This document shows, piece by piece, positions 1 to 64,000 of a stretch of DNA of 64,000 nucleotides. The notes beneath the pieces were generated by a model, which had not been told where the DNA came from, did no database searches, and saw only the letters and a program-made list of their open reading frames with translations. Source of the stretch: Rugalucina vietnamica (taxonomy: Eukaryota > Mollusca > Bivalvia > Lucinida > Lucinidae); NCBI GenBank assembly GCA_964017185.1, contig OZ024869.1:61220761-61284760 (forward strand), given 5' to 3'. Within the stretch, counting starts at the first letter, position 1. Each line of letters opens with the position of its first letter. Both the position numbers and the translations under genes were made by a program.

Positions 1-1046
1 TAGCTCATCACTTCCTTATATGGAAGTAAGCATGAGGTGTACATTTCTATAAGGTAAATACAATTGACATTTTGAGACCGCTAAAATTGTACTAGTACTG
101 AGACAGAAATATCTCAGACAGGCACACAAAGGGATATGCTTGTCTGGTGGGAGGGAAAAAATGATGCTAGCAGACTTTCATCATTTAGAAACGGCCCGGG
201 CGTTTGGACACACCACACGTCATTTTCAAAAAGTCACAAAACGCGTAGCGAACAAAAATCGTTACAACAGTTCCTCCGTATTTCCTTCTCGTTTTGCTTT
301 CTTTTTCCAACAGCACATAAAGGGAAGAACAGTTCTCATAAAAACAAATCATACAGACGCTCTCACAGGGGTATGCGTCTGTTGCACGATGGTGCGATGT
401 CTCATACAGCATGCAAGACTGTAAAGCTTCTGCAAGTAAACAATGATACTTATCACTTATCTAAATCAAATCGACCAGATCTGTCCCATATCTTGGGCAT
501 TATCAGCTGTGTAGGAAGGAGACGTTAGCCTGCTATTGTTATACAGTTTTACCAATTTAAAAAGTATGGGTGGAAGGGTATGGCACAGCGTACTTGTATG
601 CGGTACGTGGCTTTGATGCGTAGTTATTGGCTAGCTGCCATTCGAGTAAATGGCGGCCTAACTAGGCAATTTGATCGGATCAGATGAATATTTAAGTGTG
701 ATAGTTCTGTTTCAATTGTTTTGTTTGTTGTTTTGTTTTTTCTTCTTTCTTCTTGAATAAAAGATACAAAAACAAATACAGTATGGCAATAAATATTGTA
801 GGTTTATTGTTGAAATGATGTTTTGCTTAATCCCTCAAGTTTTGCGACTTTTGAAAATGAAGTGTAGATTGTCTAAACGCCCGAGACGTTTATTAGCATG
901 ATTTTGCCTTCAGTATACGTCTCATGAATCTTTCTATCGTCCCTGCAATTTTCATTTCAATATCTTGAGTAGTTTTGACATTAGAGCAAAAACTCTATCG
1001 GTAGCGTTGGAAGTGTCGTTAAGTATATATATACGCGAACAGCTTT
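1..1046. other. No recognisable feature
   Basis: AT-rich sequence without a coding stretch I recognise. The open frames around 136-528 overlap one another on both strands, have no domain-like pattern and a biased composition, so I do not treat them as genes. No RNA gene or terminal repeat was seen. Confidence 0.4.
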
Positions 1047-1465
1047 ATATTACAACTCTTTTCTGCCGTCTGCTATCAGGGACTGGAATAATCTGACATC
1101 TGAAACAAGACAGATTGGTAATGTTAATACCTTCAAACAATATTTAAACAGAGAACGTGTTCCTAAGTACTTTTACAACGGCAGCAGGAGAGATCAAATG
1201 CTACATACTCGTCTTCGCACTAAGTGCAGTAGTTTAAAGATAAGAAAGTAGTAGCATCTCCACATTGTCAATGCGTAAGAATTGAGAGCACCTATCACTA
1301 CTTTTTGAATGTCCAATTTATGCAAACCACCGTTCAGAAATGTTCACTAGCTTACCACAGAGCCTTAATGTAACACTAAATCTTATTCTTTCCGGTGATA
1401 CCCTCCTGTCCGATGGCATTAATTCAGTCATACTTAAAATCATCGACACCAAGCGCAAATGGTAA
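1047..1465 (+). pseudogene. LINE remnant: C-terminal end of a non-LTR reverse transcriptase polyprotein
   Basis: Translation from about 1063 gives a stretch beginning LPSAIRDWNNL, a common pattern near the C-terminus of jockey/I-type LINE proteins (family knowledge). A stop at about 1250 and frame changes near 1270 and 1307 follow. The last frame reads FECPIYANHRSEMF and ends at the TAA at 1463-1465. The cysteine/histidine spacing fits the zinc-knuckle-like tail seen in such elements. No catalytic RT motif remains, so this is a 5'-truncated dead copy. The clade cannot be assigned from this piece alone. Confidence 0.65.
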
Positions 1466-1805
1466 CTAGTTAAACGTACACACCTACCGACAGCATGTCA
1501 GTAATTTCAATGTATCTTCCCGCGTTTCCCCTGGGCTTATTTGTGTGCACCCAGTCTCATTTAAACATTTTTCTTTTTATTTAGATATTCTCTCATTCCT
1601 AATTTCTCCTCTGTTTCATACTATCTTTCAAGAAACTTCACATAACAGAATATATTTCAGACTGAATTAACAGGTTAGGAGGTTTCACTGAAGAGATTTG
1701 TTTGCATCAAATCTTTTATCTATCCTCTCTATTCGTTTTCTTTACTATAAATGTTAAACCACCTTTTCATGATATTATGTATAGAACACCTACGGCAATA
1801 TAAAA
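1466..1805. other. No recognisable feature
   Basis: AT-rich spacer following the LINE remnant. It may include LINE 3' untranslated sequence, but no poly(A) or short tail repeat is obvious. Confidence 0.3.
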
Positions 1806-1848
1806 ACCAGAGGACCGTTGGTCCTGTAAGCGCTCACCTGAAACCTAG
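1806..1848 (+). repeat. Solo 5' terminus of a HINE-like (rolling-circle type) repeat
   Basis: The block reads ACCAGAGGACC, then GTTGGTCCT, then GCTCACCTGAA. The same block, with the same small palindrome of GAGGACC and GGTCCT, starts the large HINE-like insertion at 36372. Here only the terminus is present: none of the roughly 450-bp core follows, so this is a truncated copy. Confidence 0.55.
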
Positions 1849-1921
1849 TAGTTGGCCTTATTTTATTTTAGATTGTTTTTTTGGGGGACATTCTGGTGAA
1901 ACAGAAGGCGTATAATCTTTT

Positions 1922-1977
1922 TTCCTTGTAAATCGGGAGTCCTGGTATTTTTCTTGTAAATTGGGAGTCCTGGTTTA
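1922..1977 (+). repeat. Short direct duplication of about 28 bp
   Basis: CTTGTAAATCGGGAGTCCTG is followed closely by CTTGTAAATTGGGAGTCCTG, a one-mismatch tandem duplication. No wider family is visible in the window. Confidence 0.5.
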
Positions 1978-2069
1978 AAACCTGGGCTACTCCAATCTAA
2001 GACTTAGTGGAGACTTTAAACAGAAGTTTCATCTCCACATGACCTTAGCTGTTCTGTGACTTAAAACAC

Positions 2070-2243
2070 ATGCACGGATCCAGAGGGGGAGACCGGGGGT
2101 CTGGACCCCCCCTGGAATTTGGAAATTTTACCTAAAAAAAGGTAATTTCGGGATTTTTGGGGGGTTGGACCTCCCCTCATCTGTGAACAAAAATTACCAT
2201 TTTTGTTGGACCCCCTCTCATGAAAATTTCTGGATCCGCGCAT
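2070..2243. mobile_element. MITE of about 174 bp with GGATCC-containing inverted ends
   Basis: The left end reads ATGCACGGATCCAG and the right end CTGGATCCGCGCAT. These are inverted repeats of 14 bp with one mismatch. The hexamer AAACAC occurs immediately outside the left end (2064-2069) and one base outside the right end (2245-2250) and may be the target duplication. The interior is G/C-homopolymer rich and encodes nothing, so this is a non-autonomous DNA element. Confidence 0.6.
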
Positions 2244-2324
2244 GAAACACAAATTTAACTAATTAATTCTGTTGAAACATTTGCTGTCACTTCTAATCAG
2301 TATTTCATCATATGTGTATTCTTA

Positions 2325-2953
2325 ATGCACCAGTCATTTGTATACCTGGCTCCCCTTGGGCTGGGGATAGCAGGGACATAGCTGGGCTTAAGTGCAGGGA
2401 TTTAAATTCCCGCCAATATAGCAGTTAAGTGTCCAACCACACATTCAAACATGAATAGCTTGCATTAATTTACATAAACTATTTAGCTGTATTTTCGCAT
2501 TTAATATACATGTATACTTTAATTTCATAAGAACAAGTCACAGTTGTTGAAATCTAGTATGCCAAAATTTCAAGAACATAAGTTAAATTAATCTAAGTAT
2601 AAGAACCTGGGTGTCAATTTAGTTTTTCCCACCTTGGTTTTTGGAGTGGGAGTTTCTTTCTGATTGCGCCTTTTCCTGATCATTGCCTACTTGTACCTTT
2701 TAATGCCAAAGGTTGGAGCCTCCCTGATGTGTGTACGGGGTGGTCAAATTTATCTCCCCGAAACCACTAAACTAACATGCCTAATCTCACGACCATGGGA
2801 TAAGAGAATTAAGATTATTTAAATATCGTAGGTCATTTGTCGTTCCTCATTATTGTCAGTCACCGGAGGGCCGGGGCTTTTAGCAGGGCTTTAAATTTGA
2901 AAAGTTAATAGCCCTGCTATTCCCCTGCCCTAGGATACAAATGACTGGTGCAT
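2325..2953. mobile_element. TIR element, 629 bp, with a second repeat nested inside
   Basis: A perfect 19-bp inverted terminal repeat (ATGCACCAGTCATTTGTAT at 2325-2343, its reverse complement at 2935-2953) bounds the element. Inside the TIR, imperfect homology continues (an AGCAGGG box near each end). No transposase is encoded. The target duplication is unclear; TA or AA are possible. A copy of another repeat (2590-2700) lies in the middle. Confidence 0.7.
2590..2700 (-). repeat. Dispersed repeat shared with the 3' flank of the Penelope-like element
   Basis: The reverse complement begins near TACAAGTAGGCAATGATCAGG and matches two other places in the window, 26785-27015 and 59605-59840. The last of these lies just downstream of the Penelope-like RT on its coding strand. 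All three copies start at the same TACAAGTAGGCA boundary and differ in how far they extend, as 5'-truncated retroelement copies would. Confidence 0.55.
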
Positions 2954-5205
2954 AACTTGCTGCTTTAGGTGGCTTTCACAGTTGGGCACCTATTAAAAAT
3001 CACAACAGTAATTTTATACCACTGACATTCCAAGACGGAGCATATACTTTTTTGATTCTCCACAACTGTGTTGATTTTGTGCTGTTTACACCTAAATGTG
3101 TGTCTTTTTATATTAAGTTAAATGAGTGCCAATGTTTTTTGGAAAAAGCTGTTCACTTGGCTTAAAATATGTCCTCTTTGTATCAGTGCCTAATGTTTGG
3201 TTGCAATTTTCTTTTCTTTTTTCCACCTGGGTTTTTAGTGTGGGACTTTGGTTCTTACTGAGCCAGCTTAAAAGACCGTCGCCAATGGTCCAATTTTTAT
3301 ATGACCCCCTCCCCCCCCCCTCTTTGAGTAGAGAGACTAGCCAATCATGCACAAAATCCTATTTGGCAAGCTTTAATCCAAATAAAAGACTGAAAGGAAT
3401 ACAAGGGAAAAGAACTAGTCTTTGTAATCCAATAAATTTTTATTTATTCAACTACATTAAAAACGTATCATAATAATTTAATAGCCAAGCAGTAAAACAT
3501 ACATAAAGACTATTAGAATCTTATAAAAACAAACAAAAAAATGAAACTTAATGGATCATGAATGCTAATATAACTAATATCATTGATGAAGAAATAATGA
3601 GACTGTGTCTATAACATTAAAACCTTTGAAAAAGTCTAAATTTTGCATTACATTTTCGTTACTTATATAGATACCTTGTAAAAGCCATATTGTGGTACAT
3701 TTGAAGCTTACAGATTATAAAGTACAACAAATTGAAAACAGGCTCAATGATGTCAAATTATTATTGTACATGACAATCATAAACTTGTAAATAAAACAAG
3801 ATAATACACTTGTACTAACACTATACATTGCACCTGTATTTCTATTCTTTTTTATTCTATCTATTATTTTCTCTAAAGTTTCTTATGTTTGTTTACATTT
3901 ATATACATATATACGAAACAATCAACATATTTAGTAAAAAAGTTGATACATTTCAATCAACATCAAAATAAGCTCTATGCATGCAAATGCACATTAGCTC
4001 CATAATTGTATGTTAATATCCAGATTCTTTAAAATCACACCAAATAAGTCTATTCAATGCTCATCTCTGTGCAATAGTATCTTATAGCAAAATTTGCAAC
4101 AATATGCATTTATAAGCTTATCTCGTTGTCAATCACTCAACAAACTCAAACTATATAGCACCAGTCCTGCTTCATACAAGGTACAAATGCACCATTAAAA
4201 TAAAACTTTTACAATGCATCTAGATGTTTCTTTTCCTTAAAATAAAATTCATTATATCCTGTATATTTGAAGAGTTCTCTTTTCTCCAACATTATAGTCA
4301 CAGTCTCTTCATTTCTACAAACCTATATGAGATAATGTGGGTTTTTCCATTTCTTTATAATTATTATATACAATTGCAAATACAAAGTAACAACAGGAAA
4401 TTCAAAGAATTGCATTTTACCTTAGTTAATGAAAATAACATGTGGCTTTATATACATATGTCAATTATAAAATATGGATTTAATTCTTGTAACAACCTGC
4501 ATGTTAATGATAAAAGAACCACTTTTCTTTGTTGTTGTTCAGGTTAAGGTTTAATGTCCCGGTCAACAACTTTTCAGTAAGTCAAGTTAGAACTACTTTC
4601 TGAGTTCTTTACAGCTATTTCCTCTCTTGATCCAATGGTGTATCACAGAGCATCCACACTCCTAGAAAAGCCAGTGAATTAATATCAATGCAGATACAAG
4701 AACCAATAAAATTAAAACAAAAATGACTGAAATGAGGATGACTGAATGTTACATTTACAATACAACAACAACAAAAAGAAGAAAAAAGAAAAGAAAAGAC
4801 AATTAAAAAAAAAAAAAAAAAGGGTGGCAACCCCAAAATTAGCTAAACCACCTGATTTTATATCGAGTGGGGTTACGCCTTCGATTGTTTACTCTAATTT
4901 GCATGCTTTTGCATTCAAAGGACATGGATTCTCAATTCTTCTGTGGCATGATACACAGCTTGGATGATTTTAAGAAATAAAGAGATTAATCTGAATCAAA
5001 CAGCAACTTTATCTGAATCAAGTCATAATTGTAGTAGCTAATCTTAGTAAGCAAAAATATTAAGCTTATTACCTATTCTGCTTCGCAGCTTTGTTTTATT
5101 GTGAAGTTGTCATTATACAAACAACATTATTTGTCTCAAGAATGGGCCATGTCTTCGAACTGATTTCTTTTGTACTTCATTCATCTTCTGCTTCACATCA
5201 TTTGA
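2954..5205. other. AT-rich gene-free stretch
   Basis: No domain-like open frame or RNA gene. The stretch holds a C-homopolymer near 3306-3320, an A-homopolymer near 4805-4820 and long AT-rich tracts. Its right end may contain the 3' end of the Helentron that follows, but no terminal hairpin could be fixed by eye. Confidence 0.4.
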
Positions 5206-5209
5206 ATAT

Positions 5210-6331
5210 CTATTTGTCGAAGGGACAATATATAAGTTTATGATCAGACCAATAAGCCTCAATAACATCACTAAACACTTCAGAATTTGAAAAAATCAAG
5301 TCTAGCATTGATCCAGAGTCAGTTGTACATTGACTGATTTGCTGCATACACCAAAATAATGTTTCTACAAAATCCACAAACCCTGTATTGGCACCATCTG
5401 CCTGTACATTGAAGTCACCTAATATGACTAATTTAGTGTTCAGATCAATAACTGGCCTGAGATGACAGTGGATATCCTGTCCAAAATCAGTCTGTGAACT
5501 TTTGGGGTATTTGTACAATACAACAACTTGAACATAACTTCCTTGAACATTGAATATGTCAGCCAATATGAACTCAAATGACTTACATTGCATTTTTACA
5601 ACTTTCTGAATCTGCAAGTACTCCTTTACATATAATGCAAGTCCATGATATGGCCTGTTGTTTGCCTCTTTTACTGTGTCATCAAGTCTAACAAGTCTGA
5701 ACCGTTTCAGGGCAAAATGTACATTTTTATCCCTACTACATAATCTTGTTTCAGAAAATCCAATGACATCTGCTGCCAACACATTTGGTTCAAATTCAAC
5801 ATCCTTTAAATGTTTATGTAAGGATCTAGCATTGTTGAATGCGATTTTGGTTTTGCCAGGACCAATTTTATACAGAGGAATATAACAGAGCTCCAATGCA
5901 GCTTCTCTGCGTGGCCTTTCCATCTCTATATTCACATCATTATCTACAACCAGAGCAGCTTCATTCATATTCAATATATATAAATCCTCAAGCTTTTTCA
6001 CACGACTAAATGCAACATAGTGCATATGTGGCATTTTATACTTTCTGTCTTTCTGGGATAAATCAACAACTACCCTGTCTACTGTAGCTCCTTCAGCTTT
6101 GTAGACTGTTTTACCTGAAGCTGGTGTCAGTGGAAATTGGCTTCTTTGAAACGTTTTGTAGTTCACTATAAATGATCGTTGTGTTTCAAATACAGGTGTC
6201 CATTCTGAATGAATGCTTGAGTTGTAGAATTTCCTGTTTTTTTTCACGTGTTGCCTTACCAACCCGAGGGTCATCAAACAATACCCAAATAATGCTAGGT
6301 CGATTTGTTCCTTCCATCCACCTGAAGTCAA
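5210..6331 (-). pseudogene. Helentron C-terminal part: last PIF1 helicase motifs plus AP-type endonuclease domain
   Basis: The frame is 373 codons; its first 30 or so residues are out of phase with the ancestral protein. From about residue 30 (KKNRKFYNSS) it continues the helicase. A helicase motif VI-like stretch, HYVAFSRVKKLEDLYIL, lies at about 104-120. An exonuclease/endonuclease/phosphatase fold follows: NNAR at 166-169, the metal-binding glutamate in SETRL at 193-197, GDFN at 305-308 and the terminal SDH at 362-364. In this family the domain nicks DNA through a metal-dependent mechanism. Its place after the helicase marks a Helentron. It is separated from the upstream helicase only by the A8-run frameshift at 6237-6244; the endonuclease motifs themselves look intact. 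Confidence 0.85.
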
Positions 6332-8010
6332 CGTGTTTCACCACACCCGTAGCACCATTGGTTAAACCGTCTTCTACATCTACATTAGCTGTATGAACAA
6401 CAATCATTCCAACAACTACTGTTAATGACTTCTTCAATTGTCCTGTTTTGCCATAGTCTTTTGGAAGCCCATCAATAAGGGACTGCTGTCTTTTAGCAGG
6501 AATGTTTGATGAGACAACGATGTCATGGCATGGTATTATAATTTTTTCCCCTGGCAACTGACTCAAAATAGTGTCATTGTGTTGGTCTACATAAAAATTC
6601 TCCGCAAACAAATGAAGGGCGTCCTTTGGATAGTCATCAGTTTCATGGTGAACAACACATGTCTGCAGCTTTTGTTTGTCTTCCTCTGTCATTTCATTCA
6701 ACCGAAGTCGGTTTAATAGTTGTGCAAATGCAAGATCATCTTTCTGCCTCATGATATCAACCAATTCATACATTGTAAAGAGTTCTTTCCATAAGTTTTG
6801 TCCTAGTGAAGATGCTCCCACTTTCAAATCAAGTCTTATCAAATAATCACCTACTGGCTTTAGCTGGTACAGATCACCCACAGCAATAACACTTAAACCA
6901 CCAAAAACTTCTTTTGTTCCCATGAGCTGCTGTAAACGAATGTTGATAAAATTTAATGTCCTGTTCCCTACCATTGATATTTCATCAATAATGACAAGTT
7001 TCAGATGTCTATACTTAATTCTGAATGTGTTTAATTCATCGGCTGAAAGATGATTTGTGCCCTTTTGATACATTTTCTGGTGGAAAGTAGAGGAAATGGT
7101 TTGGCCACTTATATTCAATGCAGCAAAGCCCATGTAAGCACACAGTAAAATTCGTTTATCATCTGGATTTTCTCCATCTTTCAAATTCCACAATCTATAT
7201 AGACATTGATAAAGCGCCCGAATCACAACTGATTTACCAACACCTGCACCTCCTGTTAAAAAAGCATAGACTGGTTCATCTTTGGATTTAATCCAGTGCA
7301 CAATATGGTTAAAGAATTCTCTTTGTCTCAAATTAAGACTTCTGAGTAGTTGTAAATATTCATCATCTGGTAATAAAATACCACTTGTTTCTACTGGTGG
7401 CACTGAGCAAGTTGACTGTAATTCTATACCAATGTCATAATGCCTCTGCTCTACAACTCTGCTTGGGTTAAAGCAAACAAATGTTTCTGATTCTGCTGAC
7501 CCTTCTTCTTCCATTTCTCTATTTTCTTGCTCTGCATTAGGTGCAATTTGATCATAATCCCTTTCCTCATTTTCCATCATTTGTCTTGCAATCTCAAGCT
7601 CTTCAGCATGATGCTCATACTCATTTCTTTTGGACACCAGGGATGTCTGCACCGAGTTAAACCGAGCTTCATATGTTCCAAAAGAACCCATTAAATCCTT
7701 TTGTTCATTTCGCCAAGGTACAAAAAGCATAAGCTGCTCTCTAAAGTAATTTTCTGGATCCCTCTTTCTGTTGTATTTTACATACCTTATTATTCTTGGT
7801 ACTTTTCTTTTCTTGTATTTTGTTCCATTTTTTGCTTCGAACAACAGGTCTGAACTTTGACTGTTATTATCATCCAAGCTGTCATCACTTTCATCACCAG
7901 AGCTATTGACAAAACTGTCATCATCATTAGTGTCATCAACTTTCTCTGAAAACTTATTTCCTTTTGGAAAAGTGACGTCAACCTTTGAGACATAATCAGC
8001 TAAACATAAA
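6186..8010 (-). pseudogene. Helentron PIF1-like helicase domain
   Basis: The frame is open from about 8010 to a stop at 6186. In the 563-residue part starting at a TTG (7877) it shows the YFREQLMLFVPWRNE signature common before Helitron helicases (44-58), Walker A GGAGVGKS at 209-216, Walker B IIDEIS at 296-301 and the GDLYQLKPV motif at 334-342. The helicase unwinds DNA 5'-3' during rolling-circle transposition (family knowledge). Upstream, the acidic linker (codons for LADYVSK, then many D and S) is in this frame but lies one base out of phase with the Rep part, so a single-base deletion near 8010 separates them. The last helicase motifs lie in the next frame after the A8 frameshift. Confidence 0.88.
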
Positions 8011-8902
8011 TTTCCAAGCTGCCTGGGTCTTTAGAATACCTCTGTATTACATTTACAGATTCTACATCTGTGGATTCAGCAGGAAGTTCATCAAGAGCAG
8101 CTTTTGGCTTCAACAGAAAGATTCTTTCTTCTGGTATAGATGTGTTGATGAAAACAATATCCCTCGTACATTTTGTCAAAGGAATTTGCAGATCAAGATA
8201 AACAGCTTCTTGAGCACTGACCTCAACACAGTTAGAAAATACATTCCCAATATGCCTGACTTGTTTCTTTAGGTCAAGATTTCCTCTTCTAGCCTCTTTC
8301 GCTGCTGCCTCAAGTTGTGCACTCATACCTCTCTGTGATTTACTTATATAACCAACTATATATGAACCACAACCGTATGGCTCAAGAACAATCTGAATGT
8401 CAAGATTGGCCTTCCAGGCAAGAAGTATGTTTTCATTAAATGGATTTATTCTCATTTCCTTCACTTTTCGCTTAAAGAAAACCTTTGGTGCTTTCAATGA
8501 GCTTCTAATGCAACAAATATAATCTTCAAAATCCATTCTAGCAATTTTTTCTAGAAACTCATCAAATGGTATGTCTTCATTTTCCTTACACTCATTCATT
8601 GATTTTTGGAGCTCTACATTCTTTTTCTTGTACTTGTCAATGTTTTCTTCAAGAGGATACAGCAACATAGTTTTCGGTAATGGTGGCAATGGAAATCCAA
8701 ACCTACATATTGGTTTCCCCTTTTTTCTGCAGGTTCTAGAATGTTTGTGACTTTGAAGGTTAACAAGATTTGCTGTTTTCTCATTATCACTGTTGCAGGT
8801 AAGATATTGATCAACAAATTCAATTATTTTCTGTTCTGACTTTGTTTCTAAAGTTGGAGCATTTTGTACCCAAACAAGCATGTGAATATGAGGGGAGCCA
8901 CG
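8000..8902 (-). pseudogene. Helentron Rep endonuclease, HUH domain
   Basis: The Rep nickase cuts and joins DNA at the transposon end through active tyrosines. The HUH motif is encoded at 8882-8890 (His-Ile-His), directly followed by MLVWV. The classic Helitron zinc signature HKHSRTCRKKGKPICRFGFP lies at about residues 46-65 of the open frame. Two candidate catalytic tyrosines, Y174 and Y178, lie in SYIVGYISKS, the expected Y-x3-Y spacing followed by Lys. The domain is cut off from its N-terminal half by an in-frame TAA at 8903-8905, three codons before RGSPHIH is completed, so Rep is not made in one piece. It ends at a frameshift near 8010. Confidence 0.88.
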
Positions 8903-10950
8903 TTACTGAAACTCAACTCTATAAAAATAGTCAAGTACCTTTCCAATTGGCTCAGAACCGCTTTTTAGAATTGTATTGAGGAACTCTTGAACCCTATGAT
9001 CAAAGTACCTTGAACATGTAACTGGGTCTTTCTGAACTAGTTTTGTTTTCTCTTGCCAAGTAAGCCTTTCTAATTCTGTTTCAGAATATTCAATACCATC
9101 ATTTAATGTTGCTAGCATCTTCAACAGATCTGTCCATCTAGTATCTGCAGCTGACAATGACATAAACCAAGTAGGCAAAGAAAGTTGCCTAATCATTGCA
9201 AAAATGTCTTTCTTGCGCATTTCTAAATAGGCAGGTGAATTTCTCAGTTGGCGAAATATATAATAGCCTTCATCAAGATTTACAAGTTTGTCCAAATAAT
9301 TTGAATCTCTAGCTTCAGCTGCAGTTATTTTTTTTCCTCGCTTTTTACATCTTCTAACAGCTAGGTTGACTTTATCACTGATTTGTTTCATCTGTAGCTT
9401 TTTGTGTTTAAAGAATATATTTGGAACTGACTGTGCAGCTCTCCTGTCAACACTTCTCAATTCCCATTTAACAATGTCACTATAATGAACTGGAACAATT
9501 CGTTCTTCATTACTAGGTGGTGTTTGTCCACAGAATATGGATGGGAAGCACAAATATTCTGCATCTTTATCATTATATAGACTTAAAGGATGTTGTCCTT
9601 CACCTGGTGCAAAAGTGAAAACTTTGTCAGATGTACTGTCAATATCAGCATCATCCACTAATGTATCAATATTGCCAACATGGTCATTAGCATCTATCTC
9701 ACTGTAATGATCAGAATCATAATCAGTTGGTGCATTAGCGTCCTTTTTACTTGTGATTTCTTCCTGCTTTTCATTTTCCTTACTATGTTTGTCATTAGTT
9801 TGTTCTCTTGGAACTCCTAAAAATTCTCTGACTGTTTCCTCTGCACTTTCAGTAACTTCCTGAAACCAGTCATCATCAATTACAATGCCAGAGTTCTTGT
9901 ATAGCTTGCTGTTGTTCATAAGCCAATGCAGAGCAGTCAAAACTCTTAATGGTCTTACATTTTCTTTAAAGTCAACCGTTTTATAGGAAAGTTTCTTTTT
10001 CAACTGGATAGCAACTGTAAAATTTTCATCCATTGGCCTTGGCAGACAGTTTATTGTAGGCTGAATATCAACAGGAACATTGATTACATTCCCTTTCAAG
10101 GAATATTGGCCACCACGTGGTAATTCTCTTATCTGCATAAATGGAATACGCAGTGCTATTAACCTCTCTTCTAATTGGTGTAAGTTTAGCTCTGGTGGCT
10201 TGATTGGCCACTTCATTCCATTAGTTACTGATAGCTTTGGAATTTTATTATCTCTTAAGGCACTTAAGCAAGTATGAAATATCCATTCTTTATTATCGAC
10301 AAATATAAAGTCTGTACAATGCTGTCGTTTACTTTCGGCTGGAATATGGGTATTCTTTAACATAGAAACACTTTTCCTGAACCATGTCTGGTGACAACAT
10401 GAACAGACATACAAAGGCCCAATAGAAATATCGGAATGAAATTGTTTGATAGCATTTTCAATATTTACAAAGTCTTTGCGCTGAGGTTTTGGAACACTAT
10501 CTGTGTCATGCTTACATCTTTTTCTAGGAACATTTATTCCAGAATTATCTTCAAATTTTCTTTTTTCCTGCCTTACTTGTTGCTTCTTAATTCTCTCACA
10601 TTCAAGAAAATAAGGATTTTCCCTTGCCTTCTGTTTTGATGCCTTCTGGTATATTCTCTCCTTTGCATTAAAATTATGATTTTTCCTTGCTGATTGCTTT
10701 GATTCCAACTGATACACAGTTTCTTTTCTTTTGAACACAGGGTCTTTTCTTGCTGATTGCTTTGATTCCAACTGATACACAGTTTCCTTGGCCTTAAAAA
10801 CAGGATTGCCTCCCACAGATTGCTTTGATTCTCTTTCTTTTGTTTTGAACACAGGGTCTTTTCTTGCTGATTGCTTTGATTGCAACTGATACACAGTTTC
10901 CTTGGCCTTAAAAACAGGATTGCCTCTAACAGATTGCTTTGATTCTCTTT
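8903..10950 (-). pseudogene. Helentron linker repeats, cysteine-rich DUF6570-like region and Helitron-like N domain
   Basis: This frame runs from the repeat linker to the TAA just before the HUH motif. The N-terminal 110 residues are alternating copies of KETVYQLESKQSARKDPVFK-type units. A CSCCHQTWF segment and the LRIPFMQIRELPRGGQ stretch resemble the region usually found before Helitron N domains (family resemblance, not tested). The last 200 residues include PAYLEMRKKDIFAMIRQLS and WFMSLSAADTRW, the core of the Helitron-like N domain leading into Rep. The linker between these is rich in D, E and N. The part upstream of about 10946 is in another frame because one linker repeat lacks four bases. 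Confidence 0.82.
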
Positions 10951-11440
10951 TGTTTTGAACACAGGGTCTTTTCTTGCTGATTGCTTTGATTCCAACTGAT
11001 ACACAGTTTCTTTTCTTTTGAGCACAGGGTCTTTTCTTGCCGGTTGTTTTGATTGCAACTGATACACAGTTTCCTTGGCCTTAAAAACAGGATTGTCTCT
11101 AACAGATTGCTTTGATTCTCTTTCTTATGTTTTGAACACAGGGTCTTTTCTTGCTGATTGCTTTGATTCCAACTGATACACAGTTTCTTTTCTTTTGAAT
11201 ACAGGGTCTTTTCTTGCTGATTGCTTTGATTGCAACTGATACACAGTTTCCTTGGCCTTAAAAAAAGGATTGCCTCTCACAGATTGCTTTGATTCTTTTT
11301 CTTTTGTTTTGAACACAGTGTCTTTTCTTGCTGATTGCTTTGATTCCAACTGATACACAGTTTCCTTGGCCTTAAAAACAGGATTGGTTCTCACAGATTG
11401 CTTTGAGTCTCTTTCTTTAGCTTTGAATGCAGGATTTTGT
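10690..11440 (-). repeat. In-frame tandem repeats in the Helentron linker
   Basis: Alternating blocks encode ETVYQLESKQSARKDPVFK (63 bp) and a shorter block resembling ESKQSVRGNPVFKAK. They repeat about nine times and are nearly identical at DNA level. The composition is Lys/Gln/Ser-rich, hydrophilic and likely helical. The homogeneity suggests recent expansion or gene conversion. This array holds two of the element's lesions: the AAA-to-TAA stop at about 11126 and the 4-bp deletion near 10946. Confidence 0.8.
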
Positions 11441-12309
11441 CTACATTTTCTTCTATAAGTTTTATAATACTCCATGCGATTGTTTTTTCTTTTGGCCCCT
11501 AATGCTTTTTTTGATTCTGCCATTGATATGCTTGGCATAATACTTTGTTTTATTTGTGCTTTGTGAGCTTGTCTCAACCTTTGATCATTGAAGTAAGCTT
11601 CCATATTATGTTCCATTTGATCTGTACAGCTCTGTGTTTCTTCAGTCTTTTTAACTTTGATAGGTAAGAAGTCAAACTGTAAGTTGGTGTTGGTATCTAA
11701 ATTTAAACTGCCATAAAATGCATACATATATGTAACTAGGTCATTGATACTTGTGAAAGTTATCAAACAGGATGTACCATCATTTGATGAAAGTCCATTT
11801 TCTCCATGGGAATGAGAATCAAAAAACACATACATGCCATTCTTTCTAAATACAGCAGAGCATATGGCCCCAATGGTTAAAAGACCTGATGATGTATACA
11901 AAAATACTGACTGCAATACTTCGTGAAGTGTTGGCAAACCCAGATTTTGAGTATCTAAAAGCACGCCACTTACAATCTGCTGTTTCTCAGATGTAAATTT
12001 TCCTATCTCTACTTTAAAATCATCTGGAATTTCTTCTAAAGTCAGCAGGTGGTGAATGAATTTTCCATCTTCTCTTAATTTGTTTATCACACTCCGATAC
12101 AGAACATCTCCCTCACAAAGCACCTTGTCTAATATAGAGCTCTTTTCAATATCAAGGCAGGAAGAGTATGACAGCATACATAATGCATTACATGTGCACT
12201 GATATCCTCTTGATTGCTCAGAAAATCTGACATCACTCTGATGAAAACTTCCAAAGACCAAATCACTGGCATTCCACAATTGTTCAGATGATCCAGTGTG
12301 ACTTCATGT
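11125..12309 (-). pseudogene. Helentron N-terminal protein part with cysteine-protease-like domain
   Basis: The frame is open from just after a TGA at about 12309 and has no convincing ATG. Numbered from the TTG at 12279, a GYQCTCNALCML segment with candidate nucleophile C28 is followed by VFFDSHSHGENG, giving a possible D154/H156. The layout resembles papain-fold deubiquitinase-like domains of the large-tegument or OTU kind that are known in Helentrons and related proteins. This is inference from the pattern, not an alignment. Residues 240-384 are basic and enter the linker repeats, ending at a nonsense codon. The missing start suggests truncation or insertion at the 5' end, where a long perfect inverted repeat lies. 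Confidence 0.65.
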
Positions 12310-12486
12310 CACATTGACACTGATGTGATGTTGTTATATCATGAGCATGCTGATGTGCTTCTTTTTTAAACAGATCAGAAAGTATGATATTTCTAGCTTC
12401 TTAATTTGAGATTTCATATAACCACCCAGCATGCTCATGATATAACAACATCACATCAGTGTCAATGTGACATGAAGTCACACTGG
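12293..12486. repeat. Perfect 59-bp inverted repeat around a 76-bp loop
   Basis: Arms 12293-12351 and 12428-12486 are exact reverse complements over 59 bp (outermost bases CCAGTGTGACTTC, innermost GAGCATGCT). The left arm overlaps the first codons of the Helentron N-terminal frame. No target duplication is evident outside the arms, so it is either a fold-back insertion or a structural part of the Helentron 5' region. Confidence 0.9.
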
Positions 12487-12719
12487 CTTTGATGTAACAT
12501 TGTTTTGATGTCATTTTCACACTAGGTAGGCACCTTATCAATATTTTCTAAGATACTTAGCTGTTACTTCAGCATCACCAGTGTCTGTTCTTAATCTGTT
12601 TCTCTATTCTTCCCATCTATTCTATACCATATCTTCATGCAGTTCAACCTCAAATGTATGGAAATTCACCTGAAAATAGAAGGAAAGTAATATTTAACTA
12701 CATTGTACATGATAAAAAA
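12487..12719. other. Spacer between inverted repeat and HINE-like array
   Basis: No feature of its own. On the minus strand a CTATTTTCAG/GTGAATTTCC stretch near 12670 looks like a splice acceptor but has no coding context. Confidence 0.3.
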
Positions 12720-15700
12720 AATGATGTTGTTATGAAATAGGTCAGGGTCGACTCAGGCTCATCATTTACGCAAACTATGGTGGGCCTGAGTTCTTTGTCC
12801 ATCATAAGTAATTTTAAAGAAATTGGTTTGCCCAAATAAATTCTCAAAGGAGAAGGTATTCTAGCATATGTGTGCATGGTAGCCATTTTGATTAAGATAA
12901 GAGGATAATTTATACATGCATATAGCCCCAGGATATGGTCAGTCAACCCTTATGTTTTTATAAACACAAATCTATATATATTCCTACTATTTCAAGCAAC
13001 TTTCCCCATACATGACATTTTCCCCATTTGCTTCCATTTATGTGCATAGGAGATTTATGTTGACTGTCATGAAAATAGAAGATTTTCGAAGGGTTTTAAC
13101 CATATATGGACATGGCTGCAATCTTGGTCATGTGACCTGGTTATTTATGAACACATTGGTTCCCCTTTCATATAGATCCTCCCTATGAAAATTGGCTTTG
13201 ATTTGTCATGTGGTTTCAGACAAAAAGATCTGAATATATTATGGTAATAAACATGTATATTGCCCAGGGGTGGGGACAGACCAACCCCTGGAGTCCAAAT
13301 CTTTTCAGAATCATATATCTTCAGTCCATCTACTCAAATCCTTCAAGTTTTTCCTTACAAATCACATTTTAACACTTTTCCTCATTCAAATGCATGGGCC
13401 CCCTATGTTGACCTTGCTGTAAAATAGGTCAAGGTCATCACAGGGCCATGATTTATATAAAATTTGTAGAGCTTCTCTCCCTAATGCTTCATGCCAAGTT
13501 TCAAAATCATAGGCCTTCTGATTCTAACGAAGAAGCTTTTTGATGGTTTTTGTTATTTATAGCCATGTTGGCCATCTTGGTCATGTGACCCTGACCATTT
13601 ATATAAACTTTCATTCCCACTTCCTAACAATGCTCCACATAAAGTTTGGCTATGATTGGCCAAGCAGTTTCAGAAAAGAAGATCTTTGAATATCTCGGTA
13701 TTATACATGTATATTGCCCCAGGGTGGAGGCAGACAGACCCTTGGGGTCCACTTGTTTTTAGAATCATAAATCTTAAGTCCATTTGCCCATTTCCTGCAA
13801 GTTTTTCTCTTTAAATGACATTCTAACAATTTTCCAATTCAATTGCATGCTGCATGGCGACCTACATTGACCTTGCCGTAAAATAGGTCAAGGTCATCCA
13901 AGAATCATGATTTATACGAGCTTTGTAGAGCTCCTCTCCCTGAGACTTCAAAGCAAGTTTCAAAATCTTAGGCCTTCTGGTTCTGGAGAACAAGATTTTC
14001 AAATGTTTTTGCTATTTATAGCCATGGTGGCCATCTTGGTCATGTGACCTGGACCATTTATTCAAACTTTCGTTCACTCTTCCTAAGAATGCTCCACACA
14101 AAGTTTTGCTTTGATTGGCCAAGCGGTTTCAGAGAAGAAGATCCTTGAATATCACTGTAATATACATGTATATTGCCCCGGGGTGGGGGCAGACAAACCC
14201 CTGGGGTCCAAATTTTTTTCAGAATCATCAATCTCAAGTCCATTTGCCAATTTCCTGCAAGTTTTTCCCTACAAATGACATTTTAACACTTTTCCCTATT
14301 TAAATGCATGAGTGACCTATGTTGACCTTGCCGTAAAATAGGTCAAGGTCATCCCAGGGTCATGATTTATATAAACTTTGTAGAGCTCCAGTCACTGATG
14401 TTTCACACCAATTTTCAAAATCATTAGCCTTCTGGTTCTGGAGAAGATTTTTAAAGGTTTTTTTCTATTTACAGCCATGGCGGTCATCTTGGTCATGTGA
14501 CCTTGACCATTTATATATACTTTCATTCCTTCTTCCTAAGGATGCTCCAAAAAGTTTGGCTTTGATTGGCCTAGCGGTTTCAGAGAAGAAGATGTTTCAA
14601 TATTATGGCCATATACATGTATAATAGCCCCGGGGCAGGGGCAGACAACCCCCTGGGCACAAAATATTTTCTTAAACATAAATCTTCTGTCCATTTGCTC
14701 ATTTCTAGCAAGATTTCTCTCATTTAATTACATTTTCCTATTTTTTCCCATTCCAATGCATGGGAGACCTAAGTTGACCTTGCCGTAAAATAGGTCAAGG
14801 TCATCCCAGGGTCATGATTTACATAAACTTTGTAGAGCTCCATTCCCAGATGCTTCACACCAAGTTTCAAAATCATTGACCTTCTGGTTCTGAACAAGAA
14901 GATTTTTAAAGGTTTTTGCTATTTATAGCCATGGCGGCCATCTTGGTCATGTGACCTTGACCATTTATATAAACTTTCATTCCACCTTCCTAAGGATGCT
15001 CCACATGAAGTTTGGCTTTGATTGGCCTAGCGGTTTCAGAGAAGAAGATGTTTCAATATTATGGCCATATACATGTATAATAGCCCCGGGGCAGGGGCAG
15101 ACAACCCCCTGGGCCCAAAATATTTTTTTAAACATAAATCTTCTGTCCATTTGTTCATTTCTAGCAAGTTTTCTCTCATTTAATTACATTTTCCTATTTT
15201 TTCCCATTCCGCTGCATGGGAGACCTAAGTTGACCTTGCCGTAAAATAGGTCAAGGTCATCCCAGGGTCATGATCTATATAAACTTTGTAGAGCTCCATT
15301 CCCAGATGCTTCACACCAAGTTTCAAAATCATTGACCTTCTGGTTCTGAAGAAGAAAAATGTTAAAGGTTTTTGCTATTTATAGCCATGGCGGCCATCTT
15401 GGTCATGTGACCTTGACCATTTATATAAACTTTCATTCCACCTTGCTAAGGATGCTCCACATGAAGTTTGGCTTTGATTGGCCTAGCGGTTTCAGAGGAG
15501 AAGATGTTTCAATATTATGGTCATATACATGTATATAGCCCCGGGGCAGGGGCAGACAACCCCCCAGGGGCTAAAATTTTCCATTAACATTAATCTTCTG
15601 TCCATTTGCCTATTCCCAGTAAGTTTTACCCATTAAATAGCATTTTACCATTTTTTCCCATTCAAATGCATTGGCGACCTAAGTTGACCTTGCCGTTAAA

Positions 15701-16052
15701 TAGGTCAAGGTCATCCTAGGGTCATGATTTATATAAACTATGATGGGCCCGCGTCCCCGATGCTACATACCAAGTTTTGTGGAAATCGGCCCACTGGTTC
15801 TGGAGAAGAAGATTTTTAAAGGTTTTTGCTATTTATAGCCATGGCGGCCATCTTGGTCATGTGACCTGGACCATTTATATAAACTTTCGTTCCCCCTTCC
15901 TAAGGATGCTCCACATGAAGTTTGGCTTTGATTGGCCAAGCGGTTTCAGAGGAGAAGATCTTTGACATTGTGAACGACGGACGACCGGACGACGGACGGC
16001 GGAGCATGGGTATACTATAAGCTCACCTGTGAGCCTTCGGCTCAGGTGAGCT
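12720..16052 (+). mobile_element. HINE-like non-autonomous element: tandem array of about seven units of about 455 bp
   Basis: Unit marker GACCTTGCCGTAAAATAGGT recurs near 13411, 13870, 14322, 14774, 15231 and 15684, with a more diverged unit at the left. Each unit also carries GCCATCTTGGTCATGTGACC, a GGATGCTCCACAT block and TTTCAGAGAAGAAGAT. The array ends in ACGGACG repeats and a terminal hairpin (16020-16052: AGCTCACCTGTGAGCC, loop TTC, GGCTCAGGTGAGCT). The same terminus closes the 36.4-39.0 kb element. There is no coding capacity; the small open frames inside are chance. Tandem core plus subterminal palindrome fits Helentron-associated elements such as the bivalve pearl-like families (family knowledge). 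Confidence 0.7.
16020..16052 (+). other. Terminal hairpin of the HINE-like array
   Basis: Arm AGCTCACCTGTGAGCC, loop TTC, arm GGCTCAGGTGAGCT; the only imperfection is a two-base bulge. The same hairpin lies at 38019-38052 and 38923-38956. A terminal hairpin is expected at an end of rolling-circle elements. Confidence 0.75.
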
Positions 16053-16457
16053 AAAAATGTTAATCCATCATAGAAAAACAAAATTAGCAATAATCCTTTG
16101 TCAAATGTGTATTCTTGTAGTGTATGTATGTATGTCTATGCTGTAAATAATCTTGAAATAAAATATGTTTTAACCAATTTTGATAATTGTTCATTCACTT
16201 ATTTAATCCATACATAGTAGTAGTATTCATGGTATTATTTTCTATATAAGATTATTTTATGATACATGTACATTTAATTGAGTTGAAATACATCATTTAT
16301 TGACAGAGTGACATGAAAAACGCTCATTGACTCAGTGAGGTATAAGGATCCTCAGCTGGAGCGCCGTTGGTTGTGGTATTGAGCAAGTCACATTTACACT
16401 GCTCCTGCTCCTAGGTGTGGGATCAGAAATTGATCGGCTCAATACACAGTAAAAACA
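16053..16457. other. No recognisable feature
   Basis: AT-rich spacer. No open frame with domain character, no RNA gene and no terminal repeats seen. Confidence 0.3.
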
Positions 16458-16712
16458 AAAGTAAAACGGCACCTCTCAAAGCGCGCAGCAGCTTGTTTGA
16501 TCCGTTATTGCTTTATGTACTCAACAAAAGAGATCATTGTTGTCAATATGTTCTCAGTGTATTCTAGATCTTTGTGATTTGCCATTAAATGCAAGTTAAG
16601 CTTGGCGTGTTTTACACTGAGAATATATTGACAACAGCGATCTCTTTTGTTGTGTACATAAAACAATAACGGATCAGACAAGCGCTGCGCGCTTTCAGAT
16701 CGGCATCGTTTC
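16458..16712. mobile_element. Fold-back element with about 82-bp arms
   Basis: Left arm 16479-16560 and right arm 16613-16697 are inverted copies, about 90 percent identical by eye (shared AACAAAAGAGATC and GATCCGTTATTG). The loop is about 52 bp. Weaker inverted similarity continues outward. No coding capacity; a hairpin-type MITE is most likely. Confidence 0.7.
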
Positions 16713-18361
16713 ATTTGTAAATTTATTTAAAAGACACCTCCGCTATTGGTTTGATATTTTAACATCTGGCAGGCCCAGAAGCAGATAGATAGAATGGTTA
16801 ATGTCACATAAAAAGTTGGTAAGCATTTAGGTTTACCTCGCGTAAATGTTTTACATTCGTATGCTTTTAAAGTGTAAAAGACTCACCCAGCTATGACAGT
16901 AATGAGCATCAATGAATAACACACATCTGACCTTGATAGATAACTGATTGGAGAGATCAAATAAAAATACAACACTATCAGTGCCCTTCTTAGGCATCAA
17001 GCCATTTCAGCTTAATAGGAAACGTAAATGTTGATTTTAATAAGAACATAATCATATATGAATGAGCTTTGTAATGAGAAAATCTGCTTCCACAAAGGCA
17101 CAAATCAGCGGAGCTATACCGCACCCTTGTTTTAACTACGGGGATAGCTAATCAATCCACTTTCTTAAATTACAAAAATTGCAAGCACATAACTATCATC
17201 GGTGCTTGTACAGTCTTGTTTTTCCGACAACTGATAAGAAACACGAAAACAGGTCTTCTCAGGATATTGTTCAAAGTAACTTTAAACAGAAAAGCTACAA
17301 ACATAGCTTATAAAACTACAAAAATATATAGCTTATAAAAATAAAAAAGTTATTCCATAGACTCAATGCACACATTTATTTTTATAATCCTAAGTTCTTG
17401 CCGCTTACTTATTTAAGATTTTGCCTTGAGACTCAAGTAAAGTAACATCAACTTGTCCACTGATAGCTTGTGTTGCAGTGGAGCAACACCCATTTCAGTA
17501 TGGTAACTTTTGGAAAATTTAGCATTTATCAAAAGATAATTGGCGATTTGAATTGAAACATTCTGTGGTAACATGTAAGATTAGTAAGAGCTTTCACCCC
17601 ATATATACCCTCGGATGCAACCAAATTTTTATAGTGCAGATTGATGGAACGACACACTACCAGTGACGAAATGGGATGTGTTGATTAGAAGCCGGATCAA
17701 TAAGTCAATTAGGCGACAACCTACGGTGAGGCAATGAACTCTTCACTGTCCATTGTTGCTCAATCCGATTTCCAATAACCGCACTTGATTTAGTCACCAG
17801 TCTTGTGTCGTTACATCAACATCAATTACATCAACATCAATTGTTTTTTGTTTTGTTTTTTTTTTTTTTTTGCTTTTGATTTTATTTAAATAAACAGGAA
17901 GCTTAGCATATTGGACTTTTTGCCTATGTAATAAAGTGACATATTGCCTAACTTAAAAAAAAATATTTTTTGCTAGTTTGAGGCTGCAAACTTGACAAAT
18001 TTCAGTGTAAAATTATTACGTTTTATAATGATGTTTAATGAAAACAATATACAAATCTGAGCAAAACCAATGTTAGACAGAACAATTCCAGATGACAATA
18101 CAAAAATGCTTCACATGATACTGACTAATCAATGGGGCGATAAACAATGGGACTAATTGGCAAGACAATGGGACAAAAAATAATTTTACATTTTGGTGAT
18201 GGCCACATTGATTATTATTAGACCGACGGGGATGAGTCTGTAAATTTATTAGTACATAGGCTGTGAAGGCAGCATCTGCTCTGTACCCCCTAAAATAATA
18301 CGTCTAACGGCTACCCTCACACACTATTATGAATTTAAAGCAAACAAAAAACTATAATATA
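16713..18361. other. Gene-free stretch
   Basis: No gene or element boundary that I can support. It includes a poly-T run at about 17852-17870 and short AT-rich tracts. Confidence 0.35.
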
Positions 18362-19049
18362 CTGAACAAAAAAAAAAGAAACGCAACAATAGGCCACCGA
18401 GGACTTTCGAGTTTAACATTGGTAAAACGTTGATAATTTCAGGTCTGTTGCTGTATGATTTCCATTCATTGGATATTAGGGTATATCATGCAAAAAACTG
18501 ATTTTCATTTCGATAAAAATTGAATGAGAATTTTTTGTCGTCTTAAATAATGCAAATCGGAAAAGATTTGCTCTGCGCATGCGCACACTTTTGAACCTCC
18601 AAATCATCAAGAAACAATGTCAGCTGCTCCCTAATTAAAATTCGTTAAAAAGAAACAAAGTTCCACGAAACACAAGCTCGTAATTAAAACTATCAAAATC
18701 CCTATATGTTTAATTGAAAGGGGAATAGTTTCAATTTTATTCGTTTTATTTCTTTAACATGCGAGTTATCTGCTGAGTGGTACATGGTGATTTTAATGGA
18801 GGTTTATAGCGGATTTAAATCGTACCATTATTTAATGCTTGCGCATGCGCACTGTGTGGTTTTCTACTTTCAGCATGCTTATGGTCGGCATCGAATTACT
18901 CCGTAAATACTCATCAAAATTAAAATGGGATTCTTGCATTCGGAAGCCTGATATCTCATGCAGAAGTAAAAAATGCAATGATTTCTGGTTGTATCATAGT
19001 TTGCTCAAAATTTAGTAGAATATAATTGTTGCGTTTCTTTTTTGTTCAG
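18362..19049. mobile_element. Tc1/mariner-type TIR element, 688 bp, TA target site
   Basis: Ends CTGAACAAAAAAAAAAGAAA, then CGCAACAAT, and the reverse complement ATTGTTGCGTTTC, then TTTTTTGTTCAG, form inverted repeats of about 27 bp. TA flanks both sides (18360-18361 and 19050-19051). The interior encodes no transposase, so it is non-autonomous. Its ends resemble those of the element at 22050-23242. Confidence 0.8.
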
Positions 19050-19341
19050 TATATAATCTGAAATAGTATTCAAACCTTAACAATAAATTTTCATGAATGT
19101 TGAATACCAACAGAGTATCACATTTTCCATGAAACCAAAAACAATATCCATAAAAATCTTTCGAACCCCCAAAATATATCCAAATTAAAAAATTAACCAC
19201 TCATAAAATATAAAAATCAAAGTTTCCTCTGATTTTTGAGATCTTTACTATCCATTCTTTGCAGCATCACATTGCTTCTTGTGGCGGGAAAGGCCGGTGG
19301 CATACCTATGTGCTTTGCCACACTGACACACGTCTCTTGGC

Positions 19342-19382
<41 letters not shown>
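19342..19382 (+). repeat. (CT)n microsatellite
   Basis: About 20 uninterrupted CT dinucleotides. Open frames across it on both strands are composition artefacts. Confidence 0.95.
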
Positions 19383-19387
<5 letters not shown>

Positions 19388-19556
19388 TTGTGTGGTCTTT
19401 AAGAGCACTACACGTTGTAAATGACTTTCCTCACGTGTCACACTTATGTATGTCTTCTAATTCAGCCGAAGTGTCAAACTTAGAATTGCAGACGTCGCAT
19501 TCATATTTTTGGACGACTATGAACATTGCATCTACAATGAAATACATAGAGGATAT

Positions 19557-19707
19557 TTGCTTTTTTTGAGGTGAAAACCAAATATTTTCATCTCGTGAGT
19601 TGAAAACATCAGAATTTTCACGAGTGCGCAGCACGTGTGAAAATTTATATGTTTTCAACTCACGAGATGAAATATATTTGGTATTCATCGAAATAAAAAA
19701 GCAAATT
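19557..19707. repeat. Imperfect palindrome, arms about 70 bp
   Basis: Left arm from TTTGCTTTTTTTGAGG inward and right arm ending near AAAAAAGCAAAT are inverted copies; the central parts share CATCTCGTGAGTTGAAAAC. The loop is nearly absent (centre near 19625-19640, around CGAGTGCGCAGCACGTG). Likely a hairpin MITE. Confidence 0.75.
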
Positions 19708-20376
19708 TTCTTTTTATTTTATACAATACATGGGCATTTTCCAATTCACAAGGCAGGCGGTGAAAATGCAGAAACAAAAAAATTTTGAAAACACAAATAA
19801 TTTTGGTACCACATTGTTCCTTACGTTCTAGCAACGCGGTTAAGAAAATGAATACCCACACTTTATGTATTCGTTCATAAAAAACGGAGTTGTAGGCATT
19901 TGAATTTCTGGTGTGAGACACATTTAATGACGTCAAACAAAAGGAAACATCAGAAGTAATCCAAAATCTACAGTGAAGATATAGGCTGATATCAGTCACT
20001 AGTGACTTTTGATATCAGTGAGATTTGATATCAGTGAAATTTCATATCAATGAAAATTACAATTTTATCAAATTTTGATATACATTGGTTTTCACTGTAA
20101 AGTATAAAATAAAATGAAATATTTAACTGAAAAGCTAAATGAAACAAGTAATGAGCTCGGATCTGACAAAAGGGACCTTCGGTCATTTAAACCCCTTGTG
20201 TGCATTTAAAAAACTTCTACATTTTTCATATCTGCTTTAATATTTACGCATTCTGTTTCCAAATGTTTAACATCTATGCCACTGAACAGTCGGTGCAAAA
20301 TGCAGACAAATTTACACACCACACAACCTCATCAACGTCAAAACGTCATACACAATCATTGCATGACGCCATGTTA

Positions 20377-20821
20377 CACTGTCGGGAAACAAACTCCGTG
20401 TATGCTATCACTTGTGTACACAACGGCGACGTCACGCGTATCTTTAACATTTCACACTAAACCAAAGTTCGAAAAATTTGTGGTGCCGTTTGCACGAGTC
20501 ATTTGTGAAATATTTTACATATCTTATCATGTTCAGCGCACATAATTGATTGTATAACTGTAAAAAATACATGTCTTCATCTGGTCGCTGAGAACACTTC
20601 GTCCGAGGTGTTCTAAATGTTGACAAATCTTTCAAAGAAAGGAAATATTGCTAAACAGTGCTTATCCAGTGCCGCAAATAATGGGATATGTGTGAAACAT
20701 TTTTCTTTAATATCGATATAGCAATGCGCGATTTCCGAAATTATGTGCGTTACGAACGCGCTCTCTAACGTATGACGTATACACAAATGATAGCATACAC
20801 GGAGTTTGTTTCCCGACACTG
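20377..20821. mobile_element. 445-bp TIR element with 5-bp target duplication (TGTTA), 5'-CAC ends
   Basis: The left end begins CACTGTCGGGAAACAAACTC and the right end, read inward, CAGTGTCGGGAAACAAACTC. Inverted similarity runs for about 45 bp. TGTTA occurs directly outside both ends (20372-20376, 20822-20826), a clean 5-bp duplication. No transposase inside. CA(C/G) ends with 5-bp duplications fit the Transib/RAG-like group (family knowledge), but the assignment is tentative. Confidence 0.8.
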
Positions 20822-20826
20822 TGTTA

Positions 20827-21477
20827 GGAGTCCAGACAATAAAAAAATTAACACTCATATTTTTTGCCATTTATGAAGAGGGTCTTTTTTTCCAAATTTT
20901 CGCGACATGGTCAAAATAACTAATTAATAACACAATTAGTTAATACATTAATAACACAATTTTATGTTTTATTTCCATAAGATGCCTTTTTCAGATTTTT
21001 ACACATTTAATGAAATATACTTAACCGCATGACCATTGATTTACACGGTGAGTAGCTTTGTCACTACATTTCAGAGGTTTCTACGCTGCAGTTTGTGTCC
21101 AGAACAAACACGCAGGAGGAATACCGGATTACACTGGTCTTCCAGGTCTTCCGCGTTGCTATGTATTATTTTAGCAGGGATATACTTATTTGATTGATCA
21201 GGAGTTACCTGTGGCGGAAAAGGTTTGTTCTGCTGTAGAACCTCTTTCCGCAGCACCGAAAAGGAGCCTTGTTATCATGACGTCGTTCATGGTCATTTAG
21301 TCCTGACCTACTTCTGTATACTTTCCCACAGTACCTGCAAACCTTTGGACCGGACTCTTTGTCTGCCATCTAAAGCAATAAAATAATTATAGAAATTCTG
21401 GAATTGAGTCAGCAGACAAATATCAAATAACGAAGTAGGAATTCTGCAAGCATATGTATACGTGTATTCAGCAAATA
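20827..21477. other. No recognisable feature
   Basis: AT-rich sequence up to the LINE fragment. No supported gene, RNA or repeat boundary. Confidence 0.3.
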
Positions 21478-22049
21478 TTCGCTTCAAACCCTCATCTGCA
21501 GGTGCAGAACAATCTGCAATTGAATGTCTTCAAGAGTGTGCAGTCACTATCAATTACTGGATGAACGCTAAGAAACTTAAAATGAATGCATCCAAAACTG
21601 ACTTTATTTGTTCGGTAGTCGCCAACAACTGAATATGTGTTCCACCACAGAAATTCTGGTTTGTGATGATAGCATTAAAATACAAAACTGTATAAGGTAT
21701 TTGGGCGCATTTCTTGACGACAATCTAGATTTCAAGGATCATATCAAACGAAAATGTCAATCTGCCATGTTGAACTTTTTCAAAATTAAGAGCATATGTA
21801 GATATCTGACAAGGGAAGCCACTGAGGGCTTATGTCTGTCATTAGTCATTTCCCACCTAGACTATTGCAATGTAATTCTTTATGGCATTTCCCAGGGTGA
21901 ATTAGCTAAATTGCAACGCATTCAGAACATGTGTGCCAAACTTGTTCTTAATCGCAGCCGGTATGAAAGTTCAAAGCAGGCATTAAATGACCTACATTGG
22001 CTTCCTATCAAGGCAAGAATAAACTTTAAGATGTTAACATATATGTATA
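21478..22049 (+). pseudogene. CR1/L2-type LINE reverse transcriptase, C-terminal half (upstream piece)
   Basis: Translation gives the region after the RT catalytic core: NYWMNAKKLKMNASKTDFI, then after a 1-base frameshift near 21608 FGSRQQLN, IRYLGAFLDDNLDFKDHIK, LVISHLDYCNVILYG and LHWLPIKARINFK. These are characteristic thumb and connection motifs of CR1/L2-like LINEs (family knowledge). The YADD motif upstream is missing, so the copy is 5'-truncated. The frame is interrupted at 22050 by a TIR element, and the protein resumes at 23245. Confidence 0.8.
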
Positions 22050-23242
22050 CTCAGAACAAAAAGAAACGCAAAGTTTTGATTTTTTATTTTTGTCGCGTAA
22101 GTATAATATATTTTGAAAGTCTAAGTGATTCTAAGGATTTGCCATTCATATGAGAGTTTCACAACTGAGTTTCGTTGCGATTTGAAAGCGGGTGTAATTT
22201 TTTGTGAAAACTTGTGAAATCAACATTTTTTCTCCAAAAAACACAATTGAGAGAATAATTAAATAAAATTTTGCTTCGAGTATTATTATTGTGGTCCAGC
22301 AAATCATAAAAATACAAAATTAATTGAATTCCGAAAAAATTAAAAGAAAAAAAAATGCTGGGATTTTTAAAAATGCGTTTTATGAAAAATAACAAGCTCT
22401 TTCGAAATTCGGCATTTTGGTCTCCTTTTCGGTAAATGATGTCCCTATTTCGATTAAATAATGCTAGTTAAGGTAAATGTGATCTCTTAAAGCTTACCCT
22501 CAGATAAAATTTCTGGTCGTTTTCCAGACTTCCGGTTCATTGAAACAGTTTCTCGTGGTGACAAAATCAAGGTTAAGACAAGGATTTAGAATTTAATTGC
22601 ATGAAACTTTACTACAGTATTCGACGCCAATTTAACGTAATTTGCAATCTGCTAGTCCCCCGAGTTAATTTTTAGACGTTCTTAAAATTTTGCCAATTTT
22701 GGTCAAAATGTAAGGTGTGTTACATTTTTATGAACAGTATACAGCTGTGTTTTATACAGTATTATTCTTTTGAAAGAAGTGTTTACTCACATCATTCGCA
22801 GCCAAGCCCATTTTTTACTTATGTCTCAAATTTAAAAGTGTGCCAGATTGACCATCGTTTTGAGCATTTTGGCCACCCACTTATTCATGTTGTTGACTAT
22901 AGCAGCCAAAGATAGCCATAGTGACTCACAAACTCAATTCTGATTTATGAAAGGCAATCATAAACTGATTAATTATCGTTTTAAGGCAAAAAAGTGAACA
23001 GAAGAGGTTTTAAAAGTGGTAAAAAAGAATATTAATCACCACAAATTCTTGCGACTTTTTGTTTATGGGTACTCTTTATTGACGCCAAAAAAGATAATGT
23101 TTCCGTGTTCGAAAAGTATGGAAATCAGTCTGCGGGTAGGAGACATGTCATTCTTCGTTTTCTGTAAATTTTAAATAGTTCTCTTTAAAATTGTACAAGT
23201 TATGCCAAAAATATACCTTTTTGCGTTTCTTTATGTACTGAG
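22050..23242. mobile_element. TIR element, 1193 bp, TA target site, inserted in the LINE
   Basis: The left end CTCAGAACAAAAAGAAACGC and the right end GCGTTTCTTTATGTACTGAG are inverted repeats with few mismatches. TA lies on both sides (22048-22049, 23243-23244). The two flanks are adjacent parts of one LINE protein, which proves the insertion. No transposase recognised inside. The shared AAAGAAACGC core links it to the 18362-19049 element, suggesting a Tc1/mariner family. Confidence 0.85.
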
Positions 23243-23244
23243 TA

Positions 23245-23660
23245 TATAACTGTTCTGTTGGAAATACTCCAAAATACTTGTGTGAACTGTTAACGCCTGG
23301 GGTTTCTCAACGAACATTACGCTCGTCTGAATCGTCGTTAGGCTGTTACGAAGTCCCATATAATAAGAAAAAGACTTTCAGTGACAGAAGTTTTAGCACT
23401 GTAGGACCGAGGCTTTGGAACTCATTACCATTGAGTCTCCGGCTGAGTGAGTCTGTAGATATTTTCAAAAAGAATTTGAAAACATTTCTGTTTAAAGACT
23501 TCTTCGGGCTATTTTAAAAGTTAAGCAGGACATTTTATGTGACCTGAGGCTATTGACATCATTGACAATTAATACTTATCATTTTATATTTTGTACAACG
23601 CCAGTGAATATGTATCTTACATGTAGAATTAGGCGTTTAAGTAAATAAACGAGTTTCAAG
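23245..23660 (+). pseudogene. CR1/L2-type LINE, C-terminal end and 3' UTR (downstream piece)
   Basis: The frame reads NCSVGNTPKYLCELL, TFSDRSFSTVGPRLWNSLP and FKKNLKTFLFKDFF before the TAA at about 23515. This is the usual ending of CR1/L2 polyproteins (the GPRLWNSLP block and the KxFLF tail). It follows directly from the 21478-22049 piece once the TIR element is discounted, with a 1-nt phase difference. About 140 bp of 3' untranslated sequence follows, ending near AAATAAACGAGTTTCAAGTT. Confidence 0.8.
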
Positions 23661-24984
23661 TTTCTTTGACCGAGACGAATTTACTGATCTGATACATCGT
23701 TTCTTGAATGATCAGTTTACATATTCCATGTGAACAATATGTTTGATATAACGCGGTTATATAGTCAGCTTCCACTTCATATGTGTTATCATATTTCATG
23801 TTTCACCTGTATCGCTTGGTCCTTTTCTTGCCCAGTTGGTAACTGAGTTTGGATTTTATATTTAATTGTGTCCATTCCTGGGCTTTCTGTTCTTACGAAA
23901 TACATACATTAAACATACTACTCGTCATCAGCCGCAGTTTAATGAAACTGTGCGTCTGTGTTATGTTGAATAACTATAAAAACATGTTTGCAAACACAAG
24001 AAATCGGGTCTGAAAAAATATGTTTAAATTATCAAAACTAATATTTTGTGATGTGGCTTAGTATGCTAAGTAAGTGCGTTAGCAAAGACGTCTAGCTCAA
24101 TGTCCGTGCATCTTACTTAATATTTTCGTCCGTGCATTTATCTATTTTTCCAAGGTGTACTTTTGCTGCTGCTGTTGCGGAGTCTAAGTAAATGAAAACG
24201 ACATATTAGGTATCAGAGTTTCGGTCAGATGTGTTCTTTCGAGGCTAATTTCTGCCCAAACAACCAAATGTGTGCTCATAAGGACCAAAATTGTCTGTCG
24301 TCCGTGCAGCTTATTTTCCAATTTCAGTTTAAATTCTCGCCGCTAGAAATTTTGTGACAGCGTGTCTGCTCATAGGGTCGTTCTGACACGCTCTTGGTAT
24401 CGTAAGATTCGGAATAATGATCGTTGGGAAATGGTGTATAATACTCTGGAGGGAATTTAGAAAAGATCGAGAAATGTCCGCTTACCTTCAGCAAAACCAC
24501 AAATGCGTCTTCTCAATCGCCATTTTTCCGTGCACTTTGCCAAAACAAAAATCACGTCACGGATTACCCACCCTGATTGGCAAAACTAGACCATTTGATC
24601 ATAGATTCGGATAGTTACCCGCACTGAGAATATAATTAAAAAAGGCGCTGAAAACATGGAAGTAATACAAACTGACCATATTTTAACATCTCATTCGGCA
24701 ATCCATCAGCACCTCCGCTTTCATTATTTTTTAACTCAAGGCAAGCTGCGCTAAACATTTAATGAAAATTCCTGATCTAAAACACAACTTCCTGTAATAT
24801 AAAGGGATCCAAGTCTATCAAGAAATATCTTAGACAATGAAATTTTTGAAGGATCAACTGGTTTAAGATTTTTGAAATAATCCTTCCAGGTTGACGACTC
24901 TATTATACCATCGGAATTTTCCAAATTTTCAGTCTGTCCCATGGATAAATCCTGAGATAACGAGGAAGATTCGCAGAAAAAAAT
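23661..24984. other. Gene-free stretch
   Basis: No gene recognised. A CGTCCGTGCA-type word recurs near 24101, 24128 and 24300 without clear unit structure. Confidence 0.35.
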
Positions 24985-26105
24985 GTAACTCATGCAAAAG
25001 CTAAGAAAACTGGATCTAAATTTGAAAACTTAAGAAGGGAAATCAAAGAGATATAAGGAAGCAGCATGACCTGTATGTCAATAACTTGGTAGGGGATGTT
25101 AAGGCTAATCCCAGGGATTTTTATAGGTATATCAATAGTCAGAGGTAAGATATCCTATGCATTTCCCCTTTGAAAAAGAAAAACGGAAGTGGTATTGCTC
25201 AATCAGATTTCGAAAAAGCAGAAGAATTTAATGGTCAGTTCACAGATGTATTCATTAAAACGGTACACAACCAAGTCCCTACTTCTGGATAGGTCGGCCC
25301 CATTCATGGATGAAATTGTTGTTACAAAGGAAGGAGTAACAGAACTCCTTAAAGGTCTGAACCCTTCATAAGCCTTAGGACGTGATGAGCTCCATCCTAG
25401 AGTCCTAAAAGAATTGGCAAACGAATTAGGACCGGTATTTGCACATCTCTTCCAGAAATCAATCAATACGGGTGAAATCCCCAAGGAATGGTCACTTGCT
25501 AATATTTGTCCACTTTTCAAGAAAGGTGACAGGTCCCTTGCTTGTAATAACCTCCCAGTTTCTGTGACTTGTATTCCTTGCAAACTTCTAGAACATATTT
25601 TCTGCTCAAATATCATGAGCCATCTTGACCAATATAATCTTTAGTCGGACAAACAGCATGCATTCAGGAAATGGCATGATTGTGAAACTCAGCTGATTAC
25701 AGTAATAAATGATTAGGCAAAAACATTGGACAAAAAGGGTCAGGTTGACACTTTCATTTTGGATTTTGAAATAGCTTTCGACGCCCCTTCACATGAACTT
25801 CTTAAAAGCAAATTGTTTAGTTATGGTATAGGTGGAAAGACATTGGAATGGATAAATGCTTTTTTGTGCTTCAGGCAGCAAAGGTTATTAGTTAATGGTG
25901 TTAAATCTGATTGGGTCCCTGTTGTGTCTGGTGTCCCACAGGGTACCGTTTTCGGTGCATTGTTATTCTCCTTGTACATAAATGCCATACCCGTTGTATT
26001 TGACTTTCAAATCAGGCTTTTTGCCGATGGCTGTGTTTGTTATCGTGAAATTAAAACAGTAGAAGATACTGTACATTGAAACTTCAGAAAGACATCGACC
26101 TTTTA
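24985..26105 (+). pseudogene. Jockey-like LINE, 5' part of a copy split by a 22.9-kb insertion
   Basis: The RT region is readable through several stops: NPS-stop-ALGRDELHPRVLKELA, EWSLANICPLFKKGDRSLAC, motif A FILDFEIAFDAPSH (about 25753), motif B SGVPQGTVFGALLF, motif C LFADGCVCY. In motif C the second catalytic aspartate of ADD is Gly, so the enzyme would be dead even without the stops at about 25370, 25642 and 25714. The sequence reaches KLQKDIDLL at 26105. The next residues of the same protein (GSWDRKW) are found at 48996, after the insertion. It is closely related to the copy at 29355-31120. Confidence 0.88.
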
Positions 26106-26160
26106 CACGCTATAGGACCCTGACCTTATGGGATGATTTTTTCGAGCAAACCAAAATGGC
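26106..26160 (+). repeat. Left terminal inverted repeat of the 22.9-kb element
   Basis: Matches the reverse complement of 48940-48990, including a TTTTTTCGAGCAAAC block. The left copy has four extra bases (CAAA) before ATGGCGGA. Confidence 0.88.
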
Positions 26161-26784
26161 GGAGAGGAGGATAAATAATGAAGACGCAGACATTTTTTTT
26201 TGATGTAAATTGAGTTTATTTTCACCTAGGGCAAAATTGAATACATGTGCAGCTCGGTCTGTATCTTGTTTATGATAGTGCAAGCAGTTTTTGTTCAATG
26301 GAGTGGTATGCAGAAAATAAATGACGCACAAACGTGTTCGGGTGGCTTTGCTCATGTATTATGTATGGAATTCGAAAGGCAAAATTCATCCTAAAATTCA
26401 CCTAAGTATACTGTATGTGTCAGAATAGGAATATTCCATTACACTAAGAACCCACAAACGCACACGAGGGCTACACTGTAAAATTAAACAGAAAAAAACT
26501 TGGTTTTAATCACTGTACAGACATTTAAAGTTCCCAAATCGCGTGCGAAACAGGTCAGTATTTTTCGAGCAGTACTTAACGCATATTTCGAGCACATATT
26601 TTACATTGAACGGGTATTCTGAGCCCATATCTGTATGGATGTTTCGAGTACTTTTAAGATTGTGTTTTACCCTTTGAATCATCAACATCTTTGTCCGCAC
26701 TCATTCTATGGAAGGCAGTTCTCAATTTCGGGAGATGAGCGATATATTCAGACATAAGGCATGTCAACAGTCGTTATTAGAAAG
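26161..26784. other. Interior of the large element, no recognisable feature
   Basis: AT-rich; no transposase-like or other domain seen in open frames on either strand. Confidence 0.3.
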
Positions 26785-27015
26785 TACAAGTAGGCAATGA
26801 TCAGGAAAAGTCAAAATCAGAAAGAAATTCCCACTCCAAAAAGCTAGGTGGGAAAAACTAAATTGACAATTAGGTACTAACACTTAGAAAACATATCGTA
26901 AGCCGAGTGAGCAGCTTTTTCCCGATAGGCGGCCACTCAGTTACCAAAACTTAAACATATGAAACGTACATAAGGTTCAAACAGTACAAAATTCGACTCC
27001 AAAATATAAAACAAA
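26785..27015 (+). repeat. Dispersed repeat shared with the Penelope-like 3' flank
   Basis: About 230 bp align by eye to 59605-59835, starting at TACAAGTAGGCAATGATCAGG and including CATATCGTAAGCCGA and GGCCACTCAGTTACC. A shorter copy is at 2590-2700. Probably a 5'-truncated copy of a Penelope-like element 3' UTR, lying in the same orientation as the one at 59.6 kb. Confidence 0.6.
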
Positions 27016-27440
27016 TGGAATATTTGTTTCTCACTACCTCTGTTTTTATTGCGAACACTTGCTATTCACAACATTCCTTTTACCACAACGTATGACTCAG
27101 AGACATATACAGATACAGAGACTTGAAACTGCTATTGAATATTGATATTTGCCTCCGCTGTGTCTGTCGATTAGGTAGACAGGTAAATCGGCGAAAGAAA
27201 TCAATATTTTTATCAACCGCTGAATGTGGTCTGAAATTTTGTATATTAGCAAATATAAATCGTTTAAATTTTCTTCGCCATAATTCAGATAATAGTAGAA
27301 GATTCTATTTCTGCTAAATAGAGCTTCAAATTTCCAACAAATAGATACTAAACACGACCGGCAGAGAGAGAGAGAGAGTCATTTCTTTAGTTGTTTTTAT
27401 CACAGGCGCTTGAAGTCCTATATATAATTATAATCATAGT
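27016..27440. other. No recognisable feature
   Basis: AT-rich; includes a short GA tract near 27364-27380. Confidence 0.3.
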
Positions 27441-27445
27441 TTAGT

Positions 27446-27767
<322 letters not shown>

Positions 27768-27939
27768 TTAGTCAATATAGAATATATACATGTATATTGA
27801 CCCTAGACACTACCGTAAATTTGATGATATTTGGGTCACTAATATAACTTCAAGCGCCTGTGTTTTATTAACATCATTATCATCAATTATCCTTCGATTT
27901 GCAAAAGCTGTTGTTCTTTTTTCTTTCGAATTACGCTTA

Positions 27940-29190
27940 TAAGGTACGTGGACAATTCGGACCTTCGCTAATTCGGACCTGATTCGGACCTCAGCTGTGG
28001 ACAATTCGGACCTTGGCTAATTCGGACCTTGGCTAATTCGGACCTCGACCACTGGTCAATTCGGACGCCGCAAAATCGAGGTCCGAATTAGCCAATGATT
28101 TTTTTGAAATAGGGTCCGAATTAGCCAAGGTCCGAATCGGATTAAGGTCCGAATTAGCCAATGTCAGAATCTGTTTAGGATCCGAATCGACCACATTGAA
28201 ACAGGAATTAGGTCCGAATCAGCCAACTGATTCGAGAAGGAAGGAGTGTATGTGTCTGCAAATCATGGCAATAAAAATCATTGTAGTACTCATGCCTTTA
28301 TTTCATGCAGTGAAATACTTTGTTTGTTCATTGATTGATTTGTTGATTAGCATCCCAGTCAACAGATATGGTCATGTCGAGACGTTGCCTCAGTTTTATA
28401 GGACATTTACCCAACATTACGATGTCATTATACCCAAAATGCGCTTGAAAGTACAACCACGCAAGTAAACACTAGGGCTTATATGTGTGGATGGTTTAAA
28501 TTTAGGCACGTCCAGACTATCTGAGCGGTTAACCAGTGATCAGACGGACAGTAAGTAGTGAATAAGATTTGTCTGTAGGCTCATACAGCCCATTTATTTC
28601 TTACAAGTACTTTGCGTTTTGTAGTTCACGCTCCTCTGGTGTATAACGTTAGCTAGCGCAAACCGCATTTTACCTTATGAAATGCGAGACCGTCATACAG
28701 CACGGCAATGAATCAGTAAAGCTTGCTTACACGTACAACAATCGTGAAAACAATAAGTAGTCTATTAAAACGACACAGCAGATTGTACGGCCTGTATATG
28801 GATTAAAGTCTCATTCTAGATGTTAGGACGGCTGTTTTTTTTTTTTTTTTTTTTTTTTGTTTTTTTTTATCTGAGCGCGGTTTTCTATATGGAAAATGCA
28901 TAATGCAAAGGTCTGAATTGACCAATGGAAAAGGTCCGAATTGACCAAAGTAAAAGGTCCGAATTGACCAAGAGAAAAGGTCCGAATTGACCAAAGAATT
29001 TTTCTTTTTGAGGTCCGAATTGACCAATGAAAAAAGGTCCGAATTTACCAGTGATCGGGGTCCGAATTAGCCAGTGGTCGAGGTCCGAATTGACTAGGGC
29101 CGAATTTTTTAGGGTCCGAATTGACTAAGGCCGAATTAGCCAAGGTCCGAATTGTCCATAATAAGGTCCGAATTGCCCATAATTATGCTT
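27940..29190. mobile_element. Fold-back element whose ends are arrays of GGTCCGAATT motifs
   Basis: The left 280 bp hold about seven TTCGGACC words followed by about six GGTCCGAAT words, and the right 290 bp hold about a dozen GGTCCGAATTGACC/AGCC words. The outermost sequences of the two ends are inverted (GGACAATTCGGACCTT read inward from both sides). The 670-bp middle includes a 90-codon open frame at 28196-28468 without recognisable motif and a poly-T run near 28833-28868. No transposase. Confidence 0.75.
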
Positions 29191-29354
29191 ATTTTCTACG
29201 CCACTGGACACATACAACGATTCTTTAGATTAAAGAAAACGCCTATTGATTAATCTCGCCGTATCACTAATCATACTTAACACCGAAAAACATAACGATA
29301 ATTAGTAATCTTTTTTAAGCTTAGAACCTTCAGGATTATTGTTACCTGTTTTAT

Positions 29355-31120
29355 GTAAAACATAAAAGCGAAATGGAAGTGGTCTTGCCGAATCAGAATC
29401 AGATTTTGAAAAGGCTGGTGAATTTCAATGGTCAGTTTACGGATGTGTTCACCAAAACTGAACATAGCCAGGTCCCTCTTTTGAATAGAAAAGCCCCGTT
29501 CATGGAATACATAGTGGTGTCTAAAGAAGGTGTCACAAAACTTCTCAAAGGTATGAACCCGTCGAAAGCTTTAGGCCCTGATGAGCTTCATCCCAGAGTC
29601 CTTAAGCAATTGGCATCTGAACTAGGTCCCGTTTTTGCACATCTTTTTCAACAGTCAATAGACTCGGGTGAAATCACCAAGGAATGGTCTTTAGCAAACA
29701 TTTGTCCCCTGTTCAAAAAGGATGACAGGTCTCTTGCTTGCAACTATCGTCCAGTTTCTTTTACCTGCGAACCCTGCAAACTTCTAGAACATATAGTGTG
29801 TTCTAACATCATGTCTCATTTGGATCATCATAAGCTTTTGTCAGACAGGCAACATGCATTCAGGAAATCCCATAGTTGTGAAACCCAGTTAGCTACAGTG
29901 ATTGATGACTGGGCAAAAATCTTAGACAATCAAGGTCAGGTTGATACATTTATCTTGGATTTCGAAAAAGCTTTTGACACTCCTCCGCATGATTTCCTTA
30001 AAAGCAAATTGTTCAGTTACGGAATTGGTGGGAAGACAATTAAATGGATTGATGCCTTCCTTTGCTATAGACAACAAATAGTTGTGGTTAATGACATTAA
30101 ATCAGACTGGGCTCCTTTTGTATCTGGTGTCCCACAGGGCACCGTTCTTGGTCCCTTGTTGTTTTCGTTGCATATAAATGATATCACCTCGGATATTGAA
30201 TCGGAAATCAGACTCTTTGCTGATGACTGTGTCTGTTATCGTGAAATTAAGAATATGGAGGATACAGTGAAACTTCAGAAGGATATTGATCGATTAGGTA
30301 GTTGGGCCCGGAAATGGGGTATTAGATTCCAACCCGTCAAGTGCAACATGATGCAGCTGACGAATAAACGTACTGGTAAAATTCAGGCTTCTTACAAGCT
30401 TGAGGGTACTGTGTTGGAAAACGTTGAAAGTATCAAATATCTTGGTGTAACAATAACTAAGGATTTAAAATGGAATACTCACATCAGCAATATGTGCACC
30501 AAAGCCAATAGGACCCTTGGTTTTTTAGACGAAATCTGTTTTCTTGCCCCCAAGATGTGAGAGAAGCTGCCTATAAAGGTCTGTGAGACCTATTCTTGAA
30601 TATGGTAGCTCAGTTTGGGACCCTCATTATGAAGGTCTGATAGATGATTTGGAGAAAGTGCTAAAGCGTGCGGCTAGGTTTGTAACTAGGAACTATACAT
30701 ATGAAAAAGGTAGTATGACTGACATCCTTAAATAACTAAAATGGGAATCCCTGCAGAAAAGAAGGAAGGATAATAGAATTATATTGCTTTACAAAGGTCT
30801 AAAAGGGAGAGCAAAACTACCCACGAATGGCCTTATCCCCAAAAATAGGCGTTTTAGGAATCAACACTCCTTGGCATTTCAGATACCTTCAGCAAGTACA
30901 ATGCCTATTTACACAGTTTTTTTCCCCAGACTATTAGAGATTGGAGTGAACTCCCTTATTCTCTGATCTCCTCTGCTGAATTGTCAGGTGATTGTGTGTC
31001 TAAATTTACTTCTCTTGTGAGAGCTCGGGACTAACCCCCTCCGGTCAAGCCCCATTCCCCTGGTGTGGTATTGTCAGTTTGACGCTTCACCAGTAAACTA
31101 TTCTGATTCTGATTCTGATG
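29355..31120 (+). pseudogene. Jockey-like LINE copy, 5'-truncated, with (ATTCTG)n tail
   Basis: The best preserved RT of the window is a 395-codon frame at 29373-30560 with EWSLANICPLFKK, motif A FILDFEKAFDTPPH, motif B SGVPQGTVLGPLLF and motif C LFADDCVCY with both aspartates, then RLGSWARKWGIRFQP and ESIKYLGVTITKDLKWNTHI. A frameshift near 30556-30582 and later stops break the C-terminal domain, which still reads RPILEYGSSVWDPH and NRIILLYKGLKG. It ends with a (ATTCTG)n tail at 31103-31120, the same tail type as the copy ending at 49786. The upstream endonuclease is absent. Confidence 0.9.
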
Positions 31121-33455
31121 TTATATTTTTAATAAATGTTTTGAAAATGGTGTGTTTCCAGAAGAATGGGCTGAAGGTTATATTATACCGTTGCATAAAA
31201 AAGGAAGTAAATCTGACGTAGAAAATTATAGAGGAATCACATTATTGGGTTGTTTAGGGAAGTTATTTACTAGGATATTGAATAATAGATTAACAGACTG
31301 GTCAGAAAAATATTTTGTTCTAGTAGAAGCTCAGGCGGTTTTTAGATCAAATATGAGTACCGTTGATGACATTTTTGTATTGCATTGTTTGTTAACGCAT
31401 GTTTTTAACCAGGGAAATCAATAATATTGTGCCTTTGTTGATTTCACGAAAGCCTTTGACTATGTAGTTCGTGATGATTTGTGGTACAAAATGATAAAAT
31501 TAGGCATTCGAGGTAAAATCTTAAATATTATTAAATCAATGTACGCTGTTGTAAAAACAAAAGTTAAGTATGATAATAAATAATAGTATGAGAATGAATT
31601 CTTTTGTAGCCTTGGAGTAAGGCAGGGTGAGTGCCTTTCGCCTCTTTTGTTTTCATTATTTCTAAATGATCTAGAAGAAACGTTTATCTGTAAAGGTTAC
31701 GAAGGTTTAAATATTGATTTGTTTAAGAGTTTTATGTTGCTTTATGCTGACGACATTGTATTATTTGCTGATAGTGCTGATGAGCTTCAACATGGTTTGA
31801 ATTTATTATTAGAATATTGTAACAAATGGAAGTTAAAGGTAAATGTCAACAAAACGAAAGTCATGGTGTTTAGAAAAGGTGGTATTCTTCCCAGAAATTT
31901 AGCTTTCTTTTATAATGAACAACAAGTAGAGATAGTCAATAAATTGAGATACCTTGGTATTACTTTTACAGTTGGTGGTTCCTTTTCTGAAGCACAAATA
32001 ACATTAGCGGGACAAGCCCAAAAAGCAATTTTTCAGCTAAATAAGTACTTATATAAATTCACATTCCTTCCCCCGACACAAACTAGATTTATTTGACAAA
32101 CTTATTCTTCCTATATTGAATTATGGCAGCGAAGTATGGGGTTTTTCAAAGGCTACTGCTGTCGAAAGGGTACACTTGCAATTTTGCAAACGGCTATTAG
32201 GTGTTAAGAAGTCAACACAAAATGATTTTATATATGGGGAACTGGGTAGAACTACTTGTATTATAAGACGTTATTTACTTATCATTAAATTCTGGTTTAA
32301 AATATTGTCTATTGGAAGTACTAAATATATAAAGTTAGTGTATCATATGATGTTAAACGATTTAGATAGAAACCCAGCTCTTATAAACTTTGACTGGACG
32401 TCTCTGTTAGAAGATTTACTTTGTTCAATGCGGTTCAATGTAGTTTGGCAACAACAAGGAGTAGGTAACTTTAAAAATTTTATCTCTGTATTCAAACAAA
32501 GATTAACTGACACTTTTATACAAAACTGGCACTCAAGAATTGAAAACTCTTCAAGAGCACTAAGTTATAGGTCATTTGCTACTTTCCAGTTTCAACCCTA
32601 CCTTGACAATGTAAATGTCTCTAAATATTTATTTGCCTTTAGTAAATTACTACTGTCGTCTCACAGATTGGAAGTTGAAGCAGGTAGATGGGTAAGGCCA
32701 ATTAGAATTCCGTTTGAAGATAGAAAATGCATTTTGCATAAATTTATAGAACTAATTAACACTTCAAATAAACGATGTTTACGTAGACTCTGTACTTTTA
32801 TATTTCATGCGTTTAAGGTCCGCACAGAATTGCTTTATAATAATAGAAATTAGCATATTATCGTTTAAGTATATATCTAAGTATTTCTTTCTTTAAGAAA
32901 GTAAGAATATATATAGTATTTAGGAGCTTAGTCAACAATTTTTACATGTTGTATTTTATAGATGTTAACTCAGCTGGCTATAGATGTAGCATAGTTATAT
33001 GTAAGTAAATTATTATTTTTGTTTTGTTTGGCAGTTTGGAGAATCTACTACTAATAATTTTGTCTCATTTTACTGATATGTTTTTGATTGTTCATATGGT
33101 TCTGTATATCGACATGTACCTATATTTTGCTTAATATTTATTTAAATACTTTCATAAAGATACGTGTCACTAATAACGCGAAAAAGCACACCTACTCCAC
33201 CACTTTTCTGTGTGTTTCTGTTAAAATATTGATCATGAAATCATGCACCTGGATTATCGTAATGATCAATTATCTTTAATATGTGTATGTGTTTATAGTT
33301 ACATATATGTTTTTTTTTTATCAATTTGCTATTTATGTATTGCATGTAACTCTGTCACCTATGTCATCTATTATGTAATATGTTGTATCCTCATGGGCTT
33401 CATAGCCTTTTGGAGTTCTGAATAAACTTCTGTTCTGTTCTGTTCTGTTCTATGA
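31121..33455 (+). pseudogene. Second LINE clade, 5'-truncated RT with (TTCTG)n tail
   Basis: The RT reads GVFPEEWAEGYIIPLHKKGS, YRGITLLGCLGKLFTRILNNRL, motif A FVDFTKAFDYV, motif B GVRQGECLSPLLF and motif C LLYADDIVLFAD. Breaks: a stop at about 31422 (NQ-stop-YCAFVD), stops near 31580 and a frameshift near 32090. The long C-terminal frame (32116-32853) reads LNYGSEVWGF and later WHSRIENSSRALSYRSF, as in I/jockey-type LINEs of invertebrates. The 3' UTR has AATAAA near 33421 and (TTCTG)n to 33452. It begins right after the tail of the preceding LINE, so the two abut. Confidence 0.85.
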
Positions 33456-34149
33456 ATGACAACACCGATTTTGATGTTCCCCGACGTAAATGTAAGGAGA
33501 TTGCCCTATATCTATTCTAGCGGCATTTCTTTGACTCTATCTGTTACGTTCAATGAAGAACACGTTTGGTGCAACAACCATTTTCGCTCTTTTTCTATCT
33601 TCTTCTTCTTCTAAAAGGGCAGTGAAGGAAGGGATTATGTGAATTTAATGGAATCAGTCAGACATGAACTCGAATATTCTTCTTATTTTTTTTCTCTTTT
33701 TTTTGTACTGGCATTAATGTATATTCTAAGGAGTCGCCGCCGGATTTCAAAATAAAAAAACGACACTTTTATTACCAGCTACCTGTATTGCACCGTGCAA
33801 TACCTGTTGATTCGGTGACTTGTTTGATCTTCGAGCCGGTAAAGATCATTCGCACTTATGTCACGTTGCAGGCACGTGCCGCATTAATGACACGTTAAAT
33901 GCAACTTTATTGAAGGTTGTATTCGGAAACATAATTAAAATAAATACATTATGAAAACTCTACCCCTTTCTTCTTTTCAATAGCTGCGATGGTGTCTGTT
34001 TTCAAGCACGGTCTCGCAGTTTTCACATTGCACAAAAATGCAACAATGGGATGTTCTTCAAAAGCATCAAAGTCAAAATGCAATCCGCATATCAGTGCGC
34101 CTTTCGCCGGTTCCTATTTTTTTCTTCCCGAATCCGGGCAGTGTTTGGA
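33456..34149. other. No recognisable feature
   Basis: Spacer between two LINEs. It may contain a diverged 5' part of the following LINE but no motif is readable. Confidence 0.3.
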
Positions 34150-36369
34150 TTTCCGAGGGTAGGCCACGGGGTAATGGTTATGATTCGTATCAGCAGTATA
34201 AGGAAGCGAAACGAATTTTTCGACAATACCATAGGAAATGTGCCCAAATGTATTTGAAAACCCAAAATGAAGAAATAGATCGTGCTGCGGAAGTAAACAG
34301 TGAATACTTTTGGAAGCTTGTGAATAAGCGTAAGAACAGTAACAGTGTAACTAATATAGGCTCGGAGATTAAATTTGATTCACATACTTGTCGAGATCCC
34401 GAGGAAATATGTAATCAGTGGAGTTATTACTTTGGCTCTCTTTATAAGGCTGCCGATGAAGACAGTTATGATAGTGCTAATTATAGACATAGATCGCAAC
34501 TATAGATCGCAACACGGTTCCTATGATTACAGATTCTGAACTGAACGATACGATAAATGACCTTAGTACGGGCAAACGTTGCGGCGAAGATCACATTGAC
34601 AATGAGCATATCATCTACAGTGGTCCCGTGTTCCGGAAATCTTTGATTTGTCTTTTTAATTCCATGCTACTGAACTCTTACATACCTAATTCCATGAAAA
34701 GGGGCATCATTATAACGTTGTTAAAAGGGGGAAACAAACGAAAGGACGACCCTAATAATTACAGGGCAATCACGCTTACTTCCGCAACCTTAAAACTATT
34801 TGAAAGAATTCTGTATCATAGAATTGTGGCTTCCATGGAACGTTCACTTAATCCTCTGCAAGGTGGATTCCAGAAGAATATGTGATGCAACATGACGTCA
34901 TTTCTTTTACATGAAAGTATCTATTATGCTGATGAAAACAACAGTAAGTTATATGTTTGCTTTCTCGACGCACAGAAAGCTTTTGATAAAGTATGGCATG
35001 AGGGCCTGTTTATCAAATTTTTTGAAATGGGAATTGACTTTTACCTATGGAAGATCGTCGTAAATATGCACGTGAACTTGTGTAGCTATGTACTTTTCCG
35101 TGGCTTCAAATCAGAGGATTTTAATATTTCAAGAGGGACAAGACAGGGAGGAGTCTTATCGCCTTTCTTGTTCCTTTGTTTCCTAAATGACTTGATGAAC
35201 GAACTGTGTGGATCTAGTTTCGGTTTGTGTATAAATGGAATTAACCTTACGTGTCCAACAGTGGCGGATATGACATGCTTTTACAATTTCTGATGAAAGC
35301 GGATCTACAGAAGTTGATTAACATATGTGTCCGGTACTTTCATCGTTGGCGCTTGGATTACAACGTTCTTAAATGCGCAATTATTGTTTTCAATGAACTG
35401 ATGTCTGCATGTCGCCGGTCACAACAAAAGTGGTTCCTTGGCAGCGACGAGTTACATGAAACTGAGTCGTATACCCATTTAGGGATAAAGTGCCATAAGA
35501 ACATGCATATGAAAGAAAATGCTCTTGAATCTGCTTCAAAAATAAGAAGAACATTCTTTGGTTTACTGACTTCTGGTTTCTGCGAAACAGAATTACACCA
35601 ATTGACACTTAAACGGATATACGATTCTATTGTTCTACCGAAAGCACTATATGGATGTGAACTTTGGTGCAGCCTCTGTCAATCAGATATACTCGCCCTA
35701 GAGAGATCGCATCGTCTGTGTTTGAAGACAATTCAAGGTGTTAGCAGGAGTACGAGAACATGCGTCGCCTTAAGTCTTATAGGATCTACCAGTCTGGAGT
35801 ACGAAGTACAAAAACGTAAAGGCATTTTATTCGGTCAGTTATGTAGACTTGACACTTTCTTTGCTGTCAAACGTCTCTTCCTGTATAGACTTGCATCAAA
35901 ACTAATTTTTAATGACACAAAATATGGCTTTGTGCATGATGTTTGTCAGCTTCTCTCAAAACACGAACTTGAACATTAAATTGCTGACTTTATGAACACA
36001 GGAAGCTTTCCTACAAAACAGACATGGACAAGTGTTTTAACCCCTAGAATACGGGATCAGGCAAACCGAGATATTCTAACTGAAATTGGTCAGGAAGGTT
36101 TACAATTGTTCCTGACTTTTCACCCGCAAGTGAAACCAAATATGTTTTGGGATATTTCCAAGAAACTTCCATGCATGTTAAGTGCGTGCAAATCCATGAT
36201 AAGACTTATTGCTATATATTTTAGTAGGTACACTGAGGCGGTCTGCTCAGCATGTGGAGTGTTTACTCAGAATTATGCGTCACATTGCTTGCTTAGCTGT
36301 CATGCCAATAACAATAACAGACAAAATGTGGCTAGGTATCTGGCGTAAATTTGGGGTTGATCTATACAT
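34150..36369 (+). pseudogene. Third LINE clade, RT and C-terminal zinc-knuckle region (upstream piece)
   Basis: The linker reads YKEAKRIFRQYHRKC and SEYFWKLVNKRKNSNS. RT: RGIIITLLKGGNKRKDDPNNYRAI, motif A CFLDAQKAFDKVWHEG, motif B RGTRQGGVLSPFLF. Motif C is damaged: PTVAD-M with a 1-base deletion, so the second aspartate and the frame are lost there (about 35268). The next frame continues ALYGCELWC and ends with CSACGVFTQNYASHCLLSCH, a cysteine-histidine knuckle. Further stops at 34502, 34883 and 35977. A HINE-like element interrupts it at 36372, and the protein resumes at 38959. Confidence 0.85.
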
Positions 36370-36371
36370 TA

Positions 36372-38955
36372 GACCAGAGGACCAATGGTCCTGAGAACGC
36401 TCACCTGAAGCCTGATCCTGGAGTATTAAGTCATCATGAAATGACCTTGACCTTGAATACTCACACACCTTTATTGAATTCATAAGTTGTCTGCATCTGC
36501 AAAGATTCAGGTCTCAGGCTGCAATAGTTTCCAAACCCAGTGATTTCTGAGAAAACTTTAATTTTAATTTTGATATTCAAATGACCTTGGGTCAAGGTCA
36601 AGAAATGACCTTGGCCTTCATTAATTACTTACCTTCATTGACTCCATCGGTTGTCTGCATCTAGCAACTTTCAGGTCTCAGACTGCAACAGTTTCAAAAA
36701 TATCCATTGTTTTCGCCTTTTCCCATGTAAAAGCCTATGTTTCCAAAATTAAACTTGCCGTAAAAAAGGTCAAGGTCATCCTATGGTCATCATTTGATCA
36801 AACTATGATGGGCTGGAGTCCCAAATGCTACATACCAAGTTTCGCGAAAATTGGCCAGCCGGTTCTGGAGAAGAAGATTTTTGAGTGGTTTTTACCATAT
36901 ATGGGCGTGGCAGCCATCTTGGTCATGTGACCTGGATTTCACGATCAAACTTTCGTCTCCCCTACCCATGGATGCTCCACATAAAATTTCACTTTGATTG
37001 GCCCAGCAGTTTCAGAGAAGAAGATCTGTGAAAAGTGTGTATGGACGACAGACTGGCCAAGGTCAAGAGATGACCTTGACCTAAATTAATCACATACCTT
37101 CATTGACTCCATTAGTTGTTTGCATCCACCACTTTTCAGGCATCAGGCTGCAATAGTTTTCAAAAAATCCATAGTTTTCACTTTTTCTCATGTAAAAGCC
37201 TATGTTTCCAAAACTGACCGTGCCGTAAAATATGTCAAGGTCATCCTAGGGTCATCATTTTATCAAACTATGATGGGCTGGAGTCCCAAATGCTACATAC
37301 CAAGTTTCATGAAAATCGGCCTGCCGGTTTTGAGTGGTTTTTACCATATATGGGCGTGGCGGCCATCTTGGTCATGTGACCTGGATTTTGCGATCAAACT
37401 TTTGTCTCCCCTACCCATGGATGCTCCACATAAAATTTCACTTTGATTGGCCCAGCAGTTTCAGAGAAGAAGATCTTTGAAAAGTGCGTATGGACGACAG
37501 ACTGGCCAAGGTCAAGAGATGACCTTGACCTAAATTAATCACATACCTTCATCTACTCCATTAGTTGTTTGCATCTACCACTTTTCAGGCCTCAGGCTGC
37601 AATAGTTTTCAAAAAATCCATAGTTTTCACTTTTTCCCATGTAAAAGCCTATGTTTCCAAATTTGACCTTGCCGTAAAATAGGTCAAGGTCATCCAAGGG
37701 TCATCATTTTATCAAACTATGATTGGCTGAAGTCCCCGATGCTACATACTATGTTTCGTGGAAATCAGCCCACTGGTTCTGGAGAAGAAGATTTTTGAGC
37801 GGTTTTTAACATATATGGACGTGGCGGCCATCTTGGTCATGTGACCTGGATTTCGCGATCAAACATGAAATGCCACTACCCAAGGAGGCTCCACATAAAA
37901 TGTCAACTAGATCGGCCAATCGGTTTCAGAGAAGAAGATCTTTGAAATTGTGGACGACGGACGGACGACGGACGACGGACGGACGGACGGACGGACGCCG
38001 GATCATGGCCATCCTATAAGCTCACCTTGTGAGCCTTCGGCTCAGGTGAGCTAAAAAATCCATAGTTTTCACTTCTTCCTATGTAAAAGCCTATGTTTCC
38101 AATTTGACCTTGCCGTAAAATATGTCAAGGTCATCCAAGGGTCATCATTTTATCAAACTATGATGGGCTGAGGTCTCCAATGCTACATACCAAATTTCAT
38201 GGAAATCGACCCACCGGTTCTGGAGAAGAAGATTTTTGATTGGTTTTTACCATATATGGGCATGGCGGCCATCTTGGTCATGTGACCTGGATTTTGCGAT
38301 CAAACTTTTGTCTCCCCTACCCATGGATGCTCCAAATAAAATTTCACTTTGATTGGCCAAGCAGTTTCAGAGAAGAAGATCTTTGAAAAGTGTGTATGGA
38401 CAACAGACTGGCCAAGGTCAAGAGATGACCTTGACCTATATTAATCACATACCTTCATCTACTCCATTAGTTGTTTGCATCTACCACTTTTCAGGCCTCA
38501 GGCTGCAATAGTTTTCAAAAAATCCATAGTTTTCACTTTTTCCTATGTAAAAGCCTATGTTTCCAGATTTGACATTGCCGTAAAATAGGTCAAGGTCATC
38601 CAAGGGTCATCATTTTATCAAACTATGATGGGCTGAAGTCCCCAATGCTACATGCCAAGTTTCGTGGAAATCGGCCCACCGGTTCTGGAGTAGAAGATTT
38701 TTGAAGGGTTTTTACCATATATGGGCGTGGCGGCCATCTTGGTCATGTGACCTGGATTTCGCGATCAAACTTGAAATGCCACTACCCAAGGAGGCTCCAC
38801 ATAAAATTTCAACTAGATCGGCCAAGCGGTTTCAGAGAAGAAGATCTTTGAAATTGTGGACGATGACGGACGACGGACGACGGACGACGGACGGACGGAC
38901 GCCGGATCATGGCTATCCTATTAGCTCACCTTGTGAGCCTTCGGCTCAGGTGAGC
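36372..38955 (+). mobile_element. HINE-like element, composite, inserted in the third LINE
   Basis: The 5' end GACCAGAGGACCAATGGTCC is followed by CGCTCACCTGAAGC, which is inverted relative to the 3' terminal GGCTCAGGTGAGCT: a subterminal inverted repeat. The core is five units of about 450 bp with CCGTAAAATAGGTCAAGGTC-type boxes near 36757, 37218, 37666, 38108 and 38575. A complete 3' terminus (hairpin 38019-38052) lies inside, directly fused at an A6 run to core sequence, and a second one closes the element at 38923-38955. TA lies on both sides, but an element of this type need not duplicate its target. No coding capacity. Same family as 12720-16052. Confidence 0.75.
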
Positions 38956-39352
38956 TAACTAGCAAGTTATGACGATGAGACTTTTATGTCGGTATTGTTT
39001 GGTAATTTTGACCTTATAGGAGATATTCTTGATGCCAAGTATAAACTGGATTTATATTGTTACTTGGCACGGTTTATCCACATTCAAAGACTCACTTGTG
39101 ATGGTATAGCTTAACATTGTCCATCTATCTGTGACGCGTTCGATCTGCTGAGAGTCATTTTGTAGTCTTTCTTCACTATTGCACATACCCATCTCATATT
39201 ATTTAACTGCATCAACGTTCTCATATATATTTCATGTTTGTTTGTTTGTTCACATTGTTTTGTAAAACTGTCTTGTAGCTTGTATTATTGTCTGTAAATA
39301 TCTCTTGCTCTCCTTAAAAGGAGGAAATAAAGAAATCAATCAATCAATCCTT
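38956..39352 (+). pseudogene. Third LINE clade, C-terminal end, 3' UTR and (ATCA)n tail (downstream piece)
   Basis: The frame from 38959 reads LASYDDETFMSVLFGNFDLI, then LDLYCYLARFIHIQRL, and stops at about 39113. This is the natural continuation of the piece ending at 36369 (WRKFGVDLYI). The 3' UTR has AATAAA near 39327 and a tail of ATCA repeats at 39333-39349, typical of LINE 3' ends. Confidence 0.8.
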
Positions 39353-39570
39353 TATTATCGAAATCATTTTTTTACATCCATACCTAAGCTAGTGTTTTCG
39401 GACAGGTTAAATTAATGAACCCCATAAAACAACCTGTGAAAATCGTGTTCTTAAAATATCTTAGTTTACACTTAAGAACCAATAAAAATATTTAAGATGA
39501 TGCAAATGGTCATTTGCATGAGCTATTATTCAGTGTTCGGAAAATTTCTCTATTGACATAATCGTCGTGT

Positions 39571-40232
39571 CTGGGGTAATATGGACCACCAATTTCCCAA
39601 TGTAAATTTCCCATTTGGGGTAATATGGACCACCTAACAATTTTGCTTCAAATCTTTCTTAAATTGATACACTGAACATTTGATACCAAGAGTCGTTAGA
39701 ATTTTAACTTTTGCACTTGTGTGAATATTTTAAACTATTTTTGATTTAGAATATTTCCCTAGACTGAAGTTTATAAGCAAAATTTACATATTTTGAAATC
39801 TGTGACATTTTTGTCCGTTTTGTAAGTTTTTCAAGGTGTTTGATTTTGATGCGAAATAATTTTCTAGTGAATTTATTTCGTGAACATATAAGTTTGTTTT
39901 ATGCTCAATAGACTTTTAAATAGAAGTTTACATTTTATTTTCCGAATTCATTCATATGTTGATATCATCATAATTTTAAAATTGTGGTCCATATTACCCC
40001 AGTGGAGTGGTCCATATTCCCCCAAACGTTTGGGGTAATATGGACCACCCAGTTGGTGTGTTTTTCGTAATACGCAACAAAAACTAGCTTACGGAATGAA
40101 GTAATTTTTATATTAAAATGGTTCACAGATGCCCGCCTCAAAATAGACACAGTATAAAATAATAACGTTTTAGCCTGTGGTTGAACTGGTTCGTTATGTG
40201 CTTAAGCGGTCCATATTCCCCCAAATTACCCT
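39571..40232. mobile_element. Fold-back element with repeated GGGGTAATATGGACCACC motifs
   Basis: The word TGGGGTAATATGGACCACC occurs at about 39573 and 39617 and inside at 40031. Its inverse GGTCCATATTACCCC or GGTCCATATTCCCCC occurs at about 39987, 40012 and 40208. The ends are therefore inverted. About 340 bp of AT-rich middle has no coding capacity. The architecture (short word repeated in both orientations at the ends) parallels 27940-29190 with an unrelated word. Confidence 0.65.
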
Positions 40233-40579
40233 AATTGTTCTGTTGTCCCCATCACATTTCCGGGCATGGCTATCCCAAATCCTATCCCGGGCATGGGGAT
40301 CGAGGGTGTGTGGTTATAAATACAAAATAAACTATCGACCAAATAGACAACCAATCATTGGAGATCATCTGTAAAAGCATATTCTAATGCACTCGAGAAT
40401 GTTACGCGACGTCTTATTGGATAACGTCAACAATTTGCGACAGTATATTCTGCGATGTACCGTCGGAAACCTAACGTCATGAGCAACGTCGCTTCTGATT
40501 GGTTAACGTCGTGGTTATACGTCGCTCGTCACGCTCACATTTCGTGAAAAACAAAGCATTTTTCGATGTTTATAGTTAA

Positions 40580-40775
40580 AAAGTACATTAGAATGGGGAT
40601 AACAATATTCAATTTTTCATTTGGGGTGGTATATCGTCGGATATACGGTCGGAAATCATGTTTTACGGCTCCGCTAACGCGTCGCCGTAAAACAAAATTT
40701 CCGATCGTATATCCGACGATATACCGCCCTAAATGAAAAATTTGAATACAGTTATCCCCTAAATATGTCATTTTG
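40580..40775. repeat. Long palindrome, arms about 80 bp, almost no loop
   Basis: GGGGATAACAATATTCAA to the centre and back to TTGAATACAGTTATCCCC; inner parts share ATATCGTCGGATATACGGTC and its inverse, and TTTTACGGC/GCCGTAAAA. The centre is near 40678. A hairpin this tight is likely a MITE remnant. Confidence 0.8.
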
Positions 40776-41593
40776 CATTCAAGTGTAATTTTTTTGGTCT
40801 TATTTTTGCAATGCCAAACAATGTGTAGAAAAATCTCCATTTTGACTCCAAAGCGGCGAAAAGTCGTGAAAAACAGTTGATTCATTAGGGCGATTTGACG
40901 CTTTCAAAATACCCAAACCGTATCAGTGGGCAATCAAACGATTTGTAAGACATTGTTCTTTGAGAAAATTGATGTTGTTTGTCAAAGAAAAGTCATTCAT
41001 AGAAACCTTTTTAATAAAAACAATTACACATCGTTTTGAGATCGGACCAAACCGTTTTTGCTAAAATGACAAAAAATAGTCAATATTTATACGATCGTAA
41101 GACAAACACAGTCATAGACTGTGTGCTAATTAACAAATCAAACGATTTTTATATCTCTCTTCTTTCATATTTTGTTGATTAAAGATTACTTAGCCTTTTA
41201 ATAACAACGCGTTTTAGTAAAAAAGTACCGACTATTTTACGCTTGGTCGCCATTTTGAAACGCCGAACAAGGAATTCAGTGTTTTATCAACGTACATGTA
41301 TAATAAACTATTAAAAACCCAATAAAAACTACAAACATCAAAATTTGGTTCGTAAATAAAATATAAAATGTTTACAGTTTCTACAGAACTAAAATATTAT
41401 CTCATCGGATGTATGAAATTGCCAATGAATGACGATACTTATATAGCTGCATTGGTTTTGTCTTCGAAACATTATGGCGGATCGTAGGTGGTGCCACAGG
41501 TACATCCGCGACAAACCTAAAAAAGCCGCTAGGTGGACTTTCTAATCTCTTCATCTTTATCTTAGTATGACTTGAACCTTTGTTATTATGTTT
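40776..41593. other. No supported feature
   Basis: A short frame starting at an ATG at 41474 (MADRRWCHRYIRDKPKKAAR) ends after about 23 codons. It has no known motif and no splice donor that I can defend. Confidence 0.3.
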
Positions 41594-42070
41594 GGTGTCA
41601 ACTCTCTATTAAATTACTTCCGGGTTCGTAGGATGCCTAAATAGTTCCTAAGAAAAATTCTGCTGGCTTCTTCAAAGGTGAGTGTCTCACTCCGGGGTGT
41701 TAATTTGTGGATACAATTGATTTTAATTTTTAATTTGATACATAATCTACCAATTTAAGGTATAATACATGATATTATGGAGGACTATATCTTCTGTGTA
41801 AAAGCGACAAAAGGCCATGGGTGAACACTGCGGTCTACCGTTCTACTTGCTGTCAGAGGTCAGTGTGTGTGCTCAAGTTAAATTTGTGAAAAAAAAACTG
41901 AATCGGTCATGGTGTGTAAATTTATCACTTTTTGAAGAGCCCTGGTGCTGAATTTATCAATCTAGGGAAATTTATTAGTCAGTGAATGTTGTGGAACTGT
42001 GCATAGTGCTGTGATTGAGGCCTATTTTGCATTGTTTTAAATGGAAGTCATCCAGGGTGGTGTGTAACCT
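41594..42070 (+). repeat. 480-bp repeat R, copy A (complete)
   Basis: Begins GGTGTCAACTCTCTATTAAA, ends near GTGGTGTGTAACCT. Further copies in the same orientation are the split copy 42596-42784 plus 46634-46905 and copy 46917-47345. It contains CTTCAAAGGTGAGTG, a splice-donor-like word, but no coding sequence. Confidence 0.8.
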
Positions 42071-42323
42071 AGATGTGACAATACTGATTTCTGTAATTTA
42101 CATAACACAGCATTTTATTTGCATTTTGCCTGTTCACAGTAGCAATTCAAATCATTCTATGCACTTTGTTCTCCCTGAAATACATTTTGGAGCAGATTAT
42201 GTTGGGTTTAAGCAATAAAAGGCCCCCAAAAAGCCAATTTTCTTAAAAACAGGGAGTCTATGTCTGTGATTTCTAATAAGTCGTAGTTGTAATGTTACAA
42301 GCAGATGTTTCTTATCATTCTAG

Positions 42324-42497
42324 GAGTGGTGCATACAGAGGGTGCCAGTGGCGAACAAGTCCAGTATGCAGGTCCTTCAGTGTCGCCAGTATGGAAGGTA
42401 AAGTTTTCGCCCTTTTTCAAGCACCCGCGTCATTCGGACGTTGTCGCTGGAATTCGACGCGACATCATTGATGCAGCTCTGTATAGAAATTTACAAG
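42324..42497 (+). CDS. Putative exon of unknown gene (58 codons, phase 1-1)
   Basis: A pyrimidine-rich acceptor TTTCTTATCATTCTAG ends at 42323 and a donor GTAATC begins at 42498. The 174-nt segment between is open and multiple-of-three, reading VVHTEGASGEQVQYAGPSV and VKFSPFFKHPRHSDVV. It is less biased than its AT-rich surroundings. I do not recognise the protein. It lies between two copies of repeat R inside the large insertion, so it could be a captured gene fragment, an exon of the element or a chance frame. No neighbouring exon could be identified. Confidence 0.25.
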
Positions 42498-42595
42498 GTA
42501 ATCACTTTAAAAGTCTTATATTATGCATCATGTATAGCTAAATTACTTTTTAAGACCCTACATTGCTTATTTAAACTGAAATCAGGTCACATCTA

Positions 42596-42784
42596 GGTGT
42601 CAACTCTCTATTAAATTACTTCCGGGGTCGTAGGATGCATATATACATAGTTCCTTAGAAAAATTCTGCTGGCTTCTTCAAAGGTGAATGTCTCACTCCT
42701 GGGTGTTAATTTGTGGATACAATTGATTTTGATTTTTAATTTGATACATAATCTACCAATTTAAGGTATAATACATGATATTAT
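42596..42784 (+). repeat. Repeat R, copy B, 5' part (interrupted)
   Basis: Matches copy A from its first base to ATAATACATGATATTAT, where a fold-back element is inserted. The remainder of the unit is at 46634. Confidence 0.8.
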
Positions 42785-45700
42785 AGTCCAGTAGCCATCA
42801 GCATAACCTGGAAGATGGTGCCGCATAAAATCTTATTGTGGTTTCTAGTTCACTAGGCCACGGTAGTTCAGAAACTGCATGATTCCACCCTGGCATCATT
42901 GAGCGTTTCGCAAAAATCAAGATGGCGTCCAAAATGGTTGCCATAAACAAGAAAACAGCACCCCTGAGTTGAATACACCCATTGATTTGTATCTAAAATG
43001 CTCATTTCATGCTGTAAACATCATCAAAAAGATTGTTCTAAGTTTTGACACCCACTTAATCACTATGAGGCAAGATGGTGGCCAAGATGGCTGCCATAAT
43101 CATATAATAAAAGAAGTGTTTTCTTAATAAAACGGCCATCAACTGCTGCATAAAAACAGAGTCTTGTGCTTGAAAGTCAGTTCTTGTTGTACATATAATG
43201 GTTAAGTGTTTTGATTTCAATTTATGAACCCACAATTATAACACCGAGGAAAGATGGCGACAAAGATGGCCGCCATAATTATTATTTAAAATAATATGTT
43301 CTCTGATTAACATATCATTTCTGTGCTGCATATACCCAACGTCATGCGTTTGAAAAGCTCATATAATGTTATGAGCAGCATGGTTTAGTGCTTATTCCCA
43401 CATAATAACAATGACCCAAGATGTTGGCTAAGACGGCCGACGTAATCATAATATATAGGTACATAATCTCTGATTGAATCAGTATTCGAGTTCTGCATTT
43501 ACACAATGTTTTATGATCAAAATGTTGAATTTATGTTGTAAATGTCAAAATGAAGTGTTTTATAATTATATTTGACTTAATATTATAGCAAAGAGACAAG
43601 ATGGTGGCCAAGAAGACCACCGTACTCACTATTTAATGTTCTCTGGCTACAACATCATTCCAGTGCTGCAAATACTGAATGACTTGTATTTGAAATGCTA
43701 ATTTTATGTTGTAAACAACACAATTAAATGTTCATGTTTTGTTTTGACACCGCATAATAACAACGAGGCATTGGCCTATGTGCCCTAATACGACTGAAAA
43801 CATCTTCACTGATCAAAACGTCTTTTCAATGTAAATGTTACATATTGACTCAGCGGATTAAAGCGGGGGGGGGGGGGCAAAGCAATCTACACAAGAAAAT
43901 GAAAGTAGCCGTAAAATTGACTGTTTAAATATAGGGAAGAATGAGGACTGTATCTATTTTCTTTAAAAGATAATTTAGTGTATCCCTCAATAGAGCTATA
44001 AGACGCCGGGCTCTTGGTCTATATGTCTGTAGTAAATTTTGAAAAGATGTAGAAGACTGAGAAACGCATATAAAGCCGGTTTACAAAGAAGAAAGGAATA
44101 GTTCAAAATGTGCATAGAAACTCTGAATTAGGAAATACAACATTACCGCTTTATATACAATAAAGTCACATTTCAAATAAGCACATGTGTAAACCTTGAT
44201 CTAGTTAACTTTTGAAATTGTTGGCTGGAAAGTTTCCAAACGATGATCGCTTGATCGCTTCTAGCGCTATTAGTATGGTTGTTAGCAAAAAAACATCATT
44301 TGAAACAAAAAATATCTTTCAGGGAGATTGACACTGCCATGGTAATCATCGAGAGTTGATTCCCAGCATTCTTCAGTGTAGAAGAACAGCATAAGGATTA
44401 CCAACACACGATATGTTTTGAAGCGAACAATACTAGTTGAGAATTCCACAAACAGTGAGCTGGCCTGATACAGTTGTCATCGATCGGCCGTGCTATTCTG
44501 TGGACGACCCACAATAACTGCCAAATTTTATCTGTACGCGGTCGTGGATTGTCACTTTGGCTGTAGCATTAAAAGCATCACCGCATCATGCCCTGCTCCA
44601 GCAGGACAAGAGGTTTTACAAAAGCACTACTATAGCATTCTCTCAACACTATTCTAACTTCTTAGCAGATGACACATTTTAATCCACTGTTGAAAAGATA
44701 CAATGATTCGGTATTACATGATTGTGCAAGGAACTGTGACCATCTCATATTGATACAAACGACTGATGAAAAGCAAACTTAGTGACCGTGTTCGGACCAA
44801 ACGCTAACACTGTTGAGGTGAGACCTGGTGTGACACTAAAAAGAAATGAGATGGTTAAAGTTATTGCGAACCATGGAGGAAAATATGTAAGCATCATACA
44901 CGAACGTCCATGTATATCTCAAGATTAATTTTTACAATCAATGTAAACTGAAAAGCAACTAATTTATAAAAGGGACATAAGAGGAAGGGAAGGACCGTAA
45001 ATATTGGGTTGAATGGTAAAACATCAGACCGTAGTTCTGCCAGGATGCATAGGAAAGGGGTCAGTCTGAAATCAAATTCGAAGGGCTTCATACCTGACAA
45101 GCTGGTGAACAGAGTAAGCCTTTACCAGATAATATTAGGGAAACGATCGCATTTGTAGGGTGTTATGACAGCAACGTAGAACCATCTCTGTAAGATATAT
45201 GGTTTAATGTAAAACCGGTAAACAAAGGGTAACAAACACTTTTAAGTTTAAGGCATATAACCACCATATACACAGCCGTTTACCAAAACAAACTAAACCC
45301 AGGACGTGCAGACATTTGAGAATTCGCTCTTGATCAATATGAGTGGTCTTATTTCCAACTGAAGTCAGGTGGTCGAAATAATGTTGAAGGGTTCTGAGAG
45401 CTTGCGCCAATAACAACAGCCGACAGCGAGGCTCAAGCAACAGATGGTAGAATGAATTGCTGTTGATATGCTTCAGAACAACCCTGCACATCATCAAAAT
45501 ATAGGCGCTTCATGAAACTACTAGCCTGTACAGTGTTTTGCAAATGCCATTGAGAAGCTGATCATCGCCGTTGTTTTCGCTACATGGAAAATCCTGTTCC
45601 TGTACTTTCTAAATCCGAAATGTCAAGCTTTAATTCATCTTCAATGTTTGTATAGCCCGTGTCTGGCCTGTTCGGAAACCACGTTATTGGTTTTCTCATG

Positions 45701-46633
45701 ACGCGGCTCATTTATACATTAAGATAAACTTTTTGAATCAGAGGCCATTTTCCCTTATATCATGATTAAGATGGCCATCTTGGTCGCCATCTTTGTCACC
45801 ATCTTGCATCATAGTCGGGTCAGAACTAAACAAATCTCTAACCTGTACTGTAAACAAAATAGAAAAAATCAAACACAAGACGTTGGTTATATGCAGCAAA
45901 TGTATGCTGCATTTATCAGAGAACAAGTTCTCTATATAAGGATTTCGGTGGCCATCTTGACCACCATCTTGCATTACTGTTGAATCAGAACTAAAAAAAG
46001 CTCTATCTAGTACTGTAAAAAATTAAAGTGAACAATTCAAACACTAGACGTTGGTTATATGCAGCACATAAATGTTGTATTTATCAGTGAAAAAGTTCTC
46101 TATATTATGAATTTGGCGGCCATCTTGATCACCATCTTGCCTTTTAATTATGATTGGAGCGTCAAAACATAAAAAAAAAACCAAATCATGGTGTATATGT
46201 TATCGAAAACATAAAATGAGCATTTTAAACACAAAACATTGTATACTTGCAACTCTGATATGCTGCTTTCTTGTTAATCTCAATCATCTTGGACGACATC
46301 TTGAATTTTATATTTTTCAAACCATGCAATGATACCAGAATGCCAGCATCAGTTTTTGAACTGGTATTGTCTGGTTAACCAGAAAAAGACAGCAATGACA
46401 ACTAGAGAATTTAACATTTTGCATTTTGTTTCACATACGTATATTATGATGGTTTTTGCAATACGTTCCGCAATTTGTCGGCCATTTTGAATATTTCAAA
46501 ATGCTCAATGATGCCAAGGTGGCATCACTCGGATTCTTCATCTGCAAGATATCAAGAAGTGAAAACCATAAAAATATTTTATGCGGCACGTATTTCCAAG
46601 TCACAGGCCAACTCCATGTTTGGCAACTGGACT
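42785..46633. mobile_element. 3.85-kb fold-back TIR element with 5-bp target duplication (ATTAT)
   Basis: The ends AGTCCAGTAGCC and, read inward from the right, AGTCCAGTTGCC are inverted. ATTAT flanks both ends (42780-42784, 46634-46638), and the flanks join to one uninterrupted repeat R. The inverted arms are about 1 kb each: left 42785-43800, right about 45735-46633. Within each arm, units of about 150 bp containing AAGATGGTGGCCAAGATGGC-type words are tandemly repeated. The 1.9-kb centre (43800-45735) shows only short frames (for example 45204-45497 minus) without a recognised transposase, plus a G12 run at 43866. Confidence 0.82.
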
Positions 46634-46905
46634 ATTATGGAGGACTATATCTGCTGCGTGGAGGCGACAAAAGGTCATGGGGGAACACTGTGGTCTTCCG
46701 TTCTACTTGCTGTCAGAGGTCAGTTTGTGTGTTCAAGTTAAATTTGTGAAAAACTGAATCGGTCATGGTGTGTGAATTTATCTCTTTTTGAAGAGCTCTG
46801 GTGCCTAATTTATCAATCTAGGGTAATTTATTAGTCAGTGAATGTTGTGGAACTTTGCACAGTGCTGTGAATGAGGCCTATTTTGCATTGCAGGGTGGTG
46901 TGTCA
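46634..46905 (+). repeat. Repeat R, copy B, 3' part
   Basis: Starts at the duplicated ATTAT followed by GGAGGACTATATC and carries the second half of R up to TTTTGCATTGCAGGGTGGTG. It completes copy B across the fold-back element. Confidence 0.8.
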
Positions 46906-46916
46906 GGTCACATCTA

Positions 46917-47345
46917 GGTGTCAACTCTCTATCAAATTACTTCCGGGGTCGAAGGATGCCTAAATAGTTCCTAAGAAAAATTCTGCTGGCTTCTTCAAAG
47001 GTGAGTGTCTCACTCCTGGGTGTTAATTTGTGGATATAAATGATTTTAATTTTGAATTTGATACATGATCTAACAATTAAAGGTATAATACATGATATTA
47101 TGGAGGACTATATCTTCTGCGTGGAAGTGACAAAAGGCCATGGGGGAACACTGCGGTCTTCCGTTCTACTAGCTGTCAGAGGTCATGGTGTGTGAATTTA
47201 TCTCTTTTTGAAGAGCTCTGGTGCTGAATTTATCAATCTATGGTAATTTATTAGTCAGTGAATGTTGTGGAACTTTGCACAGAGCTGTGAATGAGGCCTA
47301 TTTTGCATTGTTTTCAATGGGAGCCATCCAGGATGGTGTGTAACC
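46917..47345 (+). repeat. Repeat R, copy C (with internal deletion)
   Basis: Complete except for about 45 bp missing after CTGTCAGAGGTCA. Preceded, like copy B, by CAGGTCACATCTA. Confidence 0.8.
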
Positions 47346-47616
47346 TTTGAATTACTACGCATTCCCAGTATTATAAATCGTGTAAAATGACACGAAAACC
47401 GTTATAACAATTCTAACACGACGTTATCGTTTTTCCCATTAACCTAATGGAAACGTCACCGTGTGCAAATTAACAATAATTCACCGTAAGCAAAATAACG
47501 CGCTTAAGGTGGCGTTTTTGTGACGTCGCATATAAACATTCATGTCCGCCGAGAATGAGTCCACTGGAAAACATTTTAAAATGTAAGCATTTATATTTAT
47601 TAGTCGTGTTAGAATC

Positions 47617-48004
47617 GAAATAATTTTACTTTTCGGTGAATTATCTTTGATTAACGCGTGATGTTGTCGGGTAGATGCGATATTTAATTGAGTCCTCCGT
47701 CAAACCACCCATAATTAGCATTCATTTTTATATTGACCATTCAAATCAGCACATTAGCTAACGGTCAATGACGGTAAGACAACAAGGGGGTTAGACAAAC
47801 CAACCAACAGGTGCTTTTTACATGGTAAATGTAGGTGCAAAATCACAATGTTTGCTAAAGAAATAGGGGTGGGCGTGGTTATACCTTGCTGGCGGAGGAG
47901 TCAATTCACTCCGGCTGCGCCGTTGAGAATTATAATACATTGCAATTTGCCCTCCAACATCCCGCGTTAATCACGATAATTCACCGTAAAGTAAAATTAT
48001 TTCT
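47617..48004. repeat. Imperfect inverted repeat, arms about 85-110 bp
   Basis: Left arm GAAATAATTTTACTTTTCGG and the inverse of the right arm GAAATAATTTTACTTTACGG continue as inverted copies through TGAATTATC and GATTAACGCG to GAGTCCTCC/GACTCCTCC. About 190 bp in between. Likely a fold-back MITE. Confidence 0.7.
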
Positions 48005-48234
48005 TAAATGAATAAGATGAAACTGTTAGATCCTTTGGAAGCAGTGAAAACATTCAACAGGAGATAGTATTGACTACATTGCGCAATTTCGAGAAATGAA
48101 CCCATATCGGCGGCCCTTGTCCTTGATCATCTGCATTTTAAGGTTTAAAGGTGGGATACATTTTCTACAAAGTTTTAAATTCAATTGCACATGATAATAA
48201 TAAACTATTACTTACTTATTTCAACGGGCAACGT

Positions 48235-48238
<4 letters not shown>

Positions 48239-48288
<50 letters not shown>
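48239..48288 (+). repeat. (GA)n microsatellite
   Basis: About 24 GA dinucleotides without interruption. Confidence 0.95.
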
Positions 48289-48290
<2 letters not shown>

Positions 48291-48935
48291 TTGTGACCAA
48301 GTATCTATCTAATATATTTTGATAGCCAGTTTTCTTCATTGGTATATAAGTAAAGGAGTGCATCACACTTTGCTAGATCATGCTGGTCTGGTTATTAGTC
48401 TACAACATGATGTTGAATAAGCTGTGATTATATCGCTTGGACTACCCGTCCGGAATTTTAGGGAATCCCCATAATAAAATCACGCCAGTAGTACTTGGAA
48501 TACCCGTTCAGTGGAATGCAACATTACTCGAAAATACAGTACAGGTCTGGGAACAAAGGGTATGTGTACAGTGGAATGAATTGCTGTTTTTCTCATAAAG
48601 GCCTTTATATTGTTTTCGCTTCCGAAAGATATCCAGAGCATCTGTCGCCTTAAATATCACATTCAGTGGTTCAAAGAAAGCTAACCGATACTTTTTCCGT
48701 TCTGTTTTAAACGTTTTCCTAATGTATGACATCGCTAAACTAGGTGAGCACACCACCTTCTAATGCATCTGGAAACTAGATTTGAAAAATGTAACCATTA
48801 CTGTTCTATTTAAGACTACAGGCTCATAAAATGGACATTTTCCTCCAAAATTGCTGTGTAGGAACATTGAAATACGGTTAAAAGTCTTTAAATTTACCTT
48901 CGTTCAGGACAGATATATCCAAATAACTTAAGATT
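48289..48935. other. Right interior of the large element, no recognisable feature
   Basis: No coding domain; sequence up to the right terminal inverted repeat. Confidence 0.3.
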
Positions 48936-48939
48936 GTCC

Positions 48940-48990
48940 GCCATGTTTGCTCGAAAAAATCGTCCCATAAGGTCAGGGTCCTATAGCGTG
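48940..48990 (-). repeat. Right terminal inverted repeat of the 22.9-kb element
   Basis: Inverse of the left end; one substitution in the first 46 bp. Confidence 0.88.
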
Positions 48991-48995
48991 TTTTA

Positions 48996-49786
48996 GGGAG
49001 CTGGGACCGAAAATGGTGCGTGAGATTTCAACAGGTCAAATGCAACATGATTCATCTGACAAATAAGCGGGTAAATAAAATGGAGGCCTCATACACCCTC
49101 GAGGATACGGTATTGGAAAATGTTGATAGCATTAAATATCTAGGTGTAACAATTACAAACGACTTGAAGTGGAATGTCCATATCACCAATATCTGTACTT
49201 AAGCCAACAGAACACTTGGATTCTTGATGAGAAACTTATTTTCTTGCCCCCAAGATGTTAAAGAAGCAGCTTATAAAGGACTGGTGCGCCCAGTCCAGGA
49301 ATATGGAAGTTCTGTTTGGGATCCTCATAATAAAGGCCTCCAGGAGGAATTGGAGAAGGTACAGGGTCGTGCCTCTAGATTTGTAACTAGGAATTATACT
49401 TTTGAAGAAGGAAGTATGACTGGCATTCTTGAACAACTCAAATGGGAATCGAGGACGGATAATCGACTTATATTGCTATACAAAGGTCTGAAGGGTAAAG
49501 CCAGAATGCCTACAGATGACCTTATCCCAAAGACAAGGCGTTGTAGAAATAGTCACTCCAAGGCTATTCAGCTTCCATCTGCTAGTATAGAGGCCTATAA
49601 ATGTAGTTTCTTTCCCCAGACTATCAGGGACTGGAATGAACTCCCTGACTCTCACTTTTCTACTTCTGAAATGTCAGATGATTGTGTGTCCAAGTTCGCT
49701 TCACTCGTGCGTTCTAGGGGCCAATTTCTCCCGGTGAAATAATGTCATTTGGCGTGTCACCAGTAGACTATTCAGATTCAGATTCA
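48996..49786 (+). pseudogene. Jockey-like LINE, 3' part of the copy split by the 22.9-kb insertion
   Basis: The frame begins LGSWDRKWCVRFQQVKCNM, exactly the residues following KLQKDIDLL at 26105 when compared with the sibling copy at 30290-30345. It continues IKYLGVTITNDLKWNVHI, a stop at 49200, then RPVQEYGSSVWDPH, ILLYKGLKGKARMPTDDLIP and FFPQTIRDWNELP, stopping at 49740. The (ATTCAG)n tail at 49768-49786 marks the LINE 3' end. Confidence 0.9.
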
Positions 49787-49938
49787 GGTTGCTCCAATAC
49801 AGGCGGATAATTGACAAAAAATACCGGTAGATATCTCCCAATGGGCAGATATCTCCCAAACGAGCAGGTCAACCCAATCTAGACTGCTCTGCTGCGCATG
49901 TGTCGGATTTTGAGATCCAATGCCAATCTTGATTAAAA

Positions 49939-49973
49939 CAAGGACCGTATATCGAGTCGATATACGGTCCTTG
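49939..49973. repeat. Perfect 35-bp palindrome
   Basis: Arms of 17 bp (CAAGGACCGTATATCGA and inverse) around a single G. No obvious element ends outside it. Confidence 0.85.
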
Positions 49974-50681
49974 ATTAAAAGTACTGACACATAGTGTAGA
50001 CTTGGAGAAAAGTTTCCGAACAAAGAGATGTCAGTACAGAAGATGTGAGGCGAAACAAGGATCGTCAGAATTCCCTCTCACAAAAGAGAAGTTTTTCTTT
50101 CTTTATTTGTGTTTATAATTGTTTAGATTTCAGCTTAGGTTGATTGAGACAAGTAAGATATACTTTCTGGTCGCCAATTTATTGACAAAATCAAAGTTTA
50201 TTGAGGATTTTTGTCCTTTGAAAATTTTCCCGCCATTCACTATACAGTGGGTGGGGTATTCGAGAAAAAAAATAAGTGCAGAAATTAACTTTGCTCTGTC
50301 AGAGTCTTTGAGTCAGAATAGTTTACTGGATTTTGAGTCTATCAGTTCTTGATTTTCCTGTAAGTGACACATTAGGTAGGGAAACCACACAGCCAGGTGT
50401 TTACTTGCAGCTTGTTTGAAGTGTCTTTGGATTTCTGTCAAGTTTTCTTGCTCATTGATCAGTGCCAGCCAACTTGCGCGTTTGGTCAGCTAGATCGCTA
50501 ACCGGCTGGTATTGTGAATTGTGAGCTTTTTTTCCCAGTAACCCGGTAGATCTTAGATATTTTGACTGTCACTTGTGGTTGCTTATTCAAATTGTTGTTG
50601 TTGTTGTTGTTCAAATTGTATTTATCACAGAATGTATCAAATTGTATTTATCACAGGTTGGCCTTGTTCCTTGTATTAGGC
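49974..50681. other. Possible 5' UTR of the PHD-finger LINE
   Basis: No coding domain. (TTG)n at about 50593-50610. It lies upstream of, and in the same orientation as, the LINE ORF at 51382, but no promoter motif can be fixed. Confidence 0.3.
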
Positions 50682-50884
50682 TGTAACGAACAGCCGAGCC
50701 AAGCCACAGAAAACCCCGTCGGTGGAAAAGCATGCTCATCCACCAAGGGTGGTTTACTGCGCTATATACCTAACACTTACTCTAATCACAAAGTTTCGAG
50801 TTTCTAATTTGCATATTACTACCCGCTAATATGCCGCTTATACGTTGCACCAACGTATTCTACAAGGGAGACTATCCCGTTACA
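50682..50884 (-). repeat. TRIM LTR (3' LTR in minus orientation)
   Basis: 203 bp, TG...CA ends, paired with 50990-51192. Confidence 0.88.
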
Positions 50885-50989
50885 TTACTTCCCCCTCCGA
50901 GAAGACTCGCCCCGAGTCTTGGCCTGGGGACTACATGGGTAAGGCAACTCCGTTCTGGCAGTTGTCATCATCCCACCGCTGCCACCAAA

Positions 50990-51192
50990 TGTAACGAACG
51001 GCAGAGCAAAGCCACAGAAAACCCCGTCGGTGGAAAAGCATGCTCATCCACCAAGGGTGGTTTACTGCGCTATATACCTAACACTTACTCTAATCACAAA
51101 GTTTCGAGTTTCTAATTTGCATATTACTACCCGCTAATATGCCGCTTATACGTTGCACCAACGTATTCTACAAGGGAGACTATCCCGTTACA
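50990..51192 (-). repeat. TRIM LTR (5' LTR in minus orientation)
   Basis: 203 bp, TG...CA ends, followed on the minus strand by the primer-binding-site-like box. Confidence 0.88.
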
Positions 51193-51366
51193 TAGGCTTT
51201 TGTATTTGGAAGTGGATCAACTCATGTTCCTTGGACCCGAACCATGACTGCAACATTGGTACTGAAAAAACTTCTGGCAATATTTCACACTTGGAAGCTT
51301 GGCAATCGCAGGAGTTCTGAAGGTCTACAAAATTTTAAGCCCTCCAAGGGAACCAACCTGCTCACC

Positions 51367-51897
51367 CTCATCATCCTGGCTTGAGACATTGAAATGAACC
51401 CAGGTTCCAGGTTCATGTGTCGGCTATGCAAAAAATACTGTAAAGCTACCGACAAATTTGACACATGCGATGACTGCGAAAAGCGCTTTCATGCGACATG
51501 TGCAAATCCCAGTGAAAAAGAACTTTCCGATTCGAAAAATGAAAATGAACCTTGGTATTGTTCAGACTGCAAAGCAGACTGTGGTCTTTGCAGTGGGGCT
51601 GTCTTAAATAGTCACAAGGCTGTTCAGTGTGACAAATGTGAAATGTGGGTCCACAATAAATGCTCCCTTGTCTCAGATAACCAGTATGAAAATATACAAA
51701 ATTCGAATTGTTCATGGATTTGCCCAAAATGTGACTTCTTCAACTTTTCGGATTCATTCTTTTCTAATCAATTAAACTTGGAAGAACAAAATAGATTTGC
51801 TCCATTGTCAAGCGATAGAAGCTGTGGTACTAAAACATGTGAATCAGGTACAAACAAAAATAAATTTATCAGTGGGTTAAAATTTTCAAGCATAAAT
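51367..51897 (+). pseudogene. LINE ORF with decayed 2A-like motif and two PHD fingers
   Basis: From the ATG at 51394: two C4HC3 zinc fingers, the first CRLC...CDDCEKRFHATC...WYCSDC (about 9-60), the second CGLC...CDKCEMWVHNKC...WICPKC (about 63-115). PHD fingers occur in ORF1 or the N-terminus of CR1-like LINEs (family knowledge). Upstream in frame is TLIILA-stop-DIEMNPGS, a recognisable 2A-like ribosome-skipping motif in which the Gly before DIE is a TGA and the final Pro is Ser, so it is inactive. The frame reaches LKFSSINI, the usual start of the endonuclease domain, and is then cut by the 67-bp satellite. Confidence 0.75.
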
Positions 51898-52470
51898 ATT
51901 GTTACGACCTAGCCTTGCAGCGGAGAACTTCTCTGTCTGGAATCCCACCGCTGCCACCACTTTTTATGTTACGACCTAGCCTGGCAGCGGAGAACTTCTC
52001 TGTCTGGAATCCCACCGCTGCCACCACTTTTTATGTTACGACCTAGCCTGGCAGCGGAGAACTTCTCTGTCTGGAATCCCATCGCTGCCACCACTTTTTA
52101 TGTTACGACCTAGCCTGGCAGCGGAGAACTTCTCTGTCTGGAATCCCACCGCTGCCACCACTTTTTATGTTACGACCTAGCCTGGCAGCGGAGAACTTCT
52201 CTGTCTGGAATCCCACCGCTGCCACCACTTTTTATGCTACGACCTAGCCTTGCAGCGGAGAACTTCTCTGTCTGGAATCCCACCGCTGCCACCACTTTTT
52301 ATGTTACGACCTAGCCTGGCAGCGGAGAACTTCTCTGTCTGGAATCCCACCGCTGCCACCACTTTTTATGTTACGACCTAGCCTGGCAGCGGAGAATTTC
52401 TCTGTTTGGAATCCCACCGCTGCTACCACTTTTTATGTTACGACCTAACCTGGCAGCGGAGAACTTCTCT
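51898..52470. repeat. 67-bp tandem array, about 8.5 copies, carrying an LTR-end/primer-site box
   Basis: Unit starts GTTACGACCTAGCCTGGCAG at 51901, 51968, 52035, 52102, 52169, 52236, 52303, 52370 and 52437 (exact 67-bp period, few substitutions). Each unit contains CCACCGCTGCCACCA, the same word that ends the interior of the TRIM 1 kb upstream (minus-strand primer-binding-site-like box), and TGTTACGA, like the LTR start. The array is thus an amplified LTR/primer-site junction of a related element. Confidence 0.9.
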
Positions 52471-53458
52471 TCTCTTCAGTATATATTAGCAAGCTCGAGC
52501 TCAGGCTGACACTACAGCGAGAAGTCGGGCTGCCAACACGATGCTCTAAACTTGCAGTCTAGGCCTCGTTTGTAGGGGCTTTGCGGTCTTCATAAACTGA
52601 ATATAATTTCAAAATCTAAGCTTAATGGGAATGAAATGAGACTAAAGACATGGCTTGGTGATACAAGTTAGGCATTTTTAATGATTAAATAAACTTTCAA
52701 ATATGTAACAAATGATGTTTCTTTATGAACAATGTAATGAAATATTTAATTTACACGAACGGATGTTGGCACGAAAAATGACAAAACAATGACTTGCATG
52801 CTATCAGTGGTCAATTAAATTATTTAAAATGGCATTAATCTATGAAAAACAGTGATGTTTAATCTATTTAAGATGGAAAATGTGCTGAATACTTGATAAA
52901 TAACTATTTATGACACTTTAAGAAAAGCCTTACCTTGTTATGAATTTTACACTTAGTTTTGATAACTTTTGTGAAAAGCTCTACTTGTATTTTAGGAACG
53001 AAAATAAAAATCAAATTTAATTTGCAAAAGCAGAATTTTGTAATTCTGGATCTTAGACTAAATTATTCTAAAGAAGAAAGAATTTATTTAATTAATTTCT
53101 ATGCAATTTTGACCGAAATATAGCGAAAATAAGCCAAAATAAAATCAGAAAAGAACTGAGACAGCGAAACGTACGTCTGTTCTATCTGAAGACCCCTGGG
53201 AAAACCTAAGCACTCGCTTTTATATTCCCAGATTACCGTATCCCTGATCCCGGAGTAAAATCGCCTGAGATCCCAGATCCCGGGCCAAAACACTCGGGGA
53301 TTCCCAGAACCCACGACAAAATCCGCTGGGGTCACCTGATCCCGGCCTAGAAAATCCTGGGAAGATGCCGCACATTTGACTTTGTCGATGTCCGCCATCT
53401 TGGATTTTGCCGAAAAATAAATACAGACACTTGACTTTATGCAGAAAATAAAAGGTCT
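52471..53458. other. No recognisable feature
   Basis: AT-rich, then a GATCCCGG/GGGATCCC-rich segment at 53230-53350. The minus frame 53099-53398 over it is low in domain character and is not called. Confidence 0.3.
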
Positions 53459-53462
53459 TCCT

Positions 53463-53931
53463 GGGGACTGTGAACTAATTATTTATCCCATAGGCTCCAA
53501 TGCTAAATCCCTGCTCTTTGACAGTTTATCCTGCATTCCAGGTAACACTTGGGCCATCAAAATATACCCGAATTTCAAGCCAAAAGATGGATAAGAAGAT
53601 TTAAAATTGAAAAAACTTACCATCACCGGCTCTTTTCTCAGCTGTTGCATGTTGAAGAATGGCCGTCAATTTTTGGGAAAACCCACCTGACCTCATTTTC
53701 AAAATCAGTTTTTACTTTTTGGACCACAAAAAACACAATTTATGTGCATCAGGTGGTAAATTATATACCAATTTGAAGAAAAATAATTTTTCCAGTTGCT
53801 AGAAAGAAAAAATGTATTTTTAGTTCACAGTTATCACCCAATCATATGCCTCCATTACCAGATAACAGTCTCGGAGCAACCTGCAGATTTTGACTTCTGG
53901 GATATGTTGACATAATTAGTTCCCGGTCTCC
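53463..53931 (+). mobile_element. 470-bp TIR element M, copy 1
   Basis: Starts GGGGACTGTGAACTAATTAT and ends ATAATTAGTTCCCGGTCTCC, imperfect 20-bp inverted repeats (17 of 20 match). Almost identical to 55249-55719. Flanked by TCCT on the left and TATA on the right. No protein encoded. Confidence 0.75.
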
Positions 53932-55248
53932 TATACTGCACACTTTTTTGAAGGAATTCTTCTTGTTCTGTGTTGTATATGACAATTTAATGTTTTTGGA
54001 ATAAACTTGTGTGATTTTTTACTTGTTTTTGTCTCCTTTAGTCCCAAATATCTCAATTTAATTACCTACCCCCTCTGAAGCAATATAGGGAAATAAATCA
54101 GATTTTCACAAAGTAGAATAGCACTAAATGCTAAAGTAAAACCCTCATTACAACAGAAATGAACATCATATTCACTTGAAATTTTCAGAAAATACTGAAT
54201 GCACTATTGTATTATTGCTTGAATAGAACATTTCAGATGAAGGTATTTAAAGGACCCTACAGTGATGCAATTACCCCACCCACCCCATATTTTGGTAATT
54301 TTCTACCCCCATGCTTGTACATCATATCTGTCACAGAGATTTTCACCCTGAGCTTACAGTTTTGATTTAAATGGAAAACAGTATCTTTATTACACATCAT
54401 ATTGGCAGAACATACTAAAATATCAGTTATTCTGCAAGTCAAAATTGGGATAGTCCAACCCTGGGGCTGATTTTACAATGGTACTGCCGAAGCCACATGC
54501 ACTGCTTGATGATGAAAAAAAAATCTGGTATGGGTAAAACCTATATTAGTTTGCATTTTTACCCTCTCCTGGATGCTGCTTGAGAAAATAATACTACATA
54601 CAGAGCCAAACAACACTTTTCAGTGACATTTTTACATCAAAATGACAGAAAAAGAGCAAAATTGAGACAATTTCCTATAAAATATAAGGGAATTCACATT
54701 TAAAAGCCCTACAAAACACTAAAATACAGTTTATATTGTGGAAAAATAATTTAATTCTTCTTATAGCAGTGCATTCTTGTCAAAAAAGAGGAAAAATAAA
54801 CAAAAAAACAGCATATATTTACTCCAAGACTTCTGCAGCAATACAAGGGAAACAACTCTACTCCAGTGTTCATTCTCATGATAGTAGCAGAAAAAGGCAT
54901 ATGATATTGGCCGCATCACAGTAAAACTGGTTTTACGCAGATGAAAAACATGTAAATCTTGATCGCGCAGTATGCGCGCATGCTGAACACCTCTTTTCTG
55001 GTCATTTCAGTGACTTCAGGGGACTGGCTGTGACTGCTGAAGCACTATTTCATACTGGAAGGCTACAGGATACCACCCCCACCCCCTTCCTAGAGTTCTA
55101 ATGGAGGATCCTTTCAATTTTTTACACAAAAATGTACATAGCATCCATATTAAGACATTAATTTATCATCCAGATGCTGCATACATCCCAAGAAATGGAT
55201 AATTTGACCCTAAATCAGCCAAATTCATCCTGCTGAACAATTAGTATA
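53932..55248. other. 1.3-kb segment between the two M copies
   Basis: AT-rich, non-coding; starts and ends with TATA. Contains an AATAAAC near 54001 and some UTR-like sequence. No gene or element recognised. Confidence 0.4.
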
Positions 55249-55719
55249 GGGGACTGTGAACTAATTATTTATCCCATAGGCTCCAATGCTAAATCCCTGC
55301 TCTTTGACAGTTTATCCTGCATTCCAGGTAACACTTGGGCCATCAAAATATACCTGAATTTCAAGCCAAAAGATGGATAAGAAGATTTAAAATTGAAAAA
55401 ACTTACCATCACCGGCTCTTTTCTCAGCTGTTGCATGTTGAAGAATGACCGTCAATTTTTGGGAAAACCCACCTGACCTCATTTTCAAAATCACTGTTTT
55501 TACTTTTTGGACCACAAAAAACACAATTTATGTGCATCAGGTGGTAAATTATATACCAATTTGAAGAAAAATAATTTTTCCAGTTGCTAGAAAGAAAAAA
55601 TGTATTTTTAGTTCACAATTATCACCCAATCATATGCCTCCATTACCAGATAACAGTCTCGGAGCAACCTGCAGATTTTGACTTCTGGGATATGTTGACA
55701 TAATTAGTTCCCGGTCTCC
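55249..55719 (+). mobile_element. 470-bp TIR element M, copy 2
   Basis: About 99 percent identical by eye to copy 1 (three substitutions and a 2-bp indel noted). Flanked by TATA on the left and TCCT on the right, the mirror of copy 1's flanks. Confidence 0.75.
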
Positions 55720-55929
55720 TCCTGAATGAAGTTTACAATAACAAGAAAATTATATCATGTTATTTGTAACATGCTATAAGGGGCGGTTCATAGAAGTTTG
55801 AAGGCTCAAATAAGATAACATTGCGATTGAATCATCTTTTCATTTCAATTCATGAACACATGTGGCAAGATAATCGAGTATATCCAAACTAAAACATCAT
55901 TGGCTGGTCGGTACATGTTAATGCACGCC

Positions 55930-56180
55930 ATGAGTTAACAAAAGCAGAAAACAATACACCCTGTATAACCACATTGATGAAACAAAAACGAAGACTCGAC
56001 AGGTTCAGTAAGCTGTCCTGGGCGCCGAAAAACTCCCCAGTGCAAAGGAAAAATAATTCCATACCAGAGATAAACCTTATAAACCGCAAAACGTTCAAAC
56101 ATAATTGTTATGATCTAATACGGTCATGGCTGATCAAATTGGAGTGTTTAAGACGGACAACATTGGTTTAATTTCACAAT
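55930..56180. repeat. Diverged relative of the Penelope-like 3' flank
   Basis: GATGAA, then a CTGTCCTGGGCGCCGAA block, and CAAAGGAAAAATAATTCC resemble in order the segments at 60045-60150 (GATGAATC, CCCTGGGCGCCGAATA, AGCAAAAGAAAAACACC). Similarity is partial. Confidence 0.35.
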
Positions 56181-57353
56181 CTTCGAAAAGACTGCAAGAG
56201 TATGTTTATTACAGCCTAAAATTGAAGAAAAAACTACCCGAAACTTGAATTGATGGTATCGTTGAATAATCACATTCAAAGCATGTTTGCCGGCTGCATT
56301 AATGTCTTTCCTCTATTAACTTGTAAAGAATATATATTCCAGTACTCTGTACGTGAATTTTATCAAGATTCCCTTAGAAATAAAAAAGTTACAACATTTT
56401 AATTTCGAGTAATTAATGAAGACTTAATGGAAAAATCTCATCACTGAGTTTCTTTTCTTTTTCTTTTTATTTTTGGGTATACTTATAATCTTTAAAAGGA
56501 AAACGATGAACAATTGCCTATGCGTTTCATATGTATATTGTTTTGTATATTACTTCAACATGATGAAAATAAAACTGATTATTTTTTAATTGATTTAATT
56601 TTTCAAACTACTGCCAAACCATATTCGGGTACGAGCTTCCCGCGTTATGCAACCAAATAGCGTAGATTGATCCAATATTAAACGACTTGTTGAAAAATGG
56701 GATTGCATTGATTGGAAGCAAGATCGACTGGACAACTGAATGTAGTGTTTCGATTCGTCAACACTCTGAAACAAAAGAGTTCATTTGTTACCATATCGAG
56801 TTCCAAACAACTCTCAATTTTATATGTACATTGCGTCAGGTGTCTTGTGATGTTGTATCAGTCTGCGCTGTAAGATATTTTTTTCATCACGGATATTCTG
56901 GGTGTAAAAATGCTTCAAATTACAGCCAAACAAAGTTCGGCTACGTTCTACTGAGTAAATGACATTAAAGAGTGTCACACATTAGCGTATAAACCAAATG
57001 CGCATGAGTCTCCGTTCACGATATTTATTGTCTTAATTTTCAAAATTTTCAAAACTCTATCAGTAATGCGTGTAGACTATCCAAAACAAAATGCAATATT
57101 CATTGTTTACAATGCTTAGTTGAATAAGCGTTTACGCTTTCGTTCTGAGTTGTCGTTGATTGCATGTCCGTTGGTTATGTTTCTGTAAATAATTTGGAAA
57201 TAAATATGTTTAAACCGAACAAGACGCGCGGAGGTCGTATGAAAAATCTCAACACGCTAAAGAGCTTGTAAAGAACGTATAAAAATCAATTTGTTTCTTA
57301 AACTCGTTTTTACAGTCACATATTAGCGTGTGACTGAGGCATGTGCCGGACGT

Positions 57354-57355
<2 letters not shown>
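56181..57355. other. Gene-free stretch
   Basis: AT-rich sequence. The 91-codon frame at 56687-56962 shows no motif I recognise. No RNA gene seen. Confidence 0.3.

Positions 57356-57356
<1 letters not shown>

Positions 57357-57405
<49 letters not shown>
57357..57405 (+). repeat. Poly(A) tract of about 48 bp
   Basis: An uninterrupted A run, possibly the tail of a retrocopy but with no recognisable body upstream. Confidence 0.9.
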
Positions 57406-57409
<4 letters not shown>

Positions 57410-57960
57410 TATCCAAGGTTTGCGTTATATCTCAGACATGCTACGCCAAGGTTTGTGTTATGTCTCAGACATGCTAAGCACACGCTATCATGAGCCACAT
57501 CAAACGTTAAACGCGCGTCTCCTACACGCCTGGGACAAGTTTTTGAAGCAATACTCTCGGAAAATAGGAGCGTGCATGTAGCGCACACTGGCGTGCCTAA
57601 AACGTGTGCCAAAGGCGTCCAAAGCATATTCAAAGCACCTGTAACGCGCGTGGAACTTATTCAAAACATACATGTATATGATATACGTCCGAGACACGTC
57701 GAGCTTGCAGAAAAATTTTAAGCACGCTTGAAAATTATTTTGAGCCCAAACGCGCCTGGAACGCGCACCGACCTGCATCAGTATTCAAGATGATTTTTTC
57801 ATGTTAGCAAACGTTCATTTATCAAAATCAGATACTTGTTGTCTCAGAAACTACTAGCTTATAACTTTAATCGTTAATATGAGATCATTATACATAATGC
57901 TAAAGGAGCCGCCTCTAGCTTTTATAAAAGCTATTCTAATCTAATCTATTCTTATCTAAT
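57406..57960. other. CG-containing spacer with short repeats
   Basis: A duplicated CTCAGACATGCTA word at 57433 and 57465 lies near the start, CACGC-rich DNA follows, and (ATCTA/ATTCT)-type short repeats lie at 57930-57960, directly before the retrozyme array. Confidence 0.35.
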
Positions 57961-57965
57961 CTAAA

Positions 57966-58009
57966 GGGTCACTGACGAGACTTTAATAGTCGAAACCGCG
58001 GTATGGCCC
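57966..58009 (+). ncRNA. Type I hammerhead ribozyme, unit 1
   Basis: Stem I GGGTCA pairs with TGGCCC (58004-58009). Core CTGACGA is at 57972-57978. Stem II is GACT/AGTC with loop TTAAT (57979-57991). GAAA is at 57992-57995. Stem III is very short, ACC/GGT with GC between, followed by cleavage after the A at 58003. ACCGCGGT is self-complementary, so two hammerheads could share a stem III as a dimer, as known for Penelope/retrozyme hammerheads. All conserved core nucleotides are present. Confidence 0.9.
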
Positions 58010-58342
58010 ATCCTCTTTCTCATTAATGTGTTCGCTGCTCTTAAAGGATCTCAGTTTTAATTTTTATTTGCTATTACTGCAGCTGGTGTTGTGCCGTGTG
58101 GCGGCCCTAAAAAGTCTCCCCGTACATCATCCATAGTGCAGGTTATATTTTCCTTTTGGTCCTTTGAGATCAGCGAGGGTATTCTGAGAAATCAGAAATT
58201 TATTATCGGTTAAGATTCATTTTCTTGCCAATATTTAATATATTTGGTCCCGTTTAGATAAGACTAGTCTTTGTATCGACTACCATGTTGAAAGTTGCAG
58301 GGTTTCAGTAATTCTCTTTGGCTCCATGTTGCCATATCTAAA

Positions 58343-58386
58343 GGGTCACTGACGAGACTTTAATAGTCGAAACCGCGGTATGGCCC
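58343..58386 (+). ncRNA. Type I hammerhead ribozyme, unit 2
   Basis: Identical to unit 1, 377 bp downstream; predicted cleavage after 58380. Confidence 0.9.
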
Positions 58387-58719
58387 ATCCTCTTTCTCAT
58401 TAATGTGTTCGCTGCTCTTAAAGGATCTCAGTTTTAATTTTTATTTGCTATTACTGCAGCTGGTGTTGTGCCGTGTGGCGGCCCTAAAAAGTCTCCCCGT
58501 ACATCATCCATAGTGCAGGTTATATTTTCCTTTTGGTCCTTTGAGATCAGCGAGGGTATTCTGAGAAATCAGAAATTTATTATCGGTTAAGATTCATTTT
58601 CTTGCCAATATTTAATATATTTGGTCCCGTTTAGATAAAACTAGTCTTTGTATCGACTACCATGTTGAAAGTTGCAGGGTTTCAGTAATTCTCTTTGGCT
58701 CCATGTTGCCAAATCTAAA

Positions 58720-58763
58720 GGGTCACTGACGAGACTTTAATAGTCGAAACCGCGGTATGGCCC
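58720..58763 (+). ncRNA. Type I hammerhead ribozyme, unit 3
   Basis: Identical core and stems, another 377 bp on; predicted cleavage after 58757. Confidence 0.9.
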
Positions 58764-59096
58764 ATCCTCTTTCTCATTAATGTGTTCGCTGCTCTTAAAG
58801 GATCTCAGTTTTAATTTTTATTTGCTATTACTGCAGCTGGTGTTGTGCCGTGTGGCGGCCCTAAAAAGTCTCCCCGTACATCATCCATAGTGCAGGTTAT
58901 ATTTTCCTTTTGGTCCTTTGAGATCAGCGAGGGTATTCTGAGAAATCAGAAATTTATTATCGGTTAAGATTCATTTTCTTGCCAATATTTAATATATTTG
59001 GTCCCGTTTAGATAAAACTAGTCTTTGTATCGACTACCATGTTGAAAGTTGCAGGGTTTCAGTAATTCTCTTTGGCTCCATGTTGCCAAATCTAAA

Positions 59097-59140
59097 GGGT
59101 CACTGACGAGACTTTAATAGTCGAAACCGCGGTATGGCCC
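59097..59140 (+). ncRNA. Type I hammerhead ribozyme, unit 4 (in the partial unit)
   Basis: Identical to the others; predicted cleavage after 59134. The partial unit ends about 57 bp later. Confidence 0.9.
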
Positions 59141-59197
59141 ATCCTCTTTCTCATTAATGTGTTCGCTGCTCTTAAAGGATCTCAGTTTTAATTTTTA

Positions 59198-59604
59198 TCT
59201 TGTATTCTGTACTGTTCTAAAATTAGAACCACGCTATTTTTAACATGTGTCGGGCTTTCCAGCTAAAAATCGATACACAAACACCAAGAACAAGGAGCTG
59301 GTAACCGCTTTACCAGACAGGTTAAAATACGTCTTATCAAAGAATCGGAAACCAGTATAAAATGAGGCACTTCATGGGGGTTTTCAGCTTAAAATCCTCT
59401 GTTGTCAGGTCTAACACAATATAAGACACCCATTGAAGACCCCTATATCTTACATTGACAAGAAAACTAAAACAAACAAATAAGTAGGTCACCGTACTAT
59501 TTTAGCCATATTTTACATACCTGCAGCAAAAACAATGACGTCTTCACATCGAAAACACAAATTACATAAAAGAAATAAAGTTGACAAATCAAAAGAAAGT
59601 TACA
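59198..59604. other. No recognisable feature
   Basis: Spacer between the retrozyme array and the Penelope-like 3' end. No further hammerhead core was found here on either strand. Confidence 0.35.
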
Positions 59605-60214
59605 AGTAGGCAAAGATCAGGAAAAGGCGCAATCAGAAAAAGATTCCCACTCCAAAAACCGAGGTGGGAAAAAACCAAACTAACAATCAGGTACTTATAC
59701 CATGAAACATATCGTAAGCCGAATGAGCAGCTATTTTCCCAATAGGTGGCCACTCAGTTACCTTAACTTAACTAAAAATATGAAAACATACATAAGGCGC
59801 CAACAGCACAAAAAATTTTAAACACCAAGACATAAAACAAAAAGAACCACTACAGAAGTATCGACTTGGAACGATCAGTAACACAAAGTTACTGGCGGGC
59901 TTAAACCGGTTTTACAGGTACCTAACCTCACCCTCAGCTTCTGCAGTGGTTCACAACATTTAGTTAGTTCTTCGGTCCTCGTGGTGAATCTCTAACTAGT
60001 CAATGAATCATCAAGAACAAACAAATAAATCATGATAAACATCCTGATGAATCAAAAACCAGGACTCACAGATTGAGTAAGCTGCCCGACGATGGAGATC
60101 CCTGGGCGCCGAATAACCTACTAACTCCGGAGCAAAAGAAAAACACCAGTTGGACCCCGGTGGGCCAAGCAACAGACAAGAAGCTCCGGCCCCAACCAAC
60201 TAAAATGAATAGCT
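59605..60214 (-). repeat. Probable 3' untranslated region of the Penelope-like element
   Basis: Lies downstream of the RT stop on its coding strand and ends at the TACAAGTAGGCA boundary that also limits copies at 26785 and 2700. No GIY-YIG domain is readable here. Confidence 0.55.
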
Positions 60215-61363
60215 TTAAGTCGGGGCCATCATAGAGTCTGACGCCCGACCCACCGGCGTGCAATTAAAGAAGGCAGCATAGTTATCAACCATGATTGGGT
60301 TAAAAACTAAGCATGCAGACTGTCGCATAACATTCAAGTTATAACCTATACGTCTGTAACGTGATATGATTTTTCCGAACTGAAGAGAAAAATCATTTAT
60401 TCCTTTAAGTTTCTTTAATTTGTAAACCAAGTCACCATAAAATTCAGGTTCCGAAAGGCCCTCACTTAAAAGTGTCTTTAACCCAACATTATATTTGGAA
60501 ATCAATTCATAGTGTCTACGATAAAATTTAGAAAAGGTTTTTCGAAGTTTATGATACCGATAGCCCTGTTGGAGAAGTTTTGCCGTTAAACATTTATTTC
60601 GAGCGTTGAAGTCTGTAACATGATTGCAGACTCTAGCAAACCTAATAAGTTGCGAAATGTATACACCATAAGAAGCACGACGAGGAACGTCACCATCCAA
60701 AAAAGGAAAATTTACTATATCAAAATCAAAGTCATCGCGCTTATCATAAATTTTAGAAGAAACAAATCCATTTGCAACAGAAAGATGTAGATCTAAAAAG
60801 GGGGCTTCGGTATCTGAGATATTAGCTTTGTTCAACTGAAGTTCAGGTGGATAAATTTGATTGACCATACCTTCAAAATAAGGGTTGTCAATGTTCAAAA
60901 GGTCATCGAGGTACCTAGATGTGGAATTAAAAGCCTCGATAACATCAGCTTGATTATCATGGTTAAGAGAATCCATGAAATCTCTTTCGTAGCAGTATAA
61001 AAATAAATCAGCTACGAGAGGTGCGCAATTTGTACCCATCGGAATTCCAACAATTTGTCTGTATAACTTGGTCCCAAATCTAATATAAATATTATCAAGG
61101 AGATAGGATAAGGCGTCGCACACATTCTGACATGACCAAAGGGTATACCGACTTTGGTCAGAGGAAGTGAAAAAAGCCTTTCTGTCATTACATGCCAAAT
61201 AAAGTGAACCATAGTTTTTTAATGCCCTTTTGAAGGTCCACTCTATCAAATCCAGAAGTTTTTCTTTAATTAGATTATGTGGTAATGTTGTATACAGAGT
61301 AGAAAAATCATATGTGGACAAGCCTGTCGCACGGAACCCTCTACACTTCAATTTACTGAGCAT
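60215..61363 (-). CDS. Penelope-like element reverse transcriptase (5'-truncated ORF)
   Basis: Open frame of 382 codons. RT motifs: TYDFSTLYTTLPH at 18-29 (motif A, D19), GIPMGTNCAPLVADL at 106-120 (motif B) and RYLDDLL at 150-156 (catalytic DD). The GIPMG motif and the DFSTLYT form are typical of Penelope-like elements and the related telomerase-type RTs (family knowledge). The C-terminus ends without a GIY-YIG endonuclease. That fits either truncation or the Naiad-type PLEs, where the endonuclease is N-terminal. An in-frame stop lies about 14 codons upstream of the first ATG, and nothing endonuclease-like is readable before it. Partial RT; otherwise undamaged. Confidence 0.75.
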   Translation of the reverse strand: MLSKLKCRGFRATGLSTYDFSTLYTTLPHNLIKEKLLDLIEWTFKRALKNYGSLYLACNDRKAFFTSSDQSRYTLWSCQNVCDALSYLLDNIYIRFGTKLYRQIVGIPMGTNCAPLVADLFLYCYERDFMDSLNHDNQADVIEAFNSTSRYLDDLLNIDNPYFEGMVNQIYPPELQLNKANISDTEAPFLDLHLSVANGFVSSKIYDKRDDFDFDIVNFPFLDGDVPRRASYGVYISQLIRFARVCNHVTDFNARNKCLTAKLLQQGYRYHKLRKTFSKFYRRHYELISKYNVGLKTLLSEGLSEPEFYGDLVYKLKKLKGINDFSLQFGKIISRYRRIGYNLNVMRQSACLVFNPIMVDNYAAFFNCTPVGRASDSMMAPT

Positions 61364-61930
61364 CCAACAGGTATATAAAACTAAGCAAACACAAATTTAT
61401 GTTTCAATCGACGCACATGAAAAATGGCTGCTTCAATTCACTAGGACGCACTAATTTTGACAGAATACTGAAAACAAATAGGGCAAAGTAGAATAACTTA
61501 AAAATTCAAAACACTACGTTAAACGCTAAACATACTTTTCAAATAGCTGAATTTCACACAGTTAAATACTTTCGCCCCAGAAAATGACACCAAAATGATC
61601 CTAAATGATTTATCTAAATGACTGATATGGTGAGAAAACTTGATTCTGTACCGATTAAGTAAAATTGGCTGCTTCAAAATTGACAAAGTAGAAATCACTG
61701 CTGACTGTTTTGATTGATACGCCTGAACGATTACACAAATCAATACCCAAAATGCACTACTGACACAGCAACAAAATGGAAGTAAAATGACATGTGAGGC
61801 TTTTGATCTGCACAATTTTGGATAAATAAACAAGTCAGATACGAAAATTATGGATTAAAATACTGCAAAACAGCGGGTAAGAACTTTGTCCACACAAATG
61901 CCGAGTGTCATTTATGCAAACCAAGCGCAA
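61364..61930. other. No recognisable feature
   Basis: AT-rich sequence upstream of the RT on its strand. The minus frame 61519-61833 shows no endonuclease motif. Confidence 0.3.
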
Positions 61931-61946
61931 ACCCGATTTTTGAGCC

Positions 61947-62172
61947 TTGCACATGGAAAATGAACAATCAGCTGTTTGTAAACAATCAAAACATACAGCC
62001 TGGAAGTTGGGTCATATCAATATCAATAGTATTAGAGGTAAAAAACTTGAGTTGTTGGCATTTCTTGATCTCCATCAACCTCAGATTGTTGCAATTCAAG
62101 ACACTAAAATTGACAGAACTATATCAACTTCAGAATTGTTCCCAGAAACTTGTCCTTACATATTATATAAAT
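61947..62172 (+). pseudogene. LINE endonuclease, N-terminal stub
   Basis: WKLGHININSIRGKKLELLA and DLHQPQIVAIQDTKID are the start of an AP-type LINE endonuclease domain (the ININS segment and a QDTKID stretch in place of the usual ET.L). The frame decays after SELFPETCPY into TATA-rich sequence, and an LTR begins about 60 bp later. The same domain start is where the PHD-finger LINE at 51.4 kb is cut. No RT follows in the window. Confidence 0.7.
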
Positions 62173-62227
62173 ATATTATATATATATGATTGATTCAATA
62201 ATATTGATTCTTTGTAAAACTATTACT

Positions 62228-62995
62228 TGTTATTTATATATATAATCAAAGGGGAGTAACCTTGATTAATATATATTTCATTTTTATGCTTATAGAATTC
62301 ATTGTCTAGAACTTTATAGAAGAATGTCATTGATTATTTTTATCACTGTTATATAATTTAGAAGTATAAAAAATTCTATGAGCACCTTATAGACAATTCC
62401 AGATGGAACTGGAATAAATATATTTTTTTTACCATTAACTAAAAATATATTTTAACTATGTATACTACTGAGTTCGAGAAGAATCCCATGACTTCTTGTT
62501 TAGTCTTGATGGTCGTTATGGCCCTTGAATTCTCTGTAGAATTCTAAAGAACTTTCGTTTAGTTCTTTTCTTTTCTAGAGAAAGTTTATTATATAATGCT
62601 CCAGAAACTTGGAGAATTTCTCTAGATGTATAAATACTGGTCTCAGTTCAGTCTCTGGCATGAATTCGGAAATTCGAATTGAATTAAAGTTTAAAGTTTG
62701 GCTGTTTCACTAGTGTTTTGGGATTAGAATAATATTGTGGATTAAATATACATGTGCTCATATTCTGGATACTGAACTGAGGATACCTGTGGACTTAGAT
62801 TTATTTGAGGGACGAAGATTTATTTGAACAGTACTTAATTTGTAAGTTATTTATTCATTTATTTACTTATTTGTTCATTTGTTTGTATGTATTTACTGCA
62901 TTTATTTGTTTATTTGTTTAATTAAAAATGTTAAGTTTAAATTACTTGGTTGTTTTTGCTGAACCTGTACTGTCTAGTTACGCTTGCTCGTAACA
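62228..62995 (+). repeat. 5' LTR of an LTR retrotransposon
   Basis: Proposed ends TGTTA (62228) and TAACA (62995), i.e. TG...CA with a 5-bp inverted end. The right end is fixed by the primer-binding site that follows; the left end is less sure because the partner LTR lies outside the window. A TATAAATA box lies at 62629-62636, with CTCAGTTCAGTC about 14 bp downstream as a possible start site. Confidence 0.6.
62629..62636 (+). promoter_or_regulatory. LTR promoter TATA box
   Basis: TATAAATA inside the LTR, followed by TCAGTC-like initiator sequence. Position within the LTR fits a U3/R border. Confidence 0.55.
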
Positions 62996-63000
62996 GATTT

Positions 63001-63018
63001 TGGGGGCTCTGAGCCGGA
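63001..63018 (+). other. Primer-binding site
   Basis: TGGGGGCTCTGAGCCGGA begins 5 nt after the LTR end. Its first nine bases match the complement of a tRNA-Pro 3' end (TGGGGGCTC); the rest is diverged. Confidence 0.6.
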
Positions 63019-63071
63019 ATTGAACATTTTGTGCATCAAATTTATTCTTAATTTAAAAAGAAATTTACTGT

Positions 63072-63998
63072 TTGTCATACAAGCAAAATGCAACCATGTC
63101 ATTCAAACTTGAAGATTTCATTGCTGCGCCTTCTCAAGAGCTGTTAAACTTGGCCAAAAAGAGTGATCTTTTAGAAATTGCTAGTCATTATAGCATACCT
63201 AATGTTAAAACATCTATGCTAAAACATGAAATCAAGAATATCATTATTCAGTTCTTTGTTGATGAGGAAATTTTTGAACCTTCAGCTGCATCTTATATCA
63301 TGGTCTCACAAACCGACGTACAGCTAAGAGAACTAGAAAATAAAAGCAGTTAGAGTTAGAAAAAATGAAATTAGAATTTGAGGAAAGAAGAAGATTAGAT
63401 AAGGAAGAAAGGGAAGAAAGAATGCAAAAAGGAAAGATAGCATTTGAAGAAAGAGAAAAAGAAAAACAAAGAGAGTTTGAAAGAGAAAAATTAGAAAAAC
63501 AAAGAGAGTTAGAAGAAAGGCTTTTAAAAGAAAAATTAGATATGGAAGAACGAGAAAAGGAAAAAACATAGAGAAATGTTAGAAAGAGTAGAACTTGAAA
63601 AAGAAAGAATGCATTATGATATTAAAATGAAAGAGCTTGAATTAAGCAGTAAATCAATGCCTCCTGTGTCTTTTGATCCTAGTAAAGTATTTGATGTTAC
63701 AAAACATATCAGGCTCGTTCCTCCATTTCAAGAAAAAGAGGTAGATAAGTACTTTTTACATTTTGAGAAGGTAGCAGAAAATTTGAAATGGCCAAAAGAG
63801 CATTGGACCTTGCTTCTACAGAGTGTTGTTATTGGTAAAGCTAGAGAAATTTATACTCAACTTCCACTTGATCAAAGTTCAGATTATGACACAGTTAAAG
63901 ATCTTATTTTTAAGGCTTATGAATAAGTACCTGAAGCTTATAGACAGAAATTCAGAAATTGTAGGAAAGAACATGATCAAACCCATGTAGAATTTGCT
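63072..63998 (+). pseudogene. LTR retrotransposon gag, broken, continues beyond the window
   Basis: Three frames form one ancestral gag. First 63072-63353 (MSFKLEDFI..., helical). Then a highly charged Glu/Lys/Arg coiled-coil region (about 63360-63570). Then 63576-63926 with HIRLVPPFQEKEVDKYFLHF and GKAREIYTQLPL, a capsid-like segment common in invertebrate Ty3/gypsy-type gags (family knowledge). Lesions: frameshifts near 63348 and in the A run at about 63563-63568, and a TAA at 63924-63926 before VPEAYRQKFRN, which continues in frame. So this copy is non-functional. The pol genes lie outside the window, so the superfamily is inferred from gag only. Confidence 0.7.
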
Positions 63999-64000
63999 AG

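Follow-up and report, generated by a model that had tools for sequence, protein, structure and literature searches.

The locus described here raises the question of how a tandem array of short ribozyme-bearing units came to lie in the genome of the lucinid clam Rugalucina vietnamica, and which enzyme copied it there. The window, that is, the whole 64,000-nucleotide stretch of DNA that was analysed, contains the array at 57958-59198. Three full units of 377 bp are preceded by a 5' partial copy and followed by a 3' partial of 64 nt, with 59198 as the last base to match the unit; TRF places the array at 57958-59206 with a period of 377, 3.3 copies, and a 99% match. The unit is 377 nt long with a G+C content of 39.5%, and a frame listing at a threshold of at least 120 aa holds no stop-to-stop frame of that size within the array. 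Units 2 and 3 are identical, and unit 1 differs from both at unit positions 259 and 332. The sequence-only reading of this DNA had described near-identical units with a hammerhead in four copies at exact 377-bp spacing. Both descriptions are confirmed, the former by just two differing positions across the three full units and the latter over 57966-59140, where each of the four hammerheads begins with GGGTCACTGACGA. The array is made up of the following features.

57958..58003, plus strand: 5' partial unit; the BLAST match of unit 2 begins at 57958 (unit position 332), just upstream of hammerhead 1
57966..58009, plus strand: hammerhead 1, with stem I GGGTCA/TGGCCC, CTGACGA, stem II GACT/AGTC, GAAA, and the palindrome ACCGCGGT; predicted cleavage after A58003
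58004..58380, plus strand: unit 1, 377 bp counted from the cleavage site
58343..58386, plus strand: hammerhead 2; predicted cleavage after 58380
58381..58757, plus strand: unit 2, 377 bp
58720..58763, plus strand: hammerhead 3; predicted cleavage after 58757
58758..59134, plus strand: unit 3, 377 bp, identical to unit 2
59097..59140, plus strand: hammerhead 4; predicted cleavage after 59134
59135..59198, plus strand: 3' partial unit ending in TTTTTAT; 3' end common to the sampled arrays, putative start site of reverse transcription

The 5' boundary may be off by a few bases, since a short CTAAT-rich repeat (57931-57963) at the 5' edge of the array blurs both that boundary and any target duplication.

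The retrozyme itself belongs to a published kind, the animal non-LTR retrozymes (Cervera and de la Pena 2020, PMC7229834). As far as the available part of that paper goes, it resembles them in that a short, tandemly repeated unit present in many copies bears a type I hammerhead, and its 377 nt and 39.5% G+C lie within their range of about 170-400 nt and below 50%. The nearest of those described there are the repeats of Mytilus galloprovincialis, which measure about 350-390 bp. The kind is further marked by coding for no protein, by the lack of LTRs, of a primer binding site, and of a polypurine tract, and by self-cleavage and circular RNA.

Based on the evidence set out below, we put at roughly 0.7 the probability that the array is a young insertion of such a retrozyme, moved by a Penelope-like reverse transcriptase (RT) that recognises a 41-nt module, by way of circles. 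The tandem units would be transcribed, and hammerheads of neighbouring units would pair via the palindrome ACCGCGGU and cleave the transcript to 377-nt lengths, probably to be circularised by a host ligase. The RT of a resident Penelope-like retrotransposon would then recognise the 41-nt module and initiate internally, at a T-run about 16-18 nt upstream of the module. From there it would run round the RNA, so that insertions would contain one to eight similar units and vary at the 5' end but hardly at the 3' end. The retrozyme would thus have acquired the module of the retrotransposon and be mobilised in trans.

A search of the genome (1.09 Gb, 47 contigs) gives 2,511 first-look candidates for retrozyme arrays, of which the best 40 were scored (139 matches). 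These 40 arrays include that of the window, and seven were dropped as duplicates with shared flanks, so that 33 are independent. Since both samples used here are the best 40 of many (2,511 candidates for the retrozyme and 1,591 for the retrotransposon), they favour young, complete copies. The sampled arrays hold 1.15 to 7.9 units and lie at unrelated sites on 12 contigs. Their 3' ends are nearly constant (circular R 0.998): counted from the ribozyme cut, 32 of 33 fall at unit positions 61-74 and that of L038 at 49. In the 32 arrays whose retrieved sequence reaches the 5' end, these ends are dispersed over the unit (R 0.16, p 0.44). An 84-nt arc about the hammerhead (314-20), picked after the end data had been viewed, takes in 15 of these 32 ends against an expected 7.1. 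The ends are BLAST limits that may be off by some bases, and the flanks of L042 and L064 still hold unit sequence. None of the 33 arrays ends at position 377, where a hammerhead-made RNA would end; the template must therefore cross the cut site, either as a circle or as an uncut multimer. Fixed 3' ends and dispersed 5' ends imply that copying begins at one internal site and stops variably, a pattern in keeping with target-primed reverse transcription that has a constant internal start and not with an expanding satellite.

Divergence is 1.51% within arrays (70 pairs) versus 5.16% between arrays (72 units, all 40 arrays, duplicates included). The earlier proposal that a hammerhead retrozyme was recently amplified via RNA is thus supported by the dispersed arrays, the fixed 3' end, and the scattered 5' ends, as well as by within-array likeness and a slow-changing hammerhead core. 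Target site duplications, which exceed 4 bp in animal retrozymes when they occur, are rare, and this counts against the main reading: they reach p<0.02 in 4 of the 39 arrays tested, and p is 0.25 for the window array. These are of about 45 bp in L054, 28 bp and imperfect in L048, 20 bp and imperfect in L033 (p 0.011), and 11 bp and exact in L037 (p 0.017). The 3' end is followed by C in 15 of 33 retrozyme arrays and in 21 of 38 retrotransposon copies; this common preference was set aside as evidence, being confounded by how the end is defined.

Near-identical units with changes private to one array favour a circle as the template. For example, the three units of L066 are identical and show 10 array-private columns, the seven units of L070 diverge by 0.15% and show five such columns, and the window array is of the same sort. 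These arrays speak against an origin of the copies from linear, uncut multimeric transcripts, with the ribozyme taking no part in transposition, but gene conversion could mimic them and they are not decisive. An anole element offers a precedent for linear templates, since in vitro its RT inserted RNA whose hammerhead was dead, according to the available part of PMC11167929. The heterogeneous arrays L032 and L037 also fit linear templates, or else age. Conservation of the ribozyme core counts on the other side, and on the whole we consider linear templates unlikely, though a serious contender.

The retrotransposon proposed to supply the RT is represented in the window by a 5'-truncated copy with the following features.

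59596..61362, minus strand: 5'-truncated copy of the candidate mobilising retrotransposon; 3' end at 59596, 5' limit set by the match to the tandem copy L071
60215..61396, minus strand: RT-like open reading frame of the window copy, with DFSTLYTT, GIPMGTNCAP, and YLDD recognised by eye; no Pfam match
60173..60240, minus strand: SECIS of the retrotransposon, Rfam SECIS_1, 39 bits against a gathering threshold of 35

The window copy, about 390 bp away from the array, lacks the 41-nt signal; it is a bystander at this locus. The idea that the array abuts the 3' end of a retrotransposon is ruled out, as the family ends at 59596, some 390 bp off. The tandem copy L071 (L071:551-3501) contains GIY-YIG-like and RT-like parts, as judged by eye, and three in-frame UGAs. 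In the partner the GIY-YIG-like part precedes the RT and the SECIS follows it. With its UGA codons and the SECIS, the partner looks like a selenoprotein retrotransposon. The 40 best-scoring copies of the 1,591 candidates are 99-100% identical to the window copy over about 1,105 nt, which suggests recent activity; five further rows are partial, at 77-97%. Head-to-tail tandem copies occur on contig C16, with junctions 4,228, 4,228, and 4,153 bp apart. Among the best-scoring copies, 38 of 40 stop at L071:247-258 and the other two run into a tandem neighbour.

From its motifs (read by eye), its tandem arrangement, and its 3' ends, the partner looks Penelope-like, a class marked by a GIY-YIG endonuclease and a telomerase-like RT. 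Its RT has no Pfam match in either reading and no PDB profile match, and its AlphaFold model is unusable (pLDDT 46). Penelope-like elements in many cases, though not in all, carry a hammerhead in their terminal repeat. L071 and the window copy between them cover the unit of the retrotransposon, and their sense strand contains no CTGANGA followed by GAAA 6-40 nt later. A hammerhead in the partner was dropped as a candidate on this absence of the core pattern; the antisense strand has one core-like match, by sequence pattern only. Naiad-type Penelope-like elements, reportedly described by Craig et al. in 2021, are said to have an endonuclease upstream of the RT and to take selenoprotein forms in some invertebrates. 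With its parts as read by eye, the partner would resemble them in both respects.

The Penelope-like element of the anole studied by Frangieh et al. 2024 (PMC11167929) has an RT that starts internally in vitro and needs a downstream RNA region, as stated in the available part of the paper. On the same basis, the partner resembles it in having tandem copies and in that the RNA site at which insertions end is internal and lies upstream of the region required by the protein (in the partner, putatively the module). It differs in the GIY-YIG-like part before the RT, the UGA codons, and the SECIS, and in that the anole element has a hammerhead while a search of the sense strand of the partner found none.

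Relatives of the RT at 81% and 75% identity (P0030 and P0074) are named from Candidatus Thiodiazotropha MAGs. Bacteria of this group live in lucinid clams, and the matches are probably host DNA in bacterial bins.

The retrozyme and the retrotransposon share one stretch, identical at 41 of 41 nt (unit positions 85-125 and L071:267-307, E 2.9e-17), of which the sequence-only reading makes no mention. It occurs in the window as follows.

58088..58128, plus strand: 41-nt signal of unit 1, identical to the L071 stretch
58465..58505, plus strand: 41-nt signal of unit 2, identical to the L071 stretch
58842..58882, plus strand: 41-nt signal of unit 3, identical to the L071 stretch

In the retrotransposon the 41-mer sits at the unit junction of tandem copies, and the junction holding it matches at 99-100% at the 40 places scored, of 1,689 candidates. 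The gap from the 3' end to the 41-mer has a median of 18 nt in the retrozyme and 16 nt in the retrotransposon, and TTTTTAT stands at the 3' end of both. The chance that a random 41-mer in a 377-nt circle would fall within 5 nt of the matched spacing is 0.03, computed post hoc. Outside the 41-mer and TTTTTAT, no other similarity was found between the two elements. The tie between them is the module and not the ribozyme, because no hammerhead was found in the partner by the core pattern.

Genome-wide, the exact 41-mer occurs 2,989 times and its reversed control not once; 2,471 of these occurrences have the flanking bases T and A of the retrozyme. Among the first 100 places listed, 81 have the retrozyme flanking bases, judged by those bases only, and the remaining 19, all of which were fetched, comprise 18 retrotransposons and one variant retrozyme. 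With the unit as query, BLAST over the masked flanks and window (142 kb) gives seven rows (in L049, L059, and L038), none of them over the 41-mer; they are taken for old retrozyme pieces. The 41-mer forms a predicted hairpin, which different outer arms extend in the two elements. Against mononucleotide shuffles the energy of the longer hairpin gives p values of 0.04 and 0.0065 with short flanks and 0.056 and 0.004 with longer ones, and its pair count gives 0.13 to 0.36, so the longer hairpin is only suggestive.

The 41-mer could instead be a promoter or other transcription signal in both elements, with the retrozyme retrotransposed by a different RT. The junction of a tandem retrotransposon is a plausible place for a promoter, and the conservation of the 41-mer is not extreme: it diverges by 1.33% among retrozymes against a unit average of 2.75%, and 21% of 41-nt windows equal it. 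A promoter, however, gives no reason for a fixed start of reverse transcription, nor does it sit easily with TTTTTAT at both ends or with a near-equal spacing from the 3' end in otherwise dissimilar elements. We regard a shared transcription signal as distinctly improbable.

Several observations touch the two families or the signal without entering the argument. The retrozyme arrays L037, L044, and L067 lie in or against copies of the partner family, in both orientations. At L103:124-255 a young retrotransposon 3' end adjoins an old retrozyme fragment inside the shared signal region. This was considered as template switching; insertion of a young element into an old copy is likelier, because the retrozyme part matches the unit at 80% identity and the retrotransposon part is near-identical to its family. 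A pattern match in IMG/VR (L031) is taken for chance, the similarity to the unit being at most 14 nt, and so is one in Pseudorhodobacter (L112), where only a 21-nt core and a few bases agree. The 41-nt signal and the RT have no match in viral_contigs, and the unit has none in phages.

The retrozyme as the vehicle of a borrowed RT signal invites comparison with SINE/LINE pairs, in which the two elements have a common 3' tail and the non-coding element borrows the RT recognition signal of the autonomous one. Unlike in those pairs, the signal here lies beyond the inserted 3' end and would be reached only on circular or multimeric RNA. We know of no report of such a signal common to a retrozyme and a retrotransposon, and none was found in the literature searched (titles and abstract openings; open-licence papers). 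A signal common to an autonomous retrotransposon is not described for retrozymes in the available part of PMC7229834. The enzymes named there and in PMC7761336 and PMC11722881, as far as their available parts go, are LINEs, Penelope-like elements, and Terminons, on the basis of common hammerheads, tandem copies, and co-occurrence. Where these papers offer candidates for the enzyme that moves animal retrozymes, the present genome offers one co-resident family with an exact signal. What is new is the exact signal at matched spacing in a co-resident retrotransposon without a visible hammerhead, which suggests which enzyme copies the retrozyme. A partner in which no hammerhead is detectable is unexpected. 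We lean towards the more general view that animal retrozymes are moved by Penelope-like retrotransposons via a borrowed RNA module and not via the hammerhead, and that the ribozyme would serve to supply a template without end, from which an RT that initiates internally would produce tandem arrays. The question of the mobilising enzyme is thereby reducible to a single RT assay with a single RNA.

The role given here to the ribozyme depends on the hammerhead being functional. A type I descriptor (CTGANGA, stem II of at least 3 bp, GAAA, at least one stem III pair, UH, and stem I of at least 5 bp) finds exactly the four listed sites on the plus strand of the window and none on the minus strand, while 60 dinucleotide shuffles of the window give a mean of 0.033 matches per window and a maximum of 1. 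With stem I open and short loops on stems II and III, the motif differs from the type III hammerhead by which plant LTR retrozymes are recognised. Helix III consists of an A-U and a C-G pair only, closed by CGCG. In the available part of PMC7229834, a C-G pair beyond the core A-U together with a palindromic CGCG tetraloop is given for the axolotl ribozyme HHR_Amex1 and not for invertebrates. The hammerhead had been called intact, which holds for its core and does not hold for a stable monomeric fold, as helix III has two pairs. The covariance check went against the sequence-only reading, which had named a missing match as grounds for its rejection: the Rfam hammerhead is absent at the gathering threshold over the window, at E<=10 over 57500-59700, and at E<=1 over the window. 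Our guess is that the minimal helix III accounts for the miss.

Folding predictions point to a dimeric ribozyme. The predicted minimum free energy structure of the monomer is another fold (-12.5 versus -8.6 kcal/mol for the hammerhead), whereas that of the dimer is a double hammerhead (-35.1 kcal/mol), because the palindrome pairs two copies. Since axolotl ribozymes with a one-pair helix III and a palindromic tetraloop need dimers, according to the available part of PMC7229834, we expect that the ribozyme would act mainly as a dimer. The 377-nt RNA as a whole folds more stably than its shuffles (z -2.2; 2 of 100 shuffles are as good).

Both the missing Rfam match and the predicted preference of the monomer for another fold would be explained if the hammerhead-like sequence were an inactive decoration. 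The pattern of change across the sampled arrays makes this very unlikely. Among 83 equal-length instances in 33 arrays, which are not independent within one array, change per site per instance is 0.004 in the catalytic core, 0.0125 in the stems, and 0.087 in loop II; the core is thus the most conserved part of the motif, changing at one third the rate of the stems and about one twentieth that of loop II. The core is intact in 96 of 101 instances (all 40 arrays, duplicates included), and the Rfam miss is weighed less than this conservation. Least credible of all is an ordinary satellite DNA grown by unequal crossing-over and bearing a ribozyme by chance, which would yield tandem, homogeneous units but predicts no common 3' end such as the sampled arrays have at unrelated sites on 12 contigs.

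Elsewhere in the window, the minus strand at 5210-12303 contains frames with domains of three kinds (PIF1 helicase, endonuclease/exonuclease/phosphatase, and herpes-tegument-like N-terminal), and the whole looks like a Helitron-type element. Matches to microRNA families below their cut-offs at 12291-12486 and 19553-19707 are probably inverted-repeat transposons. A 67-bp tandem repeat (8.5 copies, 97% match) lies at 51900-52470, at the end of a PHD-finger frame, and irregular repeats of GGTCCGAATT or its complement occur at variable spacing in 27954-29183.
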